Positions 1-41,280 of a stretch of DNA of 41,280 nt are shown here, piece by piece. Source of the stretch: Gemmatimonadota bacterium (GTDB taxonomy: Bacteria; Gemmatimonadota; Gemmatimonadetes; Gemmatimonadales; Gemmatimonadaceae); assembly GCA_003223455.1 (NCBI GenBank), contig QHVE01000069.1:1-41280 (forward strand). The letters are read 5' to 3'. Made by a program: the position numbers and the translations under genes. How positions within the stretch are numbered: position 1 is the stretch's first letter; every line of letters starts with the position of its first letter. The notes beneath the pieces were generated by a model. That model was not told the origin of the DNA, did not search any database, and saw nothing but the letters and a program-made list of their open reading frames with translations.

Positions 1-71
1 TCTTCATCTCGCGCTCGACGAGGGAGCTTCGCACGCCGCGGCGTACACGAGCGGACAGTGGAGTGAGTTCG

Positions 72-825
72 TCATACGCCGCTGTAGATGCTGAAGCCAC
101 CGTCCACGGGAATGACCGTGCCGGTGACGAAGGATGCCGAATCGCTGCAGAGAAAGCGGAGCGCGCCGAGCAGCTCCTCCGGGCGGCCGAACCGCCCCAT
201 CGGCGTCTGGGCGATGATGCGCTTGGAGCGCTCCGTGTACTCGCCATCGGGGGTCAGCAGCACGTCGCGATTCTGCGTCGTGACGAAGAAGCCGGGTGCG
301 ATCGCGTTGACGCGCAGGCCGTCGCCGAACCGGCGCGCGAGCTCGACGGCCATCCATCTCGTGAAGCTGTCGATCCCCGTCTTGGCGACAACCGCTTCTC
401 GCGGCGGCCATCGTCTCGGCGACGATCATCGTCGGGACGACGCTGCCGTGCAAATTGAGCCGCAGCACCTCGTCGAATGCGTCGAGCGGAACGTCGAAGA
501 TGCTGCGATTGTCGTTGCGAGAGCGGGCGACGTTGCCCCCCGCCGTGTTGACGAGGATGTCGATCCGTCCCCAGGCACTCAACGCCTCGTCGCGCGCGGC
601 GCGCACCTGCGTCTCGTCGAGCACGTCGGCCACGAGCACCGTGGCGTCCCCGCCGGCGGCGCGGATGCGGTCGGCCTGTGCCTCGGCGGCATCTCGCCGC
701 CGGCCGAGGATGGCGACACGAACGCCCCAATCGGCGAGGCCGGCCGCCAGGCTCGCCCCCAGCACGCCGTATCCGCCCGTCACGATGGCCGTCTTGCCGG
801 CGAGTCCGTCCGTCGCCGCGGTCAT
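72..825 (-). pseudogene. SDR-family oxidoreductase (mannonate/fructuronate-reductase-like), internally deleted and frameshifted
   Basis: A short-chain dehydrogenase split over two frames. The upstream part (825 to about 400) carries the Rossmann glycine motif TGGYGVLG, the ADV acid and the N-A-G motif (LVNTAGGN). The downstream part (about 400 to 72) reads VAKTGIDSFTRWMAVELARR and ends in VTGTVIPVDGGFSIYSGV, typical of the sugar-acid SDRs that act on mannonate or fructuronate. Between them roughly 20 to 22 residues are missing, namely the strand with the catalytic serine and the tyrosine of YxxxK; only the lysine side remains. The frame relation implies a loss of 3n+2 bases. Each half is otherwise well preserved, so this is either a recent lesion or an assembly error. 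The ROK regulator upstream on the same strand suggests a sugar-acid catabolic role when intact. A further ATG at 5-7 (minus) could start the next gene, but it runs off the window. Confidence 0.8.
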
Positions 826-920
826 CGTGGAAGCAAAAGTGATCGGATGACTTTTCTCACGACGCCAAATCTGGCGTCGAGCGCGGCGATGGGAACCCCC
901 TCTACATCAATCCGACGTGT

Positions 921-2165
921 TCAACCGACTGCGAGTGCGGCATAGCCGGGCGCCGTCACCAGCGCGACGGCACCACGCAGGCGGTATTCTGCCGGCGCGC
1001 TGTCCGGGACGACGGGAGTCGCCCTGGTGCGATCGGTGATCGTACCCGCCGCGAGGGCATCGCGGATCGGCCCCTCGAGCAGCTCCCACACGGCGGTGAT
1101 CTCTCCGCCGACGAAAATGCGACCGGGGTTGAACGCATTCACGACGAGCGCGAGCCCTTTGCCGATGTGCTCTCCGGTCTCCACCAGCGCCGAGACCGCG
1201 GCGGGCTCACCTCCGCGGGCGCGCCGAACCACCTCATCGATGCCCGGCCGGATGGCGCCGCGCGCCGCGCGTTTCGCCGTGCCGTTGCGCGGCTGCACGT
1301 TGCCCGTGAGCCGCTCGACGTACCGATCGACCGTCGCGGAGTTGCAGGCCATGGCCTCCCAGCATCCCACGCGACCGCATACGCACTCCGGCCCGGAGGA
1401 GTCGAGCGAGACGTGGCCGAACTCTCCGGCCGTATGGGCCTCGCCGCGGAGCATCTCGCCATTGAACGCCAGGCCAACGCCGATGCCGTCCGAGACGCTG
1501 ACATAGGCGAAGCTGTTCACCGCGCGCGTCGCATCGGGCTCGAGCCAGAGCCGCGCGAGGGCGCACGCGATCGGGGCGCTCTCGATGTAGCAGCGCATGC
1601 CGACGCGCTGCGCCACGGCGCTGCGGAGATCGACGTCGCGCCAGCCAAGGCGAGGCGCGTAGATCAGTCGTCCCGTCTTCCGATCCACCATGCCCGGGAG
1701 CACGATGCCGAGGCCCTGACAGCCCTCGACGCCATCGGGGGCGTGCTCGCGCAACAGGCTCGCGACCTCGGTGGCGAGCAGCTCTGGCAGCTCCGCGGGC
1801 GAGTCAGGGGTGTCGAACGCGTCGCGAGCGAGCACGTGACCACTCACGTCGGCAAGGGCGATCACGGAGCGACCAGGACGGACGTCGACGGCGACGACGA
1901 GGCGTCCCCTGGTGCGCACGCAGAGCAACGTCGGCCGGCGACCGCGCGCCGTGGCCGCGGTCCCCTTCTCGAACACCACGCCGCTCTCGACGAGCTCGCG
2001 CACCAGCGGCGTCATCGTCCCGCGGTGGACCTGCATCCGCCGCGCAAGCTCGGCGCGCGAGATCGGCTGATACTCGCGGATGAGGTTGAGGACGATGCGC
2101 CGGTTCACCTCGCGCGGAGTGGAGCGCGTCGCGAGGCGAAAGTTGCGCGTGTTGATCTTACGCAT
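921..2165 (-). CDS. ROK-family transcriptional regulator (NagC/XylR-like)
   Basis: A 414-residue protein with an N-terminal winged helix-turn-helix (ISRAELARRMQVHRGTMTPL) followed by a sugar-kinase-like ROK domain. Visible hallmarks are the ligand loop VSDGIGVGLAFNGEMLRGEA, GEFGH and the zinc site CVCGRVGCWE. Family members are usually repressors that bind a sugar or amino sugar and release DNA. I chose ATG 2165 because GGAG lies about ten bases upstream and the protein then begins MRKINTRNF as relatives do; an in-frame ATG at 2225 has no ribosome-binding site. It is co-oriented with the broken SDR gene 95 bases downstream. A promoter at 2489-2517 with a dyad over its -10 box would give a leader of more than 300 bases and could allow autoregulation. 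The effector sugar cannot be read from sequence. Confidence 0.9.
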   Translation of the reverse strand: MRKINTRNFRLATRSTPREVNRRIVLNLIREYQPISRAELARRMQVHRGTMTPLVRELVESGVVFEKGTAATARGRRPTLLCVRTRGRLVVAVDVRPGRSVIALADVSGHVLARDAFDTPDSPAELPELLATEVASLLREHAPDGVEGCQGLGIVLPGMVDRKTGRLIYAPRLGWRDVDLRSAVAQRVGMRCYIESAPIACALARLWLEPDATRAVNSFAYVSVSDGIGVGLAFNGEMLRGEAHTAGEFGHVSLDSSGPECVCGRVGCWEAMACNSATVDRYVERLTGNVQPRNGTAKRAARGAIRPGIDEVVRRARGGEPAAVSALVETGEHIGKGLALVVNAFNPGRIFVGGEITAVWELLEGPIRDALAAGTITDRTRATPVVPDSAPAEYRLRGAVALVTAPGYAALAVG

Positions 2166-2480
2166 GGGCAGAGACTCCGGTCCAAGCGAGAGCGTGGTGA
2201 TCGAGTCGTCGGGGGGGTAGATCATCGAGGCTATTGGCGACAGAAGGGACGAGCGTCCGTCCGGGACGTCGGAATGACAAAAGCGCGATCGTCGAGGCTT
2301 CGGAGATCGCGCCGGGGGGCAGGTTTCTCATGGCGGAAGGCGGCTCGCGCCGGCATCGGCGCACCGCGGACCGGGCTTTGGCGGCCCGAAGGGGACACGG
2401 GATGGGCGGGTGTCTGACATGCATCCTTGTGTGGATGTATCAGGCGCAGTGTGCAGAAATTGCACTGTTCAGCCGGCTCA

Positions 2481-2498
2481 CTGCGATCAGTATCGCTG
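2481..2498. promoter_or_regulatory. dyad over the -10 box, candidate operator
   Basis: The sequence GCGAT-CAGT-ATCGC (2483-2496), extended by near-matching CT/TG flanks, is an inverted repeat that covers the -10 element of the ROK promoter. A bound repressor here would block RNA polymerase. A second, bulged inverted repeat (CAGTGTGCA / TGCACTG, 2447-2467) lies just inside the transcribed leader. Binding by the ROK protein is inference. Confidence 0.35.
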
Positions 2499-2517
2499 AT
2501 TGTTCGCATCGCGTCAA
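2489..2517 (-). promoter_or_regulatory. sigma70-type promoter for the ROK regulator gene
   Basis: On the minus strand TTGACG (2517-2512) is followed by a 17-base spacer and GATACT (2494-2489). This is 5/6 and 4/6 matches to the consensus with ideal spacing, in an otherwise very GC-rich genome. Predicted transcription start is near 2481, leaving about 315 bases of leader before ATG 2165. Confidence 0.6.
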
Positions 2518-2866
2518 GCCATTTGCGCATAAATTACACAATGGCTGCTGGAAAATTAGCACACAACACTCCTGTTCCGTAAATTGGGAACGTCTGGCGC
2601 CGAACCTGTCCCAGCCGATGAGACATCGCCACGGCGGCGGGCGAATGCATGGCGTGAGCCGAGGTCGGCCTTCAGCCTCTCACCTCATCGGCATCAGTTC
2701 CGGTGCAACCTTTCCTCCGAACTACCTGCGGCGCATCTGACGTCGGGGTAGTACGTGGACGTGCATGCCGAGAACGACGTGCAAGGCGCGGTGTTGGAGT
2801 GCGCCGTCATCCCTTGGTGACTCGGCGACGGCCGCCCTGATCGACATGTCTGCTCGGGATGCGACA

Positions 2867-2902
2867 AGCCCCCGCCAGGCGAATGTCCGCCTGGCGGGGG
2901 CT
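2867..2902 (-). terminator. strong hairpin downstream of tRNA-Ala
   Basis: A perfect 14-bp stem (AGCCCCCGCCAGGC at 2867-2880 and its complement at 2889-2902) encloses an 8-base loop, 14 bases past the tRNA 3' end. Only a short TTGT follows on the minus strand, so it may act as a terminator with a weak U-tract or as a 3' processing/stability stem. Confidence 0.65.
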
Positions 2903-2915
2903 GGCTTCTTCCACG

Positions 2916-2988
2916 TGGAGCGTATCGGGATCGAACCGATGACCTCCTGCTTGCAAAGCAGGCGCTCTCCCAACTGAGCTAACGCCCC
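2916..2988 (-). tRNA. tRNA-Ala (anticodon TGC)
   Basis: A 73-base cloverleaf is legible on the minus strand. The acceptor stem is GGGGCGT/ACGCTCC and contains the G3:U70 wobble pair that identifies alanine tRNAs. The D-arm contains AGCTCAGTTGGGAGAGC, the anticodon stem-loop is CCTGC-TTTGCAA-GCAGG with anticodon TGC, and the T-arm has GGTTCGATCCC. The discriminator base is A and CCA is not encoded, so CCA addition by the nucleotidyltransferase is expected. It stands alone, not inside an rRNA operon, and is divergent from the thioredoxin gene. Confidence 0.97.
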
Positions 2989-3042
2989 GAAACTTGCACG
3001 AACGGCAAAGTTAACCTTTGACGACTGCACGGAGAAGCGATC

Positions 3043-3495
3043 ATGACGCTCGCCGAGGACACCACCGGCCACGCACCGCACGTCACACTTCCCTGCCCTG
3101 CATGCGGCCGCTGGAACCGCATCGCTGCGCGGCGCATGACCGATGGTCCGAAGTGCGGCATCTGTGCCGCGCCGCTCAACCTCGCGCATCCGGTCGCGCT
3201 CACGGACGCGACGTTCGATCGCGTGATCCACGAGACGTCGCTGCCGATCCTCGTCGACTTCTACGCCGACTGGTGCGGGCCGTGTCGCATGATGGCCCCC
3301 GCCGTCGACGAGCTCGCGCGCACCTCGGCTGGCCACACCCTCGTCGCGAAGCTCGACACCGACGCGTCGCAGAAGGTCGCCTCGCGCTACCAGATCAGAG
3401 GCATCCCGACGGTGATCGTGTTCAGGAACGGACGCGAAGAGCGCCGCCAGAGCGGCGTGATGCCGCTGGCGGCGCTGAGGGAGATGGTGCGCTGA
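3043..3495 (+). CDS. trxC: thioredoxin 2 (zinc-finger thioredoxin)
   Basis: A 150-residue thiol:disulfide reductase. Residues 18-41 hold two CxxC pairs (C18/C21, C38/C41), the N-terminal zinc finger that marks the TrxC type. The thioredoxin fold follows with the active site WCGPC (77-81) and the cis-proline loop GIPT. It lacks a signal peptide, so it is cytoplasmic. ATG 3043 is preceded by GGAG at a suitable distance. It is transcribed away from tRNA-Ala and ends against a bidirectional terminator shared with the convergent act operon. Expected role: reduction of protein disulfides under oxidative stress by thioredoxin reductase, which is not in this window. Confidence 0.95.
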   Translation: MTLAEDTTGHAPHVTLPCPACGRWNRIAARRMTDGPKCGICAAPLNLAHPVALTDATFDRVIHETSLPILVDFYADWCGPCRMMAPAVDELARTSAGHTLVAKLDTDASQKVASRYQIRGIPTVIVFRNGREERRQSGVMPLAALREMVR

Positions 3496-3522
3496 GTGGG
3501 CGCGCCTGCGGCGCTCTGCTTG

Positions 3523-3570
3523 ACGGTTTAACGGTTTAACGGTTTAACGGTTTAACGGTTTAACGGTTTA
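3523..3570. repeat. six tandem copies of the octamer ACGGTTTA
   Basis: Six perfect head-to-tail copies of ACGGTTTA directly abut the left arm of the terminator hairpin, 28 bases after the trxC stop. There are no spacers, so this is not CRISPR-like. Part of the composite intergenic structure 3523-3636. Confidence 0.95.
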
Positions 3571-3610
3571 CGGCCGGCCTCGGGAAGCTCCTGCGTCCCG
3601 AGGCCGGCCG
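3571..3610. terminator. bidirectional terminator hairpin between trxC and actF
   Basis: A perfect 15-bp GC-rich stem (CGGCCGGCCTCGGGA and its complement) with a 10-base loop lies between two convergent genes. On the plus strand it is followed by TCTTAGCGTTTTAG and on the minus strand by TAAACCG, so both sides offer short T-containing tracts. Confidence 0.85.
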
Positions 3611-3612
3611 TC

Positions 3613-3636
3613 TTAGCGTTTTAGCGTTTTAGCGTC
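3613..3636. repeat. three tandem copies of the octamer TTAGCGTT
   Basis: Two perfect copies and one copy with a final C follow the hairpin directly. The period is again 8 bp. In direct orientation, phased as AGCGTTTT, it matches the left-hand octamer (AACGGTTT) at 6 of 8 bases. Confidence 0.9.
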
Positions 3637-3653
3637 TTTCCGTCGAACCGCGC

Positions 3654-4979
3654 TTACTCGTGCGCCGGCAGCGGCTCCATCGTCTCGGGATTCACCGGCA
3701 CTTGCACTTCGTCGCGATAGGGCGACGTCATGAGCACGGCCCGCACGCGCGGGAACGCGTTGGCGAAGGCGAGGTAGCAGGTCGCCCAGAGGCCGACATA
3801 GCCGACCGTGACGCCGATCTCCCAGAGACCGAACGGCAGCCCGGGCGCCACGCCGTAGAGCGACGGATAGACCTCGAGATAGCGCACCAGCCACATGCCG
3901 ATGAGGCTGATCGTCGTGAACAGCGCGAGAGTCGGATGGAAGACCTTCGCCGCACGCGACAGCAGCCCGAAGAAGGGCACGAAGAACACGCAGATCACGG
4001 CCGTCACGCTGAACTGCACCCACGGCGCGATCAGACGCAGTCGCGGCCAGTGCGTCTCCTCTCCCATGTTGCCGTACCAGATCACCAGGTACTGGCCGAA
4101 GGTGAGGTAGCCCCAGAAGGCGGTGAACGCGAAGCAGAGCTTTCCGAGGTCGTGGAAGTGGTTCTCGCCGATGATCGCCTCGGCGCCGAGGTATCGGCGC
4201 CACGCCAGCACGAGCAACGTGAACAGCGTGAGCGAGCAGAGCCACGCGCCCATGAAGAACCACCAGCCGTAGAGCGTGCTCTGGAAGTGCAGCGACAGCC
4301 CCATCGACAGGTCGAACGCGAGGATCGACCACCCGTAGCCGAAGCACAGCGCGAGGAACACGGCGAGCTTTCCCTGCAACGAGTGCGTGCTGTGCAGCTC
4401 GCGCCGCTCCTCGCCGAAGCCGGCACGCATCCGCGCACGCAGTCCCGCGGCCCACTTGGAGCCCCACTCCGGTAGCAATCCCACATCCAGCCGCACGGAC
4501 GTGTAGATGTACCAGAGGGAGAGAATCGTGATCACGCCGAATGCGATGAACACGCGGGCCGTGAGGAAGGCGGGGTTGAAGTACAGCACTTTCTCGGCGA
4601 CTGGGGGCCGCTCGTGCGTCCACGGGAAGACGTACCCCTTGCCGAGGAAGAGGGTGATCAACAGCAGCACGAAGGCGACGGGGAGGAACGCGACGTAGCC
4701 CTCGAGCAACCGCACGATCGGACGCGACCACCTCGCCGTCGTGATCCGCTGAACGGCGACGAACATCACGCCGGCCGACGAGAGCGACGTGAAGAAGAGC
4801 CAGTTCGCGTGATGCGCGCGCCACACGCGATCGGGAGCGACGAACAGCCCGATGATGAACACGAGCGTGCCGATCACCGCAAGCACCGCGGCGAGGGTGC
4901 CGAGTGACTTGGGAAGCGGTCTGCTGTAGGTCGCGACCAGATCCTCGCGAGTAGGAACGTGCGCGGCGTGGAGGCTCAT
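3654..4979 (-). CDS. actF: alternative complex III membrane subunit ActF
   Basis: A 441-residue polytopic inner-membrane protein of the NrfD/ActC-ActF family, last gene of the act operon. Around ten hydrophobic helices can be followed, starting at LGTLAAVLAVIGTLVFIIGLF and ending near the C-terminus. Acidic and histidine residues inside helices (for example ENHFHDLGKLCFAF) resemble the family's proton-path residues. In known complexes ActF packs against ActC and is thought to help energy conversion; the quinol site is assigned to ActC. ATG 4979 overlaps the actE stop as ATGA, so translation is coupled. It ends at the octamer-flanked terminator. No cytochrome oxidase genes follow, unlike in many act clusters. 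Confidence 0.93.
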   Translation of the reverse strand: MSLHAAHVPTREDLVATYSRPLPKSLGTLAAVLAVIGTLVFIIGLFVAPDRVWRAHHANWLFFTSLSSAGVMFVAVQRITTARWSRPIVRLLEGYVAFLPVAFVLLLITLFLGKGYVFPWTHERPPVAEKVLYFNPAFLTARVFIAFGVITILSLWYIYTSVRLDVGLLPEWGSKWAAGLRARMRAGFGEERRELHSTHSLQGKLAVFLALCFGYGWSILAFDLSMGLSLHFQSTLYGWWFFMGAWLCSLTLFTLLVLAWRRYLGAEAIIGENHFHDLGKLCFAFTAFWGYLTFGQYLVIWYGNMGEETHWPRLRLIAPWVQFSVTAVICVFFVPFFGLLSRAAKVFHPTLALFTTISLIGMWLVRYLEVYPSLYGVAPGLPFGLWEIGVTVGYVGLWATCYLAFANAFPRVRAVLMTSPYRDEVQVPVNPETMEPLPAHE

Positions 4980-5782
4980 CGCGCTCCTCCGGTGGTCGGC
5001 GTCATCCTGGGCTGCGTCTGAGCGGCACCTCGCGGCGCCGCGGTGGAAGGTGTCGTCGGTGTGCTGTCGCGTCGCGCCACAGAGTCGGCGACGGGGCGCG
5101 CCGCCGAATCGGGCGTCTGCCCGACGCTCGCGCCGGACGGGCCAGCCTGCGAGCCGGCGTGCACGAAGTACGGCGACGGGCGCGTCGGCCCCGTCTGCGA
5201 ATAACCCGGGAGCTTGTCGCCCGTCTCGCCGGGCAACCCCACCGGCCCGGTCTGCACGGCGTATCGGCCCTGGAGACCGCGCACGTAGTTCACGACGTCC
5301 CAGCGGTCCAGTTCCTCGATGCGGTTGTACGACGGCATGAGTCCGCGGCCGTTGCGCATCATCCCCCAGATGTAGCCATCGGTCCGGCCAGGCGCGGGCG
5401 ACGCCGGCCCGACGAGCGGGATGCCGGGAAATCCCTTCGCGACCACCGGCCCGTCGCCCTTCCCCTCGTAGCCGTGGCACACGGCGCAGTTGATCGTGAA
5501 ATACTTCCGACCGTTGAGCAGTGAGCGCGCATCGGGCGCGACGGGGTTCGGGATTCCCGCCATCGAGTCGATGGTCGAGGGCAGATTCGCGCGCGACACG
5601 GCATACCCTGGCGCCGCGGAGCCGTAGATGGAGACGGAGTTCTGCGGGTTGCCACGCATCGGGGTCGAATCGTTCGGCGTCTCCCACGGATCGATCTTCG
5701 GCTGCTCCTTGAAGTCGGTGAACCAGGAGCAGGCCGTCAACGCGACCGTGAGCGCCAGCGCACTCGCGCGGCGGCGGCGCAT
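4976..5782 (-). CDS. actE: alternative complex III monoheme cytochrome c subunit ActE
   Basis: A 268-residue secreted cytochrome. The N-terminus MRRRRASALALTVALTAC is a lipoprotein signal with lipobox LTAC, so the protein is probably lipid-anchored on the periplasmic face. One haem motif, CAVCH, is followed by a GLMPSY segment that supplies the likely distal methionine. The last 80 or so residues are rich in Pro, Ser, Thr and Ala and look disordered. ATG 5782 gives a proper signal peptide seven bases after the actD stop; a GTG at 5800 is possible. It carries electrons from the ActA/ActB side toward the terminal acceptor. The gene overlaps actF by ATGA. Confidence 0.92.
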   Translation of the reverse strand: MRRRRASALALTVALTACSWFTDFKEQPKIDPWETPNDSTPMRGNPQNSVSIYGSAAPGYAVSRANLPSTIDSMAGIPNPVAPDARSLLNGRKYFTINCAVCHGYEGKGDGPVVAKGFPGIPLVGPASPAPGRTDGYIWGMMRNGRGLMPSYNRIEELDRWDVVNYVRGLQGRYAVQTGPVGLPGETGDKLPGYSQTGPTRPSPYFVHAGSQAGPSGASVGQTPDSAARPVADSVARRDSTPTTPSTAAPRGAAQTQPRMTPTTGGAR

Positions 5783-5789
5783 CGCTCGC

Positions 5790-6290
5790 TCAGCGCTCAC
5801 TGCGCACCTCCACCGCCCCATGCTTGCGCAGCACGTCGGCGGCCTGACCGGCGCGATCGGGCCCGGCCGGCACCCACACGCCGAAGTCGCCATGGCTGAA
5901 TCGGCCGTCGTAGCCGACGGTCATCGTCAACCGCGGCATCCGCGAGACGGCGAACATGCCGAACACGGTCGAGAGCGACCCGATGAGCACCATCAGCTCG
6001 AAGCCGATGATGGTGTACGGCACCCAGCTCGCGACCGGCTTGCCTCCGACGACGAGCGGCCAGTAGTCGGAGATCCAGATCGCCACCCAGTAGCCGAACG
6101 TCACGCCGAGCAACCCACCAATGAGCGTGAACCGCCGCACGGGACTGTTCGGCGCCTGCAGCGCGTGTTCGAGCTCGTGACGCGGCGTCGGGGTATAGAC
6201 GGTGATGTCGCCGAAGTCCTGCTTCCGCAGGTCCTCGATCGCGTGGACTGCCGAGTCGAGCTCCGAGAAAGCTCCGATGACGCCCTGCAT
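5790..6290 (-). CDS. actD: alternative complex III subunit ActD (DUF3341)
   Basis: A 166-residue protein with the DUF3341 layout: a soluble ferredoxin-like start (GVIGAFSELDSAVHAIEDLR, then DITVYTPTP), two transmembrane hairpin helices (LIGGLLGVTFGYWVAIW and YTIIGFELMVLIGSLSTVFG) and a short soluble tail ending near DVLRKHGAVEV. It is a structural membrane subunit with no cofactor motif. Its ATG shares one base with the actC stop (TGATG), showing tight coupling. Confidence 0.93.
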   Translation of the reverse strand: MQGVIGAFSELDSAVHAIEDLRKQDFGDITVYTPTPRHELEHALQAPNSPVRRFTLIGGLLGVTFGYWVAIWISDYWPLVVGGKPVASWVPYTIIGFELMVLIGSLSTVFGMFAVSRMPRLTMTVGYDGRFSHGDFGVWVPAGPDRAGQAADVLRKHGAVEVRSER

Positions 6291-7750
6291 CAGTCGTCTC
6301 CCGCCGTGTTGATGGGATCGAGGGTCAGCGTGTCGAGATCGTGGTCGCGCTCCTCCGGATCGATGGGACGGCGCATCTTCGGCGGAACGATCTCCTTGAT
6401 CTCGGCGAGCGCCATGACGGGCAGCTGCTTGATGAAGAGCAGGAACCACATGAAGAACCAGCCGAACGAGCCGAGCAGAATGGAGTAGTCGACCCACGTC
6501 GGGGCGTAGCTCCCCCACTGCCAGGGCTCGAACTCGTGCGAGAGCGACGGCACGACGATCACGAACCGCTCGAACCACATCCCGAGATTGATGAACAGCG
6601 AGAGGATGAAGAGCCAGGTCGTGTTGCGCCGCAACCGCTGCGAGAAGAGCGAGAGCGGCAGCACCATGTTGCAGATCAGCATGATCCACGCGGCCCACGC
6701 CCACTGGCCGAACACGCGATTCCAGAAGTACTCCTGCTCGACTCGGTTCCCCGACATCCAGGCGACCTGGAACTCCGTGAGGTACGCGAGCCCGACGACC
6801 GACGACGTGAAGAGGCAGAGCTTGGCCGCCGCGTCGAGATCGTTGATCGTGACGAAGTGCTGGAGGCCGAAGAATCTTCGCAGCGGGATGATGATCGTGA
6901 ACACCATCCCGATGCCGGAGAAGATCGCGCCGGCAACGAAGTAGGGTGGGAACACGGTGGCGTGCCACCCGGGGGTCAGCGCCATCGCGAAGTCGAACGA
7001 AACGACGGAGTGCACCGAAAGCACGAGCGGCGTGGCGAACGCGGCGAGGAAGAGATAGGCGCGCGTGAAGTGCCGCCACTCACGATCGGAGTTGCGCCAT
7101 CCCAGCGAGAGCGCCGCGAAGATGCGCTTGCGTACCGGGTTCGTCTCCTGGTCGCGCAGGACCGCGATGTCGGGAATGAGGCCGACGTAGAAGAACGTCG
7201 CCGACACCGTGAGGTACGTGAGGATCGCGAAGACGTCCCACACGAGTGGGCTCTTCGGATTGGGCCAGATCAGCCGCCAGTTCGGATACGGGATCAGCCA
7301 GAAGAACTTCCACGGCCGCCCGAGGTGCAGGATCGGGAAGAGGCCGGCCGTCATGACGGCGAACACCGTCATCGCTTCCGCGGCGCGGTAGATCGTCGTG
7401 CGAAAGCCGGCGCGGAAGAGATAGAGGATCGCCGAGATCAGCGTGCCGGCATGGCCGATACCGACCCAGAAAACGAAGGTGATGATGTACACACCCCACA
7501 TCACCGGCGGGTGGTACCCCGCGGCGCCGAGCCCTTCATGGATCTGGTACGTCCACGCGCTGATGCCGATCAGCAGGCAGAGCACCGCGGTGCCGAGCGC
7601 CGCGAACCAGCCGAGCGTCGGACGAAGCGTGCCGATGATGTCGCGATCGACCTGCTCGTAGTCCCGCACTCCCGGCAGACGGTTGCCCGCCGACGGGATG
7701 TTGGGCCGCTGCATGCTGTCGTCGCGGCGTGGCTCCACTACGGTTGCCAT
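6290..7750 (-). CDS. actC: alternative complex III quinol-oxidising membrane subunit ActC (NrfD family)
   Basis: A 486-residue NrfD/PsrC-type integral membrane protein with about ten transmembrane helices. Recognisable family stretches include VFWVGIGHAGTLISAILYLFR, HLGRPWKFFWLIPYP and FNLGMWFERFVIVVPSL-like FINLGMWFERFVIV. In known complexes ActC forms the quinol-binding site next to the iron-sulfur subunit ActB. The N-terminal 40 residues are soluble. The gene begins 13 bases after the actB stop and overlaps actD by one base. Length and motifs agree with a complete subunit. Confidence 0.95.
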   Translation of the reverse strand: MATVVEPRRDDSMQRPNIPSAGNRLPGVRDYEQVDRDIIGTLRPTLGWFAALGTAVLCLLIGISAWTYQIHEGLGAAGYHPPVMWGVYIITFVFWVGIGHAGTLISAILYLFRAGFRTTIYRAAEAMTVFAVMTAGLFPILHLGRPWKFFWLIPYPNWRLIWPNPKSPLVWDVFAILTYLTVSATFFYVGLIPDIAVLRDQETNPVRKRIFAALSLGWRNSDREWRHFTRAYLFLAAFATPLVLSVHSVVSFDFAMALTPGWHATVFPPYFVAGAIFSGIGMVFTIIIPLRRFFGLQHFVTINDLDAAAKLCLFTSSVVGLAYLTEFQVAWMSGNRVEQEYFWNRVFGQWAWAAWIMLICNMVLPLSLFSQRLRRNTTWLFILSLFINLGMWFERFVIVVPSLSHEFEPWQWGSYAPTWVDYSILLGSFGWFFMWFLLFIKQLPVMALAEIKEIVPPKMRRPIDPEERDHDLDTLTLDPINTAGDD

Positions 7751-7763
7751 CGTCGCGCCCCCT

Positions 7764-10700
7764 TTACGACCTGGCCGGCGACGCCGGCCCCGGATGGTTG
7801 ACCTTCTTCAAGTAGACCACCGCGGTGTAGGTGTTGAGCTCTTCGAACACGTGGTACGCGCGCCGGTCCTCGACCGCCTGCGTCACCGCCCACTTGGGGT
7901 CCGCCGCATCACCGAAGGTGATCGCCCGCGACGGGCAGGCCTGCGCGCACGCGGTGGTGAACTCGTTCGCGACGAGCTCCCGACCTTCCGTCTTCGCCCG
8001 TGTCTCGGCCTCGCGGATGCGCTGGACGCAGAACGTGCACTTCTCCATCACGCCCTTCGTCCGGACGGTGACGTCGGGGTTGAGCTGCCAGTGCAGCGGC
8101 TCCGGGAACGCGTACTGCTTGCGGTCTTCCTCGCCGTAACCGAACCAGTTGAAGTAGCGGACCTTGTACGGACAGTTGTTGCTGCAGTAGCGCGTGCCGA
8201 CGCAGCGGTTGTACACCTGGACGTTGAGTCCGTCCGGCGCGTGATACGTCGCATACACGGGGCACACCGGCTCGCACGGCGCGTTGCCGCAGTGCTGGCA
8301 GAGCATCGGCGTGAACCGGGCCTCGAAGTCCTCCGTGAACTGCTCGGACTCGGCGCCCTCGAAGTAGCGCTCGATGCGCAGCCAGTTCATCTCACGCCCG
8401 CGCGTGATGTTGAACCCTGGCTTGGAGACGGCGAACACGGTGGCGTTCTGCCACGACGCGCCGACGGTCGGGATGTTGTTCTCGGCGTAGCACGCCGTGA
8501 CGCACGCCGAGCACCCAGTGCAGCGCGCGAGGTCGATCGTCATCGCCCACCGGCGATTCGCCATCCCCGACCAGTGATTCGGGGCGTACATCCCCTTCTC
8601 CTTCCCTCGATCCTCCGCGGTGGGCGACCCGAGGTCACCCTGCGCGTCGGCGGCAACGGGGGAGCGCAGTCCCGGCAGGAACTGGCCACTGGGCTCGCCC
8701 GGGATCTCCTCGTGATGCTCGCCGCGCGCTCCCTCCGCCTTTCCGCCGGCGCCTTCGCCCTGCGACCCGCCGCCGCCGCTCTCCTGATTCGCGCTGCCCT
8801 GTGGCGCCAGGGCGTTGGCATTCTCGGCGCCGCGGGACTGCTGGAGGCCGGCGAGCTGCGTGAGCGTCAGCGCCTGCGCGATGCCGCGGCCGTGCTGGCG
8901 CGCCGAGCCTTCGGTGGAGACGAGCGTCTCGTGATCGCCGGTCTTGGCGAGCGTCGCCTTGGTCGAGACCAGCGCGAGGCCGCCGGCGAGATCCGTGCGC
9001 GGCGCCAGCAGATCCTGCGTCCGCGCGCCGATGCCGCGCGCGTAGCGGCCGTAGCCCCACTGGATCGTGTTGCGATCGGTGTGCTTCGGCTCGAACGCGT
9101 CGAGTCGGGTCGCCGACGCGTGTCCCTGGCCGATGGCGACCGCCAGAGTGTCGGGGCGCACGCCGAGGTACAGGTAGGCTGGCGCGCGGACCTTTCCGGA
9201 CTGCGTCGTGACCTCGACGATGTCGCCGCGCTCGATGCCGAGGCGTGCGGCCGTCTGCGGATGAATCTCCACCCACGAGCTCCACAGCACCTTCGACACA
9301 GGGTCGGGGAGCTCTTGGAGCCACGGCTTGTTCGCACCTCGTCCGTCACCGAGGACCGGTGAGAGATACGTGACGAGATAGAAGTCGCCGTGCGAGGTAT
9401 CGAGCGACGGCGCGGCCTGGGCCGGCGCGACGGCCGCGACTGTGGGTGTCGTGCGCGGCGCGGTGCTGCCGGCGCTGACGCCCTTCGCGACCGCAGCCGT
9501 GAATGCCGACATGCCGCCGGCGAAGCGCGAGATCAGCCAGCTGCGATAGTCCCGCTGCGGGTACCGTGCGGCGTTCGCCGGGTCCTTGAGCGCGACCTGG
9601 ATGAGCACGTCCGCCGTCGCGCGCGTGCCCGAGAACACCGGATCCATCGCCGGCTGCTGCGTCGAGATCACATTCGGAGTCGCCTGTGCGTCGCCCCACG
9701 ACTCGAGTGAGTGCTGATCGGGAAGGATCAGGTCGCAGAGCTCGGTGGTCTCGTCCGGGTACATCGAGAAGCTGACCTTGAACGGCACCTTCGCGAACGC
9801 GTCGGCGAACCGTGCGCCCGCTGGCAGCGAGAATGCCGGATTGGCGCCGCGCACGAAGGCGATCGGCACCGCACCCGAGCGCATCTGCTCGACCGTGGCA
9901 AGCACGTCGGCGACGCGAACGGCGCCGTCGAACGCCGTCATCGGCTCGGCGTTCCTGATCGTGGTGCCGACGGCGCCCGCCGACTGATTGATCGCGACGA
10001 CCGCCTGCGCGAGCGCGAGCGCGTCTGGCCCACGTGCGCCGGCGAGCACGAGCGCGGGCTTCGCCGTGGTGAGCTCCTGCTGCAGGCGTGCGAGCGTCGC
10101 CTCGGAAACACCGCTCGCGGTGGCTGCGTCGGCCAACGTACCACGGCCGGCGAGCGCATTGGCGATCGCGACCTCCGATCCGGGGCGGCACGCGATCCAC
10201 TGATCCGCGTTGAGACCCGTGAGCGACCGCCGCGGACCGACGTAGACGAAGCGCGGCGCACCCTCGATCTTCGCGCGCGCGTCGGCGAAGTCGAGCTGCT
10301 GCGGGACCGACATTCCCCAGCCGTCGAGGAAGTCGGCGCCGAACGAGACGATGAGACGTGCGTCCTGGAACGACAGCCGCGGCCAGCTCGTTCCGTAGGC
10401 GGCACGGTTGGCTTCTACGGCCGCGCTGTCCGCCTCGAAGTCGACGCTGAGGTGCGGGCGCATGCCGAAGCCGGCGAGCCACGCGTCGAGGAAGGAGGGA
10501 AAGCTGCCCGTCTCGTGCTGATTGATGAACACCGCGTTGGCTGCGGAGCCGCGGCTCCTCGCCTCGCCGATCCTCTGGCTCAGCAGCGTGAGGGCGCGGT
10601 CCCAGTCGATCGGCTTCCAGACGCCGCCCTCCTTGACCATGGGGCCGCGCAGCCGGTCCGGGTTGTACAGCCCCTGCACCGCAGACTGTCCGCGCGCGCA

Positions 10701-10907
10701 CAGCGCGCCGCGGTTGAGCGGATGCTCCGGGTTTCCCTCGAGCTTCGTGACGCGGCCGTCACGCGTCTCGGCGATGACGCCGCAGCCCGCGGCGCACTCG
10801 CGACAGGTCGTCGCGTAGTAGGTCGATGCGACGGCGGCGCTGGACGCTCCGAGCACCTTCAGGAAGTCACGGCGCTTGACGCCCGTGGACCCTGTCTGGT
10901 TGCTCAT
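7764..10907 (-). CDS. actB: alternative complex III iron-sulfur subunit ActB (MopB fold plus ferredoxin domain)
   Basis: A 1047-residue fusion. A Tat signal (KRRDFLK, residues 11-17) starts it. Residues about 30-640 form a molybdopterin-oxidoreductase-like domain without obvious cofactor-ligand motifs of active enzymes. A Gly/Gln/Glu-rich linker of roughly 100 residues follows. The last third is a DmsB/NrfC-type ferredoxin domain with four cysteine groups (CTGCSACVTAC, CQHCGNAPCEPVC, CVGTRYCSNNC, CTFC with ACAQAC), expected to hold three 4Fe-4S and one 3Fe-4S cluster that pass electrons from ActC to the haem subunits. Unusually, the N-terminal domain keeps CxxCxxxC plus a fourth cysteine (C35, C38, C42, C70), the pattern of an active molybdoenzyme's 4Fe-4S site. 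It starts 21 bases after actA. Confidence 0.95.
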   Translation of the reverse strand: MSNQTGSTGVKRRDFLKVLGASSAAVASTYYATTCRECAAGCGVIAETRDGRVTKLEGNPEHPLNRGALCARGQSAVQGLYNPDRLRGPMVKEGGVWKPIDWDRALTLLSQRIGEARSRGSAANAVFINQHETGSFPSFLDAWLAGFGMRPHLSVDFEADSAAVEANRAAYGTSWPRLSFQDARLIVSFGADFLDGWGMSVPQQLDFADARAKIEGAPRFVYVGPRRSLTGLNADQWIACRPGSEVAIANALAGRGTLADAATASGVSEATLARLQQELTTAKPALVLAGARGPDALALAQAVVAINQSAGAVGTTIRNAEPMTAFDGAVRVADVLATVEQMRSGAVPIAFVRGANPAFSLPAGARFADAFAKVPFKVSFSMYPDETTELCDLILPDQHSLESWGDAQATPNVISTQQPAMDPVFSGTRATADVLIQVALKDPANAARYPQRDYRSWLISRFAGGMSAFTAAVAKGVSAGSTAPRTTPTVAAVAPAQAAPSLDTSHGDFYLVTYLSPVLGDGRGANKPWLQELPDPVSKVLWSSWVEIHPQTAARLGIERGDIVEVTTQSGKVRAPAYLYLGVRPDTLAVAIGQGHASATRLDAFEPKHTDRNTIQWGYGRYARGIGARTQDLLAPRTDLAGGLALVSTKATLAKTGDHETLVSTEGSARQHGRGIAQALTLTQLAGLQQSRGAENANALAPQGSANQESGGGGSQGEGAGGKAEGARGEHHEEIPGEPSGQFLPGLRSPVAADAQGDLGSPTAEDRGKEKGMYAPNHWSGMANRRWAMTIDLARCTGCSACVTACYAENNIPTVGASWQNATVFAVSKPGFNITRGREMNWLRIERYFEGAESEQFTEDFEARFTPMLCQHCGNAPCEPVCPVYATYHAPDGLNVQVYNRCVGTRYCSNNCPYKVRYFNWFGYGEEDRKQYAFPEPLHWQLNPDVTVRTKGVMEKCTFCVQRIREAETRAKTEGRELVANEFTTACAQACPSRAITFGDAADPKWAVTQAVEDRRAYHVFEELNTYTAVVYLKKVNHPGPASPARS

Positions 10908-10928
10908 TCGATCAGATCCTCGGGCGGT

Positions 10929-11672
10929 CTAGTAGTGACAGGCCGCGCAGTCGTAGCGCGCGCGCCGGCGCTCGACCGACGGAGTGGCGCCGCCGTTCGA
11001 CGCGACGGTAGCCGGCGGGGTCGTGCGTGCCGAGTCGGGGACGACTCCCATGCCAGGCGACGAGAGCGAGATGCCCGCGCGCGTGCCAGGCGTGCCGTAC
11101 GGCGCCCCACCCGAGTAGCCGGCCGGCGGCACGTTGTCGTAGCCAGCGGCCTTCTGCCCTTCCTTCGGATCGTAGCCGTTCACGTGGCAGTTGACGCACC
11201 ACCCCATGTTCAGCGACGCGTACTGGTAGACCTGCGCCATCTTCTGTACCTGGCCGTGGCAGGTCTGGCAGGTCACTCCCGCGTTCACATGGCGAACGTG
11301 CGGGAAGTGGACGTACTCGGGAACCTTATGAATGCGCACCCAGGGGACGGGGCGCTTGTCGGCGTAGTACTTCGCGAGCTTCTGGATCTCCGGCTTCTGT
11401 GCCGCGACGATCGTGTGGCACCCCATGCAGGTGTTGACCGCGGGCATGCCCACGTCCTGCGACTTGTTGGCGGTGTTGTGGCAATAGAGGCAGTTCATGC
11501 CCAACCCGCCGTCCTTCGTCGCGCCCGCGTGTCTCGGGTGCGGGAAGTTGATCGGCTGCGTCGGCTGATTGCCCTGTGAGGATGATGCGCCACTGTAAGC
11601 GGAGAGCACGACGGCGCCGATCACGAGCAGGAGCAACCCTGGGATCGCCGTCCACTTCCTTCGCTGCGTCAT
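10929..11672 (-). CDS. actA: alternative complex III pentahaem cytochrome c subunit ActA
   Basis: A 247-residue protein, first gene of the operon. One N-terminal hydrophobic segment (IPGLLLLVIGAVVLSAYSG) anchors or exports it. Five CxxCH motifs are present: residues 61-65, 82-86, 135-139, 159-163 and, at the very end, 242-246, matching the five c-type haems of known ActA. Extra histidines (HPRH, HFPHVRH) are candidate sixth ligands. The stretch between haems 4 and 5 is rich in Gly, Pro, Thr and Ser. It receives electrons from ActB and relays them to ActE or a soluble acceptor. A CRP-like dyad lies 35 bases upstream of the start. Confidence 0.95.
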   Translation of the reverse strand: MTQRRKWTAIPGLLLLVIGAVVLSAYSGASSSQGNQPTQPINFPHPRHAGATKDGGLGMNCLYCHNTANKSQDVGMPAVNTCMGCHTIVAAQKPEIQKLAKYYADKRPVPWVRIHKVPEYVHFPHVRHVNAGVTCQTCHGQVQKMAQVYQYASLNMGWCVNCHVNGYDPKEGQKAAGYDNVPPAGYSGGAPYGTPGTRAGISLSSPGMGVVPDSARTTPPATVASNGGATPSVERRRARYDCAACHY

Positions 11673-11706
11673 CGCGATGTGGTGAGGGAAGACGGGTGGA
11701 GGGACA

Positions 11707-11722
11707 TGTGAACGAATTCACA
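11707..11722. promoter_or_regulatory. CRP/FNR-type dyad upstream of the act operon
   Basis: The sequence TGTGAACGAATTCACA contains both half-sites TGTGA-N6-TCACA, a perfect match to the classic CRP consensus. It lies 35-50 bases before the actA ATG, the only control-site-like element in this 195-base gap. A CRP/FNR-family protein could bind it; which one, and whether it activates or represses, cannot be told. Confidence 0.45.
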
Positions 11723-11867
11723 AGGCTCCAGACCAGCAGGCAAATTTGAGCGCGCGTCGAGGTCGCCGCAAGCGACGACGTGAAGCCGGTCGTCGTGCGC
11801 ATCGATCGGACCGCGGGCAGTCGGGAAGCTCCCCGAGCCAAGTTCAGGGGTCAAGTCGGCGTTTACC

Positions 11868-12629
11868 CTACCGACCGAGCGAGGCGACATCCGTGATCGC
11901 TGCGTGGCGCAGCGATTCGGGAAGCAGATCGAGATTGGCGCGCGCGTTCTGCGTGAGCCGGAGCGGCCAGTGCGTGCCGTACACGAAGCGCTCGGCGCCG
12001 ATCGTACGGACGAGATGCGCGAAGTGATCCTCGGGGGGGCCCCAGATCCACGCGAAGTCCCACAAGACGCGTCGCTGCTCGTCGGGGGTGAGGCTCCAGT
12101 GCGTCTCCTCGAGCAGCTCGCGGCCGGCGCCGGTCACGACGAGTCGAACCGACGCGCCCGCTCGGGCGAGCGTCCGGATGTGCGCCGCGGTGAGATCACC
12201 CGCCACGTCGAGGGCGCTGCGCTGGCGCAGGTCCTCGAAGCGCACGGTGAGCACGAGTGGCACGCGCAGCTCGCCACACGAGAGCGCGAGCGCGCGCATG
12301 GAGGCGTCGTGCGGCCCCATCCCCCAGTGCATCGGGTAGGCGCGGATGGCCGGCGAGCCCTGCTCCACCAGATCGCGCAGCATGTGCTCCCAGCGCGGCC
12401 AATCGGGACGCACCACCGGAGCGGGGTGGAGAGTGGAGCGGTGCGGCACGAGCGCGGCGAGCAGCGACTCGTTGGCGGCGACCGGGTCGCGCTGCCATGG
12501 TGCCGGCAGATAGCCGACCCACGCGCCGGACAGCCCTTCGCGCGCGAGCACCCGCACGAGGACGTCCGGGTCCGGATGCGGGAGCTGCCGGAATGGATAC
12601 GGGCCGATGAACGCCGCGCAGTCGATCAT
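11868..12629 (-). CDS. amidohydrolase-fold protein lacking metal ligands (likely pseudoenzyme)
   Basis: A 253-residue relative of the amidohydrolase-2 TIM barrels and of the gene directly upstream. Strand landmarks align with that neighbour, but every expected metal ligand is changed. The HxH of strand 1 is CAAF (A5 and F7), the strand-5 histidine position is L127/T128 in PLVLTVR, the strand-6 histidine is G167 in RLVVTGAG, and the strand-8 aspartate in the FVYGTHWP segment is H220. It begins inside the upstream stop codon (ATGA), so the two are made together. A non-catalytic partner or regulator of the intact enzyme is the simplest reading; a metal-independent reaction is the alternative. 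It ends the five-gene run, 195 bases before the act operon. Confidence 0.75.
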   Translation of the reverse strand: MIDCAAFIGPYPFRQLPHPDPDVLVRVLAREGLSGAWVGYLPAPWQRDPVAANESLLAALVPHRSTLHPAPVVRPDWPRWEHMLRDLVEQGSPAIRAYPMHWGMGPHDASMRALALSCGELRVPLVLTVRFEDLRQRSALDVAGDLTAAHIRTLARAGASVRLVVTGAGRELLEETHWSLTPDEQRRVLWDFAWIWGPPEDHFAHLVRTIGAERFVYGTHWPLRLTQNARANLDLLPESLRHAAITDVASLGR

Positions 12630-13429
12630 GCGGCGACGCAGCGCGGAAAGGTCCCCGGCGGGAAGAGCCGCGCCGCATTTCCCCAGCGAACGGCGCGCAG
12701 ATCGTCCTCGGGCAGCCCGACGACCTCGAGCGCGCGAAGCTTGGCGAGCCCGGTCTCCATCGTCAGATCGCAGGCCCAGAGGAGCCGCTGCGCTCCGAGC
12801 ACCTGGAGCGCGGTGTCGATCATGCCGCGATCCACGCCGCTGCCCGAGAGATCGGGGTAGACGTTCGGCGTGTCCACGACCGCCGGAAGCGTATGCGCCC
12901 AGTCTCCGCCGCCGCCAAGGTGGGCCAGGATGAACGCCACCCGCGGATGCCGCGCGGCGAGGCGCGCGAGGTCGCGGCCGTCGGAGATCTCCTGGTTCGG
13001 CCACTCGCGGGTGCGATGCTGCCAGATGTGATGCAGGATGGGAAGTCCGTGCTCTTCGGCGAGCGCGCAGATGGGATCGTTGAGCGCATCATCGGCGCGA
13101 CGGCTCGCCAGTAGCTTCACGCCCACTGCGCCCGACGCGACGCCGCGCGCGATCTCGTCGAGCGCATGGGCGGTGTGGTTCGGATTCACGGTGACGTACC
13201 AGCGCACGCGCTCGCGGTCGGCGTCGGCCATGGCGCGCATGACGTCGTTCCCACGCGAGACGTCGGTCGGCGAGGTGTGTCCGTACGAGCCGAGCACGCT
13301 CACGACGTGATACGTCACACCGATCGCGTCACCGGCGCGCATCCGCGCCGCATTGACGCGCTCCCAATCGCCCCGGCCCGATTCGGCGTGATAGAAGTGC
13401 GCGTGCGCGTCGATGAGCGGATCCGTCAC
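12626..13429 (-). CDS. amidohydrolase family protein (amidohydrolase-2 type, metal ligands intact)
   Basis: A 267-residue cytoplasmic TIM-barrel hydrolase or decarboxylase. The ligand set is complete: H9 and H11 (DAHAH), H133/H134 (PILHHIW), H170 (FILAHLGG) and D221 (WACDLT), the same layout as ACMSD-type amidohydrolases. The start is GTG 13429, overlapping the purU stop by four bases; no ATG offers the DAHAH strand with less overlap. The substrate is unknown. Its place between a formyl-THF hydrolase homologue and a metal-less paralogue suggests a small-molecule pathway rather than housekeeping. Length is short compared with many family members (about 300) but the fold appears whole. Confidence 0.85.
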   Translation of the reverse strand: MTDPLIDAHAHFYHAESGRGDWERVNAARMRAGDAIGVTYHVVSVLGSYGHTSPTDVSRGNDVMRAMADADRERVRWYVTVNPNHTAHALDEIARGVASGAVGVKLLASRRADDALNDPICALAEEHGLPILHHIWQHRTREWPNQEISDGRDLARLAARHPRVAFILAHLGGGGDWAHTLPAVVDTPNVYPDLSGSGVDRGMIDTALQVLGAQRLLWACDLTMETGLAKLRALEVVGLPEDDLRAVRWGNAARLFPPGTFPRCVAA

Positions 13430-14331
13430 TCGAACACCACGGCGCGGTCGCCGCTGAGAAAGACGCGCTCCTCGAGCAGGAGGGTCAACGCGTGGGCGAG
13501 CACGATCTTCTCCACATCGCGTCCGGCCCGTGCCATGTCCGCCGCGGTGTGCGCGTGCGTCACCGGTCGCACGTCCTGGGCGATGATCGGTCCCGTGTCC
13601 AGATCGTCCGTGACGATGTGCGCGGTCGCGCCGATGATCTTGACCCCGCGATCGAACGCCTGCTGATACGGGCGCGCACCGACGAAGGCGGGCAGGAACG
13701 AGTGGTGGATGTTGACGATGCGCGCCGGATAGGCGGCCACGAACGCCGGCGAGAGCACGCGCATGTACTTCGCGAGCACGAGGAACTCGGGGTCATACGC
13801 CGCGAGCACGTCGCGGATCGCCGCTTCGTGCTCGGCGCGATCGCGTCCTTCATGACTCACGTGATGGAACGGCACGCCGAATCGTTCCACGAGCCGGCCG
13901 AGCGTCGGATAGTTGCTGATCACCGCCTCGACGTGCGCCGGGATGTCCCCCTCCGCATGCCGCAGCAGGAGGTCGCCGAGGCAATGCGCCTCCTTCGTCG
14001 CGAGAATGACGATGCGACGCGGCTCGGTGGTGGCGATGCGCACGTTGGCGTTCAGCGGCAGCTCCGTCCGGAGCTCGCCGATGAGCGCGTCGGTGGGCCG
14101 GTCGCCGGCGAATGCCGTCCGCATGAAGAAGTGGCGTCGCATGGGGTCGACGTATTCGTGATTGCTCACGACACTGAATCCCGCGCGGAACAGCACGCCG
14201 GTGATCCGATGCACCAGCCCCACCTCGTCGGGACAGTCGATCAGCAGCAGCCGCGTCGTCGCTTCCGATGACGCCGACGCCCGCGACGCGTCGAGGGACG
14301 TGCGCGCCGCATCGGCGGGGCGCAGCGTCAT
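13426..14331 (-). CDS. purU: formyltetrahydrofolate deformylase-like protein
   Basis: A 301-residue protein: about 25 variable residues, an ACT domain (about 26-105, LLLIDCPDEVGLVHRITGVL), then a formyltransferase domain. The catalytic triad of the family is present: N207 and H209 (IVNIHHSFLP) and D245 (DDLDTGPII). PurU hydrolyses 10-formyl-THF to formate and THF, balancing one-carbon and glycine pools or feeding PurT. Translation is coupled on both sides, sharing one base with the aminotransferase stop and four with the next amidohydrolase. That context is unusual for a folate housekeeping gene, so a role in removing or moving a formyl group in a small catabolic pathway is possible. Confidence 0.88.
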   Translation of the reverse strand: MTLRPADAARTSLDASRASASSEATTRLLLIDCPDEVGLVHRITGVLFRAGFSVVSNHEYVDPMRRHFFMRTAFAGDRPTDALIGELRTELPLNANVRIATTEPRRIVILATKEAHCLGDLLLRHAEGDIPAHVEAVISNYPTLGRLVERFGVPFHHVSHEGRDRAEHEAAIRDVLAAYDPEFLVLAKYMRVLSPAFVAAYPARIVNIHHSFLPAFVGARPYQQAFDRGVKIIGATAHIVTDDLDTGPIIAQDVRPVTHAHTAADMARAGRDVEKIVLAHALTLLLEERVFLSGDRAVVFE

Positions 14332-15674
14332 CAGCGCGAACGCTCCCAGTCGGCGAGGGCGACGAGTGCGCTGCTCGTCGCTGCCTCGATCTCCTGAATC
14401 GCATCCTCGTCGTGCGCCACCGCGGCGAAGTTGTACGCGCCACGCTTGACGATCGCGCCGGCCCTCGCGCACTCGGCGAGGAATCGCGCCTCGCGAACGG
14501 CGTCGTCCCAGCGAAGCAGAAACATCGGGTCGATTCCGTCGATCGTGACGCCACCGATTCCGCTCGCGGCGATGGCCCGCTCGAACGCTGCGCGGAGCTC
14601 CCGCCCCGTCTCGGCGAGGGTGGCGCAGACATCGGCTTCCTCGTGCCAGTCGAGGACGGCGAGCGCCGCGGCGAGCGCCGTGGACTCGCTGGCGAGGGTG
14701 GAGGAGATCCACGTCTCGCGCGCCGCGTCCATGAGCGCGGCGCGACCGACGACCGTCGCCAGGGGATAGCCGTTGGCGAGCGCCTTGCCGAACGTCGCCA
14801 GATCGGGCGTGATGCCGCACACCTCTTGATATCCGCCGGGTGCGACGCGAAACCCCGTCTTGATCTCGTCGAACACGAGTGCGGCGCCGCTCGCGTCGCA
14901 CAGCTCGCGCGCGCGGCGCAGCCAGTCCTCGGAGGGCGCGCGTTCGACCACCGGCTCAAGCACGACGGCCGCGAGATCGGACCCCGCCTCGGCGACGGCG
15001 CGCTCGAGTGCCGCGACCTCGTCGAACGGCACGCGCTGCGTCGCGGACCGCACGGCCGCGGGTACCCCTGCCGCGTCGGACGACCAGTCGTGCCAACCGA
15101 AGTAGCCGCACGAAATCACGCGCTCGCGTCCGGTGTAGGTCCGCGCGATGCGCACCGCCGCCGACGTCGCCTCGGCGCCCGTCTTCAGAAACTGCACGCG
15201 CTCGGCACAGGGAATGAGCGTGTGCAGCCGCTCGGCAAGCTCCACCTCGCGCCAGCTCGACAGCGCGCCGAGGTGGCCCTCCGTTACGGCCTCCACGACG
15301 GCCCGCGTGACGCGCGGCTCGCCGTACCCGAGCGCGACGGAGCCGAGCCCCATCGTGCAATCCACGTAGCTCGTGCCCTGGACGTCGACGACCCGGCAGC
15401 CGCGCGCCGAGAGCAGATGCGTGGGCAGATCGGCATCGGCGTCGTCACCCCAGAGCGCGACGGCGCGCTTGCTCCCCGTCGAGGCGCCCGTGGGGAGAAC
15501 AGCTTCCGCGCGCTCGCGCCAGCTACGCTGGCTGGCGGCTTCCGGCGACGCGTCATCGACGTCCGTGACGTCGGGCTCGCTCTCCTGCTCGTCGCCGCTC
15601 TCCGCCGGCTCGTCGACCGGAGGTTGGGCGGGCGGGGCGTCGCGGCCGCGGCCGAAGAATCGTGAGAAGGCCAT
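14331..15674 (-). CDS. class III PLP-dependent aminotransferase (glutamate-1-semialdehyde-aminomutase-like)
   Basis: A 447-residue fold-type I enzyme. Residues from about 75 on match class III aminotransferases: the phosphate-binding region FLKTGAEATSAAVRIAR, the stacking region GYFGWHDW, the cofactor aspartate in LVFDEIKTGFR and the PLP lysine in TFGKALANGYPL. The first 60 or so residues, after MAFSRFFGRGRD, are acidic and low in complexity. The lysine context differs from genuine HemL (which has GKxIGGGLP), so tetrapyrrole synthesis is unlikely; related enzymes act on sugars or amino acids in accessory clusters. ATG 15674 is 31 bases after trmJ and the stop overlaps purU by one base. Confidence 0.88.
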   Translation of the reverse strand: MAFSRFFGRGRDAPPAQPPVDEPAESGDEQESEPDVTDVDDASPEAASQRSWRERAEAVLPTGASTGSKRAVALWGDDADADLPTHLLSARGCRVVDVQGTSYVDCTMGLGSVALGYGEPRVTRAVVEAVTEGHLGALSSWREVELAERLHTLIPCAERVQFLKTGAEATSAAVRIARTYTGRERVISCGYFGWHDWSSDAAGVPAAVRSATQRVPFDEVAALERAVAEAGSDLAAVVLEPVVERAPSEDWLRRARELCDASGAALVFDEIKTGFRVAPGGYQEVCGITPDLATFGKALANGYPLATVVGRAALMDAARETWISSTLASESTALAAALAVLDWHEEADVCATLAETGRELRAAFERAIAASGIGGVTIDGIDPMFLLRWDDAVREARFLAECARAGAIVKRGAYNFAAVAHDEDAIQEIEAATSSALVALADWERSR

Positions 15675-15705
15675 GTCGGAAAGAGAGGAACGCGAGCGGG
15701 TGGCG

Positions 15706-16545
15706 TCAATCCTCCGCGTCGTCCGACGCGGAGCGGCGCTCGTGGCGCGGGACGATGTGACGCGGCGGACGCGGCGCGACGTCGGGCGGGCGTGCCCGTT
15801 CGATGCGACCGGTGCGCTCGAGGAATCTGACGACCTCGAGAGCGGTGGCGCGAAGGAGCGACAGCTCGCGCGCATCGGGAGCCGCCCGGAATGTCAGCGC
15901 GCGGATGGAGCGCATGATGTGCTCGGGATAGCGCGTCTTGAAGAACTGGATCGCCTCGAGTGCCTGGTGGGCCTCGGCGAAGAAGCGCTCGAACTCCTCG
16001 GTGGTGGCAGGTGGCGCTTCCTTTCGCGGGCCGGGCAGCGTACGGGTCGCATCGCCAGCGGCGAGGTGCAGCTCGTAGAGCGCGATCAGCACGGCCTGCG
16101 CGAGGTTGAGCGAGGCGTGCTCCGTCGTCGGGATCGTGACGGCGGCGTGAAGGCGATCGAGGATCTCGTTGGGCAGGCCGTTGTCCTCGCGACCGAACAC
16201 GAGACCGACCCATCCGTCCTCGACATGCGCGAGAGCGTCCTGCGCCGCGCCGCGCGGATCGAGGATCTGCCATTTCGCGGCACGGCGTCGGGCGGTGAAT
16301 CCGACGAGGCGCACGCAGTCGGCGACGGCGCCGTCGAAGTCGTCGTAGTGCGCGATGCGGTCGATGACGTCCCATGTGTCGTGGGCGATCCCTTCGAGTC
16401 GAACCGGATCGTACGCGCACGGTCGCACCAGCCGCAGCGTCGACACGCCCATGTTCTTCATCGCGCGGACCGTGGCGGCGATGTTCACCGGATCCTGCGG
16501 CTCGAAGAGCACGACGGCGATGCGGGAGAGGCGTGACTCGCTCAT
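15706..16545 (-). CDS. trmJ: tRNA (Cm32/Um32) 2'-O-methyltransferase, TrmJ-like SPOUT enzyme
   Basis: A 279-residue TrmH-superfamily methyltransferase. The three family motifs are clear: PVNIAATVRAMKNMG near the start, LVFGREDNGLPNEIL in the middle and IPTTEHASLNLAQAV forming the SAM-binding knot. A C-terminal helical extension, as in TrmJ, ends in a basic and acidic tail. The expected substrate is position 32 of the anticodon loop. I place the start at ATG 16545 because the conserved first strand begins soon after; an in-frame ATG at 16599 would add 18 residues without homology. Neither has a clear ribosome-binding site. It heads the minus-strand run of five genes, most of which overlap. Confidence 0.88.
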   Translation of the reverse strand: MSESRLSRIAVVLFEPQDPVNIAATVRAMKNMGVSTLRLVRPCAYDPVRLEGIAHDTWDVIDRIAHYDDFDGAVADCVRLVGFTARRRAAKWQILDPRGAAQDALAHVEDGWVGLVFGREDNGLPNEILDRLHAAVTIPTTEHASLNLAQAVLIALYELHLAAGDATRTLPGPRKEAPPATTEEFERFFAEAHQALEAIQFFKTRYPEHIMRSIRALTFRAAPDARELSLLRATALEVVRFLERTGRIERARPPDVAPRPPRHIVPRHERRSASDDAED

Positions 16546-16656
16546 GCCGAAAGGTAGAGGGCCCGCCGCGCGCTTGAAGGGGTCCGACGGGCGCTCCATG
16601 CTTGCGGCGCGCGGCGGTCAGATCATGCGACCCGTTTCCAGAGCCTCGAGCGCGCT

Positions 16657-19371
16657 TCAGCGTTCGCCCAGGTCGAGCCGAAGCAACCGCTCACGCTCGT
16701 GACGGTCGGCTCTGAGGTACACGAACTCGCCGCGCGCGCCGGAGAGCACGAGCTGGCCACGACGCCGGCTGCGCCCAGGCGTGATCTCGTTCACGAGCAC
16801 GTCGACGCCGACCTCGGCGACGCCGGACGGCAGAGTCACGGCGGCGACGAGCCTGTAGCCGTCGCCAGTCTGCTCCCACGTCGCCTCGACCGGCAGCGCA
16901 TCGCTCCAGCCCTCGGCCGTTCGACGCGCGACCGTCGTCGATCCGGCGATCGGGACGAGCAGCCACCCCGACGCGCGCTCACCGACGTCGATGTAGAGCT
17001 GGATGCCGTCGCCGTGGATCGCGGCGGGATCGTTGTCGAACGGATTCGCGGCGTCGATGGCGATGAAGCGGCGCTCGGCGCGGGGCACCTCCACGCGGAC
17101 GACGAGTCGGTCTGCTGTCGCATCGATGTGGACGACGGCGGCCGGGCGGCTGGCCGCCTCCCAGCTCTCTTCCGATGCGCGATAATGGTCGGCGCCGAGC
17201 GACGAACGGAATGGAATCGACAGCGAGCGATCGTGCTGCGCCGGCTCGGCGAGCTCGCGTCGCGCCACGGGTTCGTGAAGCACGACGCCAGCCACATCGG
17301 AACCCAGCTCGACGATCTCGCCCCCGGTCGGCTCGATCGACCATTGGCCATCGTTCGATCGATGGGTGTGCGCCGAGCCATCCGCGCGCCTCACGATGAA
17401 CGCGTCACGATCGAACTCGGCGGACCGCACGGCGCTTCGCCAGCTCCAGACGCTCCTGATGGAGCCTCGGCGTGCCGTCGAGCGCACGAGCACGAGCGAC
17501 TGTGACGGCCGGCCCGGCGGTCCAGGGGTGACGGCCTTCCACCACGATGCCGGAGCGGATGTCATCAGCCATCCGCGTAGCCCCGCTCTTCCCTCGGCCG
17601 TCGCGCTCGAGGCCAGCGGCACCGGGACCGTCTCCGGGAAAAGGCGTGTCGTCTCGGAGAGGAACCCGAAACCGTCCTCGCTGCCGGCACCGCCATCGAT
17701 CGCCGCCGGCTCCCCGGCGAGCGCCGCGCCCGTCGGCGCGACGACGTCGACGCCGTGAAAGGGCAACGCGATCTCGTGCACGTCGTTGCTCTCCCACTCC
17801 ACGCTGTCGACGAGATAGTCCTCCGCGACGACGATGCTACGGTGCACGACGCATCCCGGCGCGAGCTCGGCGCGCGCACGCATCCATCCCGCCGAGCCTC
17901 GGTCCTCGAACGCCTCGAGCTCGCCGTCGACTCGCGGCTGCGAGCGACCGTCGATGAGGGGTGCGGTGTGAGCGAGCGTGCTCCGGTACCAGTGCAGCGA
18001 CTCGTCGACGTACGAGCCGGTTCCCGGGTCGTCGAACCAGCGTGCGTCTCCGTCGGAGAGCAGCAGGTTGAGCCGATCGGGGTGCCCGTGTCCCCCTCCC
18101 GACCGGCCGTAATCGAGTCCCACGAAGCAGCGGCCGCCGTCGCGACGGATGATGCCAAACCCTTGCGCCGGAAGAAGGTCGGACTCGAGCGGATGCGGCT
18201 GCAGGGGCGGCAGCGTCTCGCGCGCGAACAACAGGGCACGCCACGAGAGATCGGCGCGCGTGAGTCCGGTCGCGGGAAGATTGCGCTCGACGTCCGCGGT
18301 CGACGCGCGCCGCCCCGTATCACCGGCCGGCGCCGTGGTGTCGTACAATCGCGCGAGCATGCCAAGCAGGCGGGGGTCGTCGCGTCGCGCGAGGCCGAGC
18401 TCGCACGACTCGGCGAACCGCGGCTGGCGAACGCTCACCGCATACTGCGAATCGCGGCGCGATGGATACGTCAGGTCGGGGAGCAACGTCCGAAACGGCG
18501 CAGCAAAGCCGTCGTCGAACCGGTGCACGAGCGCGTCGTCCGCCATTCGGCCGAGTCGCTCCGCCATGGTGACGGCGTACCAGAGGCCACGATGCGCGAA
18601 GAGGTGATAGTTCTCACCCTCGTACCAGCTTCCGTCGGCGAGCAATGCACGCGAGAGGAGGACGCGCAACCCCGACGTGCCGCCCACCGCGCGGTCCATC
18701 AGTCGGTCGTCGTCGAGCAGCGCACCCGCCGCGAGCATGGCCGCATCGTTCCAGACCTGTCGATTCGAGATGCCCTCGTCGTACGACGCGATCAGCGCCA
18801 CGCTGGGCTCGACGACGCGCTCGCGCACGCGCGCGCCGTCCTGTCCGGCGCGCGACGCTCCCGCTTCGAGCAGATCCACGGCGAGCACGAGCTGCAGCAG
18901 CCAGATCGATTCGAGGTACGTGCTGAAGAACGGTCGCGAAGGGCCGAGCACGTTGTCGCGATTGGGATACTCGAGATAGTGCTCGGCATAGCCGTTCAGA
19001 ACGCGCCACGCCGCGTCGATGCATTCTCGATCATCGAGCAGGACGCCCAGCACGGCGGCGTGGAGCACGCGTTCGGCGAGCCACAACTGGTACCAGTACG
19101 GCCGGAATCGATCGTGCAGCTCCCCTCGCACTTCGCTGCCGCACACGAGACAGACGTGGCGCGCATCGAGCGGGTCGAAGCGGAGCAGTGTGCCGTCGTT
19201 CGGGCAGCGACCGCCGGTGCGCGAGAGCAACGCTTTGTCGCGCGGGATCTCGATCGCGCCCTCGAGCACGGGGCGGAGCTCGGCGCGCAGCCCCTGCGCG
19301 AGTGGCGCGAGCGAGCCGCGCGCGACGGTGCGTCGAGCGTCGAGCGTGGCGACGTCGAGCAGCATGCTCAT
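16657..19371 (-). CDS. heparinase II/III-family polysaccharide lyase with C-terminal CBM9-like domain
   Basis: A 904-residue protein. Residues about 50-85 contain CPNDG and CLVCG, a likely zinc ribbon. A helical toroid domain follows (WYQLWLAERVLHAAVLG, ESIWLLQLVLAVDLLEAG), then the beta-sandwich typical of heparinase II/III with SGGGHGHPDRLNLLL, DDPGTGSY and LAHTAPLIDG. The last 200 or so residues (ADRLVVRVEVPR, HGDGIQLYIDVG, GDGYRLVAAVTLP) resemble carbohydrate-binding module 9. There is no signal peptide, so it probably cleaves imported uronic-acid-containing oligosaccharides in the cytoplasm, or is exported in another way. Its ATG at 19371 overlaps the stop of the substrate-binding protein (ATGA). 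An alternative start is ATG 19365. The exact polysaccharide is not readable. Confidence 0.82.
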   Translation of the reverse strand: MSMLLDVATLDARRTVARGSLAPLAQGLRAELRPVLEGAIEIPRDKALLSRTGGRCPNDGTLLRFDPLDARHVCLVCGSEVRGELHDRFRPYWYQLWLAERVLHAAVLGVLLDDRECIDAAWRVLNGYAEHYLEYPNRDNVLGPSRPFFSTYLESIWLLQLVLAVDLLEAGASRAGQDGARVRERVVEPSVALIASYDEGISNRQVWNDAAMLAAGALLDDDRLMDRAVGGTSGLRVLLSRALLADGSWYEGENYHLFAHRGLWYAVTMAERLGRMADDALVHRFDDGFAAPFRTLLPDLTYPSRRDSQYAVSVRQPRFAESCELGLARRDDPRLLGMLARLYDTTAPAGDTGRRASTADVERNLPATGLTRADLSWRALLFARETLPPLQPHPLESDLLPAQGFGIIRRDGGRCFVGLDYGRSGGGHGHPDRLNLLLSDGDARWFDDPGTGSYVDESLHWYRSTLAHTAPLIDGRSQPRVDGELEAFEDRGSAGWMRARAELAPGCVVHRSIVVAEDYLVDSVEWESNDVHEIALPFHGVDVVAPTGAALAGEPAAIDGGAGSEDGFGFLSETTRLFPETVPVPLASSATAEGRAGLRGWLMTSAPASWWKAVTPGPPGRPSQSLVLVRSTARRGSIRSVWSWRSAVRSAEFDRDAFIVRRADGSAHTHRSNDGQWSIEPTGGEIVELGSDVAGVVLHEPVARRELAEPAQHDRSLSIPFRSSLGADHYRASEESWEAASRPAAVVHIDATADRLVVRVEVPRAERRFIAIDAANPFDNDPAAIHGDGIQLYIDVGERASGWLLVPIAGSTTVARRTAEGWSDALPVEATWEQTGDGYRLVAAVTLPSGVAEVGVDVLVNEITPGRSRRRGQLVLSGARGEFVYLRADRHERERLLRLDLGER

Positions 19372-20957
19372 GGCGCGCCGCGCCGGGCGAGCGACCAGTC
19401 GTGGACCGTCACGAGCTCGCCACGCAGATCCATCCTCGCCCCGCGCACGCGCCGCGAGACGCCCTGTACGCCGCGCGCGTGATAGATCCACGTCGCCGGC
19501 GCGAGGGAGTCGAGGGCGCGTTGAACGGTGATCCACGCAGCGCGCCGACGCGGACCTTCCGGTGATTCGGTCGCTGCGCGGAGCAGCGAGTCGAGCGTCG
19601 GACGGTGGTAGCCGGTGTAGTCCAGCGTGCCGCCGCGCTGGCGCGTGTCGAACAGCGCACTGACGTAGGCCAGCGAGAGATCGCCCGGCACCCCGGCGAT
19701 GAGCAGGTCGAATCGCTTCGGATCGGCGCGCGCCGTCGTGAGGAACGCACCCATCTCGGTCTGCCGCACGCGCACGGCGATACCGCGCGCGGCCAAGTCG
19801 CCCTGTAGCAGCTGATCGGCGACGTTGTCGCCGCTGCCGACGGTGAGCAGCTCGATCGCCAGCGGGAGCCCGGCGCGACGTCGCATCCCGTCGGCGCCGC
19901 GGCGCCACCCCGCAGCGTCGAGCAACGAGTCCGCGGCAGCCGTGTCGCACATGGCGCGCGGAGACCAGGTGAGCGGGTTGTCCGGCGGCACTGGACTCGA
20001 CCATGGCGTGCCGAACCCGGCCAGCGCGATCTCGACGATGCGTGCGCGATCGATGGCGCGCGAGACGGCGAGGCGAACCCGCTCGTCGTCGAACGGCGGA
20101 CGTGTGGTGTTGAAGAACAGCGCCGTGCCGAACAGCACCGGATACGTCAACACCTGGAGGGCACGGTCGCGCCGCGCCAGCTCCACCATCATCGGCGAGA
20201 TCCCCGCCATGTCGAGCTCTCCGCTCGCGAGGCCGGCGAACTTCGTCGTCGCCTCGTCGACGACGGCGACCGTGAGCCCTCTGAGCGCGGGAGGTCCGCC
20301 GAGCGTTGTGGGGAACCGCTGGTTGCGCGCGAACGTCCAGCGCGCGCCGCGACGACGGGAGGCGAAGACGAAGGGTCCATTGCCGACCGGCGCGTCGTTG
20401 AAGGGCGCCGAGCGTAGCGTCGCGTGCGGCAGCGACGCGAGCAGGTGCGCCGGCGCGAGGGGCAGCTCGGCGAGGTAGGGCGGCAGATCCGCCTGGGGGG
20501 CCCCGAACCGCAGGACGAGCGTCGTGTCGTCCGCCGCTTCCGCCGTGTCGAGCGACGCGAGCTCCGCGGCGCGGGGGAAGCCCGTGGCCGGATCGCGCGC
20601 CGCGAGGAGCGTGAACGCGGCATCGCGCGCGGTCGTCGGCACCCCGTCGTGCCAACGAAGGTTGTCGGCAAGCGCCATGGTCAGCGTGCGGCGGTCGCCG
20701 CTCCAGCTCCATCGGCGGGCATAATACGGTTGATGCGTCAGTGCCGAGTCGTAGCGCGTGAGCGTGACGAGCAGTGCGTAGCGCTGGATCTGTCGCGCCA
20801 ACGTGTGGGTCGTGACGAGAGGGTTCGCGGACTCGAGGTCCGCCCCCGACGCGAGCACGAGCACGTCGTCCGGACGCTGTGGCGCGATGCACGCCACGGC
20901 GAGCGATGCGACGACCGCGGCACACGTTGACGCGAGCCGCGAGCGATGCGATATCAC
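19368..20957 (-). CDS. ABC transporter substrate-binding lipoprotein (SBP_bac_5, DppA/OppA type)
   Basis: A 529-residue extracytoplasmic binding protein of the peptide/nickel/oligosaccharide family. A signal sequence with lipobox (SLAVAC) opens it. Family landmarks follow: LASGADLESANPLVT, LTMALADNLRWHDGVPTTARDAAFT, VGNGPFVF and RVRLAVSRAIDRARIVE. The only start that keeps the signal peptide is GTG 20957, which overlaps the 5' end of the divergent permease gene by 12 bases, or sits 3 bases away if that gene starts at GTG 20961. Being coupled to a heparinase-like lyase suggests its ligand is an oligosaccharide; this is inference. Confidence 0.88.
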   Translation of the reverse strand: MISHRSRLASTCAAVVASLAVACIAPQRPDDVLVLASGADLESANPLVTTHTLARQIQRYALLVTLTRYDSALTHQPYYARRWSWSGDRRTLTMALADNLRWHDGVPTTARDAAFTLLAARDPATGFPRAAELASLDTAEAADDTTLVLRFGAPQADLPPYLAELPLAPAHLLASLPHATLRSAPFNDAPVGNGPFVFASRRRGARWTFARNQRFPTTLGGPPALRGLTVAVVDEATTKFAGLASGELDMAGISPMMVELARRDRALQVLTYPVLFGTALFFNTTRPPFDDERVRLAVSRAIDRARIVEIALAGFGTPWSSPVPPDNPLTWSPRAMCDTAAADSLLDAAGWRRGADGMRRRAGLPLAIELLTVGSGDNVADQLLQGDLAARGIAVRVRQTEMGAFLTTARADPKRFDLLIAGVPGDLSLAYVSALFDTRQRGGTLDYTGYHRPTLDSLLRAATESPEGPRRRAAWITVQRALDSLAPATWIYHARGVQGVSRRVRGARMDLRGELVTVHDWSLARRGAP

Positions 20958-21947
20958 CGCGTGCGCTCCCCCGTCCTCTTCCGCGCCGCCGCGCGCACGG
21001 TGCTGCTGTATTGGTGCGTGCTCTCGCTCACCTTCGCCCTCCTTCGCCTCGCCCCGGGCGATCCCGCGACATTCCTGCTCGCCCCGGGGGCCACCGCCGC
21101 CGATGCGGCTCGGCTCCGCAGTGAGCTCGGGCTCGACCGTCCAATCGCGGTCCAATATGCACGGTGGCTCAGCGCCACGCTTCGTGGCGATCTGGGCGCG
21201 AGCTTCGTCGAGCGCCGCCCGGTCGCGGCGACACTCGCCGATGCCCTGCCCGTGTCGCTCGCGCTGGGCACGACGTCGCTTCTCCTCTCCTTCGCGATCG
21301 GCATCACGATCGGTCTCACGCAGGCGGCGCGACGTGGATCGCTGCGCGATCGTGCGCTGACCGGTCTCTCGGTTATCCTCGCCGCGTCGCCGGCGTACTG
21401 GCTCGGACTCGGTGCGATCGCGTGCTTCACGTATCTCGCCTCGTCGCTGAGCATGCCGATGTGGATGCGCCTGCCGGCGGTGGGGATGTCGACGCCGGGC
21501 GCCGAGCTTCACGGTCTCGCGCATCTCGCCGATCTGGCGCGGCACTCGATCCTGCCCGTCTCGCTGCTCGCGGCGATCGGCGCGGCCGGCGTCGCGCGCT
21601 ACGTTCGCACGAGCGCACTCGACGCGATCGACGCCGACTGGATGCGCACGGCGCGCGCGAAGGGGCTGGCCGAGCACACCGTGCTGCGACGTCATCTGCT
21701 CGCCAACCTGCGTGCGCCGATCGTGACGCTGTTCGCGCTTTCGCTCCCGGGCACGGTGGCCGGCTCGGTGTTCGTCGAGACGATCTTCGGCTGGCCCGGG
21801 ATGGGCCGATTGATGGTCACGTCGATCGTGGCGCGCGACTACCCCGTCGTGCTCGGGTGTGCGGCGGCGTACGCGGCCGTGGTCATCGTCGCCAATCTCG
21901 CCGCGGAGTGGCTGCTGCCGTGGGCCGATCCGCGCGTGGCGACATGA
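20946..21947 (+). CDS. ABC transporter permease, DppB type
   Basis: A 333-residue inner-membrane permease with six predicted helices. It shows the DppB signature N-terminus (LLYWCVLSLTFALLRLAPGDP), an EAA-like cytoplasmic loop (RTARAKGLAEHTVLRRHLLANL) and the usual last segment (VFVETIFGWPGMGRLMV). It pairs with the DppC-type permease, which it overlaps as ATGA. ATG 20946 lies inside the divergent gene's start region; GTG 20961 is an alternative. No ATP-binding subunits are encoded nearby, so the transporter must borrow ATPases from elsewhere in the genome. Confidence 0.92.
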   Translation: MRYHRVRSPVLFRAAARTVLLYWCVLSLTFALLRLAPGDPATFLLAPGATAADAARLRSELGLDRPIAVQYARWLSATLRGDLGASFVERRPVAATLADALPVSLALGTTSLLLSFAIGITIGLTQAARRGSLRDRALTGLSVILAASPAYWLGLGAIACFTYLASSLSMPMWMRLPAVGMSTPGAELHGLAHLADLARHSILPVSLLAAIGAAGVARYVRTSALDAIDADWMRTARAKGLAEHTVLRRHLLANLRAPIVTLFALSLPGTVAGSVFVETIFGWPGMGRLMVTSIVARDYPVVLGCAAAYAAVVIVANLAAEWLLPWADPRVAT

Positions 21948-22810
21948 GCGTCGCGTCGGAGCTCCGGCTCGCACGGTCGGGCCGTCTCGCCCTCGTCGCG
22001 CTCGTGCTGATCGCGCTCGGCGTCGTCGTCGTGCCACTGCTGTCGTCGCGTGACCCACTCCTGATCCAGGACGTGCTCGCGCGGCGCCTGGTGCCGCCGC
22101 TGGCGCGCGATGCGGGCGGAGACTGGCATCTTCTCGGCACTGATCGGTTCGGGCGCGACCTCTTCGTGCGCATGATGCTCGCGGGGCGGCTCTCACTGCT
22201 CGTCGGCGTCGTCGGCGCGGGACTCTCGGGCGCGGTGGGAACGATCCTTGGCGCCGTCGCGGGCTGGTGGGCGGGGGGCGCGCTCGACCGCACGATCACC
22301 GCGGCAGCCGACATCCTGCTGGCATTGCCGAGGCTCGTGCTGCTGCTCGTCGGCGTCGCCCTCTGGCCGCCGGGTGTCGTCACGATCCTCGTGGTGCTCG
22401 TGCTGACCGGATGGATGGGAGTGGCGCGGCTGGTGCGCGCCGAGGTGCGCACGGTGCGTGAGCGACCCTACGTGCCCGCGGCGCAGGCACTCGGCGCGAC
22501 CCAATTGCGCGTGCTCGCGCGACACGTGCTGCCGAACGCGATCGGCCCCGCGCTGGTGGCGACGACGCTCGGCGTCGGCAACGCGATCCTGCTCGAGAGC
22601 GGCCTCTCGTTCCTCGGGCTCGGCATCCAGCCCCCGGCACCGAGCTGGGGCAACATGATCGCGGGCGGTCGCGACCTGCTCGTCGTCGCCCCGTGGGTCT
22701 CACTCGCACCGGGCATCGCGCTCGTCGTCACCGTGCTCGCGACGACGATGCTCGGCGACGCGTGGCGCGACCGCCTGGCCGGAGAGCGCGGCACGACGGT
22801 CCAGACTTAG
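21944..22810 (+). CDS. ABC transporter permease, DppC type
   Basis: A 288-residue partner permease. The DppC hallmarks are HLLGTDRFGRDLFVRMMLAGR early, an EAA loop (RERPYVPAAQALGATQLRVLARHVLPN) and LESGLSFLGLGIQPPAPSWGNM late. It is translationally coupled to the upstream permease. Its stop (TAG, 22808-22810) overlaps the stop of the convergent mannosidase gene (22807-22809 on the other strand), leaving no room for an intergenic terminator. Confidence 0.93.
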   Translation: MSVASELRLARSGRLALVALVLIALGVVVVPLLSSRDPLLIQDVLARRLVPPLARDAGGDWHLLGTDRFGRDLFVRMMLAGRLSLLVGVVGAGLSGAVGTILGAVAGWWAGGALDRTITAAADILLALPRLVLLLVGVALWPPGVVTILVVLVLTGWMGVARLVRAEVRTVRERPYVPAAQALGATQLRVLARHVLPNAIGPALVATTLGVGNAILLESGLSFLGLGIQPPAPSWGNMIAGGRDLLVVAPWVSLAPGIALVVTVLATTMLGDAWRDRLAGERGTTVQT

Positions 22811-25394
22811 CGCGCCGCGTCCCAGCGCACGAGGATCGTGACGATCGCGTGCGGCGGTGCGATGAACGAAACCGTCTCGCCGGTCACCGCCATCGGCCCC
22901 AGCGACGTCTCGTCGAGGCGCGCGCTGATCGCTCCGGCGATCGGTCGGCGCGCGCGCCACTGGCCGCGCACTTCAGAGTCCAATCGATTCACGCAGCGGA
23001 GGACGATCCAGCCGGGCTCGCGTGCCGGCGTCGCCGCACTGAAAGCGAGTCCTTCGCCCTCGAGCTCGAGTCCACCGACGATCGCCGGCTCACCCAGGTT
23101 GGACCGCAGCGTCCGCCCTGTGAGCGGAAGGAGCACGTCGTCCGCCAGGCGCTCGACGTCGTGGCGCTGCACAGGCGTGTCCGAGCCGTGCGGCGCCAAC
23201 GCGAGCTCGGCCCGGTATGGCCCGATCGATTGCGCCAACGGAACGTCGGCGGGCCAGCCGGCGTGGCCCGGGCGTTCGGGAAGGTCGTGGCGCGAGAGCT
23301 GGCCGACGGCGCGGAGCAGCGTCACGCAGACGGAGCCGTCGGCGAGCGCCTCGTATTCGGCGAGCCCATCGGAGAAGAGCGTCGCTCCGGCAACCGAATC
23401 GTAGCGCGAGACGTAGCGATGGAGCGGTGCAGTCGGCACGACGTGCTCCATCGCCTCGTCCTCGTCGGACACCGCGAGCGGTCGGCGCTCGGCGAGATGG
23501 AACGCCGCATCGGCGAAGGTCGTCGCGTCGCGCAGTCCGGTGGCGACGCGCAGTCTGAGACGATGGTCCGCGGCGCTGTTGAAGCCGACCACGCGGATGC
23601 GCACGAACGGCGCGTTCGCGTCGAGCGCGAGCGAGATCGCGCAGCGACTCGCCGGAGCTCGGCGAGCGCCTGCACCCAGTCGCCATTCGAGTGCCACCTC
23701 GCCGCGCAACGGGCCACGGTGGACGACGCGCACGCGGCGTGGCGCCGGTACGACGAGCGATTCACGGATGGCCGGCGACCGGTTCGGAGATCGCGCACAG
23801 TCACGTCGCCATCGTCGGCGACGTCGATACGCAGAAGACCGTTGTCCAGGCTCGTCCCGTCGACGCGAACGGGAGAGGGCTCGGCGGGGGCGGCGGCACC
23901 CAGAGTCGCGCCGTGCAATCGCGTCTCGAGCGCGTAGCCGGGCATCTCCCCGATCCACCCGAGGGCGCTCGCCTCGACGACGAGGTCCGCATCCGGATAG
24001 TCGCGCGGCGACTCGGTGAGTGCGACGCGCTGCCGACGCCCGAGCAATTGCAGCGGCACTCCGGAGATGCGCCAGGGCGCTGGGCGTCGGCGCGCGCCCT
24101 GGCGATCCCCCGAGCCTGGCCCGACGGCGACGTCGGCGAGTTTTGCCGAGAGCTCCAGCTCGACGACTCCACCTCGCGCCCGGGGCGCGCGATTGCACAG
24201 CACCACTGCGGGCTTCCACTCCGTCGGAGAATGCCGCGCGCGCTCGACGTCGTGCGCGAGCAGCGACGCAAACGCGTCGTCACGCAGCGCCTCGGCGCGG
24301 TCGGCGACGTCGAGGTGTCGCGCGTCGAGCGCGACCGCAACGGCGTCGACGGCCGTACCGCACAGCGTGTCGTGCGGCTGGCCCTCGAGGAGCGCGCGCC
24401 ACGTCGCCCACAGTAGCGCTCGCGCGCCGGCTTCTCCCGCGTGTGGCTCGAGCGACAGCCACGGCTCGACATCGCGCACCAACAGGCGCTCGAGCCGCGC
24501 GTTCGCGCGCTTCTGCGCGGCGCGGCTCGCGAGCGTGCCCTGAAGCGTCCAGGTGTAGCCGTAGGAATCGCGCAGCTCGCCCTGCACGACGGCGAGTGCT
24601 CGCGCGCTCGCGGCGCCCTGCACCGCCTCGGCGAAGGCGCGCAGCGAGCTCGGAGCGACCCTGGCGGGACGCGCAGCGTCGCCGAGCGCAGCGATCGCCT
24701 CGCATTGCCGTCGTTGGCGTGCATGGTGGTCGGCGCCGTTCGGCAGCAGCACCGCACCGAGCGATGCACGCGGAGCGAGCACGCGCTCCAGTCTCTGCCA
24801 GCGCTCGTCGGCTGCTGACGCTTCATCCGGCAGCGAGCTGCCAAGCTCGTAGCCGTCCGGTGCGAGGTGGTACAGCACCACCTCGGCGCCACTCGGTGCG
24901 CGCCACCGCACGGCGTCGCCCGCCGGCCACCGCCTGCCCCCATACCCTCGCCAGGCCACGATCGTCGGCAGTCCGAACCCGGCCGCGAGGTCCGGCAGCG
25001 CCGATGGATGGCCGAATGAATCCGGGCAATAGAGCACGGGAGGCGACTCGGCCCGCAGCGGGCGCAGCGCGTCGCGCCCCGCGAGCAGATTGCGGACGAG
25101 CGCCTCTCCACCGGGGATGAGCTCGTCCGCCAGCACGTACCACGGGCCAGCCTCCAGTCTGCCCTCCCTGAGCAGCACGGAGAGCTCGGCGCGACGCTCG
25201 GGGCGGATGGCGAGGTAGTCGTCGAGCAGGATCGCCTGGCCGTCGAGAAGAAAGCTCGCATCGTCGGCCGGTGGATCGTCGAGCAGCTCGTCCACGACGG
25301 AAACGAGCCGGTGTAAGAACCGGCCCGCGGGATGGTACCACTCGCGATCCCAGTGCGTGTGAGCGACCACGAGCACGTGCAGAGGCGACGTCAT
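22807..25394 (-). pseudogene. GH38 alpha-mannosidase, internally deleted and frameshifted
   Basis: A family 38 glycoside hydrolase in two frames. Frame one (25394 to about 23775) begins VVAHTHWDREWYHPAGRF, with the zinc His and Asp; it contains the nucleophile segment CPDSFGHPSALPDL and the third zinc region GQPHDTLCGTAVDAV, so the catalytic domain is whole. Frame two (about 23775 to 22807) starts SPAIRESLVVPAPRRVRVVH and carries the C-terminal beta-sandwich. At the join, just after VTVRDLRTGRR, about 20 residues that normally contain the FEDxGDxGDxY motif are missing, with a net loss of 3n+1 bases. Both parts are otherwise intact, so the break is recent or an assembly error. An intact enzyme would remove alpha-mannose from imported oligosaccharides. 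ATG 25394 matches the family N-terminus. Confidence 0.85.
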
Positions 25395-25443
25395 GCGCGG
25401 AGTGTGCGGGGCACGCCATGCGCGCACAAGTCACCGTATGCAC

Positions 25444-25476
25444 CGCGCGGGGCGAACCCGAAGGCCGCCCCGCGCG
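25444..25476. terminator. GC-rich hairpin between the lmo0937-type gene and GH38
   Basis: An 11-bp perfect stem (CGCGCGGGGCG / CGCCCCGCGCG) with an 11-base loop, just downstream of the small membrane-peptide gene on the minus strand. No U-tract follows, so efficiency is uncertain. Confidence 0.5.
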
Positions 25477-25495
25477 TGGAACGCTCGACTCGTCG

Positions 25496-25648
25496 TCAGA
25501 CGACGGGGCGGCGTCCCGTGATCAGGCGATAGACGATGACGATGAGGGCGAGCACGAGCAGCAGGTGAATCAACGCGCCGCGGACGTGGAACGCGAACGC
25601 GCCGAGTGCCCACAGGATGAACAGAACGATCGCGAGAGTGAAAAGCAT
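25496..25648 (-). CDS. lmo0937-family small membrane protein (50 aa)
   Basis: A 50-residue peptide, MLFTLAIVLFILWALGAFAF at the start and VYRLITGRRPVV at the end, made of two hydrophobic helices separated by a short HVRGALIH turn. This is the pattern of the lmo0937/DUF5670 family, found next to stress genes in many bacteria and of unknown function. The gene is read from ATG 25648, with GAGGA about ten bases upstream. It sits alone between a hairpin and the two-helix membrane protein gene. Confidence 0.82.
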   Translation of the reverse strand: MLFTLAIVLFILWALGAFAFHVRGALIHLLLVLALIVIVYRLITGRRPVV

Positions 25649-25718
25649 GGCCTACATCCTCGGGTGAGAGTGGACTGCTGATCCGAACTCAAGAGCAACG
25701 ATCGTACCGGCCGCTGCG

Positions 25719-26177
25719 CTATGGTCGAGTGGTCCCGACGACCGGCTCGGGAGCACGCGCCGCGGCGGGAGATGGCGGAGGCCCGGTGTGCGTCTGACGC
25801 GCCAGCAGGATGCGGGCGGCGCGTACGTCGTGACCCACGTCGATGAGGAGGATCGCGAGATCCCCGACTCCCCAGAGCAAGCCAGCCAGCACGATCAGGC
25901 GGCTCGCCTCGCCGAGCAGTGTCGGAATCGCTGCACTTCCCTGCGCGACCACACCGGTCACCACTTCGGCGACGAGCAGAAGGCCGAGCACGACGCCCAT
26001 GAGCTTGAACAGCTTCGAGAGATAGCGCAGGCCGACGTACGGCTCGAGATCGCTCAGGCGGACATCCGGAATGACCGGAAGCTCGTTGTCGGCCTTCAAA
26101 ACGTGTCCAAGCCGGTCGATCGGGCTCGCAGCCTTGGTCGGTGTCACTGTGTCCACTGCCCGCCGTTGTTCAGTCAT
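25719..26177 (-). CDS. hypothetical two-helix inner-membrane protein
   Basis: A 152-residue protein I do not recognise. The first 45 residues are soluble (RLGHVLKADNELPVIPDVRLSDLEPYVGL is the apparent conserved part). Two hydrophobic helices follow (KLMGVVLGLLLVAEVVTGVV and ASRLIVLAGLLWGVGDLAILL), then a Pro/Ala-rich tail of about 30 residues. ATG 26177 overlaps the stop of the upstream peptidase gene (ATGA), so the two proteins are probably made and used together at the membrane or cell wall. Confidence 0.75.
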   Translation of the reverse strand: MTEQRRAVDTVTPTKAASPIDRLGHVLKADNELPVIPDVRLSDLEPYVGLRYLSKLFKLMGVVLGLLLVAEVVTGVVAQGSAAIPTLLGEASRLIVLAGLLWGVGDLAILLIDVGHDVRAARILLARQTHTGPPPSPAAARAPEPVVGTTRP

Positions 26178-27391
26178 GATCCCCCTCCGGATCCGATCCA
26201 GCGGGCTCGGTAACCCCGCGTATCGATGTGAATGAAAGGTCCGTGCCCGGCTTCTGCCGGATACACGCCTGCGCCCCCGATGAGCTCGGGATGGGCCGCT
26301 TCGACCCGGTCAACGGCCTCGCTCACGACCCTCGCGTCCGCGATCGTGCTCCGGCCGTCGTGATTCAGATCGTCCATCACGCCGTCGCGGTTGCTGTCGA
26401 TGAAGATGTCGGCTGCGTCGCCGTACATGTGACGGCTGAGTCCGGCTCGGCCCCCGGTGTTGCCCCCCGCCTTGTTGTACTGCGGCGTGCGGAAGCCGCT
26501 CATCACGCGAACTCCGCTGACGTCGATGCCGCGGCTCTGCAGATCGCTCAGCACCAGCTCGAGCTTGTCGACGTTGCGCATCTCGAGCACGAGGAACTTC
26601 GGCCAGACGGCGGCCTGGTCGTGCGTCAGAAAATCGCGGAGGCGAAAGTGCTCCGACACGCGGGTGTCGGCATTGTCCTGCGTGACCTCGATGAATCCCG
26701 ACGGCGGCCGGTAGCGCTCGGCGGGCGCACGCTTCGGCGCGGAGATGCGGCCTGTCTCGCCCGGCCAGTTGCCGAGGTAATACAGGCCCACGCGACCGTT
26801 CCGCTTCTCGGTGCTGGGTCGAAGGCTGATCAGGTTGAAGTCGGTGATCGGCTTGATCGCGTTGCCGACGGCGACGGCCAGTCGCCAGATGCCCGCACTC
26901 GGCGCGGCGGTGCCCTGCTCCGACTCCGCCTGCTGCGCGCGCAGCTCGGCACCCTCCGGTAGCGCATCCGCGTCGAGCGGCGTGCCGGCGGGAACGATCC
27001 GCGCGCGGAGCTTGCCGCTCGCGCCGTGCAGCTCGCCCGACAGCGCCGAGAGCGAGGCGTCGGTGAGATAGGCGGCGGTGGGTGCTCCGGTCGCGGTGAG
27101 CGTGCTCGCGACCATCGACCTCGACGAGGCACGGGAAGGATCGCCGGCGTCTCGCGTCGCGGCGTCGCCGATCGTCCACGTCCATCCGATCATGAGCACC
27201 GAGACGACCACGCTGGCGAACAGGTCCAGCACGCGCTCGGTACGGGGCGACACTCCCGCACGATGCCAGCGGCTCTTCACGGGAGGCGGCAGATGCAGCG
27301 CGTGCTCGGCGAGATGTATCAGATCGTCGAGCACGCCCGTTGACCGGCTGCGGGCACCTGTCGAACTTCCGGCGTTCCCGACGTCTCTCAC
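26174..27391 (-). CDS. membrane-anchored M15/DUF882-type peptidase
   Basis: About 405 residues. One transmembrane helix near residues 60-80 (LFASVVVSVLMIGWTWTIG) anchors a periplasmic part. After a variable region comes the peptidase domain: SEHFRLRDFLTHD, VRVMSGFRTPQYNKAGGN, the zinc motif SRHMYGDAADIF and the final GPFIHIDTRGYRARW. M15-type enzymes cut peptidoglycan peptides. A calcium-loop-like insert, DSNRDGVMDDL followed by NHDGRSTIADA, sits inside the domain. I favour GTG 27391, which has GGGAG just upstream and clears the divergent dedA gene; ATG 27430 would overlap dedA by 27 bases. It overlaps the two-helix protein gene downstream by four bases. Confidence 0.8.
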   Translation of the reverse strand: MRDVGNAGSSTGARSRSTGVLDDLIHLAEHALHLPPPVKSRWHRAGVSPRTERVLDLFASVVVSVLMIGWTWTIGDAATRDAGDPSRASSRSMVASTLTATGAPTAAYLTDASLSALSGELHGASGKLRARIVPAGTPLDADALPEGAELRAQQAESEQGTAAPSAGIWRLAVAVGNAIKPITDFNLISLRPSTEKRNGRVGLYYLGNWPGETGRISAPKRAPAERYRPPSGFIEVTQDNADTRVSEHFRLRDFLTHDQAAVWPKFLVLEMRNVDKLELVLSDLQSRGIDVSGVRVMSGFRTPQYNKAGGNTGGRAGLSRHMYGDAADIFIDSNRDGVMDDLNHDGRSTIADARVVSEAVDRVEAAHPELIGGAGVYPAEAGHGPFIHIDTRGYRARWIGSGGGS

Positions 27392-27403
27392 TCGGTCTCC
27401 CGA

Positions 27404-28075
27404 ATGCAATCGCTTCTTGATCTCTTCCATCAACTTACGAACGTTCGCGAGCTGGTTCGCGTGGGCGGATACGTCGGTCTGACGTTCATCATCTTCGCCG
27501 AAACCGGGCTTCTCGTCGGCTTCTTTCTGCCGGGTGATTCTCTTCTCGTGACTGCGGGCCTGCTGTCGGCCCAGCCTCAGTTCGGACTGAACGTGTACGC
27601 GCTCGGTGCGCTGTTGACCGTGGCCGCCATCGTCGGCAACTCACTCGGCTACGTGCTCGGTCGGGCGACCGGCCCGCGCCTCTTCACACGCGACGACTCA
27701 CTGCTCTTCAAGAAGAAGCACCTCTACCGAGCCCAGGAGTTCTACGCAAAACACGGTGGCAAGACGCTAGTGATTGCGCGTTTCATGCCGATTGTCCGGA
27801 CTTTCGTCCCGGTCGTGGCCGGCCTGGCCAACATGCCATTCGGGCTCTACACGGCCTACAACGTGCTGGGAGGCGTGGCCTGGATCTGGTCGATGCTGTT
27901 CATCGGCCATTTCCTCGGGCGAGTCGTCCCCGGCATCGACAAGCACATCGAGCCGATGATCCTGGTCATCATCGCGCTGTCGCTCCTGCCCGCGTTCATC
28001 TCGTGGTGGCGGGAGCGGTCGAAGACCAGGGCTGCCGCGTCGGCGGTCGCCCCCCGTGCGGTACCCGATCCCTGA
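27404..28075 (+). CDS. DedA/VTT-family membrane protein
   Basis: A 223-residue polytopic membrane protein. It has the family opening ([26 protein letters not shown], written here in overlapping parts: [13 protein letters not shown] and GFFLPGDS) and the signature [20 protein letters not shown] with the conserved R/P/R residues. DedA proteins are now seen as phospholipid flippases/scramblases that recycle lipid carriers such as undecaprenyl phosphate. No ribosome-binding site precedes ATG 27404, so it may be leaderless. The divergent M15-type peptidase gene starts within a few bases, and sodA follows 17 bases after the stop, probably as one transcript. Confidence 0.9.
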
Positions 28076-28092
28076 ACCAACCGGAGAACGAC

Positions 28093-28695
28093 ATGGCGCA
28101 CACCCTACCACCGCTCCCATACCCCACGAACGCGCTCGAGCCGCACATCGATGCGCAGACGATGGAGATCCATCACGGGAAGCACCACAACGCGTACGTC
28201 ACGAACCTCAACGCGGCGCTGGAAAAGGCGCCCGAGCTGGCCGACAAGTCGCTCGAGGATCTGCTGCGCAATCTGAACAGCGTGCCCGAAGCGGTGCGCA
28301 CGGCGGTGCGAAACAACGGCGGCGGACACTGGAATCATTCCCAGTTCTGGACGACGATGAGCCCGAACGGCGGCGGTGGGCCGACGGGTAAGCTGGCCGA
28401 TGCAATCACGAAGTCGTTCGGCGACGTCGAGAAGTTCAAGGAGGCCTTCAACGCGGCCGGCGTCTCACGCTTCGGCTCGGGCTGGGTATGGCTGGTGAAC
28501 GAAGGCGGCAAGCTCGCGATCACCAGCACGCCGAACCAGGACAACCCGCTCATGGACGGCAAGGCGCCTCCCATCCTCGGCAACGACGTGTGGGAGCACG
28601 CGTACTACCTCAAGTACCAGAACCGTCGCCCGGACTATTTGAAGGCGTGGTGGAATACGGTGGATTGGGAGGAGGTAGGGAGACGGTTCCAGTAG
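28093..28695 (+). CDS. sodA: superoxide dismutase (Mn/Fe type)
   Basis: A 200-residue cytoplasmic enzyme that converts superoxide to hydrogen peroxide and oxygen. Metal ligands are in [12 protein letters not shown] (first His), [10 protein letters not shown] (second), and [11 protein letters not shown] (Asp and last His). GGHWNH and GSGWVWLV favour the manganese type, but metal cannot be settled by eye. GGAG precedes ATG 28093 at seven bases. It is complete and follows dedA closely. The palindromic octamer-flanked terminator begins right after the stop. Confidence 0.96.
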
Positions 28696-28697
28696 GC

Positions 28698-28748
28698 TGT
28701 GAGTTGGTGAGTTGGCTGGTTGTGAGTTGGTCGGTTGATTGGTGCGTT
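28698..28748. repeat. degenerate tandem octamers, consensus GGTGAGTT (left array)
   Basis: Units TGTGAGTT, GGTGAGTT, GGCTGGTT, GTGAGTT (one base short), GGTCGGTT and, after a GATT interruption, GGTGCGTT follow the sodA stop. The same octamer occurs in inverted orientation on the far side of the central hairpin. Confidence 0.85.
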
Positions 28749-28749
28749 G

Positions 28750-28820
28750 AACGGCCCTGGTCACAACCGGCGTGGAAGCCCCGCTGAGGGGTCTCCACGC
28801 TGGTCCGTAGCCAGGGCCGT
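28750..28820. terminator. nested hairpin between sodA and the LVIVD gene
   Basis: Outer arms ACGGCCCTGG (28750-28759) and CCAGGGCCGT (28811-28820) pair perfectly. Inside, GCGTGGA-AG-CCCC and GGGG-TC-TCCACGC form a second stem with a two-base mismatch and a GCTGA loop. It separates two convergent genes and should stop both transcripts; TTTCGTT follows on the plus strand. Confidence 0.8.
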
Positions 28821-28842
28821 TTCGTTCACTCGATCACCGACT

Positions 28843-28882
28843 AGCTCACCAACTCACCAACTCACCAACCAACCAACTCACC
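28843..28882. repeat. tandem octamers AACTCACC (right array, inverse of GGTGAGTT)
   Basis: Five units in perfect register: AGCTCACC, AACTCACC, AACTCACC, AACCAACC, AACTCACC. They are the reverse complement of the left array, so the whole 28698-28882 segment can fold as one large imperfect palindrome. The array ends three bases before the stop codon of the LVIVD gene. Confidence 0.92.
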
Positions 28883-28885
28883 CTC

Positions 28886-30895
28886 TCAAGGCACGGTCCC
28901 GGATTTGGGCTCGATCCTCACCGCCCACAGCCCGCTGTTGAAATCGTTCACGTAGGCGAGGCCGTCCTTCTTGTTCACGACCACGCCCCACGTCATCGGC
29001 GCGTTGGGGATGATGCCCTTCGGATCGGCGGGCATCACCTCGCCGATCAGGCGTCCCTGTGCCTCGAGGTCACCGCGCACGTCGCCGCTGATGTCGAACG
29101 CCTTGAAGCCGGCGTTGTATGCGCCGAGATAGAGCGTATCGCCGGCGACCCAGACGTTGTGCACGCCGCCGAACTCCGGCTCGTACCAGGCGACCGGCTT
29201 CAGATGCTCCAGGTCGCGCGCGTCGAGTATCTGCAGTCGTCCGTGGGCCCGTGAGAAGTTTCCGGCGTACAGCTGCTCGGCGGCCGTATTCCCGAACACC
29301 TCGTCGGCGATGATGATGTAGTCCTTGTGTCGCCACGCCGTGTGCGTGCCGCGGATGAACCCCTTGCCGCCCTCGGCCTCGACGTCCTTGTACAGCGCGT
29401 CGAGGTCGTACTTGTACTGGGTCACGAACTGCGGGTTCGACGGCGTGCCGCCCTTGATGCCGTTGCCGACGTCGAGGACCACGAGCCCGTCGTTCCACCA
29501 CGAGCCGTAGAGCAGCCCGTCCTGCACGTCGATGTCGTGCAGAAAGCGGCCGGCGTCGGCGCGCGGCGTCTTCCACGTCGCCACCTGCTTCGGATGGGCC
29601 GGATCGTTGATGTCGATCACGTGCACCGCGCCGGTTCCGTCGTTCGTGAGGTAGATGTGCGTGCCGTACTTCGGCTGCGAGTGGATGAATGCCGAGTGCA
29701 CGCCCGCCGTGACCCCCTCCGTGAACTCGCTCAGGGCCTTGGGATGCAGCGGGTCGTGCGTGTCGGCGATCACGATCCCGTTCTTGCGGTCGGCGGCACC
29801 CTCGCGGGTGATCACGAGCGTGTTCCCGTCCGGCGACGTCATGATGTCGTTCACGGATCGCGCGTTCACGATGATCGAGTCGACGATCGTCGGGTTCGCC
29901 GGATTGGAGATGTCCACGGCGTACACGCGGTCGCCGCCGAGGATCGTGGCGAGGTAGGCGACATTGCCGTTCGGGTGGATCCAGACCTCGCTCGTATGGA
30001 ACGCGCTCCGCACGAGCTTTCCGACGATCCTCGCCTGGCGTTTGATGTCGCGATCGACCGCCGTGACGATCGCGTCCCCTGTGCGTGTGCCGAAGCTCGC
30101 CGTCACCTGGTAGGTGCCCGGCCGATAGGCGACGAAGGCGCCCTCCTCGTCGACCAGTCCGTTGCCAGGCGTGAACAGCCAGCTGGGCGTGAGTCCGGCG
30201 ATCTCGCGGCCCTGCGCGTCGCGCGCGATCGCCCGCAGGTGAATGACGTCACCCGTGCGCGCCTGGACCGTGGCTGGCCGCACCTCCACGCTCGCGATCG
30301 GGCTGGCGACGACGTTCACCGTCCATCGCTCGACCGCGGCGCCGGCCGACGCCGAGATCGAGGCGCGACCCGGCGCGACGGCCTGCAGCAATCCGTCGTT
30401 CGAGACGCGCGCGACTGCCGGATTGTCGCTGGACCATTGCACGCGGTCGTTGCGCCGGTCGTCCGCCTTCGAGTACACGGTGCCGGTCAGATGCACGCGC
30501 TGACCGATGGCGAGTCGCGTTGGCCGCGGAGCCACCGCGACGCGCGCCGCAGGACCCGCGACCATCGCGACCTCGAACCGCTCGACGACCGGCTTCGCAC
30601 CGGGCACGATCGCGATGGCCGTGATCGGCATCGTACCCACCGAGCCCGCCGAGAGCTTGCCCGTGGAGTCGACGGCCCCTTCGTAGTGGCTGCCGGCGTT
30701 CCGGAACACGATGCGCGCGTCCGGCACCGGATTCCCGGACTCGTCCAACAGCTTCGCGCTGAAGCGCAGGGTGTCACCGACTACGACCGTCCGCGTCGAC
30801 GGCGTCACCATCAGTCGCTGCCTGGTTTGCGCTGATGCCGTTCCTCCGACCATCGCGCAGAGTGCCAGCCCCGCCGCGATCTCCCTCCGACTCAT
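28886..30895 (-). CDS. secreted Ig-like plus LVIVD beta-propeller protein
   Basis: A 669-residue exported protein. A signal peptide (AGLALCAMVGGTASA) is followed by about three bacterial Ig-like repeats (VTPSTRTVVVGDTLRFSAKL; VAPRPTRLAIGQRVHLTGTV; VEVRPATVQARTGDVIHLRA) and then LVIVD-type propeller blades (DRVYAVDISNPANPTIVDS, GIVIADTHDPLHPKALSEF, AVHVIDINDPAHPKQVATW, GRLQILDARDLEHLKPVAW). Such proteins are thought to be surface or periplasmic binding proteins; no enzymatic residues are evident. ATG 30895 overlaps the speA stop as ATGA, an odd partnership between a secreted protein and a cytoplasmic decarboxylase. Confidence 0.85.
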   Translation of the reverse strand: MSRREIAAGLALCAMVGGTASAQTRQRLMVTPSTRTVVVGDTLRFSAKLLDESGNPVPDARIVFRNAGSHYEGAVDSTGKLSAGSVGTMPITAIAIVPGAKPVVERFEVAMVAGPAARVAVAPRPTRLAIGQRVHLTGTVYSKADDRRNDRVQWSSDNPAVARVSNDGLLQAVAPGRASISASAGAAVERWTVNVVASPIASVEVRPATVQARTGDVIHLRAIARDAQGREIAGLTPSWLFTPGNGLVDEEGAFVAYRPGTYQVTASFGTRTGDAIVTAVDRDIKRQARIVGKLVRSAFHTSEVWIHPNGNVAYLATILGGDRVYAVDISNPANPTIVDSIIVNARSVNDIMTSPDGNTLVITREGAADRKNGIVIADTHDPLHPKALSEFTEGVTAGVHSAFIHSQPKYGTHIYLTNDGTGAVHVIDINDPAHPKQVATWKTPRADAGRFLHDIDVQDGLLYGSWWNDGLVVLDVGNGIKGGTPSNPQFVTQYKYDLDALYKDVEAEGGKGFIRGTHTAWRHKDYIIIADEVFGNTAAEQLYAGNFSRAHGRLQILDARDLEHLKPVAWYEPEFGGVHNVWVAGDTLYLGAYNAGFKAFDISGDVRGDLEAQGRLIGEVMPADPKGIIPNAPMTWGVVVNKKDGLAYVNDFNSGLWAVRIEPKSGTVP

Positions 30896-32853
30896 TGTGC
30901 CGCCTCTCCCTCCAGATACGTGTAGCCCTCGAGCCCGGCCACGTAGTCCGCGATGAACGCATTCGCATCCGTGCGGCTGAGGTGCTTCACCTGCGTGACC
31001 TTGCGACGGAAAGTCTGCAACAGGTCGGACGCGCGGAACTGGACGTAGTTGAGCACCTCCGTCACCGTGTCGCCGTGGACCAGATCGGTGATCTCGTACC
31101 CGTTGCCCGCGAGCCGGATGTGCACCGCGTTGGTGTCGCCGAACAGGTTGTGCAGATCGCCGAGGATCTCCTGGTAGGCGCCCGTCAGGAAGACGCCGAG
31201 CACATACGGCTCGCCGTCGCGCCACTCGTGCAGCTCCAGCGACGGGCTGCCGTCCTTGTCGCCCACGAACCGGTCGATCTTGCCGTCCGAGTCACAGGTG
31301 ATGTCCTGCAGCGTCCCGCGCCGCGTCGGCTCCTCATTGAGCCGGTGCACGGGCATGATCGGAAAGAGCTGATCGATCGCCCAGCTGTCGGGGAGCGACT
31401 GGAACAGCGAGAAGTTGCAGAAGTAACGGTCGACCATCGTCGCGTCGAGATCGGCGAGGATGTCCTCGTAGTGATCCCGATCCTGCTGGACGATGCGGTA
31501 GATCGCGTTCATCGTGGCGTGGTACATCTGCTCCGCCACCGCGCGGCCGCGCAGCGGGAGCACCCCGCTCGCGAAAAGTTGCTGTGCGCGCTCCTTGTCG
31601 AACGTGACGTCGTGGAAGATCTCCTTCACCCGGCGACGCGAGACCTTGTCCTTCGACACGATCTGATGGTCCTCGCGCATCTCGTGCAGCACCGCGTGAT
31701 CGTCATCGGTGAGCTCGGGGACAGGGACCTCGACCACCGACTCGACGTCGATCACCTTCAGGAGCAGCAGCGCGTGATGCGCCGTGAGGGCGCGCCCCGA
31801 CTCGCTGATGACGTGCGGCATCGGCAGCTCCAGCTCGCGGCACGCCTCGGCCAGCGTATAGATCACGTCGTTCGCGTACTCCTGCAGCGAGTAGTTGACG
31901 CTCGCGTTCGACGTGGAGTTCGTGCCGTCGTAGTCGACTCCGAGACCGCCACCGACGTCGACGTGCGTGACGTCGACGCCGAGGGCGCGCAGCTCGGCGT
32001 AGAACCGCGCCACCTCCTGCAGCCCCGACTTGATGTAGCGGATGTCGGTGATCTGCGAGCCGAGATGGAAGTGGATCAGCTTGATCACGTCGAGGCGGCC
32101 GGCGGCGCGGAGCCTGTCCACCGCCTCCATCAGCTGCGCGGCGTTGAGACCGAACTTGGACTTCTCGCCGCCGCTCTCCTTCCACCGTCCAAACCCGGTC
32201 GAGGCGAGCTTGATGCGGATTCCGGCCGTCGGATTCACGCCGAGTTCGTCCGCCGCCGAGAGCAGCACGTCGATCTCGCTCAGCTGCTCGATGACGATGA
32301 ACACCTGGTGGCCGAGCTTCTGCCCCATGAGGGCGAGCCGCATGAACTCCTCGTCCTTGTAGCCGTTGCAGACGATGAGGTGCTCGGTGCTCTCGGAGAG
32401 TCCCAGCACGGCCTGGAGCTCAGGCTTGGAGCCGCACTCCAGCCCGACACCGTGCTTGTTCCCGAACTGAACGATCTCCTCGACGACGTGGCGCTGCTGG
32501 TTCACCTTGATCGGGTACACCGTGGTGTACGCGCCGGTGTACTCGTACTCCTTGATCGCGTTCTCGAACCGATCGCTCAGCGACTCGATGCGCGAGCGCA
32601 GGATGTCGGAGAAGCGCAGCAGCACCGGCAGCCCGACCCCCTGTTCCTCCAGGTCGCGGGACAGGTCGTAGAGGCTGAGCTGTCGCTCCGGATGCTCCTT
32701 GTCGGGACGCACGACCACGTGGCCGCGCTCGTCGATGTCGAAGAAGCCGGCGCCCCACCCCTCGATGTTGTAGAGGGTGCGCGCCTTGTCGGCCGTCCAG
32801 CCGGCTCGTCGCTCGGAGCCAGCCGCGGTGGTCTCGATCGTCTCGGTCGCCAT
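30892..32853 (-). CDS. speA: biosynthetic arginine decarboxylase
   Basis: A 653-residue fold-type III PLP enzyme that converts arginine to agmatine, the first step of the agmatine route to putrescine and spermidine. The PLP lysine is K116 in VYPIKVNQQ; further family motifs are LECGSKPELQAVL, FGLNAAQL, LIHFHLGSQI, DVGGGLGVDYDG and ESGRALTAHHA. Length and order match SpeA. ATG 32853 follows the pdxH stop by 52 bases. PdxH makes the PLP that SpeA uses, so the neighbourhood is sensible. The stop overlaps the next gene. Confidence 0.96.
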   Translation of the reverse strand: MATETIETTAAGSERRAGWTADKARTLYNIEGWGAGFFDIDERGHVVVRPDKEHPERQLSLYDLSRDLEEQGVGLPVLLRFSDILRSRIESLSDRFENAIKEYEYTGAYTTVYPIKVNQQRHVVEEIVQFGNKHGVGLECGSKPELQAVLGLSESTEHLIVCNGYKDEEFMRLALMGQKLGHQVFIVIEQLSEIDVLLSAADELGVNPTAGIRIKLASTGFGRWKESGGEKSKFGLNAAQLMEAVDRLRAAGRLDVIKLIHFHLGSQITDIRYIKSGLQEVARFYAELRALGVDVTHVDVGGGLGVDYDGTNSTSNASVNYSLQEYANDVIYTLAEACRELELPMPHVISESGRALTAHHALLLLKVIDVESVVEVPVPELTDDDHAVLHEMREDHQIVSKDKVSRRRVKEIFHDVTFDKERAQQLFASGVLPLRGRAVAEQMYHATMNAIYRIVQQDRDHYEDILADLDATMVDRYFCNFSLFQSLPDSWAIDQLFPIMPVHRLNEEPTRRGTLQDITCDSDGKIDRFVGDKDGSPSLELHEWRDGEPYVLGVFLTGAYQEILGDLHNLFGDTNAVHIRLAGNGYEITDLVHGDTVTEVLNYVQFRASDLLQTFRRKVTQVKHLSRTDANAFIADYVAGLEGYTYLEGEAAQ

Positions 32854-32905
32854 CCGCCAAAGATAACGGCGCGAACCCCGCGGCGCGTCCTCGCGGGAAC
32901 GGCGA

Positions 32906-33520
32906 TTACGGGTAGAGCACCTCGGTGCGCCAGCCTTCGCCGGCGCGGGTGTAGACGAGGCGCTCGTGCCGCCGACTCGGCATGTTGTGCCAGAACTCGA
33001 TGCGCGCCGGCACGAGCCGGAATCCCGACCAGTGCGGCGGCCTCGGCACGTCGCAGCCGGCAAAGCGCGCTTCCATCTCGCGCACGCGATCGTCGAGCGC
33101 GCCGACCTGCTCCATCGGCTGGCTCTGGCGCGACGCCCACGCGCTGATCTGGCTGCCGCGCGCACGGCTGGCGAAGTAGGCGTCGGCCTCCTCATCGCTC
33201 ACCCGGACCGCGCGCCCCTCGATGCGAACCTGGCGCTCGAGCGGCTGCCAGTGGAAGCACATCGACGCCAGCGGATGCGCGAGCAGCTCGATCCCCTTCC
33301 GGCTCTCGAAGTTGGTGTAGAAGACGAACCCGCGTTCGTCGACTCCCTTGAGCAGCAGGATGCGAACCGACGGCTGGCCACCGGCACCCACGGTGGCCAG
33401 CGCGAAGGCCGTAGGCTCGGGCAGTCGCTCGGCCCCTACCTCGCGCGCCGCAGCAAGCAGCGTCGTGAACCGATCGAACGGCTCGCGGAGGGGCACGAAC
33501 GGCGAGGCCTCGCTACTCAT
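32906..33520 (-). CDS. pdxH: pyridoxamine/pyridoxine 5'-phosphate oxidase
   Basis: A 204-residue FMN flavoprotein that makes pyridoxal 5'-phosphate. Family motifs are present: PSVRILLLKGVDERGFVFYT in the FMN-binding sheet (RxxLLK), YTNFESRKG, the QSQP loop and the C-terminal RPPHWSGFRLVPARIEFW with the final RTEVLYP. The start ATG 33520 lies inside the last codons of the upstream AIM24 gene (8-base overlap). Upstream in-frame codons would extend into that gene with no homology. Confidence 0.95.
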   Translation of the reverse strand: MSSEASPFVPLREPFDRFTTLLAAAREVGAERLPEPTAFALATVGAGGQPSVRILLLKGVDERGFVFYTNFESRKGIELLAHPLASMCFHWQPLERQVRIEGRAVRVSDEEADAYFASRARGSQISAWASRQSQPMEQVGALDDRVREMEARFAGCDVPRPPHWSGFRLVPARIEFWHNMPSRRHERLVYTRAGEGWRTEVLYP

Positions 33521-34325
33521 CACCGCCCAGCACTCCGCCGAGCAGCGCGCCGCCGAGCCCTCCGAGGACACTTCCTTCCTGCACGCGCGAACCGCCGGCG
33601 CGCGGCGAAGCGGCGATGATGCGGTCGGCAAGCCGCGAGAACGGCATGGTCTGGAGCAGCACGCGCCCCGGACCGGTCAGCGTCGCGAAGAAGAGCCCCT
33701 CGCCGCCGAACAGCGCCGTCTTGATTCCTGGCACCATCTTGATGTCGTACCGCACCTGCTGCTCCATCGCCACGATGCAGCCGGTGTCGACGCGCAGCGT
33801 TTCGCTCGGCATCAGCGTCGTCTCGAAGATGGCGCCCGAGGCATGCAGCACGGCCACGCCGTCGCCCGTGATCCGCTGCAGGATGAAGCCCTCGCCGCCG
33901 AAGAAGCCCGCGCCGATCTTCTTCGTGAATGCGATGTCGACGTTCGTCCCCTTCGGTGCGCAGAGGAAGGAATCCTTCTGCGCGATGATCGTCCCGCCCC
34001 ACTGCTGCAGATCGATCGGCTTGATCTTGCCCGGGAAGTGCGAGGAGAACGCGACCCGCTTGCGGGCGCTGCCGCTGTTGAGAAAGGTGGTGATGAAGAA
34101 GGTATCGCCGGAGAGCACGCGCTTCGCGCCCTGGAACAGCTTTCCGAGCATTCCGCCACCCTGCTTGTTCGGATCGAGCGTCGTGTTCATCTCGATCCCC
34201 TGCTCCATGAACATCATCGCTCCCGCTTCCGCGATCACCGTCTCGCCGGGATCGAGCGTCACGATCACCGCTTGCAGGTCATCTCCGATGAGCTCGTAGT
34301 CGATCTCGTCCGACGTTCTCGCCAT
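33513..34325 (-). CDS. AIM24-family protein (TIGR00266 type)
   Basis: A 270-residue all-beta protein of the widespread AIM24/DUF124 family, recognised by DPGETVIAEAGAMMFMEQGIEM, GGTIIAQKDSFLCAPKGTNV, GGEGFILQRITGDG and FGGEGLFFATLTGPG. It has no catalytic residues or signal peptide; the glycine-rich C-terminus (GGLGGALLGGVLGG) may be membrane-associated. Function in bacteria is unknown. AGGAG precedes ATG 34325 by seven bases. It heads the minus-strand run AIM24-pdxH-speA-LVIVD and is divergent from the secreted amidohydrolase gene. Confidence 0.92.
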   Translation of the reverse strand: MARTSDEIDYELIGDDLQAVIVTLDPGETVIAEAGAMMFMEQGIEMNTTLDPNKQGGGMLGKLFQGAKRVLSGDTFFITTFLNSGSARKRVAFSSHFPGKIKPIDLQQWGGTIIAQKDSFLCAPKGTNVDIAFTKKIGAGFFGGEGFILQRITGDGVAVLHASGAIFETTLMPSETLRVDTGCIVAMEQQVRYDIKMVPGIKTALFGGEGLFFATLTGPGRVLLQTMPFSRLADRIIAASPRAGGSRVQEGSVLGGLGGALLGGVLGGDE

Positions 34326-34435
34326 GGTCGTTCTCCTGATTCGAGAGGTCACTCCTTGCCGTTCGCGCACCGGGGTCCCAAATCTTGGCGGCCCGCGATT
34401 CCACGTCCAATCTAGACGACGAGGCGAGAACCCTG

Positions 34436-35734
34436 GTGACACTTTCGACGGCGGTGCGAGCGCTCGCGGTCGCGGCCGTGTGGGCGGGCGCGACACGAAG
34501 CTGGGCGCAATCGGCAGCGGCGACGCGCGCTCCGGACACGTCGGCGACGCTGCTCGTCGCCGACCGCGTGTTCGATGGCACCGAGATGCACGACGGCTGG
34601 GCCGTGCTGGTGCGCGGAGAGCGCATCGTGGCCGCGGGACCCGCGGGCTCGATGGCGGAGCCATCGGCACGGCGCATCGCGCTCCCCGGGGCGACGCTCC
34701 TGCCCGGTCTCATCGAGGGGCACTCGCACCTCCTGTTACACCCGTACGACGAGGCAGCGTGGAGCGATCAGGTGCTGCACGAGCCGCTCGCGCTGCGAAT
34801 CGCCCGCGCGACGAACCATGCCCGCGAGACGCTGCGCGCCGGCTTCACGACGGAGCGAGACCTCGGCACCGAGGGAGCGGGCTACGCCGACGTGGGACTC
34901 AAGCGCGCGATCGCGCAGGGGATCATCCCCGGTCCGCGGCTCATCGTCGTCACGCGCGCCATCGTGGCGACGGGAAGCTACGCACCGCGGCTCACCCCCG
35001 AGATCGATGTCCTTCAGGGCGCGGAGGAAGCAGACGACGCGACGCTCGTGCGCGTCGTGCGCGATCAGATCGGCCGCGGCGCCGACTGGATCAAGGTCTA
35101 CGCCGACTATAGCTCGGGCTCCGGTGGCGAGCTCCGACCGACCTTCACGCTCGATGAGCTCAAGCGCGTGGTCGAGGTGGCCTCGAGCGCGGGACGTCCC
35201 GTCGCGGCGCATGCGATGGGTCCCGAAGGAATCAGACGCGCCGTGCTCGCCGGCGTCGAGACGATCGAGCACGCCGACGCGGGCACGCCCGAGATCTTCC
35301 GGCTGATGCGCGAGCACGGCACGGTGCTGTGCCCGACGCTCGCGGCGAGCGAGGCGAACAGCCGGTACTCCGGCTGGAAGCCTGGCACCCCCGAACCGGC
35401 GCGGCTCAGGGCCAAGCGTGCGAGCTTCCGCGCCGCGCTCGACGCCGGCGTCAGCATCTGCAACGGGAGCGACGTCGGCGTCTTCACGCACGGCGAGAAC
35501 TACCGCGAGCTCGAGCTCCTCGTCGACTACGGAATGCCCGCGATCCGGGCACTCCGCGCCGCGACGACGGTGAACGCGGCGATGCTCCACATGGAATCGC
35601 AGATCGGCGCCGTGAAGCCGGGACTGCTCGCCGATCTGCTCGCGGTTCGCGGAGATCCGTCACGCGACATCCACGCGCTCCGTGACGTGCGCTTCGTGAT
35701 GAAGGGCGGCACCATCGTCAGGCAGGATCCGTGA
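34436..35734 (+). CDS. secreted amidohydrolase (imidazolonepropionase/prolidase-like)
   Basis: A 432-residue binuclear metallohydrolase. A signal peptide ([16 protein letters not shown]) exports it. Ligands are visible in order: HxH in [10 protein letters not shown], the probable carboxylated lysine in DWIKVYADY, His in [11 protein letters not shown], His in ETIEHADAG and Asp in [10 protein letters not shown]. Related enzymes split Xaa-Pro or other C-terminal peptide bonds; the substrate here is unknown. I prefer GTG 34436, which has GAGGCGAG upstream and gives a clean signal peptide; TTG 34385 is possible. Its 3' end overlaps the convergent APC permease gene by 17 bases. Confidence 0.87.
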
Positions 35735-37049
35735 CGCCCGCGTCACGCGCATGTCGGCGAGCGAACGCGTAGCAGAGCGGTCCGAGCGCGATGGCCACGG
35801 CGGCACCCGTCACTGCCGGCAGCCCGTACTCTCCGTCCGCGAAGCTCAACACCACGACGAGCACGAGGACGCTGAACGGCAGCAGCGCCAGCACGGCCAC
35901 CGCGCCCGTGCCGAGGGGGATGCGGAACGCGCCTCGCAGCGCGGGCTCGCGTACACGAAGGGCCAGCAGCGATCCCAGCTCCAGCATGAGGGCGAGCGAA
36001 TAGAGCAGGACGTCGGCGACGACGAGCCCGCCGAACGGCAGCAGCACGAACACGGAGTAGCACACCGCGGCCGACAGCACGGCGACACGCGGCGTACCAC
36101 GCGCGTCGGTACGCGCGAGCGCGGCCGGCAGCAGCCCATCCGTCGCCATCACGAACGGGATGCGCGAGTACGCGAGCAGGAGGGCGTTGAAGAGCGCCAG
36201 CGCGCTGACCATTCCGGCCAGCGCGACCCACGCCGCGAACAGTGGACCGAGAACACCCCCGGACGCGAGGGCGATCGCCGGCCATCCGCCTTCTGTCCAC
36301 GTCGTCCAGTCGGTGGCCGAGAGCGTCGCGAGGAGCGGAACGAGATACCCGGCCGCCACGAGCGGCAGCGTGATGGCGAGCGCGCGGGGATAGCTCCGCG
36401 TCGCGTCCTTCACCTCGCCCTGCACCGTCGAGGCGTTGTCCCACCCGATGTAGTTCCACAGCGCGATCGAGAGACCGACCGCCAGTCCACCGGCACCGGC
36501 GTGACCGGGTGCCGAAAATGGTCGCCAGGGCACGTGCGTCGCGTGTGCCAGCGCGGCGATCGAGATCGCAACGAATCCCGCGATGATGAACGTCCCCGCG
36601 AAGATCGAGCTGCGCCCGACGCGGGCGGCGCCGGCGAGATTGATCGCCGTCGCGCCCCAGATCACCACCAGGCCCACCACCCATACCCCCCACGGCGGGA
36701 GATGCGGCGCGAACCACGCCAGATAGGTCACGAACAGCTTGGGGTAGATCGCCATATCGACCAGCGAGTACATCCAGGTGAGCCAGCCGTTCTGGAACGC
36801 CCAGAATGGGCCGAACGCCCGCTGCACCCACCGATAGTAGCCTCCCTCCAGCGGCAGCATGCTCGCCAGCTCGCCGACGATCAGGATCTCCGGAATCGAG
36901 TAGAACATCGGCACGAGGACGAGGATGCCGAGTGCCATACCCGGTCCGACGGAGGCCACGAGCGTCTCCGTCGAGAACGCGCCCCCCGACGTGCTGAAGT
37001 AGAGAATGAAGACGAGGGACAGCGTCGAGATCGATCGGACCAGCGTCAT
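35718..37049 (-). CDS. APC-superfamily amino acid permease
   Basis: A 443-residue membrane transporter with about twelve helices. The first helix has the substrate-backbone motif STSGGAFS and helix 2/3 shows [21 protein letters not shown], both typical of APC amino acid/polyamine permeases. A later [24 protein letters not shown] is also family-like. ATG 37049 gives the usual short N-terminus; ATG 37094 would add 15 residues. It is divergent from the GH20 gene. Amino acid specificity cannot be assigned; the neighbouring peptidase-like amidohydrolase suggests uptake of released amino acids. Confidence 0.88.
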
Positions 37050-37124
37050 GTCGGCAAAGCTCGCGCGAACGCACCAGCGGGGCAACGCGTACATTCTCCG
37101 CCACCCTCTCACTCCACGCACATC

Positions 37125-39041
37125 ATGACCATGCGTCCGTCGACGACGCTGCGAATCGCGGCAACCACTCTCTCCCTTGGGTGCCTTCCCGCACTGCTGC
37201 ATGCACAGGGCTCGGCCGCCGTCTCGGTCATCCCGTATCCGGCGTCGGCCTCGGTCGACTCCTCGGTGCGCTACACCTTCGGCGCGTCACCGGTGGTCGC
37301 GCTCTCCGCGCCGACCGATGCCGAGCTCCGTACGCTCGGCGCGCTCGCCGTCGACATCCTGCGTCAGGAGCTCGGCTCGAACCCGCGCGTCGCCACGACG
37401 ATGTCTGCCGCCAGGTCTTCGGCGGCGGTATCGCTGACGCTGTCTCCGCGCGACACGTCCGCCGGAACGGAGTCGTATCGCCTCGACGTCACGGGGCGCG
37501 GCGTGGCGATCACCGCTCCGCGCGCGGCAGGGCTCTTCTACGGTCTGCAGACGCTTCGCGCGCTGCTCGAGGCCGAGCGGGCACGGACGACCTCTACCCC
37601 TCGCGCGACGACGGCGCCGGTCTCGCTCCGCGGTGTCCATATCGCGGATGCACCGCGGTTCTCCTATCGAGGACTTCACCTCGACGTCGGACGGCACTTC
37701 GCTCCCGTCTCGTTCGTCAAGCGCTACATCGACCTGATGTCGCGCTACAAGTACAACACCTTTCACTGGCACCTCACCGAGGACCAGGGCTGGCGCATCG
37801 AGATCAAGAAGTATCCGCGCCTCACCGAAGTCGGCTCGTGCCGCAAGGAGACGCAGCTCGGCCGCAACCGGAACCCGTACGTCGGCGACTCCATCCGCTA
37901 TTGCGGCTCCTACACCCAGGAACAGATCCGCGACGTCGTCGCCTACGCCAAGTCGCGGTACATCACGGTGATTCCGGAGATCGAGATGCCGGGGCACTCG
38001 AAGGCCGCGCTGGCGGCGTACCCGGAGCTCGGCTGCGGCCCTGGTCCGTACGAGGTGCGAACGACGTGGGGTGTGGACGAGAACATCTTCTGCCCGAAAG
38101 AGGAGACGTTCACCTTTCTCGAAAACGTCCTCACCGAAGTGATGGCGCTCTTCCCGAGCACGTACATCCACATCGGCGGTGACGAAGCTCCGAAGACAGT
38201 CTGGCAGGCGAGCCCGATCGCGCAGGCCGTGATCAAGCGCGAGAACCTGAAGGACGAGCACGAGCTCCAGAGCTACTTCATCCGGCGCATGGAGAAGTTT
38301 CTCAACGCGCATGGCCGACAACTGATCGGGTGGGACGAGATCCTCGAAGGCGGTCTCGCACCGAAGGCCACGGTCATGTCGTGGCGCGGGATCAATGGCG
38401 GCATCGCGGCGGCGCGGCAGAACCACGACGTCGTGATGACGCCGACGTCGAACACCTACTTCGACTACGTCCAGGGCGACCGTCGCTTCGAGCCGACGTA
38501 CACCGGCAACTATCTGCCGATCGAGACGGTGTACGCGTTCGATCCGGCGGTATCCGACTCCCTGACGCCCGAGCAGGCCAGACACGTCATCGGCACTCAG
38601 GGACAGCTCTGGACGGAGTACATGTACAACCCCGGCCAGGTCGAGTACATGGCGTATCCTCGTGCGCTCGCGCTGGCCGAGGTGGCGTGGTCTCCCAAGA
38701 GCGCCCGCGACTTCGAGAGCTTCCGGACGCGGCTCCTGCCGCGGCTGCTGGGTCTCGACCGGCTCGGTGTGAACTATCGCTTCCCGAGCGCGGACAACGG
38801 TCTCGAGCGCAATCGCGTCGTCACCAGCGACTCGGTGGTGGTCGAGCTGCGCAGCGCGCTTCCCGAGGCGGAGATTCGCTACACGCTCGACGGCACTGAG
38901 CCCACGGCGACGTCGGCGCGCTACACGACACCGCTACGCATTCCGGTGCCCACGGACGGGGTGTCGGTGCTCGCGCGCACGTTCTACGGCACGCACACCG
39001 GCGCTGTGCGCGCCGCCACCTTCCGGCGCGCGGGACCGTAG
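37125..39041 (+). CDS. beta-N-acetylhexosaminidase (GH20)
   Basis: A 638-residue secreted glycosidase that removes terminal GlcNAc or GalNAc. A signal peptide ends near PALLHAQG. A GH20b-like domain follows (VIPYPASASV to YGLQTLRALLEA), then the catalytic barrel starting with DAPRFSYRGLHLDVGRHF; NTFHWHLTEDQGWRIEIKKY, IPEIEMPGHSKAAL and HIGGDEAPKTVW carry substrate and catalytic residues, with the Asp-Glu pair encoded at 38181-38186. The last 80 residues form a chitobiase-type C-terminal domain (AEIRYTLDGTEPTATSARYT). ATG 37125 or ATG 37131 can start it; neither has a clear ribosome-binding site. Confidence 0.95.
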   Translation: MTMRPSTTLRIAATTLSLGCLPALLHAQGSAAVSVIPYPASASVDSSVRYTFGASPVVALSAPTDAELRTLGALAVDILRQELGSNPRVATTMSAARSSAAVSLTLSPRDTSAGTESYRLDVTGRGVAITAPRAAGLFYGLQTLRALLEAERARTTSTPRATTAPVSLRGVHIADAPRFSYRGLHLDVGRHFAPVSFVKRYIDLMSRYKYNTFHWHLTEDQGWRIEIKKYPRLTEVGSCRKETQLGRNRNPYVGDSIRYCGSYTQEQIRDVVAYAKSRYITVIPEIEMPGHSKAALAAYPELGCGPGPYEVRTTWGVDENIFCPKEETFTFLENVLTEVMALFPSTYIHIGGDEAPKTVWQASPIAQAVIKRENLKDEHELQSYFIRRMEKFLNAHGRQLIGWDEILEGGLAPKATVMSWRGINGGIAAARQNHDVVMTPTSNTYFDYVQGDRRFEPTYTGNYLPIETVYAFDPAVSDSLTPEQARHVIGTQGQLWTEYMYNPGQVEYMAYPRALALAEVAWSPKSARDFESFRTRLLPRLLGLDRLGVNYRFPSADNGLERNRVVTSDSVVVELRSALPEAEIRYTLDGTEPTATSARYTTPLRIPVPTDGVSVLARTFYGTHTGAVRAATFRRAGP

Positions 39042-39085
39042 GGGCGCGGGCACGAATGGGCGGGCGCGCGGATTAGGTTGATCCG

Positions 39086-40990
39086 ATGACCGTGCCCGTC
39101 CGCATGACCGATCCCCGCGCGCCGCTCCCCGAGATGGAGCGGCCGCGCGGTGTGCGTGAGCGCCTCGAGGCGCTGCGCTATCTGCCGCAGCTCGTGCGGC
39201 TCGTCTGGCAGACGCATCGTGGCTTCACGACGGCCATGATTGCGCTCCGGCTCGTGCGCGCCTTCGTCCCGGTGGCGTCGCTCTGGGCGGCGAAGCTGAT
39301 CATCGATCAGGTCGTGCTGCTCACGCGCGCGCCCGGCACGCCGCTCACCGATCTCTGGCGCGTCGTCGCCCTGGAGCTCGCGATCGTCGTCGCTGGTGAG
39401 CTGCTCGCGCGTGCCTCGGCGCTCGTGGAGTCACTGCTCGGCGACCTGTTCTCGAACAACATCAGCGTCCGCCTGATGCGCCACGCGGCGACGCTCGACC
39501 TGCAGCAGTTCGAGGATCCGGACTTCTACGATCACCTCGAGCGCGCGCGCCGGCAGACGACGGCCCGCATCGGGCTCATCGCCATGCTCCTGACCATGGG
39601 GCAGGACCTGATCACGCTCGTCACGCTCGGCGCGGCGCTCGTCGCGCACAACCCGTGGCTGTTGCTGCTCCTCACGCTGGCCATCCTGCCCAGCTTCCTG
39701 GGCGAGACGCACTTCGCCGCGCTCTCGTACTCCCTGCTCTTCCGCCGCACCCCGGAGCGCCGCGAGCTCGACTACCTGCGCTTCGTCGGCGCGAGCGACA
39801 GCACGGCCAAGGAGGTGCAGCTGTTCGGGCTCGCCGGCTGGCTGACGGATCGCTACGCCACACTCGCCCAGCGCTACTACGAGGAGAACCGCCGGCTCAG
39901 CATTCGGAAGGGCATCGTCAGCGCGTTGCTCTCGCTCGTCGGGACGCTCGGCTACTACGGTGCGTACGTCACGATCCTCCTCCGCGCCGTCGCCGGTACG
40001 ATCACGCTCGGGACGCTCACCTTCCTCGCCTCGGCATTCGCGCGCAGCCGCGACCTCATCCAGCGACTTCTCCTCTCGGCGAGCGACATCTACGAGCAGA
40101 GTCTCTACCTGAAGGATCTGTTCGTCTTCTTCGAGATGCAGCCGTCGATCCGTTCGAAGCCGGGCGCCCTCCGCGTGCCCCGGCCAATTCGCAGCGGCTT
40201 CCTGTTCGAAGACGTCGGCTTTCAGTATCCGGGCAGCGACCGGTGGGCGATCAGGCACGTGAGCTTCTCGATCGCGCCGGGAGAGCGCATCGCGCTCGTC
40301 GGCGAGAACGGCGCGGGGAAGACGACGATCACGAAGCTCCTCGCGCGCCTCTACGACCCGACCGAGGGACGGATCCTGCTGGACGACGTCGACCTCCGAG
40401 ACTACGACCTCGCGTCCCTGCGAGAAGCCATCGGAGTGATCTTCCAGGACTTCGTGCGCTACGACATGCGCTTCGACGAGAACGTCGGCGTCGGTGAGAT
40501 CGAAGGGGTGACGGCGTATCTCGCCGCCGTGCGCGACGCGCCGGAGAACGGCGCGTCGGCGCCCCCAGCGGCGCTCGTGGACGCTTCGGAGCGCTCGCTC
40601 GCCTCGAGCCTCCTCCCCCGCTTCACGCGAGGTTACCGTCAGATGCTCGGGCGCCGGTTCGACGACGGGGTCGACCTCTCCGGGGGCGAGTGGCAGAAGA
40701 TCGCACTCGCGCGGGCGTACATGCGCGAGGCGCAACTGCTGATCCTCGACGAGCCCACCGCCGCGCTCGACGCGCGCGCGGAGTACGAGGTCTTCGTGCG
40801 GTTCAATCAGCTGATGGCGGGGCGGATGGCGGTCGTCATCTCGCATCGGTTCTCGACCGTGCGCATGGCGGACCGGATCGTCGTCCTGGGCGAGGGCCGG
40901 GTGCTCGAAGAAGGCACCCACGAGGCACTGCTCGCTCGCGAGGGGTTGTACGCCGAGCTGTTCGAGATGCAGGCGGCGGGATATCGGTGA
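39086..40990 (+). CDS. ABC transporter, fused permease and ATPase (exporter type)
   Basis: A 634-residue half-transporter. Residues about 40-330 form the membrane domain; the ATPase domain holds Walker A GENGAGKTT, Q-loop VIFQDFVRYDM, signature LSGGEWQKIALARA, Walker B LLILDEPTAALD and H-loop VISHRFSTV. A stretch of about 40 residues between Q-loop and signature is rich in Ala and Pro and longer than usual. It should work as a homodimer, exporting an unknown lipid, peptide or drug. AGG lies about ten bases before ATG 39086. It follows the GH20 gene by 44 bases but functional linkage is not evident. Confidence 0.93.
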   Translation: MTVPVRMTDPRAPLPEMERPRGVRERLEALRYLPQLVRLVWQTHRGFTTAMIALRLVRAFVPVASLWAAKLIIDQVVLLTRAPGTPLTDLWRVVALELAIVVAGELLARASALVESLLGDLFSNNISVRLMRHAATLDLQQFEDPDFYDHLERARRQTTARIGLIAMLLTMGQDLITLVTLGAALVAHNPWLLLLLTLAILPSFLGETHFAALSYSLLFRRTPERRELDYLRFVGASDSTAKEVQLFGLAGWLTDRYATLAQRYYEENRRLSIRKGIVSALLSLVGTLGYYGAYVTILLRAVAGTITLGTLTFLASAFARSRDLIQRLLLSASDIYEQSLYLKDLFVFFEMQPSIRSKPGALRVPRPIRSGFLFEDVGFQYPGSDRWAIRHVSFSIAPGERIALVGENGAGKTTITKLLARLYDPTEGRILLDDVDLRDYDLASLREAIGVIFQDFVRYDMRFDENVGVGEIEGVTAYLAAVRDAPENGASAPPAALVDASERSLASSLLPRFTRGYRQMLGRRFDDGVDLSGGEWQKIALARAYMREAQLLILDEPTAALDARAEYEVFVRFNQLMAGRMAVVISHRFSTVRMADRIVVLGEGRVLEEGTHEALLAREGLYAELFEMQAAGYR

Positions 40991-41008
40991 ACCCCGGCCG
41001 AGCCGTCC

Positions 41009-41051
41009 GTTCGGCGACGCGCCGTCGTCAGCGGCGGCGCAGCGTCCGAAC
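41009..41051. terminator. hairpin between convergent ABC transporter and plug-like genes
   Basis: Arms GTTCGG (41009-41014) and CCGAAC (41046-41051) enclose an imperfect GC-rich stem. It lies between two convergent stop codons, as expected for a two-way terminator. No octamer arrays flank it. Confidence 0.6.
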
Positions 41052-41056
41052 GAGAC

Positions 41057-41280
41057 TCACTGGTTCCGCGAGATCAGCATGATGATGCCTCCACCATACT
41101 GCGCGCCGAAGCGGTTCACTGCGTCCATCCCGTTGAGGTAGCGCACCTCGGCGATGCGTCCCGTCGGGATGTTCCGCATCGTCGCGAGGATGCCGTACTC
41201 CTGATCGTTCAGGAACACCACGGCCTGCTCGTGGGTGTTGGTGCGAATCGAGATCTTCCCTCGATCCTTGAGAAACTCAC
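41057..41280 (-). CDS. TonB-plug-like protein, 3' part only
   Basis: Seventy-three codons to a TGA stop at 41059-41057; the 5' end is outside the window. The readable end, HEQAVVFLNDQEYGILATMR, IAEVRYLNGMDAVNRFG and GGGIIMLISRN, resembles the carboxyl half of a TonB-dependent-receptor plug domain (VFLDG, I..IEVLRG, R.G..GAGGVI). The protein stops there without any beta-barrel, so it is probably a small free-standing plug-like protein of the sort common in Gemmatimonadota. Recognition is by pattern only. Confidence 0.6.
   Translation of the reverse strand, partial: EFLKDRGKISIRTNTHEQAVVFLNDQEYGILATMRNIPTGRIAEVRYLNGMDAVNRFGAQYGGGIIMLISRNQ

Follow-up and report, generated by a model that had tools for sequence, protein, structure and literature searches.

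A metal-competent amidohydrolase and its metal-less paralogue, neighbors in Gemmatimonadota and fused in haloarchaea, as candidate subunits of one enzyme

Gene pair and genomic context

We analyzed a window of 41,280 nucleotides (the whole stretch of DNA considered here) from contig QHVE01000069.1 of a Gemmatimonadota bacterium. On its minus strand lie two adjacent genes encoding AmdA, an amidohydrolase, and AmdB, a protein of the same predicted fold that lacks a metal site (Table 1). Both frames are complete and joined by an ATGA, as described in the initial annotation of this DNA, with the stop codon of amdA and the start codon of amdB sharing the four bases. AmdA was assigned to the Pfam family PF04909 (Amidohydro_2; E 6.3e-27, 95.5 bits against a curated cut-off of 26.4), and AmdB of the window gave no family match in Pfam or NCBIfam. 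A search of the window's own genome for further copies of either gene returned none that was significant. With start codons picked by script, the 4-base overlap was found in 29 of the 51 relatives in which both genes were measurable and an overlap of any kind in 31; the gap exceeded 40 bases in three. A chance overlap of open reading frames was considered and rejected, since frame, order, and residues have been maintained among relatives.

Table 1. Features of the amdA-amdB locus (positions in the window)
Feature	Position	Strand	Remarks
AmdB, metal-less paralogue, same predicted barrel fold	11868..12629	minus	ATG start, 253 aa
ATGA overlap, AmdA stop and AmdB start	12626..12629	minus	shared bases
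AmdA, metal-competent PF04909 amidohydrolase	12626..13429	minus	GTG start, 267 aa
PurU-type formyltetrahydrofolate deformylase	13426..14271, start approximate	minus	TIGR00655, 339 bits vs cut-off 286
Class III aminotransferase AT3	14331..15875, ORF as listed	minus	PF00202; homology to relatives from about residue 101
TrmJ/SpoU RNA methyltransferase	15706..16599	minus	often, not always, between heparinase-like gene and AT3
Heparinase II/III-like protein, 904 aa	16657..19371	minus	PF07940; upstream member of conserved cluster

The gene order in Gemmatimonadota is heparinase II/III-like gene, often trmJ, class III aminotransferase gene, amdA, amdB, and then genes of a cytochrome complex. In 48 of 54 relative loci, the AT3 gene immediately precedes amdA, at a gap of ≤90 bases. 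Among the same 54 loci, many of which are cut by contig ends, a heparinase-like gene was present in 39, trmJ in 34, and an ActA-like gene in 43. In the window, the PurU-type gene is placed between the aminotransferase gene and amdA, and its stop codon overlaps the GTG of amdA. No such gene was found at the 54 relative loci or in nine further genomes of the genus, which suggests a recent insertion into an otherwise tight operon. Downstream of amdB, positions 6293-11672 carry genes resembling those of alternative complex III (6293-7750 by an NrfD match, the rest named by reading the sequence), and two complex III-like genes follow amdB in most relatives as well.

Paralogy and loss of the metal site

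The relationship between the two proteins was not visible by BLASTP. Comparison of the AmdA and AmdB profiles with hhalign gave an E-value of 8.6e-4 at a probability of only 23.6%, and 19 of the 54 AmdB relatives matched PF04909 at E ≤ 1 (best 2.5e-7). In the joint alignment, the two share 14.3% identity over 237 columns. The structural model of AmdB (pLDDT 93.1) matched amidohydrolase barrels over its full length, e.g. 2DVT with a Z of 20.6 over 240 residues (rmsd 2.7), so the fold landmarks appear to be intact, as had been proposed; the match list consists of Foldseek's own hits, compared again, and missing other folds is uninformative. The model of AmdA (pLDDT 90.1) matched the same families. 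Judged by the profile match, the PF04909 hits among relatives, and the predicted fold, AmdB is a paralogue of AmdA.

The residue pairing given in the initial annotation (H9-A5, H11-F7, H133/H134-L127/T128, H170-G167, and D221-H220) was reproduced by the joint alignment and, in the same register, by the profile alignment. The claim that AmdA keeps all site residues of the ACMSD type stood for five positions, with one correction: the ambiguous H133/134 is H134, since 12 of 50 AmdA sequences have Q at position 133 and the alignment with ACMSD places the histidine at 134. Residue counts were based on alignment A1 (53 of the 54 AmdB relatives plus the window) and alignment A2 (48 of 51 AmdA plus the window), which leave out L057, a short AmdB fragment, and amdA genes cut by contig ends; the per-position tallies, such as that for position 133, leave out two short AmdA and one short AmdB. 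H9, H11, H134, H170, and D221 are all kept in 49 of 49 AmdA (A2). Given the correspondence with ACMSD, in which H9, H11, H177, and D294 bind zinc and H228 is catalytic (excerpts of PMC11650718), AmdA would strictly have four ligands, and H170 would be a further active-site residue.

As stated earlier, none of the site residues survives in AmdB of the window (A5, F7, T128, G167, and H220). The same holds, at 0 of 5, for 53 of the 54 AmdB sequences in A1. The exception (L055:5989-6774), more divergent than any other AmdB in the set, keeps one, a histidine at the H170 position, which may be a remnant of the ancestral site. Where AmdA has the catalytic Asp, AmdB varies (H, Q, W, M, G, or A), and R96, which aligns with K105 of AmdA, is an arginine in 96% of AmdB.

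Co-occurrence and selection

A single-protein scan of genome contigs yielded the 54 AmdB relatives, of which 52 are assigned by their titles to Gemmatimonadota (Roseisolibacter included) and one, a fragment, to Proteobacteria. AmdA is encoded directly upstream in 51 of the 54; of the other three, two start at a contig end and one has the genes apart. Among 298 Gemmatimonadota genomes, 113 carry both genes, none amdA alone, two amdB alone, and 183 neither; five further AmdB matches were weak (E 2e-5 to 9e-4) and are left out of this AmdB count. In one of the two amdB-only genomes (G235) the gene lies at a contig end; the other (G276) has no detectable AmdA, and its AmdB match starts at residue 11. 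The two genes are within 150 bases of each other in 110 of the 113 genomes with both. Wider spacing was seen in G147 (659 bases), G155 (33 kb on one contig), and G228 (two contigs). In G155 (contig C10; L074 and L075), amdA has stayed with trmJ and the aminotransferase gene, amdB is found 33 kb away, and both persist.

Ratios of dN/dS (Nei-Gojobori) were computed for pairs with all three genes present and within set dS limits. In the two closest pairs they were 0.137 and 0.101 for AmdB, 0.129 and 0.043 for AmdA, and 0.147 and 0.070 for the aminotransferase. Median values over the 66 pairs with dS <1 were 0.366 for AmdB, 0.360 for AmdA, and 0.450 for the aminotransferase, with a maximum of 0.705 for AmdB; base composition inflates the ratios of distant pairs. 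AmdB is thus in the range of its neighbors, and no relaxation relative to them was seen. The initial annotation had argued from the complete frame against simple decay of the second gene. Both tests bear this out: selection on AmdB resembles that on the adjacent genes, and AmdB is missing from 0 of the 113 genomes with AmdA.

Conservation on the active-site face

Conservation within AmdB is concentrated in the loops of the active-site face, i.e. at the C-terminal ends of the strands, whose limits were set by hand from the secondary structure of the model. Invariant positions make up 23 of 93 in these loops vs 12 of 142 elsewhere (Fisher p 0.0012), and entropy is lower in the loops (p 1.7e-7). 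Residues kept in at least 98% of AmdB include R14, R74, E132, D133, R135, Q136, R137, D141, D145, and R224. AmdA shows the same tendency, with 29 of 67 face-loop positions vs 29 of 183 elsewhere. In the monomer models, confidence is among the lowest in the most conserved loops (residues 131-140 of AmdB at pLDDT 71 and 141-150 of AmdA at pLDDT 57). Such low values would be expected if a partner orders the loops, and may also come from a shallow alignment. A mirror-tree analysis revealed no distinctive co-evolution of AmdA and AmdB; the partial r ranged from 0.125 to 0.334 and was below that of AmdA and AT3 in all three sets.

Fused and reordered halves

In tblastn searches of plasmids, AmdA and AmdB queries matched the same haloarchaeal open reading frames. 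Both halves are contained in six single coding sequences, namely (i) Natronosalvus NLK60_RS19175; (ii and iii) Halomontanus P1Y19_RS23400 and RS23125; (iv) Haloprofundus LAQ73_RS16025; (v) Halosolutus MUH00_RS19795; and (vi) Natrononativus NMQ11_RS16745. In these, AmdA corresponds to the N-terminal half (26-29% identity) and AmdB to the C-terminal half (25-30%). Two more Halomontanus frames (RS23265 and RS23270) are built in the same way, bringing the total to 8 on five haloarchaeal plasmids. All 8 have 5 of 5 site residues in the N half and 0 of 5 in the C half. Among the best 40 of 75 plasmid matches of the fusion query, those outside the five records reached at most 46% coverage.

The opposite arrangement, with the metal-less half first, was encountered in Halomontanus (RS23405 and RS23225), in Gemmatimonadota, and in Subdoligranulum variabile. 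The Halomontanus rarus plasmid (NZ_CP119797.1; L079, L083, and L084) carries four forward and two reverse fusions as well as a single HxH amidohydrolase. The Gemmatimonadota fusions, in another family of the phylum (f11), were reached through weak AmdB matches; three of the five matches mentioned above are reverse-order fusions and two (L070 and L071) are not. With an f11 fusion as query, near full-length matches were obtained in five genomes, with G001 having two copies, and a match cut by the contig end in a sixth, G005. Its second half matched amdA loci and its first half the amdB loci of G012, G015, and G282. Residues were read in two complete fusions and a contig-cut one. In the two complete fusions, the metal-less half scored 27.8 and 18.1 bits with the AmdB profile vs 6.7 and 5.6 with that of AmdA, and the HxH half 40.0 and 42.5 bits with the AmdA profile vs 25.2 and 28.2 with that of AmdB. 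On the Subdoligranulum variabile plasmid, the halves are two overlapping frames, again with the metal-less one first (L088, 4983-5738 and 5656-6546). The halves have switched places at least once.

To trace the metal-less halves, a tree of 53 halves was built, in which Gemmatimonadota were represented by 11 AmdA and 11 AmdB out of a larger number of rows. All 24 metal-less rows fell on one side of a branch with support of 93/93, or 87/73 when columns around the five site positions were removed. Gemmatimonadota AmdB and the haloarchaeal C halves grouped together at 99/98, and at 100/97 without the site columns. These groupings give good support for shared ancestry of AmdB and the haloarchaeal C halves; a single origin of all metal-less halves appears likely but is not firm.

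Metabolic setting

Elsewhere in the window we found glycosidases of families GH38 and GH20, an SBP_bac_5 protein, and an Amidohydro_1 protein. The haloarchaeal fusions are accompanied by sulfatases, sugar oxidoreductases, and ABC transporters; the Subdoligranulum pair stands beside NagB-like and NagA-like frames (named by reading the sequence), and a GH42 protein is encoded near one f11 fusion. Because of these glycosidase, sulfatase, and sugar-gene neighbors, glycan or amino-sugar metabolism is the likeliest setting. A heparinase common to the window and the Halomontanus clusters was also considered and rejected, as BLAST gave no match and the haloarchaeal protein has no Pfam hit; for lack of this match, we do not claim the whole cluster as common to both. 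The class III aminotransferases of the window and of the Halomontanus cluster are 33% identical, which is not specific.

Possible mode of action

Because AmdA and AmdB are nearly always together in one bacterial order and are fused in haloarchaea and some bacteria, they most likely form one machine. The initial annotation had suggested either a stoichiometric complex or a metal-free activity; the forward haloarchaeal fusions and the reverse ones of Halomontanus and f11 argue strongly, if indirectly, for a complex. Fusion alone is no proof of a composite site, since fusions also join enzymes of consecutive steps. Points that tell against a complex are the lack of a distinctive mirror-tree signal, the variable spacing of the genes, and genome G276 with its AmdB but no detectable AmdA. 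In our view, AmdA and AmdB are probably the catalytic and the non-catalytic subunit of one obligate heteromeric enzyme, which would involve physical contact, a 1:1 ratio, a composite pocket, and a glycan or amino-sugar substrate. AmdA would supply a single-metal active site of the ACMSD/gamma-resorcylate-decarboxylase type. AmdB would have lost its metal site long ago and retained the barrel with its strongly conserved active-site face. Most likely it sits against AmdA, where it would order the active-site loops of the latter, and its polar residues (an Arg/Glu/Asp-rich face including the motif RFEDLRQR) would help to form a substrate pocket made up of both chains. A meeting of the two faces, with AmdB adding to the pocket of AmdA, is suggested by the conserved low-confidence face loops, and by ACMSD, which needs Arg239 from the neighboring subunit (excerpts of PMC11650718). 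Cross-subunit sites thus exist in this family.

An unlikely alternative, although the best of those considered, is that AmdB is itself an enzyme, catalyzing a reaction without metal at the same face of its barrel in a step before or after that of AmdA, so that the fusions would join consecutive steps. The active-site face is the best conserved part of AmdB, its charged residues E132, D133, R135, R137, D141, D145, and R224 are invariant, the arginine at the K105 position is nearly constant, and LigI, a PF04909-like relative, works without a divalent metal. On the other hand, the variability at the catalytic-Asp position speaks against such an activity, as does the charged motif, of which the haloarchaeal C halves retain only a part (E-D and an R). 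To our knowledge, no PF04909 enzyme works without any of these site residues.

Still less probable is a ligand-binding regulatory or folding partner, which would bind substrate or product and control AmdA without shaping its active site. The genomic and fusion evidence would suit this role equally, AibH1 (see below) is believed to serve the structural integrity of its complex, and there are known cases of catalytically dead paralogues activating enzymes, according to excerpts of the literature; the conservation, however, lies on the active-site face instead of being even over the barrel, a bias that mere folding does not need. Finally, a decaying duplicate of AmdA, as the lost ligands and the 14% identity might suggest, was rejected on dN/dS and linked presence and absence and can practically be dismissed, given also the intact frames, the 35 invariant columns in 54 AmdB sequences, and the haloarchaeal fusions that have been kept.

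Returning to the two-subunit enzyme, we tentatively extend it to a broader proposal, which is slightly less likely than not: AmdA-AmdB could be a member of an ancient amidohydrolase family of bacteria and archaea that functions only as enzyme plus pseudoenzyme, in which the metal-less half arose once and has since always been kept beside an active half, the two being split, fused, or swapped several times. In its composite active site, one barrel would hold the metal and the second would provide the residues that bind the substrate. Annotations as 'amidohydrolase family protein' would then include two-barrel enzymes of bacteria and archaea with one barrel devoid of metal, so that annotating half of these sequences as hydrolases calls for caution. 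The same pair as split genes and as fusions, in both orders, offers a natural system for studying what a dead paralogue adds to catalysis.

Comparison with known systems

A planctomycete family presumably shares a similar N-terminal motif. Among characterized enzymes, the 2-aminoisobutyrate hydroxylase AibH1H2 of Rhodococcus wratislaviensis is similar to AmdA-AmdB in that two adjacent paralogous genes encode this barrel fold. It is a heterotetramer of two kinds of amidohydrolase-superfamily barrel that share 28% identity and of which only one is catalytic (excerpts of PMC7782822, PMC10401708, and PMC12141560). AibH chains were among the fold matches of AmdB, and none was among the matches listed in the sequence searches. 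In the same excerpts, AibH1 holds a metal on D24, H26, H201, E255, and D328, in contrast to the ligand-free AmdB, and AibH2 binds a dinuclear Mn/Fe center through another ligand set (D, H, H, E, D, H, and D), whereas AmdA has HxH-H-H-D. AmdA-AmdB may work like AibH1H2 without being a member of that system, since its helper lacks ligands and its catalytic subunit lacks the dinuclear set.

The ACMSD/gamma-resorcylate decarboxylase family provided the best fold and sequence matches of AmdA, which has equivalents of the ligands and of H228. In contrast, ACMSD is a homodimer, whereas the proposed partner of AmdA is a separate metal-less protein, and the gene neighbors point to glycans and not to aromatic acids. 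Another inactive chain, pseudo-dihydroorotase, is a member of the amidohydrolase superfamily. In Pseudomonas aspartate transcarbamoylase, it is needed by its partner enzyme (excerpts of PMC7053772). Unlike in AmdA-AmdB, this partner is an unrelated transcarbamoylase instead of an active paralogue, and the inactive chain belongs to the dihydroorotase branch. Searches of the open-licence literature listed no paper describing a metal-less partner of a PF04909 protein, which, with subscription papers outside this scope, is weak evidence of novelty. A different kind of loss was observed in Variovorax, where a single amidohydrolase-like protein (L087:3845-4735) is without the HxH and has the last His and the Asp, a partial loss unlike that of AmdB.

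Follow-up and report, generated by a model that had tools for sequence, protein, structure and literature searches.

The DNA analysed here (the window, 41,280 nt) comes from the 4.96-Mb Gemmatimonadota genome of a soil bacterium. In it, sodA and a gene for an LVIVD-repeat protein converge on a gap of 190 bp from stop codon to stop codon (28696-28885), which is wholly occupied by a near-complete palindrome with the following features.

28093-28695, + strand: sodA, Fe/Mn superoxide dismutase (Pfam PF02777/PF00081), convergent onto the element
28696-28885, no strand: whole sodA/LVIVD gap, one copy of family B by blast and alignment to 14 other copies
28698-28750, + strand: left arm of degenerate GTGAGTTG octamers, G/T-rich and C-poor on the + strand, with one 1-base slip
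28751-28820, no strand: nested hairpin core of family B (outer stem 28751-28760/28811-28820, inner stem 28770-28776/28794-28800), -55.5 kcal/mol for the core alone
28821-28882, - strand: right arm of inverted octamers, its last part (28843-28882) being five AACTCACC-type units in strict 8-bp register
28886-30811, - strand: LVIVD-repeat/Big_2 protein gene (Pfam PF08309, PF02368), convergent onto the element

The RNA fold of 28690-28890 has an energy of -125.1 kcal/mol, compared with -69.5 ± 4.5 kcal/mol in dinucleotide shuffles (z = -12.3), and includes 50 arm-to-arm pairs beyond those of the core. The palindrome of octamers around a nested hairpin that the original prediction placed in this gap is therefore real and far above chance. 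The five AACTCACC units predicted in strict register do keep that register, but only three of them are exact (28851, 28859 and 28875), the other two being the variants AGCTCACC and AACCAACC. An 8-bp period had been claimed for both sides, but that of the left arm is not strict: apart from a single exact GGTGAGTT (28706), this arm is degenerate and its register slips by one base. A terminator scan passed only an inner sub-hairpin, and the T-rich stretch following the outer stem, which ends at 28820, is short and interrupted (TTCGTT). Scanning the window against Rfam 15 gave no match to the element above the gathering score, the sole hit being a tRNA at 2916-2988.

A similar site had been predicted at 3523-3636, and an element of this kind was found there, composed as follows.

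3136-3495, + strand: thioredoxin gene (trx), upstream of the second element
3523-3570, + strand: left arm, ACGGTTTA x6, period 8
3570-3611, no strand: hairpin core of family A2 (ACGGCCGGCCTCGGGA...TCCCGAGGCCGGCCGT), 42 nt, -41.1 kcal/mol
3609-3635, - strand: right arm, CGTTTTAG x3.4, period 8
3654-4979, - strand: convergent gene beyond the element, no Pfam match

The two arms of this second element pair only poorly with each other.

Both elements are members of larger families. The sequence AACTCACCAACTCACC occurs at 49 exact places in the 4.96-Mb genome, compared with none for the reversed control, and several of these places form -/+ pairs about 150 bp apart. Family B, represented at sodA, is a dispersed and sharply bounded palindromic repeat of about 177 bp, present in both orientations in copies that are 75-94% identical; about 40 full copies were counted from 84 matches, since a palindrome matches on both strands. 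Nearly every copy covers query positions 31-206 in blast, and 15 copies align end to end with a mean column identity of 78%. Family A is a hairpin of 36-42 nt (ACGGCCTCGGGA...TCCCGAGGCCGT) whose arms vary in length, unit and period (7- or 8-mers). It has 22 copies, the one at 3523-3635 in the window among them, in the 807 kb (16%) of the genome from which our own-genome statistics were drawn, a sample made up mostly of contigs with at least one AACTCACC array and in which genes were called with a simple codon-model script of our own.

In this sample, 20 of 22 family A cores and 16 of 20 family B copies lie at a gene 3′ end, and two further B copies at fragment ends stand behind a gene 3′ end with the right neighbour not called. 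Gaps between convergent genes, which make up 72 of the 439 intergenic regions, hold 13 of the 22 family A and 11 of the 20 family B members, and the ends of B often include the stop codons of both flanking genes. A stable GC-rich hairpin is present between the convergent gene ends at sodA and in the sampled elements. The positions thus cluster at gene 3′ ends rather than being random, and the elements form the non-random class, enriched between convergent genes, that the original prediction had envisaged. Array length varies between copies, also as foreseen, one array having 10 tandem octamers at C66:37275 of the same genome; most of the sequences come from metagenome assemblies, which contain runs of N and may show long arrays in collapsed form. 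Growth by slippage at the site, as earlier proposed, is not supported at sodA, where the array was mostly inherited with the 177-bp repeat. As the only origin, de novo growth on site was rejected for family B, since its copies can be aligned over their full length.

The self-match of convergent gaps peaks at lags 4, 8, 12, 16, 20 and 24 (0.32-0.34 versus about 0.275 in shuffled sequence), so the 8-bp unit of convergent intergenic DNA in this genome has a 4-bp sub-period; a weak self-match is also seen at lags 7 and 15. Divergent and co-directional gaps gave almost no period signal. Intergenic arrays of this genome have a period of 7 or 8 in 37 of 47 cases, and arrays within genes mostly one of 6, 9 or 12. 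In the genome G014, a gemmatimonad of another genus, 22 of 24 intergenic arrays have period 7, and the lag-7 self-match of convergent gaps reaches 0.456 (0.277 when shuffled). In the same survey, G012, G018 and G025 showed essentially no period signal. The period, far from varying freely, is therefore locked near 8 and not strictly 8. Neither of the two outcomes that the original prediction had named as refuting a defined class, random positions and a freely varying period, was observed. The earlier expectation of a unit that varies while the period stays at 8 was right about the variation of the unit and the narrow range of the period and wrong about the exact value; a strict period of 8 was rejected, period 7 being equally common in places.

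The arrays have a clear polarity. Of 45 arrays, 40 have the nearer gene 5′ to their G-rich strand (sign test, P = 4e-8), at a median distance of 5 nt compared with 110 nt on the other side, and 32 of 33 sense arrays start between -21 and +27 nt from the stop codon. Arrays in divergent regions are few, with the same polarity in six of seven; as no transcript enters such regions from the end of a gene, these arrays count against the terminator reading given below. At G014:C12:72134-72206, between co-directional genes 73 bp apart, a GAGAGTT array stands behind the stop codon and a CGAGTCA array before the next start.

Orthologous-gene loci from relatives were compared at the sodA, trx, phytoene-synthase-like and ompA junctions. 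At the sodA junction the unit is GTGAGTTG in the host genome, ACGGTGAG in G003, CGTGAAC in G008 and GACAGGAA in G005, and in further relatives GCGGTTG (G002), AGTGGGG (G011) and AGGCATC (G014); at the trx and ompA junctions, too, the units all differ between relatives. Congeners at the four junctions either keep the layout with other words or have an empty gap. In a test on 18 hand-read units in which phylogeny was ignored (our permutation tests take no account of relatedness among genomes), unit similarity at a shared junction was 0.14, no higher than random (1459 of 1500 permutations as high), and within one genome 0.28, above random (35 of 1500 as high). The core is exchanged as well. Two orthologous junctions carry family B in the host genome and core A in Gemmatimonadetes SH_69_11, a relative with several-kb blocks of up to 84-85% DNA identity, and a third core, AAGGGCACACCGG...CCGGTGTGCCCTT, is found in G003, G005 and G008. 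The trx junction of G007 keeps the A2 core with altered arms. Four congeners have a gap of only about 20 bp without a hairpin at the phytoene-synthase-like junction, so the element is dispensable. At orthologous junctions, the arrangement is kept and the wording is not.

Several other arrangements were seen in these relatives. A third terminator-like core, AAGGGCACACCGGA..TCCGGTGTGCCCTT, occurs with differing arms at several junctions of G008, G005 and G003 (L163, L164, L194, L313, L314), and the preferred core appears to differ from one species to the next. In the 3′ flank of sodA, G009 (L167) has tandem units of about 20 bp (GCAGCTTGAAACCACTGTAC) in place of 7/8-mers, and G002 (L165) carries two tandem copies of the hairpin half GACCTCGGGACGCTTCTACCGCC, each with a single arm, which looks like the outcome of a duplication or half-deletion of an element. 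A period-9 inverted element, ACCACAGAGGACACAGAGG...CCTCTGTGTCCTCTGTGGT, found at convergent or co-directional gene ends (the ompA junction of G002, L315; G004:C9:73295-73483 and 147063-147606), looks like a further member of the same layout class.

The two arms of convergent elements tend to match each other. In 20 convergent elements outside family B, compared on core-trimmed arms, the match between own partners was 10.9 versus 6.2 between swapped ones (0 of 10,000 permutations); a swap test by simple halves that included B (419 of 5000 permutations) was discarded as confounded by the shared B unit. In a set of 91 (GGTGAGTT)3+ arrays drawn from many phyla, 34 had a complementary partner on the downstream side of the G-rich strand and one had it on the upstream side. 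Such a partner was found for 12 of 18 convergent arrays compared with five of 16 co-directional ones, and for this reason stem extension is not the whole story. Unlike units can also stand on the two sides of a convergent element, namely GTGGTGA and GTGACTCA at C70:95434 of the host genome and, in the presumably convergent element L029 of SH_69_11, GGTGAGTT and GCATCCCC. The scarcity of co-directional partners, together with these unlike pairs, leads us to regard one array per gene end as what seems to be the basic unit, with mirroring added between convergent genes. Of 46 consensus pairs in family B, one alone had changed on both sides and several were broken; covariation in family B was accordingly rejected as proof of an RNA stem, and selection on pairing is left unsupported.

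The 3′-end position, period, polarity, arm matching, turnover of units at orthologous junctions and dispersal of family B are established features of these elements; that they terminate transcription, grow by slippage and are overwritten within the genome is our inference. Taking them together, we lean slightly towards a composite bidirectional 3′-end module, a putative terminator, in which slippage lengthens the arms and other words of the genome replace theirs. Judging from its position and stability, the GC-rich hairpin would terminate transcription of both converging genes, with or without the help of a factor, and the mirrored arms of 7/8-mers may lengthen the stem, separate the stop codons and form a G-rich-then-C-rich border zone. 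Replication slippage would create the arms and alter their length, and repeat words currently common in the genome would overwrite them through copying or template switching between similar sites; such copying within the genome is suggested because the arms match and the units are genome-specific. Overwriting of this kind could explain why words are replaced fast while position, a period of 7-8 and convergent self-complementarity persist. The copy at sodA is a member of family B, whose palindrome of about 177 bp was dispersed as a whole. Against the terminator reading, the U-tracts after the cores are short. Rho loading by the C-rich arm is disfavoured, the arm being sequestered by pairing and that at 3609-3635 containing few YC steps.

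The main rival holds that hairpins and transcription ends provoke polymerase slippage and strand switching and so leave mirrored 7-8-bp repeats that are tolerated in gene-end gaps, the arms requiring no function. This remains a strong competitor because compensatory changes are few (1/46 family B pairs) and the empty junctions in congeners show that arrays are freely gained and lost; units are unrelated between species, and a polymerase-footprint cause for 7-mers has already been put forward (PMC4692102). A neutral by-product would not, however, be expected to hold so tightly to the stop codon and to the G-rich polarity (median 5 nt; 40/45), nor to give convergent partners with matched units when divergent gaps, equally non-coding, are almost without a period signal, and the hairpin cores are themselves conserved. 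We consider it possible, though on the unlikely side.

It is improbable, in our view, that the elements are small non-autonomous mobile elements of the ERIC, REP or MITE kind, in which a transposase would have spread B, and perhaps A, with the octamers as its ends. The sharp ends of B, its 75-94% identity over about 177 bp, its roughly 40 copies in both orientations and its absence from an orthologous junction in congeners are all in keeping with mobility. Target-site duplications, however, were looked for at the ends of B and none was found, these ends fall at both stop codons and not at random distances, and the family A elements with their unrelated arms, as well as the turnover of units, would be left unexplained. 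The genome has a single Y1/REP-associated transposase, with unrelated repeats around it; since it is not flanked by A or B, mobilisation by a RAYT/REP system was rejected. On either side of the Y1 gene (L281, G000:C32) stand inverted GGGGTCAGACTCCTTGAAAA repeats, which form a REP-like family with no relation to A or B. REP/BIME elements, 20-40-bp hairpins repeated at gene 3′ ends in alternate orientations and associated with RAYT transposases, resemble the family A core, but the only Y1 transposase here has other repeats on its flanks. The ERIC or IRU elements of enterobacteria, imperfect palindromes of about 130 bp dispersed between genes, resemble family B in being dispersed palindromes; B, however, spans stop codon to stop codon without target duplication, and we know of no tandem octamers in ERIC or IRU.

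Still less probable is an array for a protein (IHF/HU-like, gyrase or CsrA/S1-like, on DNA or RNA) that reads the 7-8-nt spacing and not the letters. Keeping the period while the letters change would suit such a protein, and IHF/HU has been proposed for paired 8-mers in Geobacter (PMC2700814), but different units of a single genome have no motif in common (GGCATCA, GAGAGTT, GGGTCGA) and a period of 7 is out of step with the DNA helix (10.5 bp). That the arrays act as G-quadruplexes or as three-frame stop codons just behind the gene is very improbable: the G-rich strand does come after the stop codon and GGGAATC arrays form quadruplexes in vitro (PMC4692102), yet a GG run is missing from many of the units (GAGAGTT, GTGACTCA, AGAGTGC), and about half of them lack a stop codon whichever frame is read (GGCATCA, GACAGGAA, GGGAATC), so that both are largely refuted as a general function.

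The original prediction also stated that no family with this layout had been described, which is too strong, as pairs of inverted 7- or 8-mer arrays are known in Xanthomonas (PMC4692102) and in Geobacter metallireducens (PMC2700814). Arrays of the heptamer GGGNATC occur in Xanthomonas and Nostoc (Rehm et al., 2015, PMC4692102); in Xanthomonas, GGGAATC arrays stand behind stop codons with the polarity seen here and form 70-75 inverted pairs per genome (PMC4692102). Inverted pairs in close proximity are thus shared with the present elements. The Rehm-type arrays, however, have a single unit per clade that is kept between two Xanthomonas species, and they lack 8-mers and a reported hairpin core (PMC4692102), whereas here several units per genome are replaced at orthologous junctions and a conserved hairpin lies inside. 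Their 7-nt unit with a GGG tract is not that of the window elements, where the units are the 8-mers GTGAGTTG and ACGGTTTA, although GGGAATC itself occurs in the relative G014. In Geobacter metallireducens, paired tandem octa- or heptanucleotides are described as ‘global regulator binding sites’ of classes 1-4 (PMC2700814). They resemble the present elements in being tandem 8- or 7-mer pairs on opposite strands at variable distance, in having several unit classes per genome and in being missing from a sister species; they are annotated as IHF/HU sites from sequence alone, and the text consulted connects them neither with gene 3′ ends nor with a hairpin core (PMC2700814). The TAACTGA arrays of Beggiatoaceae (MacGregor, 2015, PMC4679880) stand just upstream of start codons, have one fixed unit and are almost never inverted; these repeats (PMC4679880) and the cyanobacterial STRRs share with ours that intergenic 7-mer arrays are scattered over unrelated phyla. 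In the open-licence literature we found no paper on the octamer arrays themselves, nor any account of hairpin cores inside such pairs, of unit replacement at orthologous junctions or of a genome-specific choice between 7 and 8. Close relatives of these elements are already published, and the turnover of the unit is the new part.

Non-coding repeats of bacteria are usually classed by sequence, and here the sequence changes while the geometry stays; sequence-based repeat finders and RNA families therefore miss the class, as the empty Rfam result illustrates. If the arms matter for termination, they would make a type of terminator built from self-renewing repeats, and if they do not, they would preserve a clean trace, made in nature, of how slippage and strand switching work over 7-8 bp. 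Either outcome bears on the over-representation of 7-mers in bacteria, a question open since the 2007 survey cited in PMC4692102.

The arrays are not confined to the phylum. Searching with (AACTCACC)x3 matched at least 112 contigs, from Gemmatimonadota, Acidobacteria, Bacteroidota, Desulfobacterales, Chloroflexi, Planctomycetota and others. Two 200-kb stretches, not picked for arrays and from genomes found via the octamer, were surveyed: Acidobacteria SZAS-18 had 23 intergenic arrays, 14 of them with period 7, and the isolate Prevotella conceptionensis (G036 C4:1-200000) had 29, very densely placed, 25 of them with period 8; both stretches contain many different units. The density of the pattern in an isolate genome makes a metagenome artefact an unlikely source. 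The G-rich polarity is weaker in these two stretches (11/19 in SZAS-18 and 17/23 in P. conceptionensis) and is thus not universal. It is possible, though less likely than not, that the arrays represent a multi-phylum class at gene ends defined by its layout alone, namely 7/8-bp tandem arrays that are mirrored between convergent genes and have a period characteristic of the genome (8 in the host genome and P. conceptionensis, 7 in G014 and SZAS-18). In such a class, the word would be replaced faster than the neighbouring genes diverge and homogenised within the genome, and selection or a genome-specific replication or repair machine would act on spacing and symmetry and not on the letters. The units of the P. 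conceptionensis arrays include AACTCCTT, AAGGTAGT, AGTTGACA and TTTCACCT.
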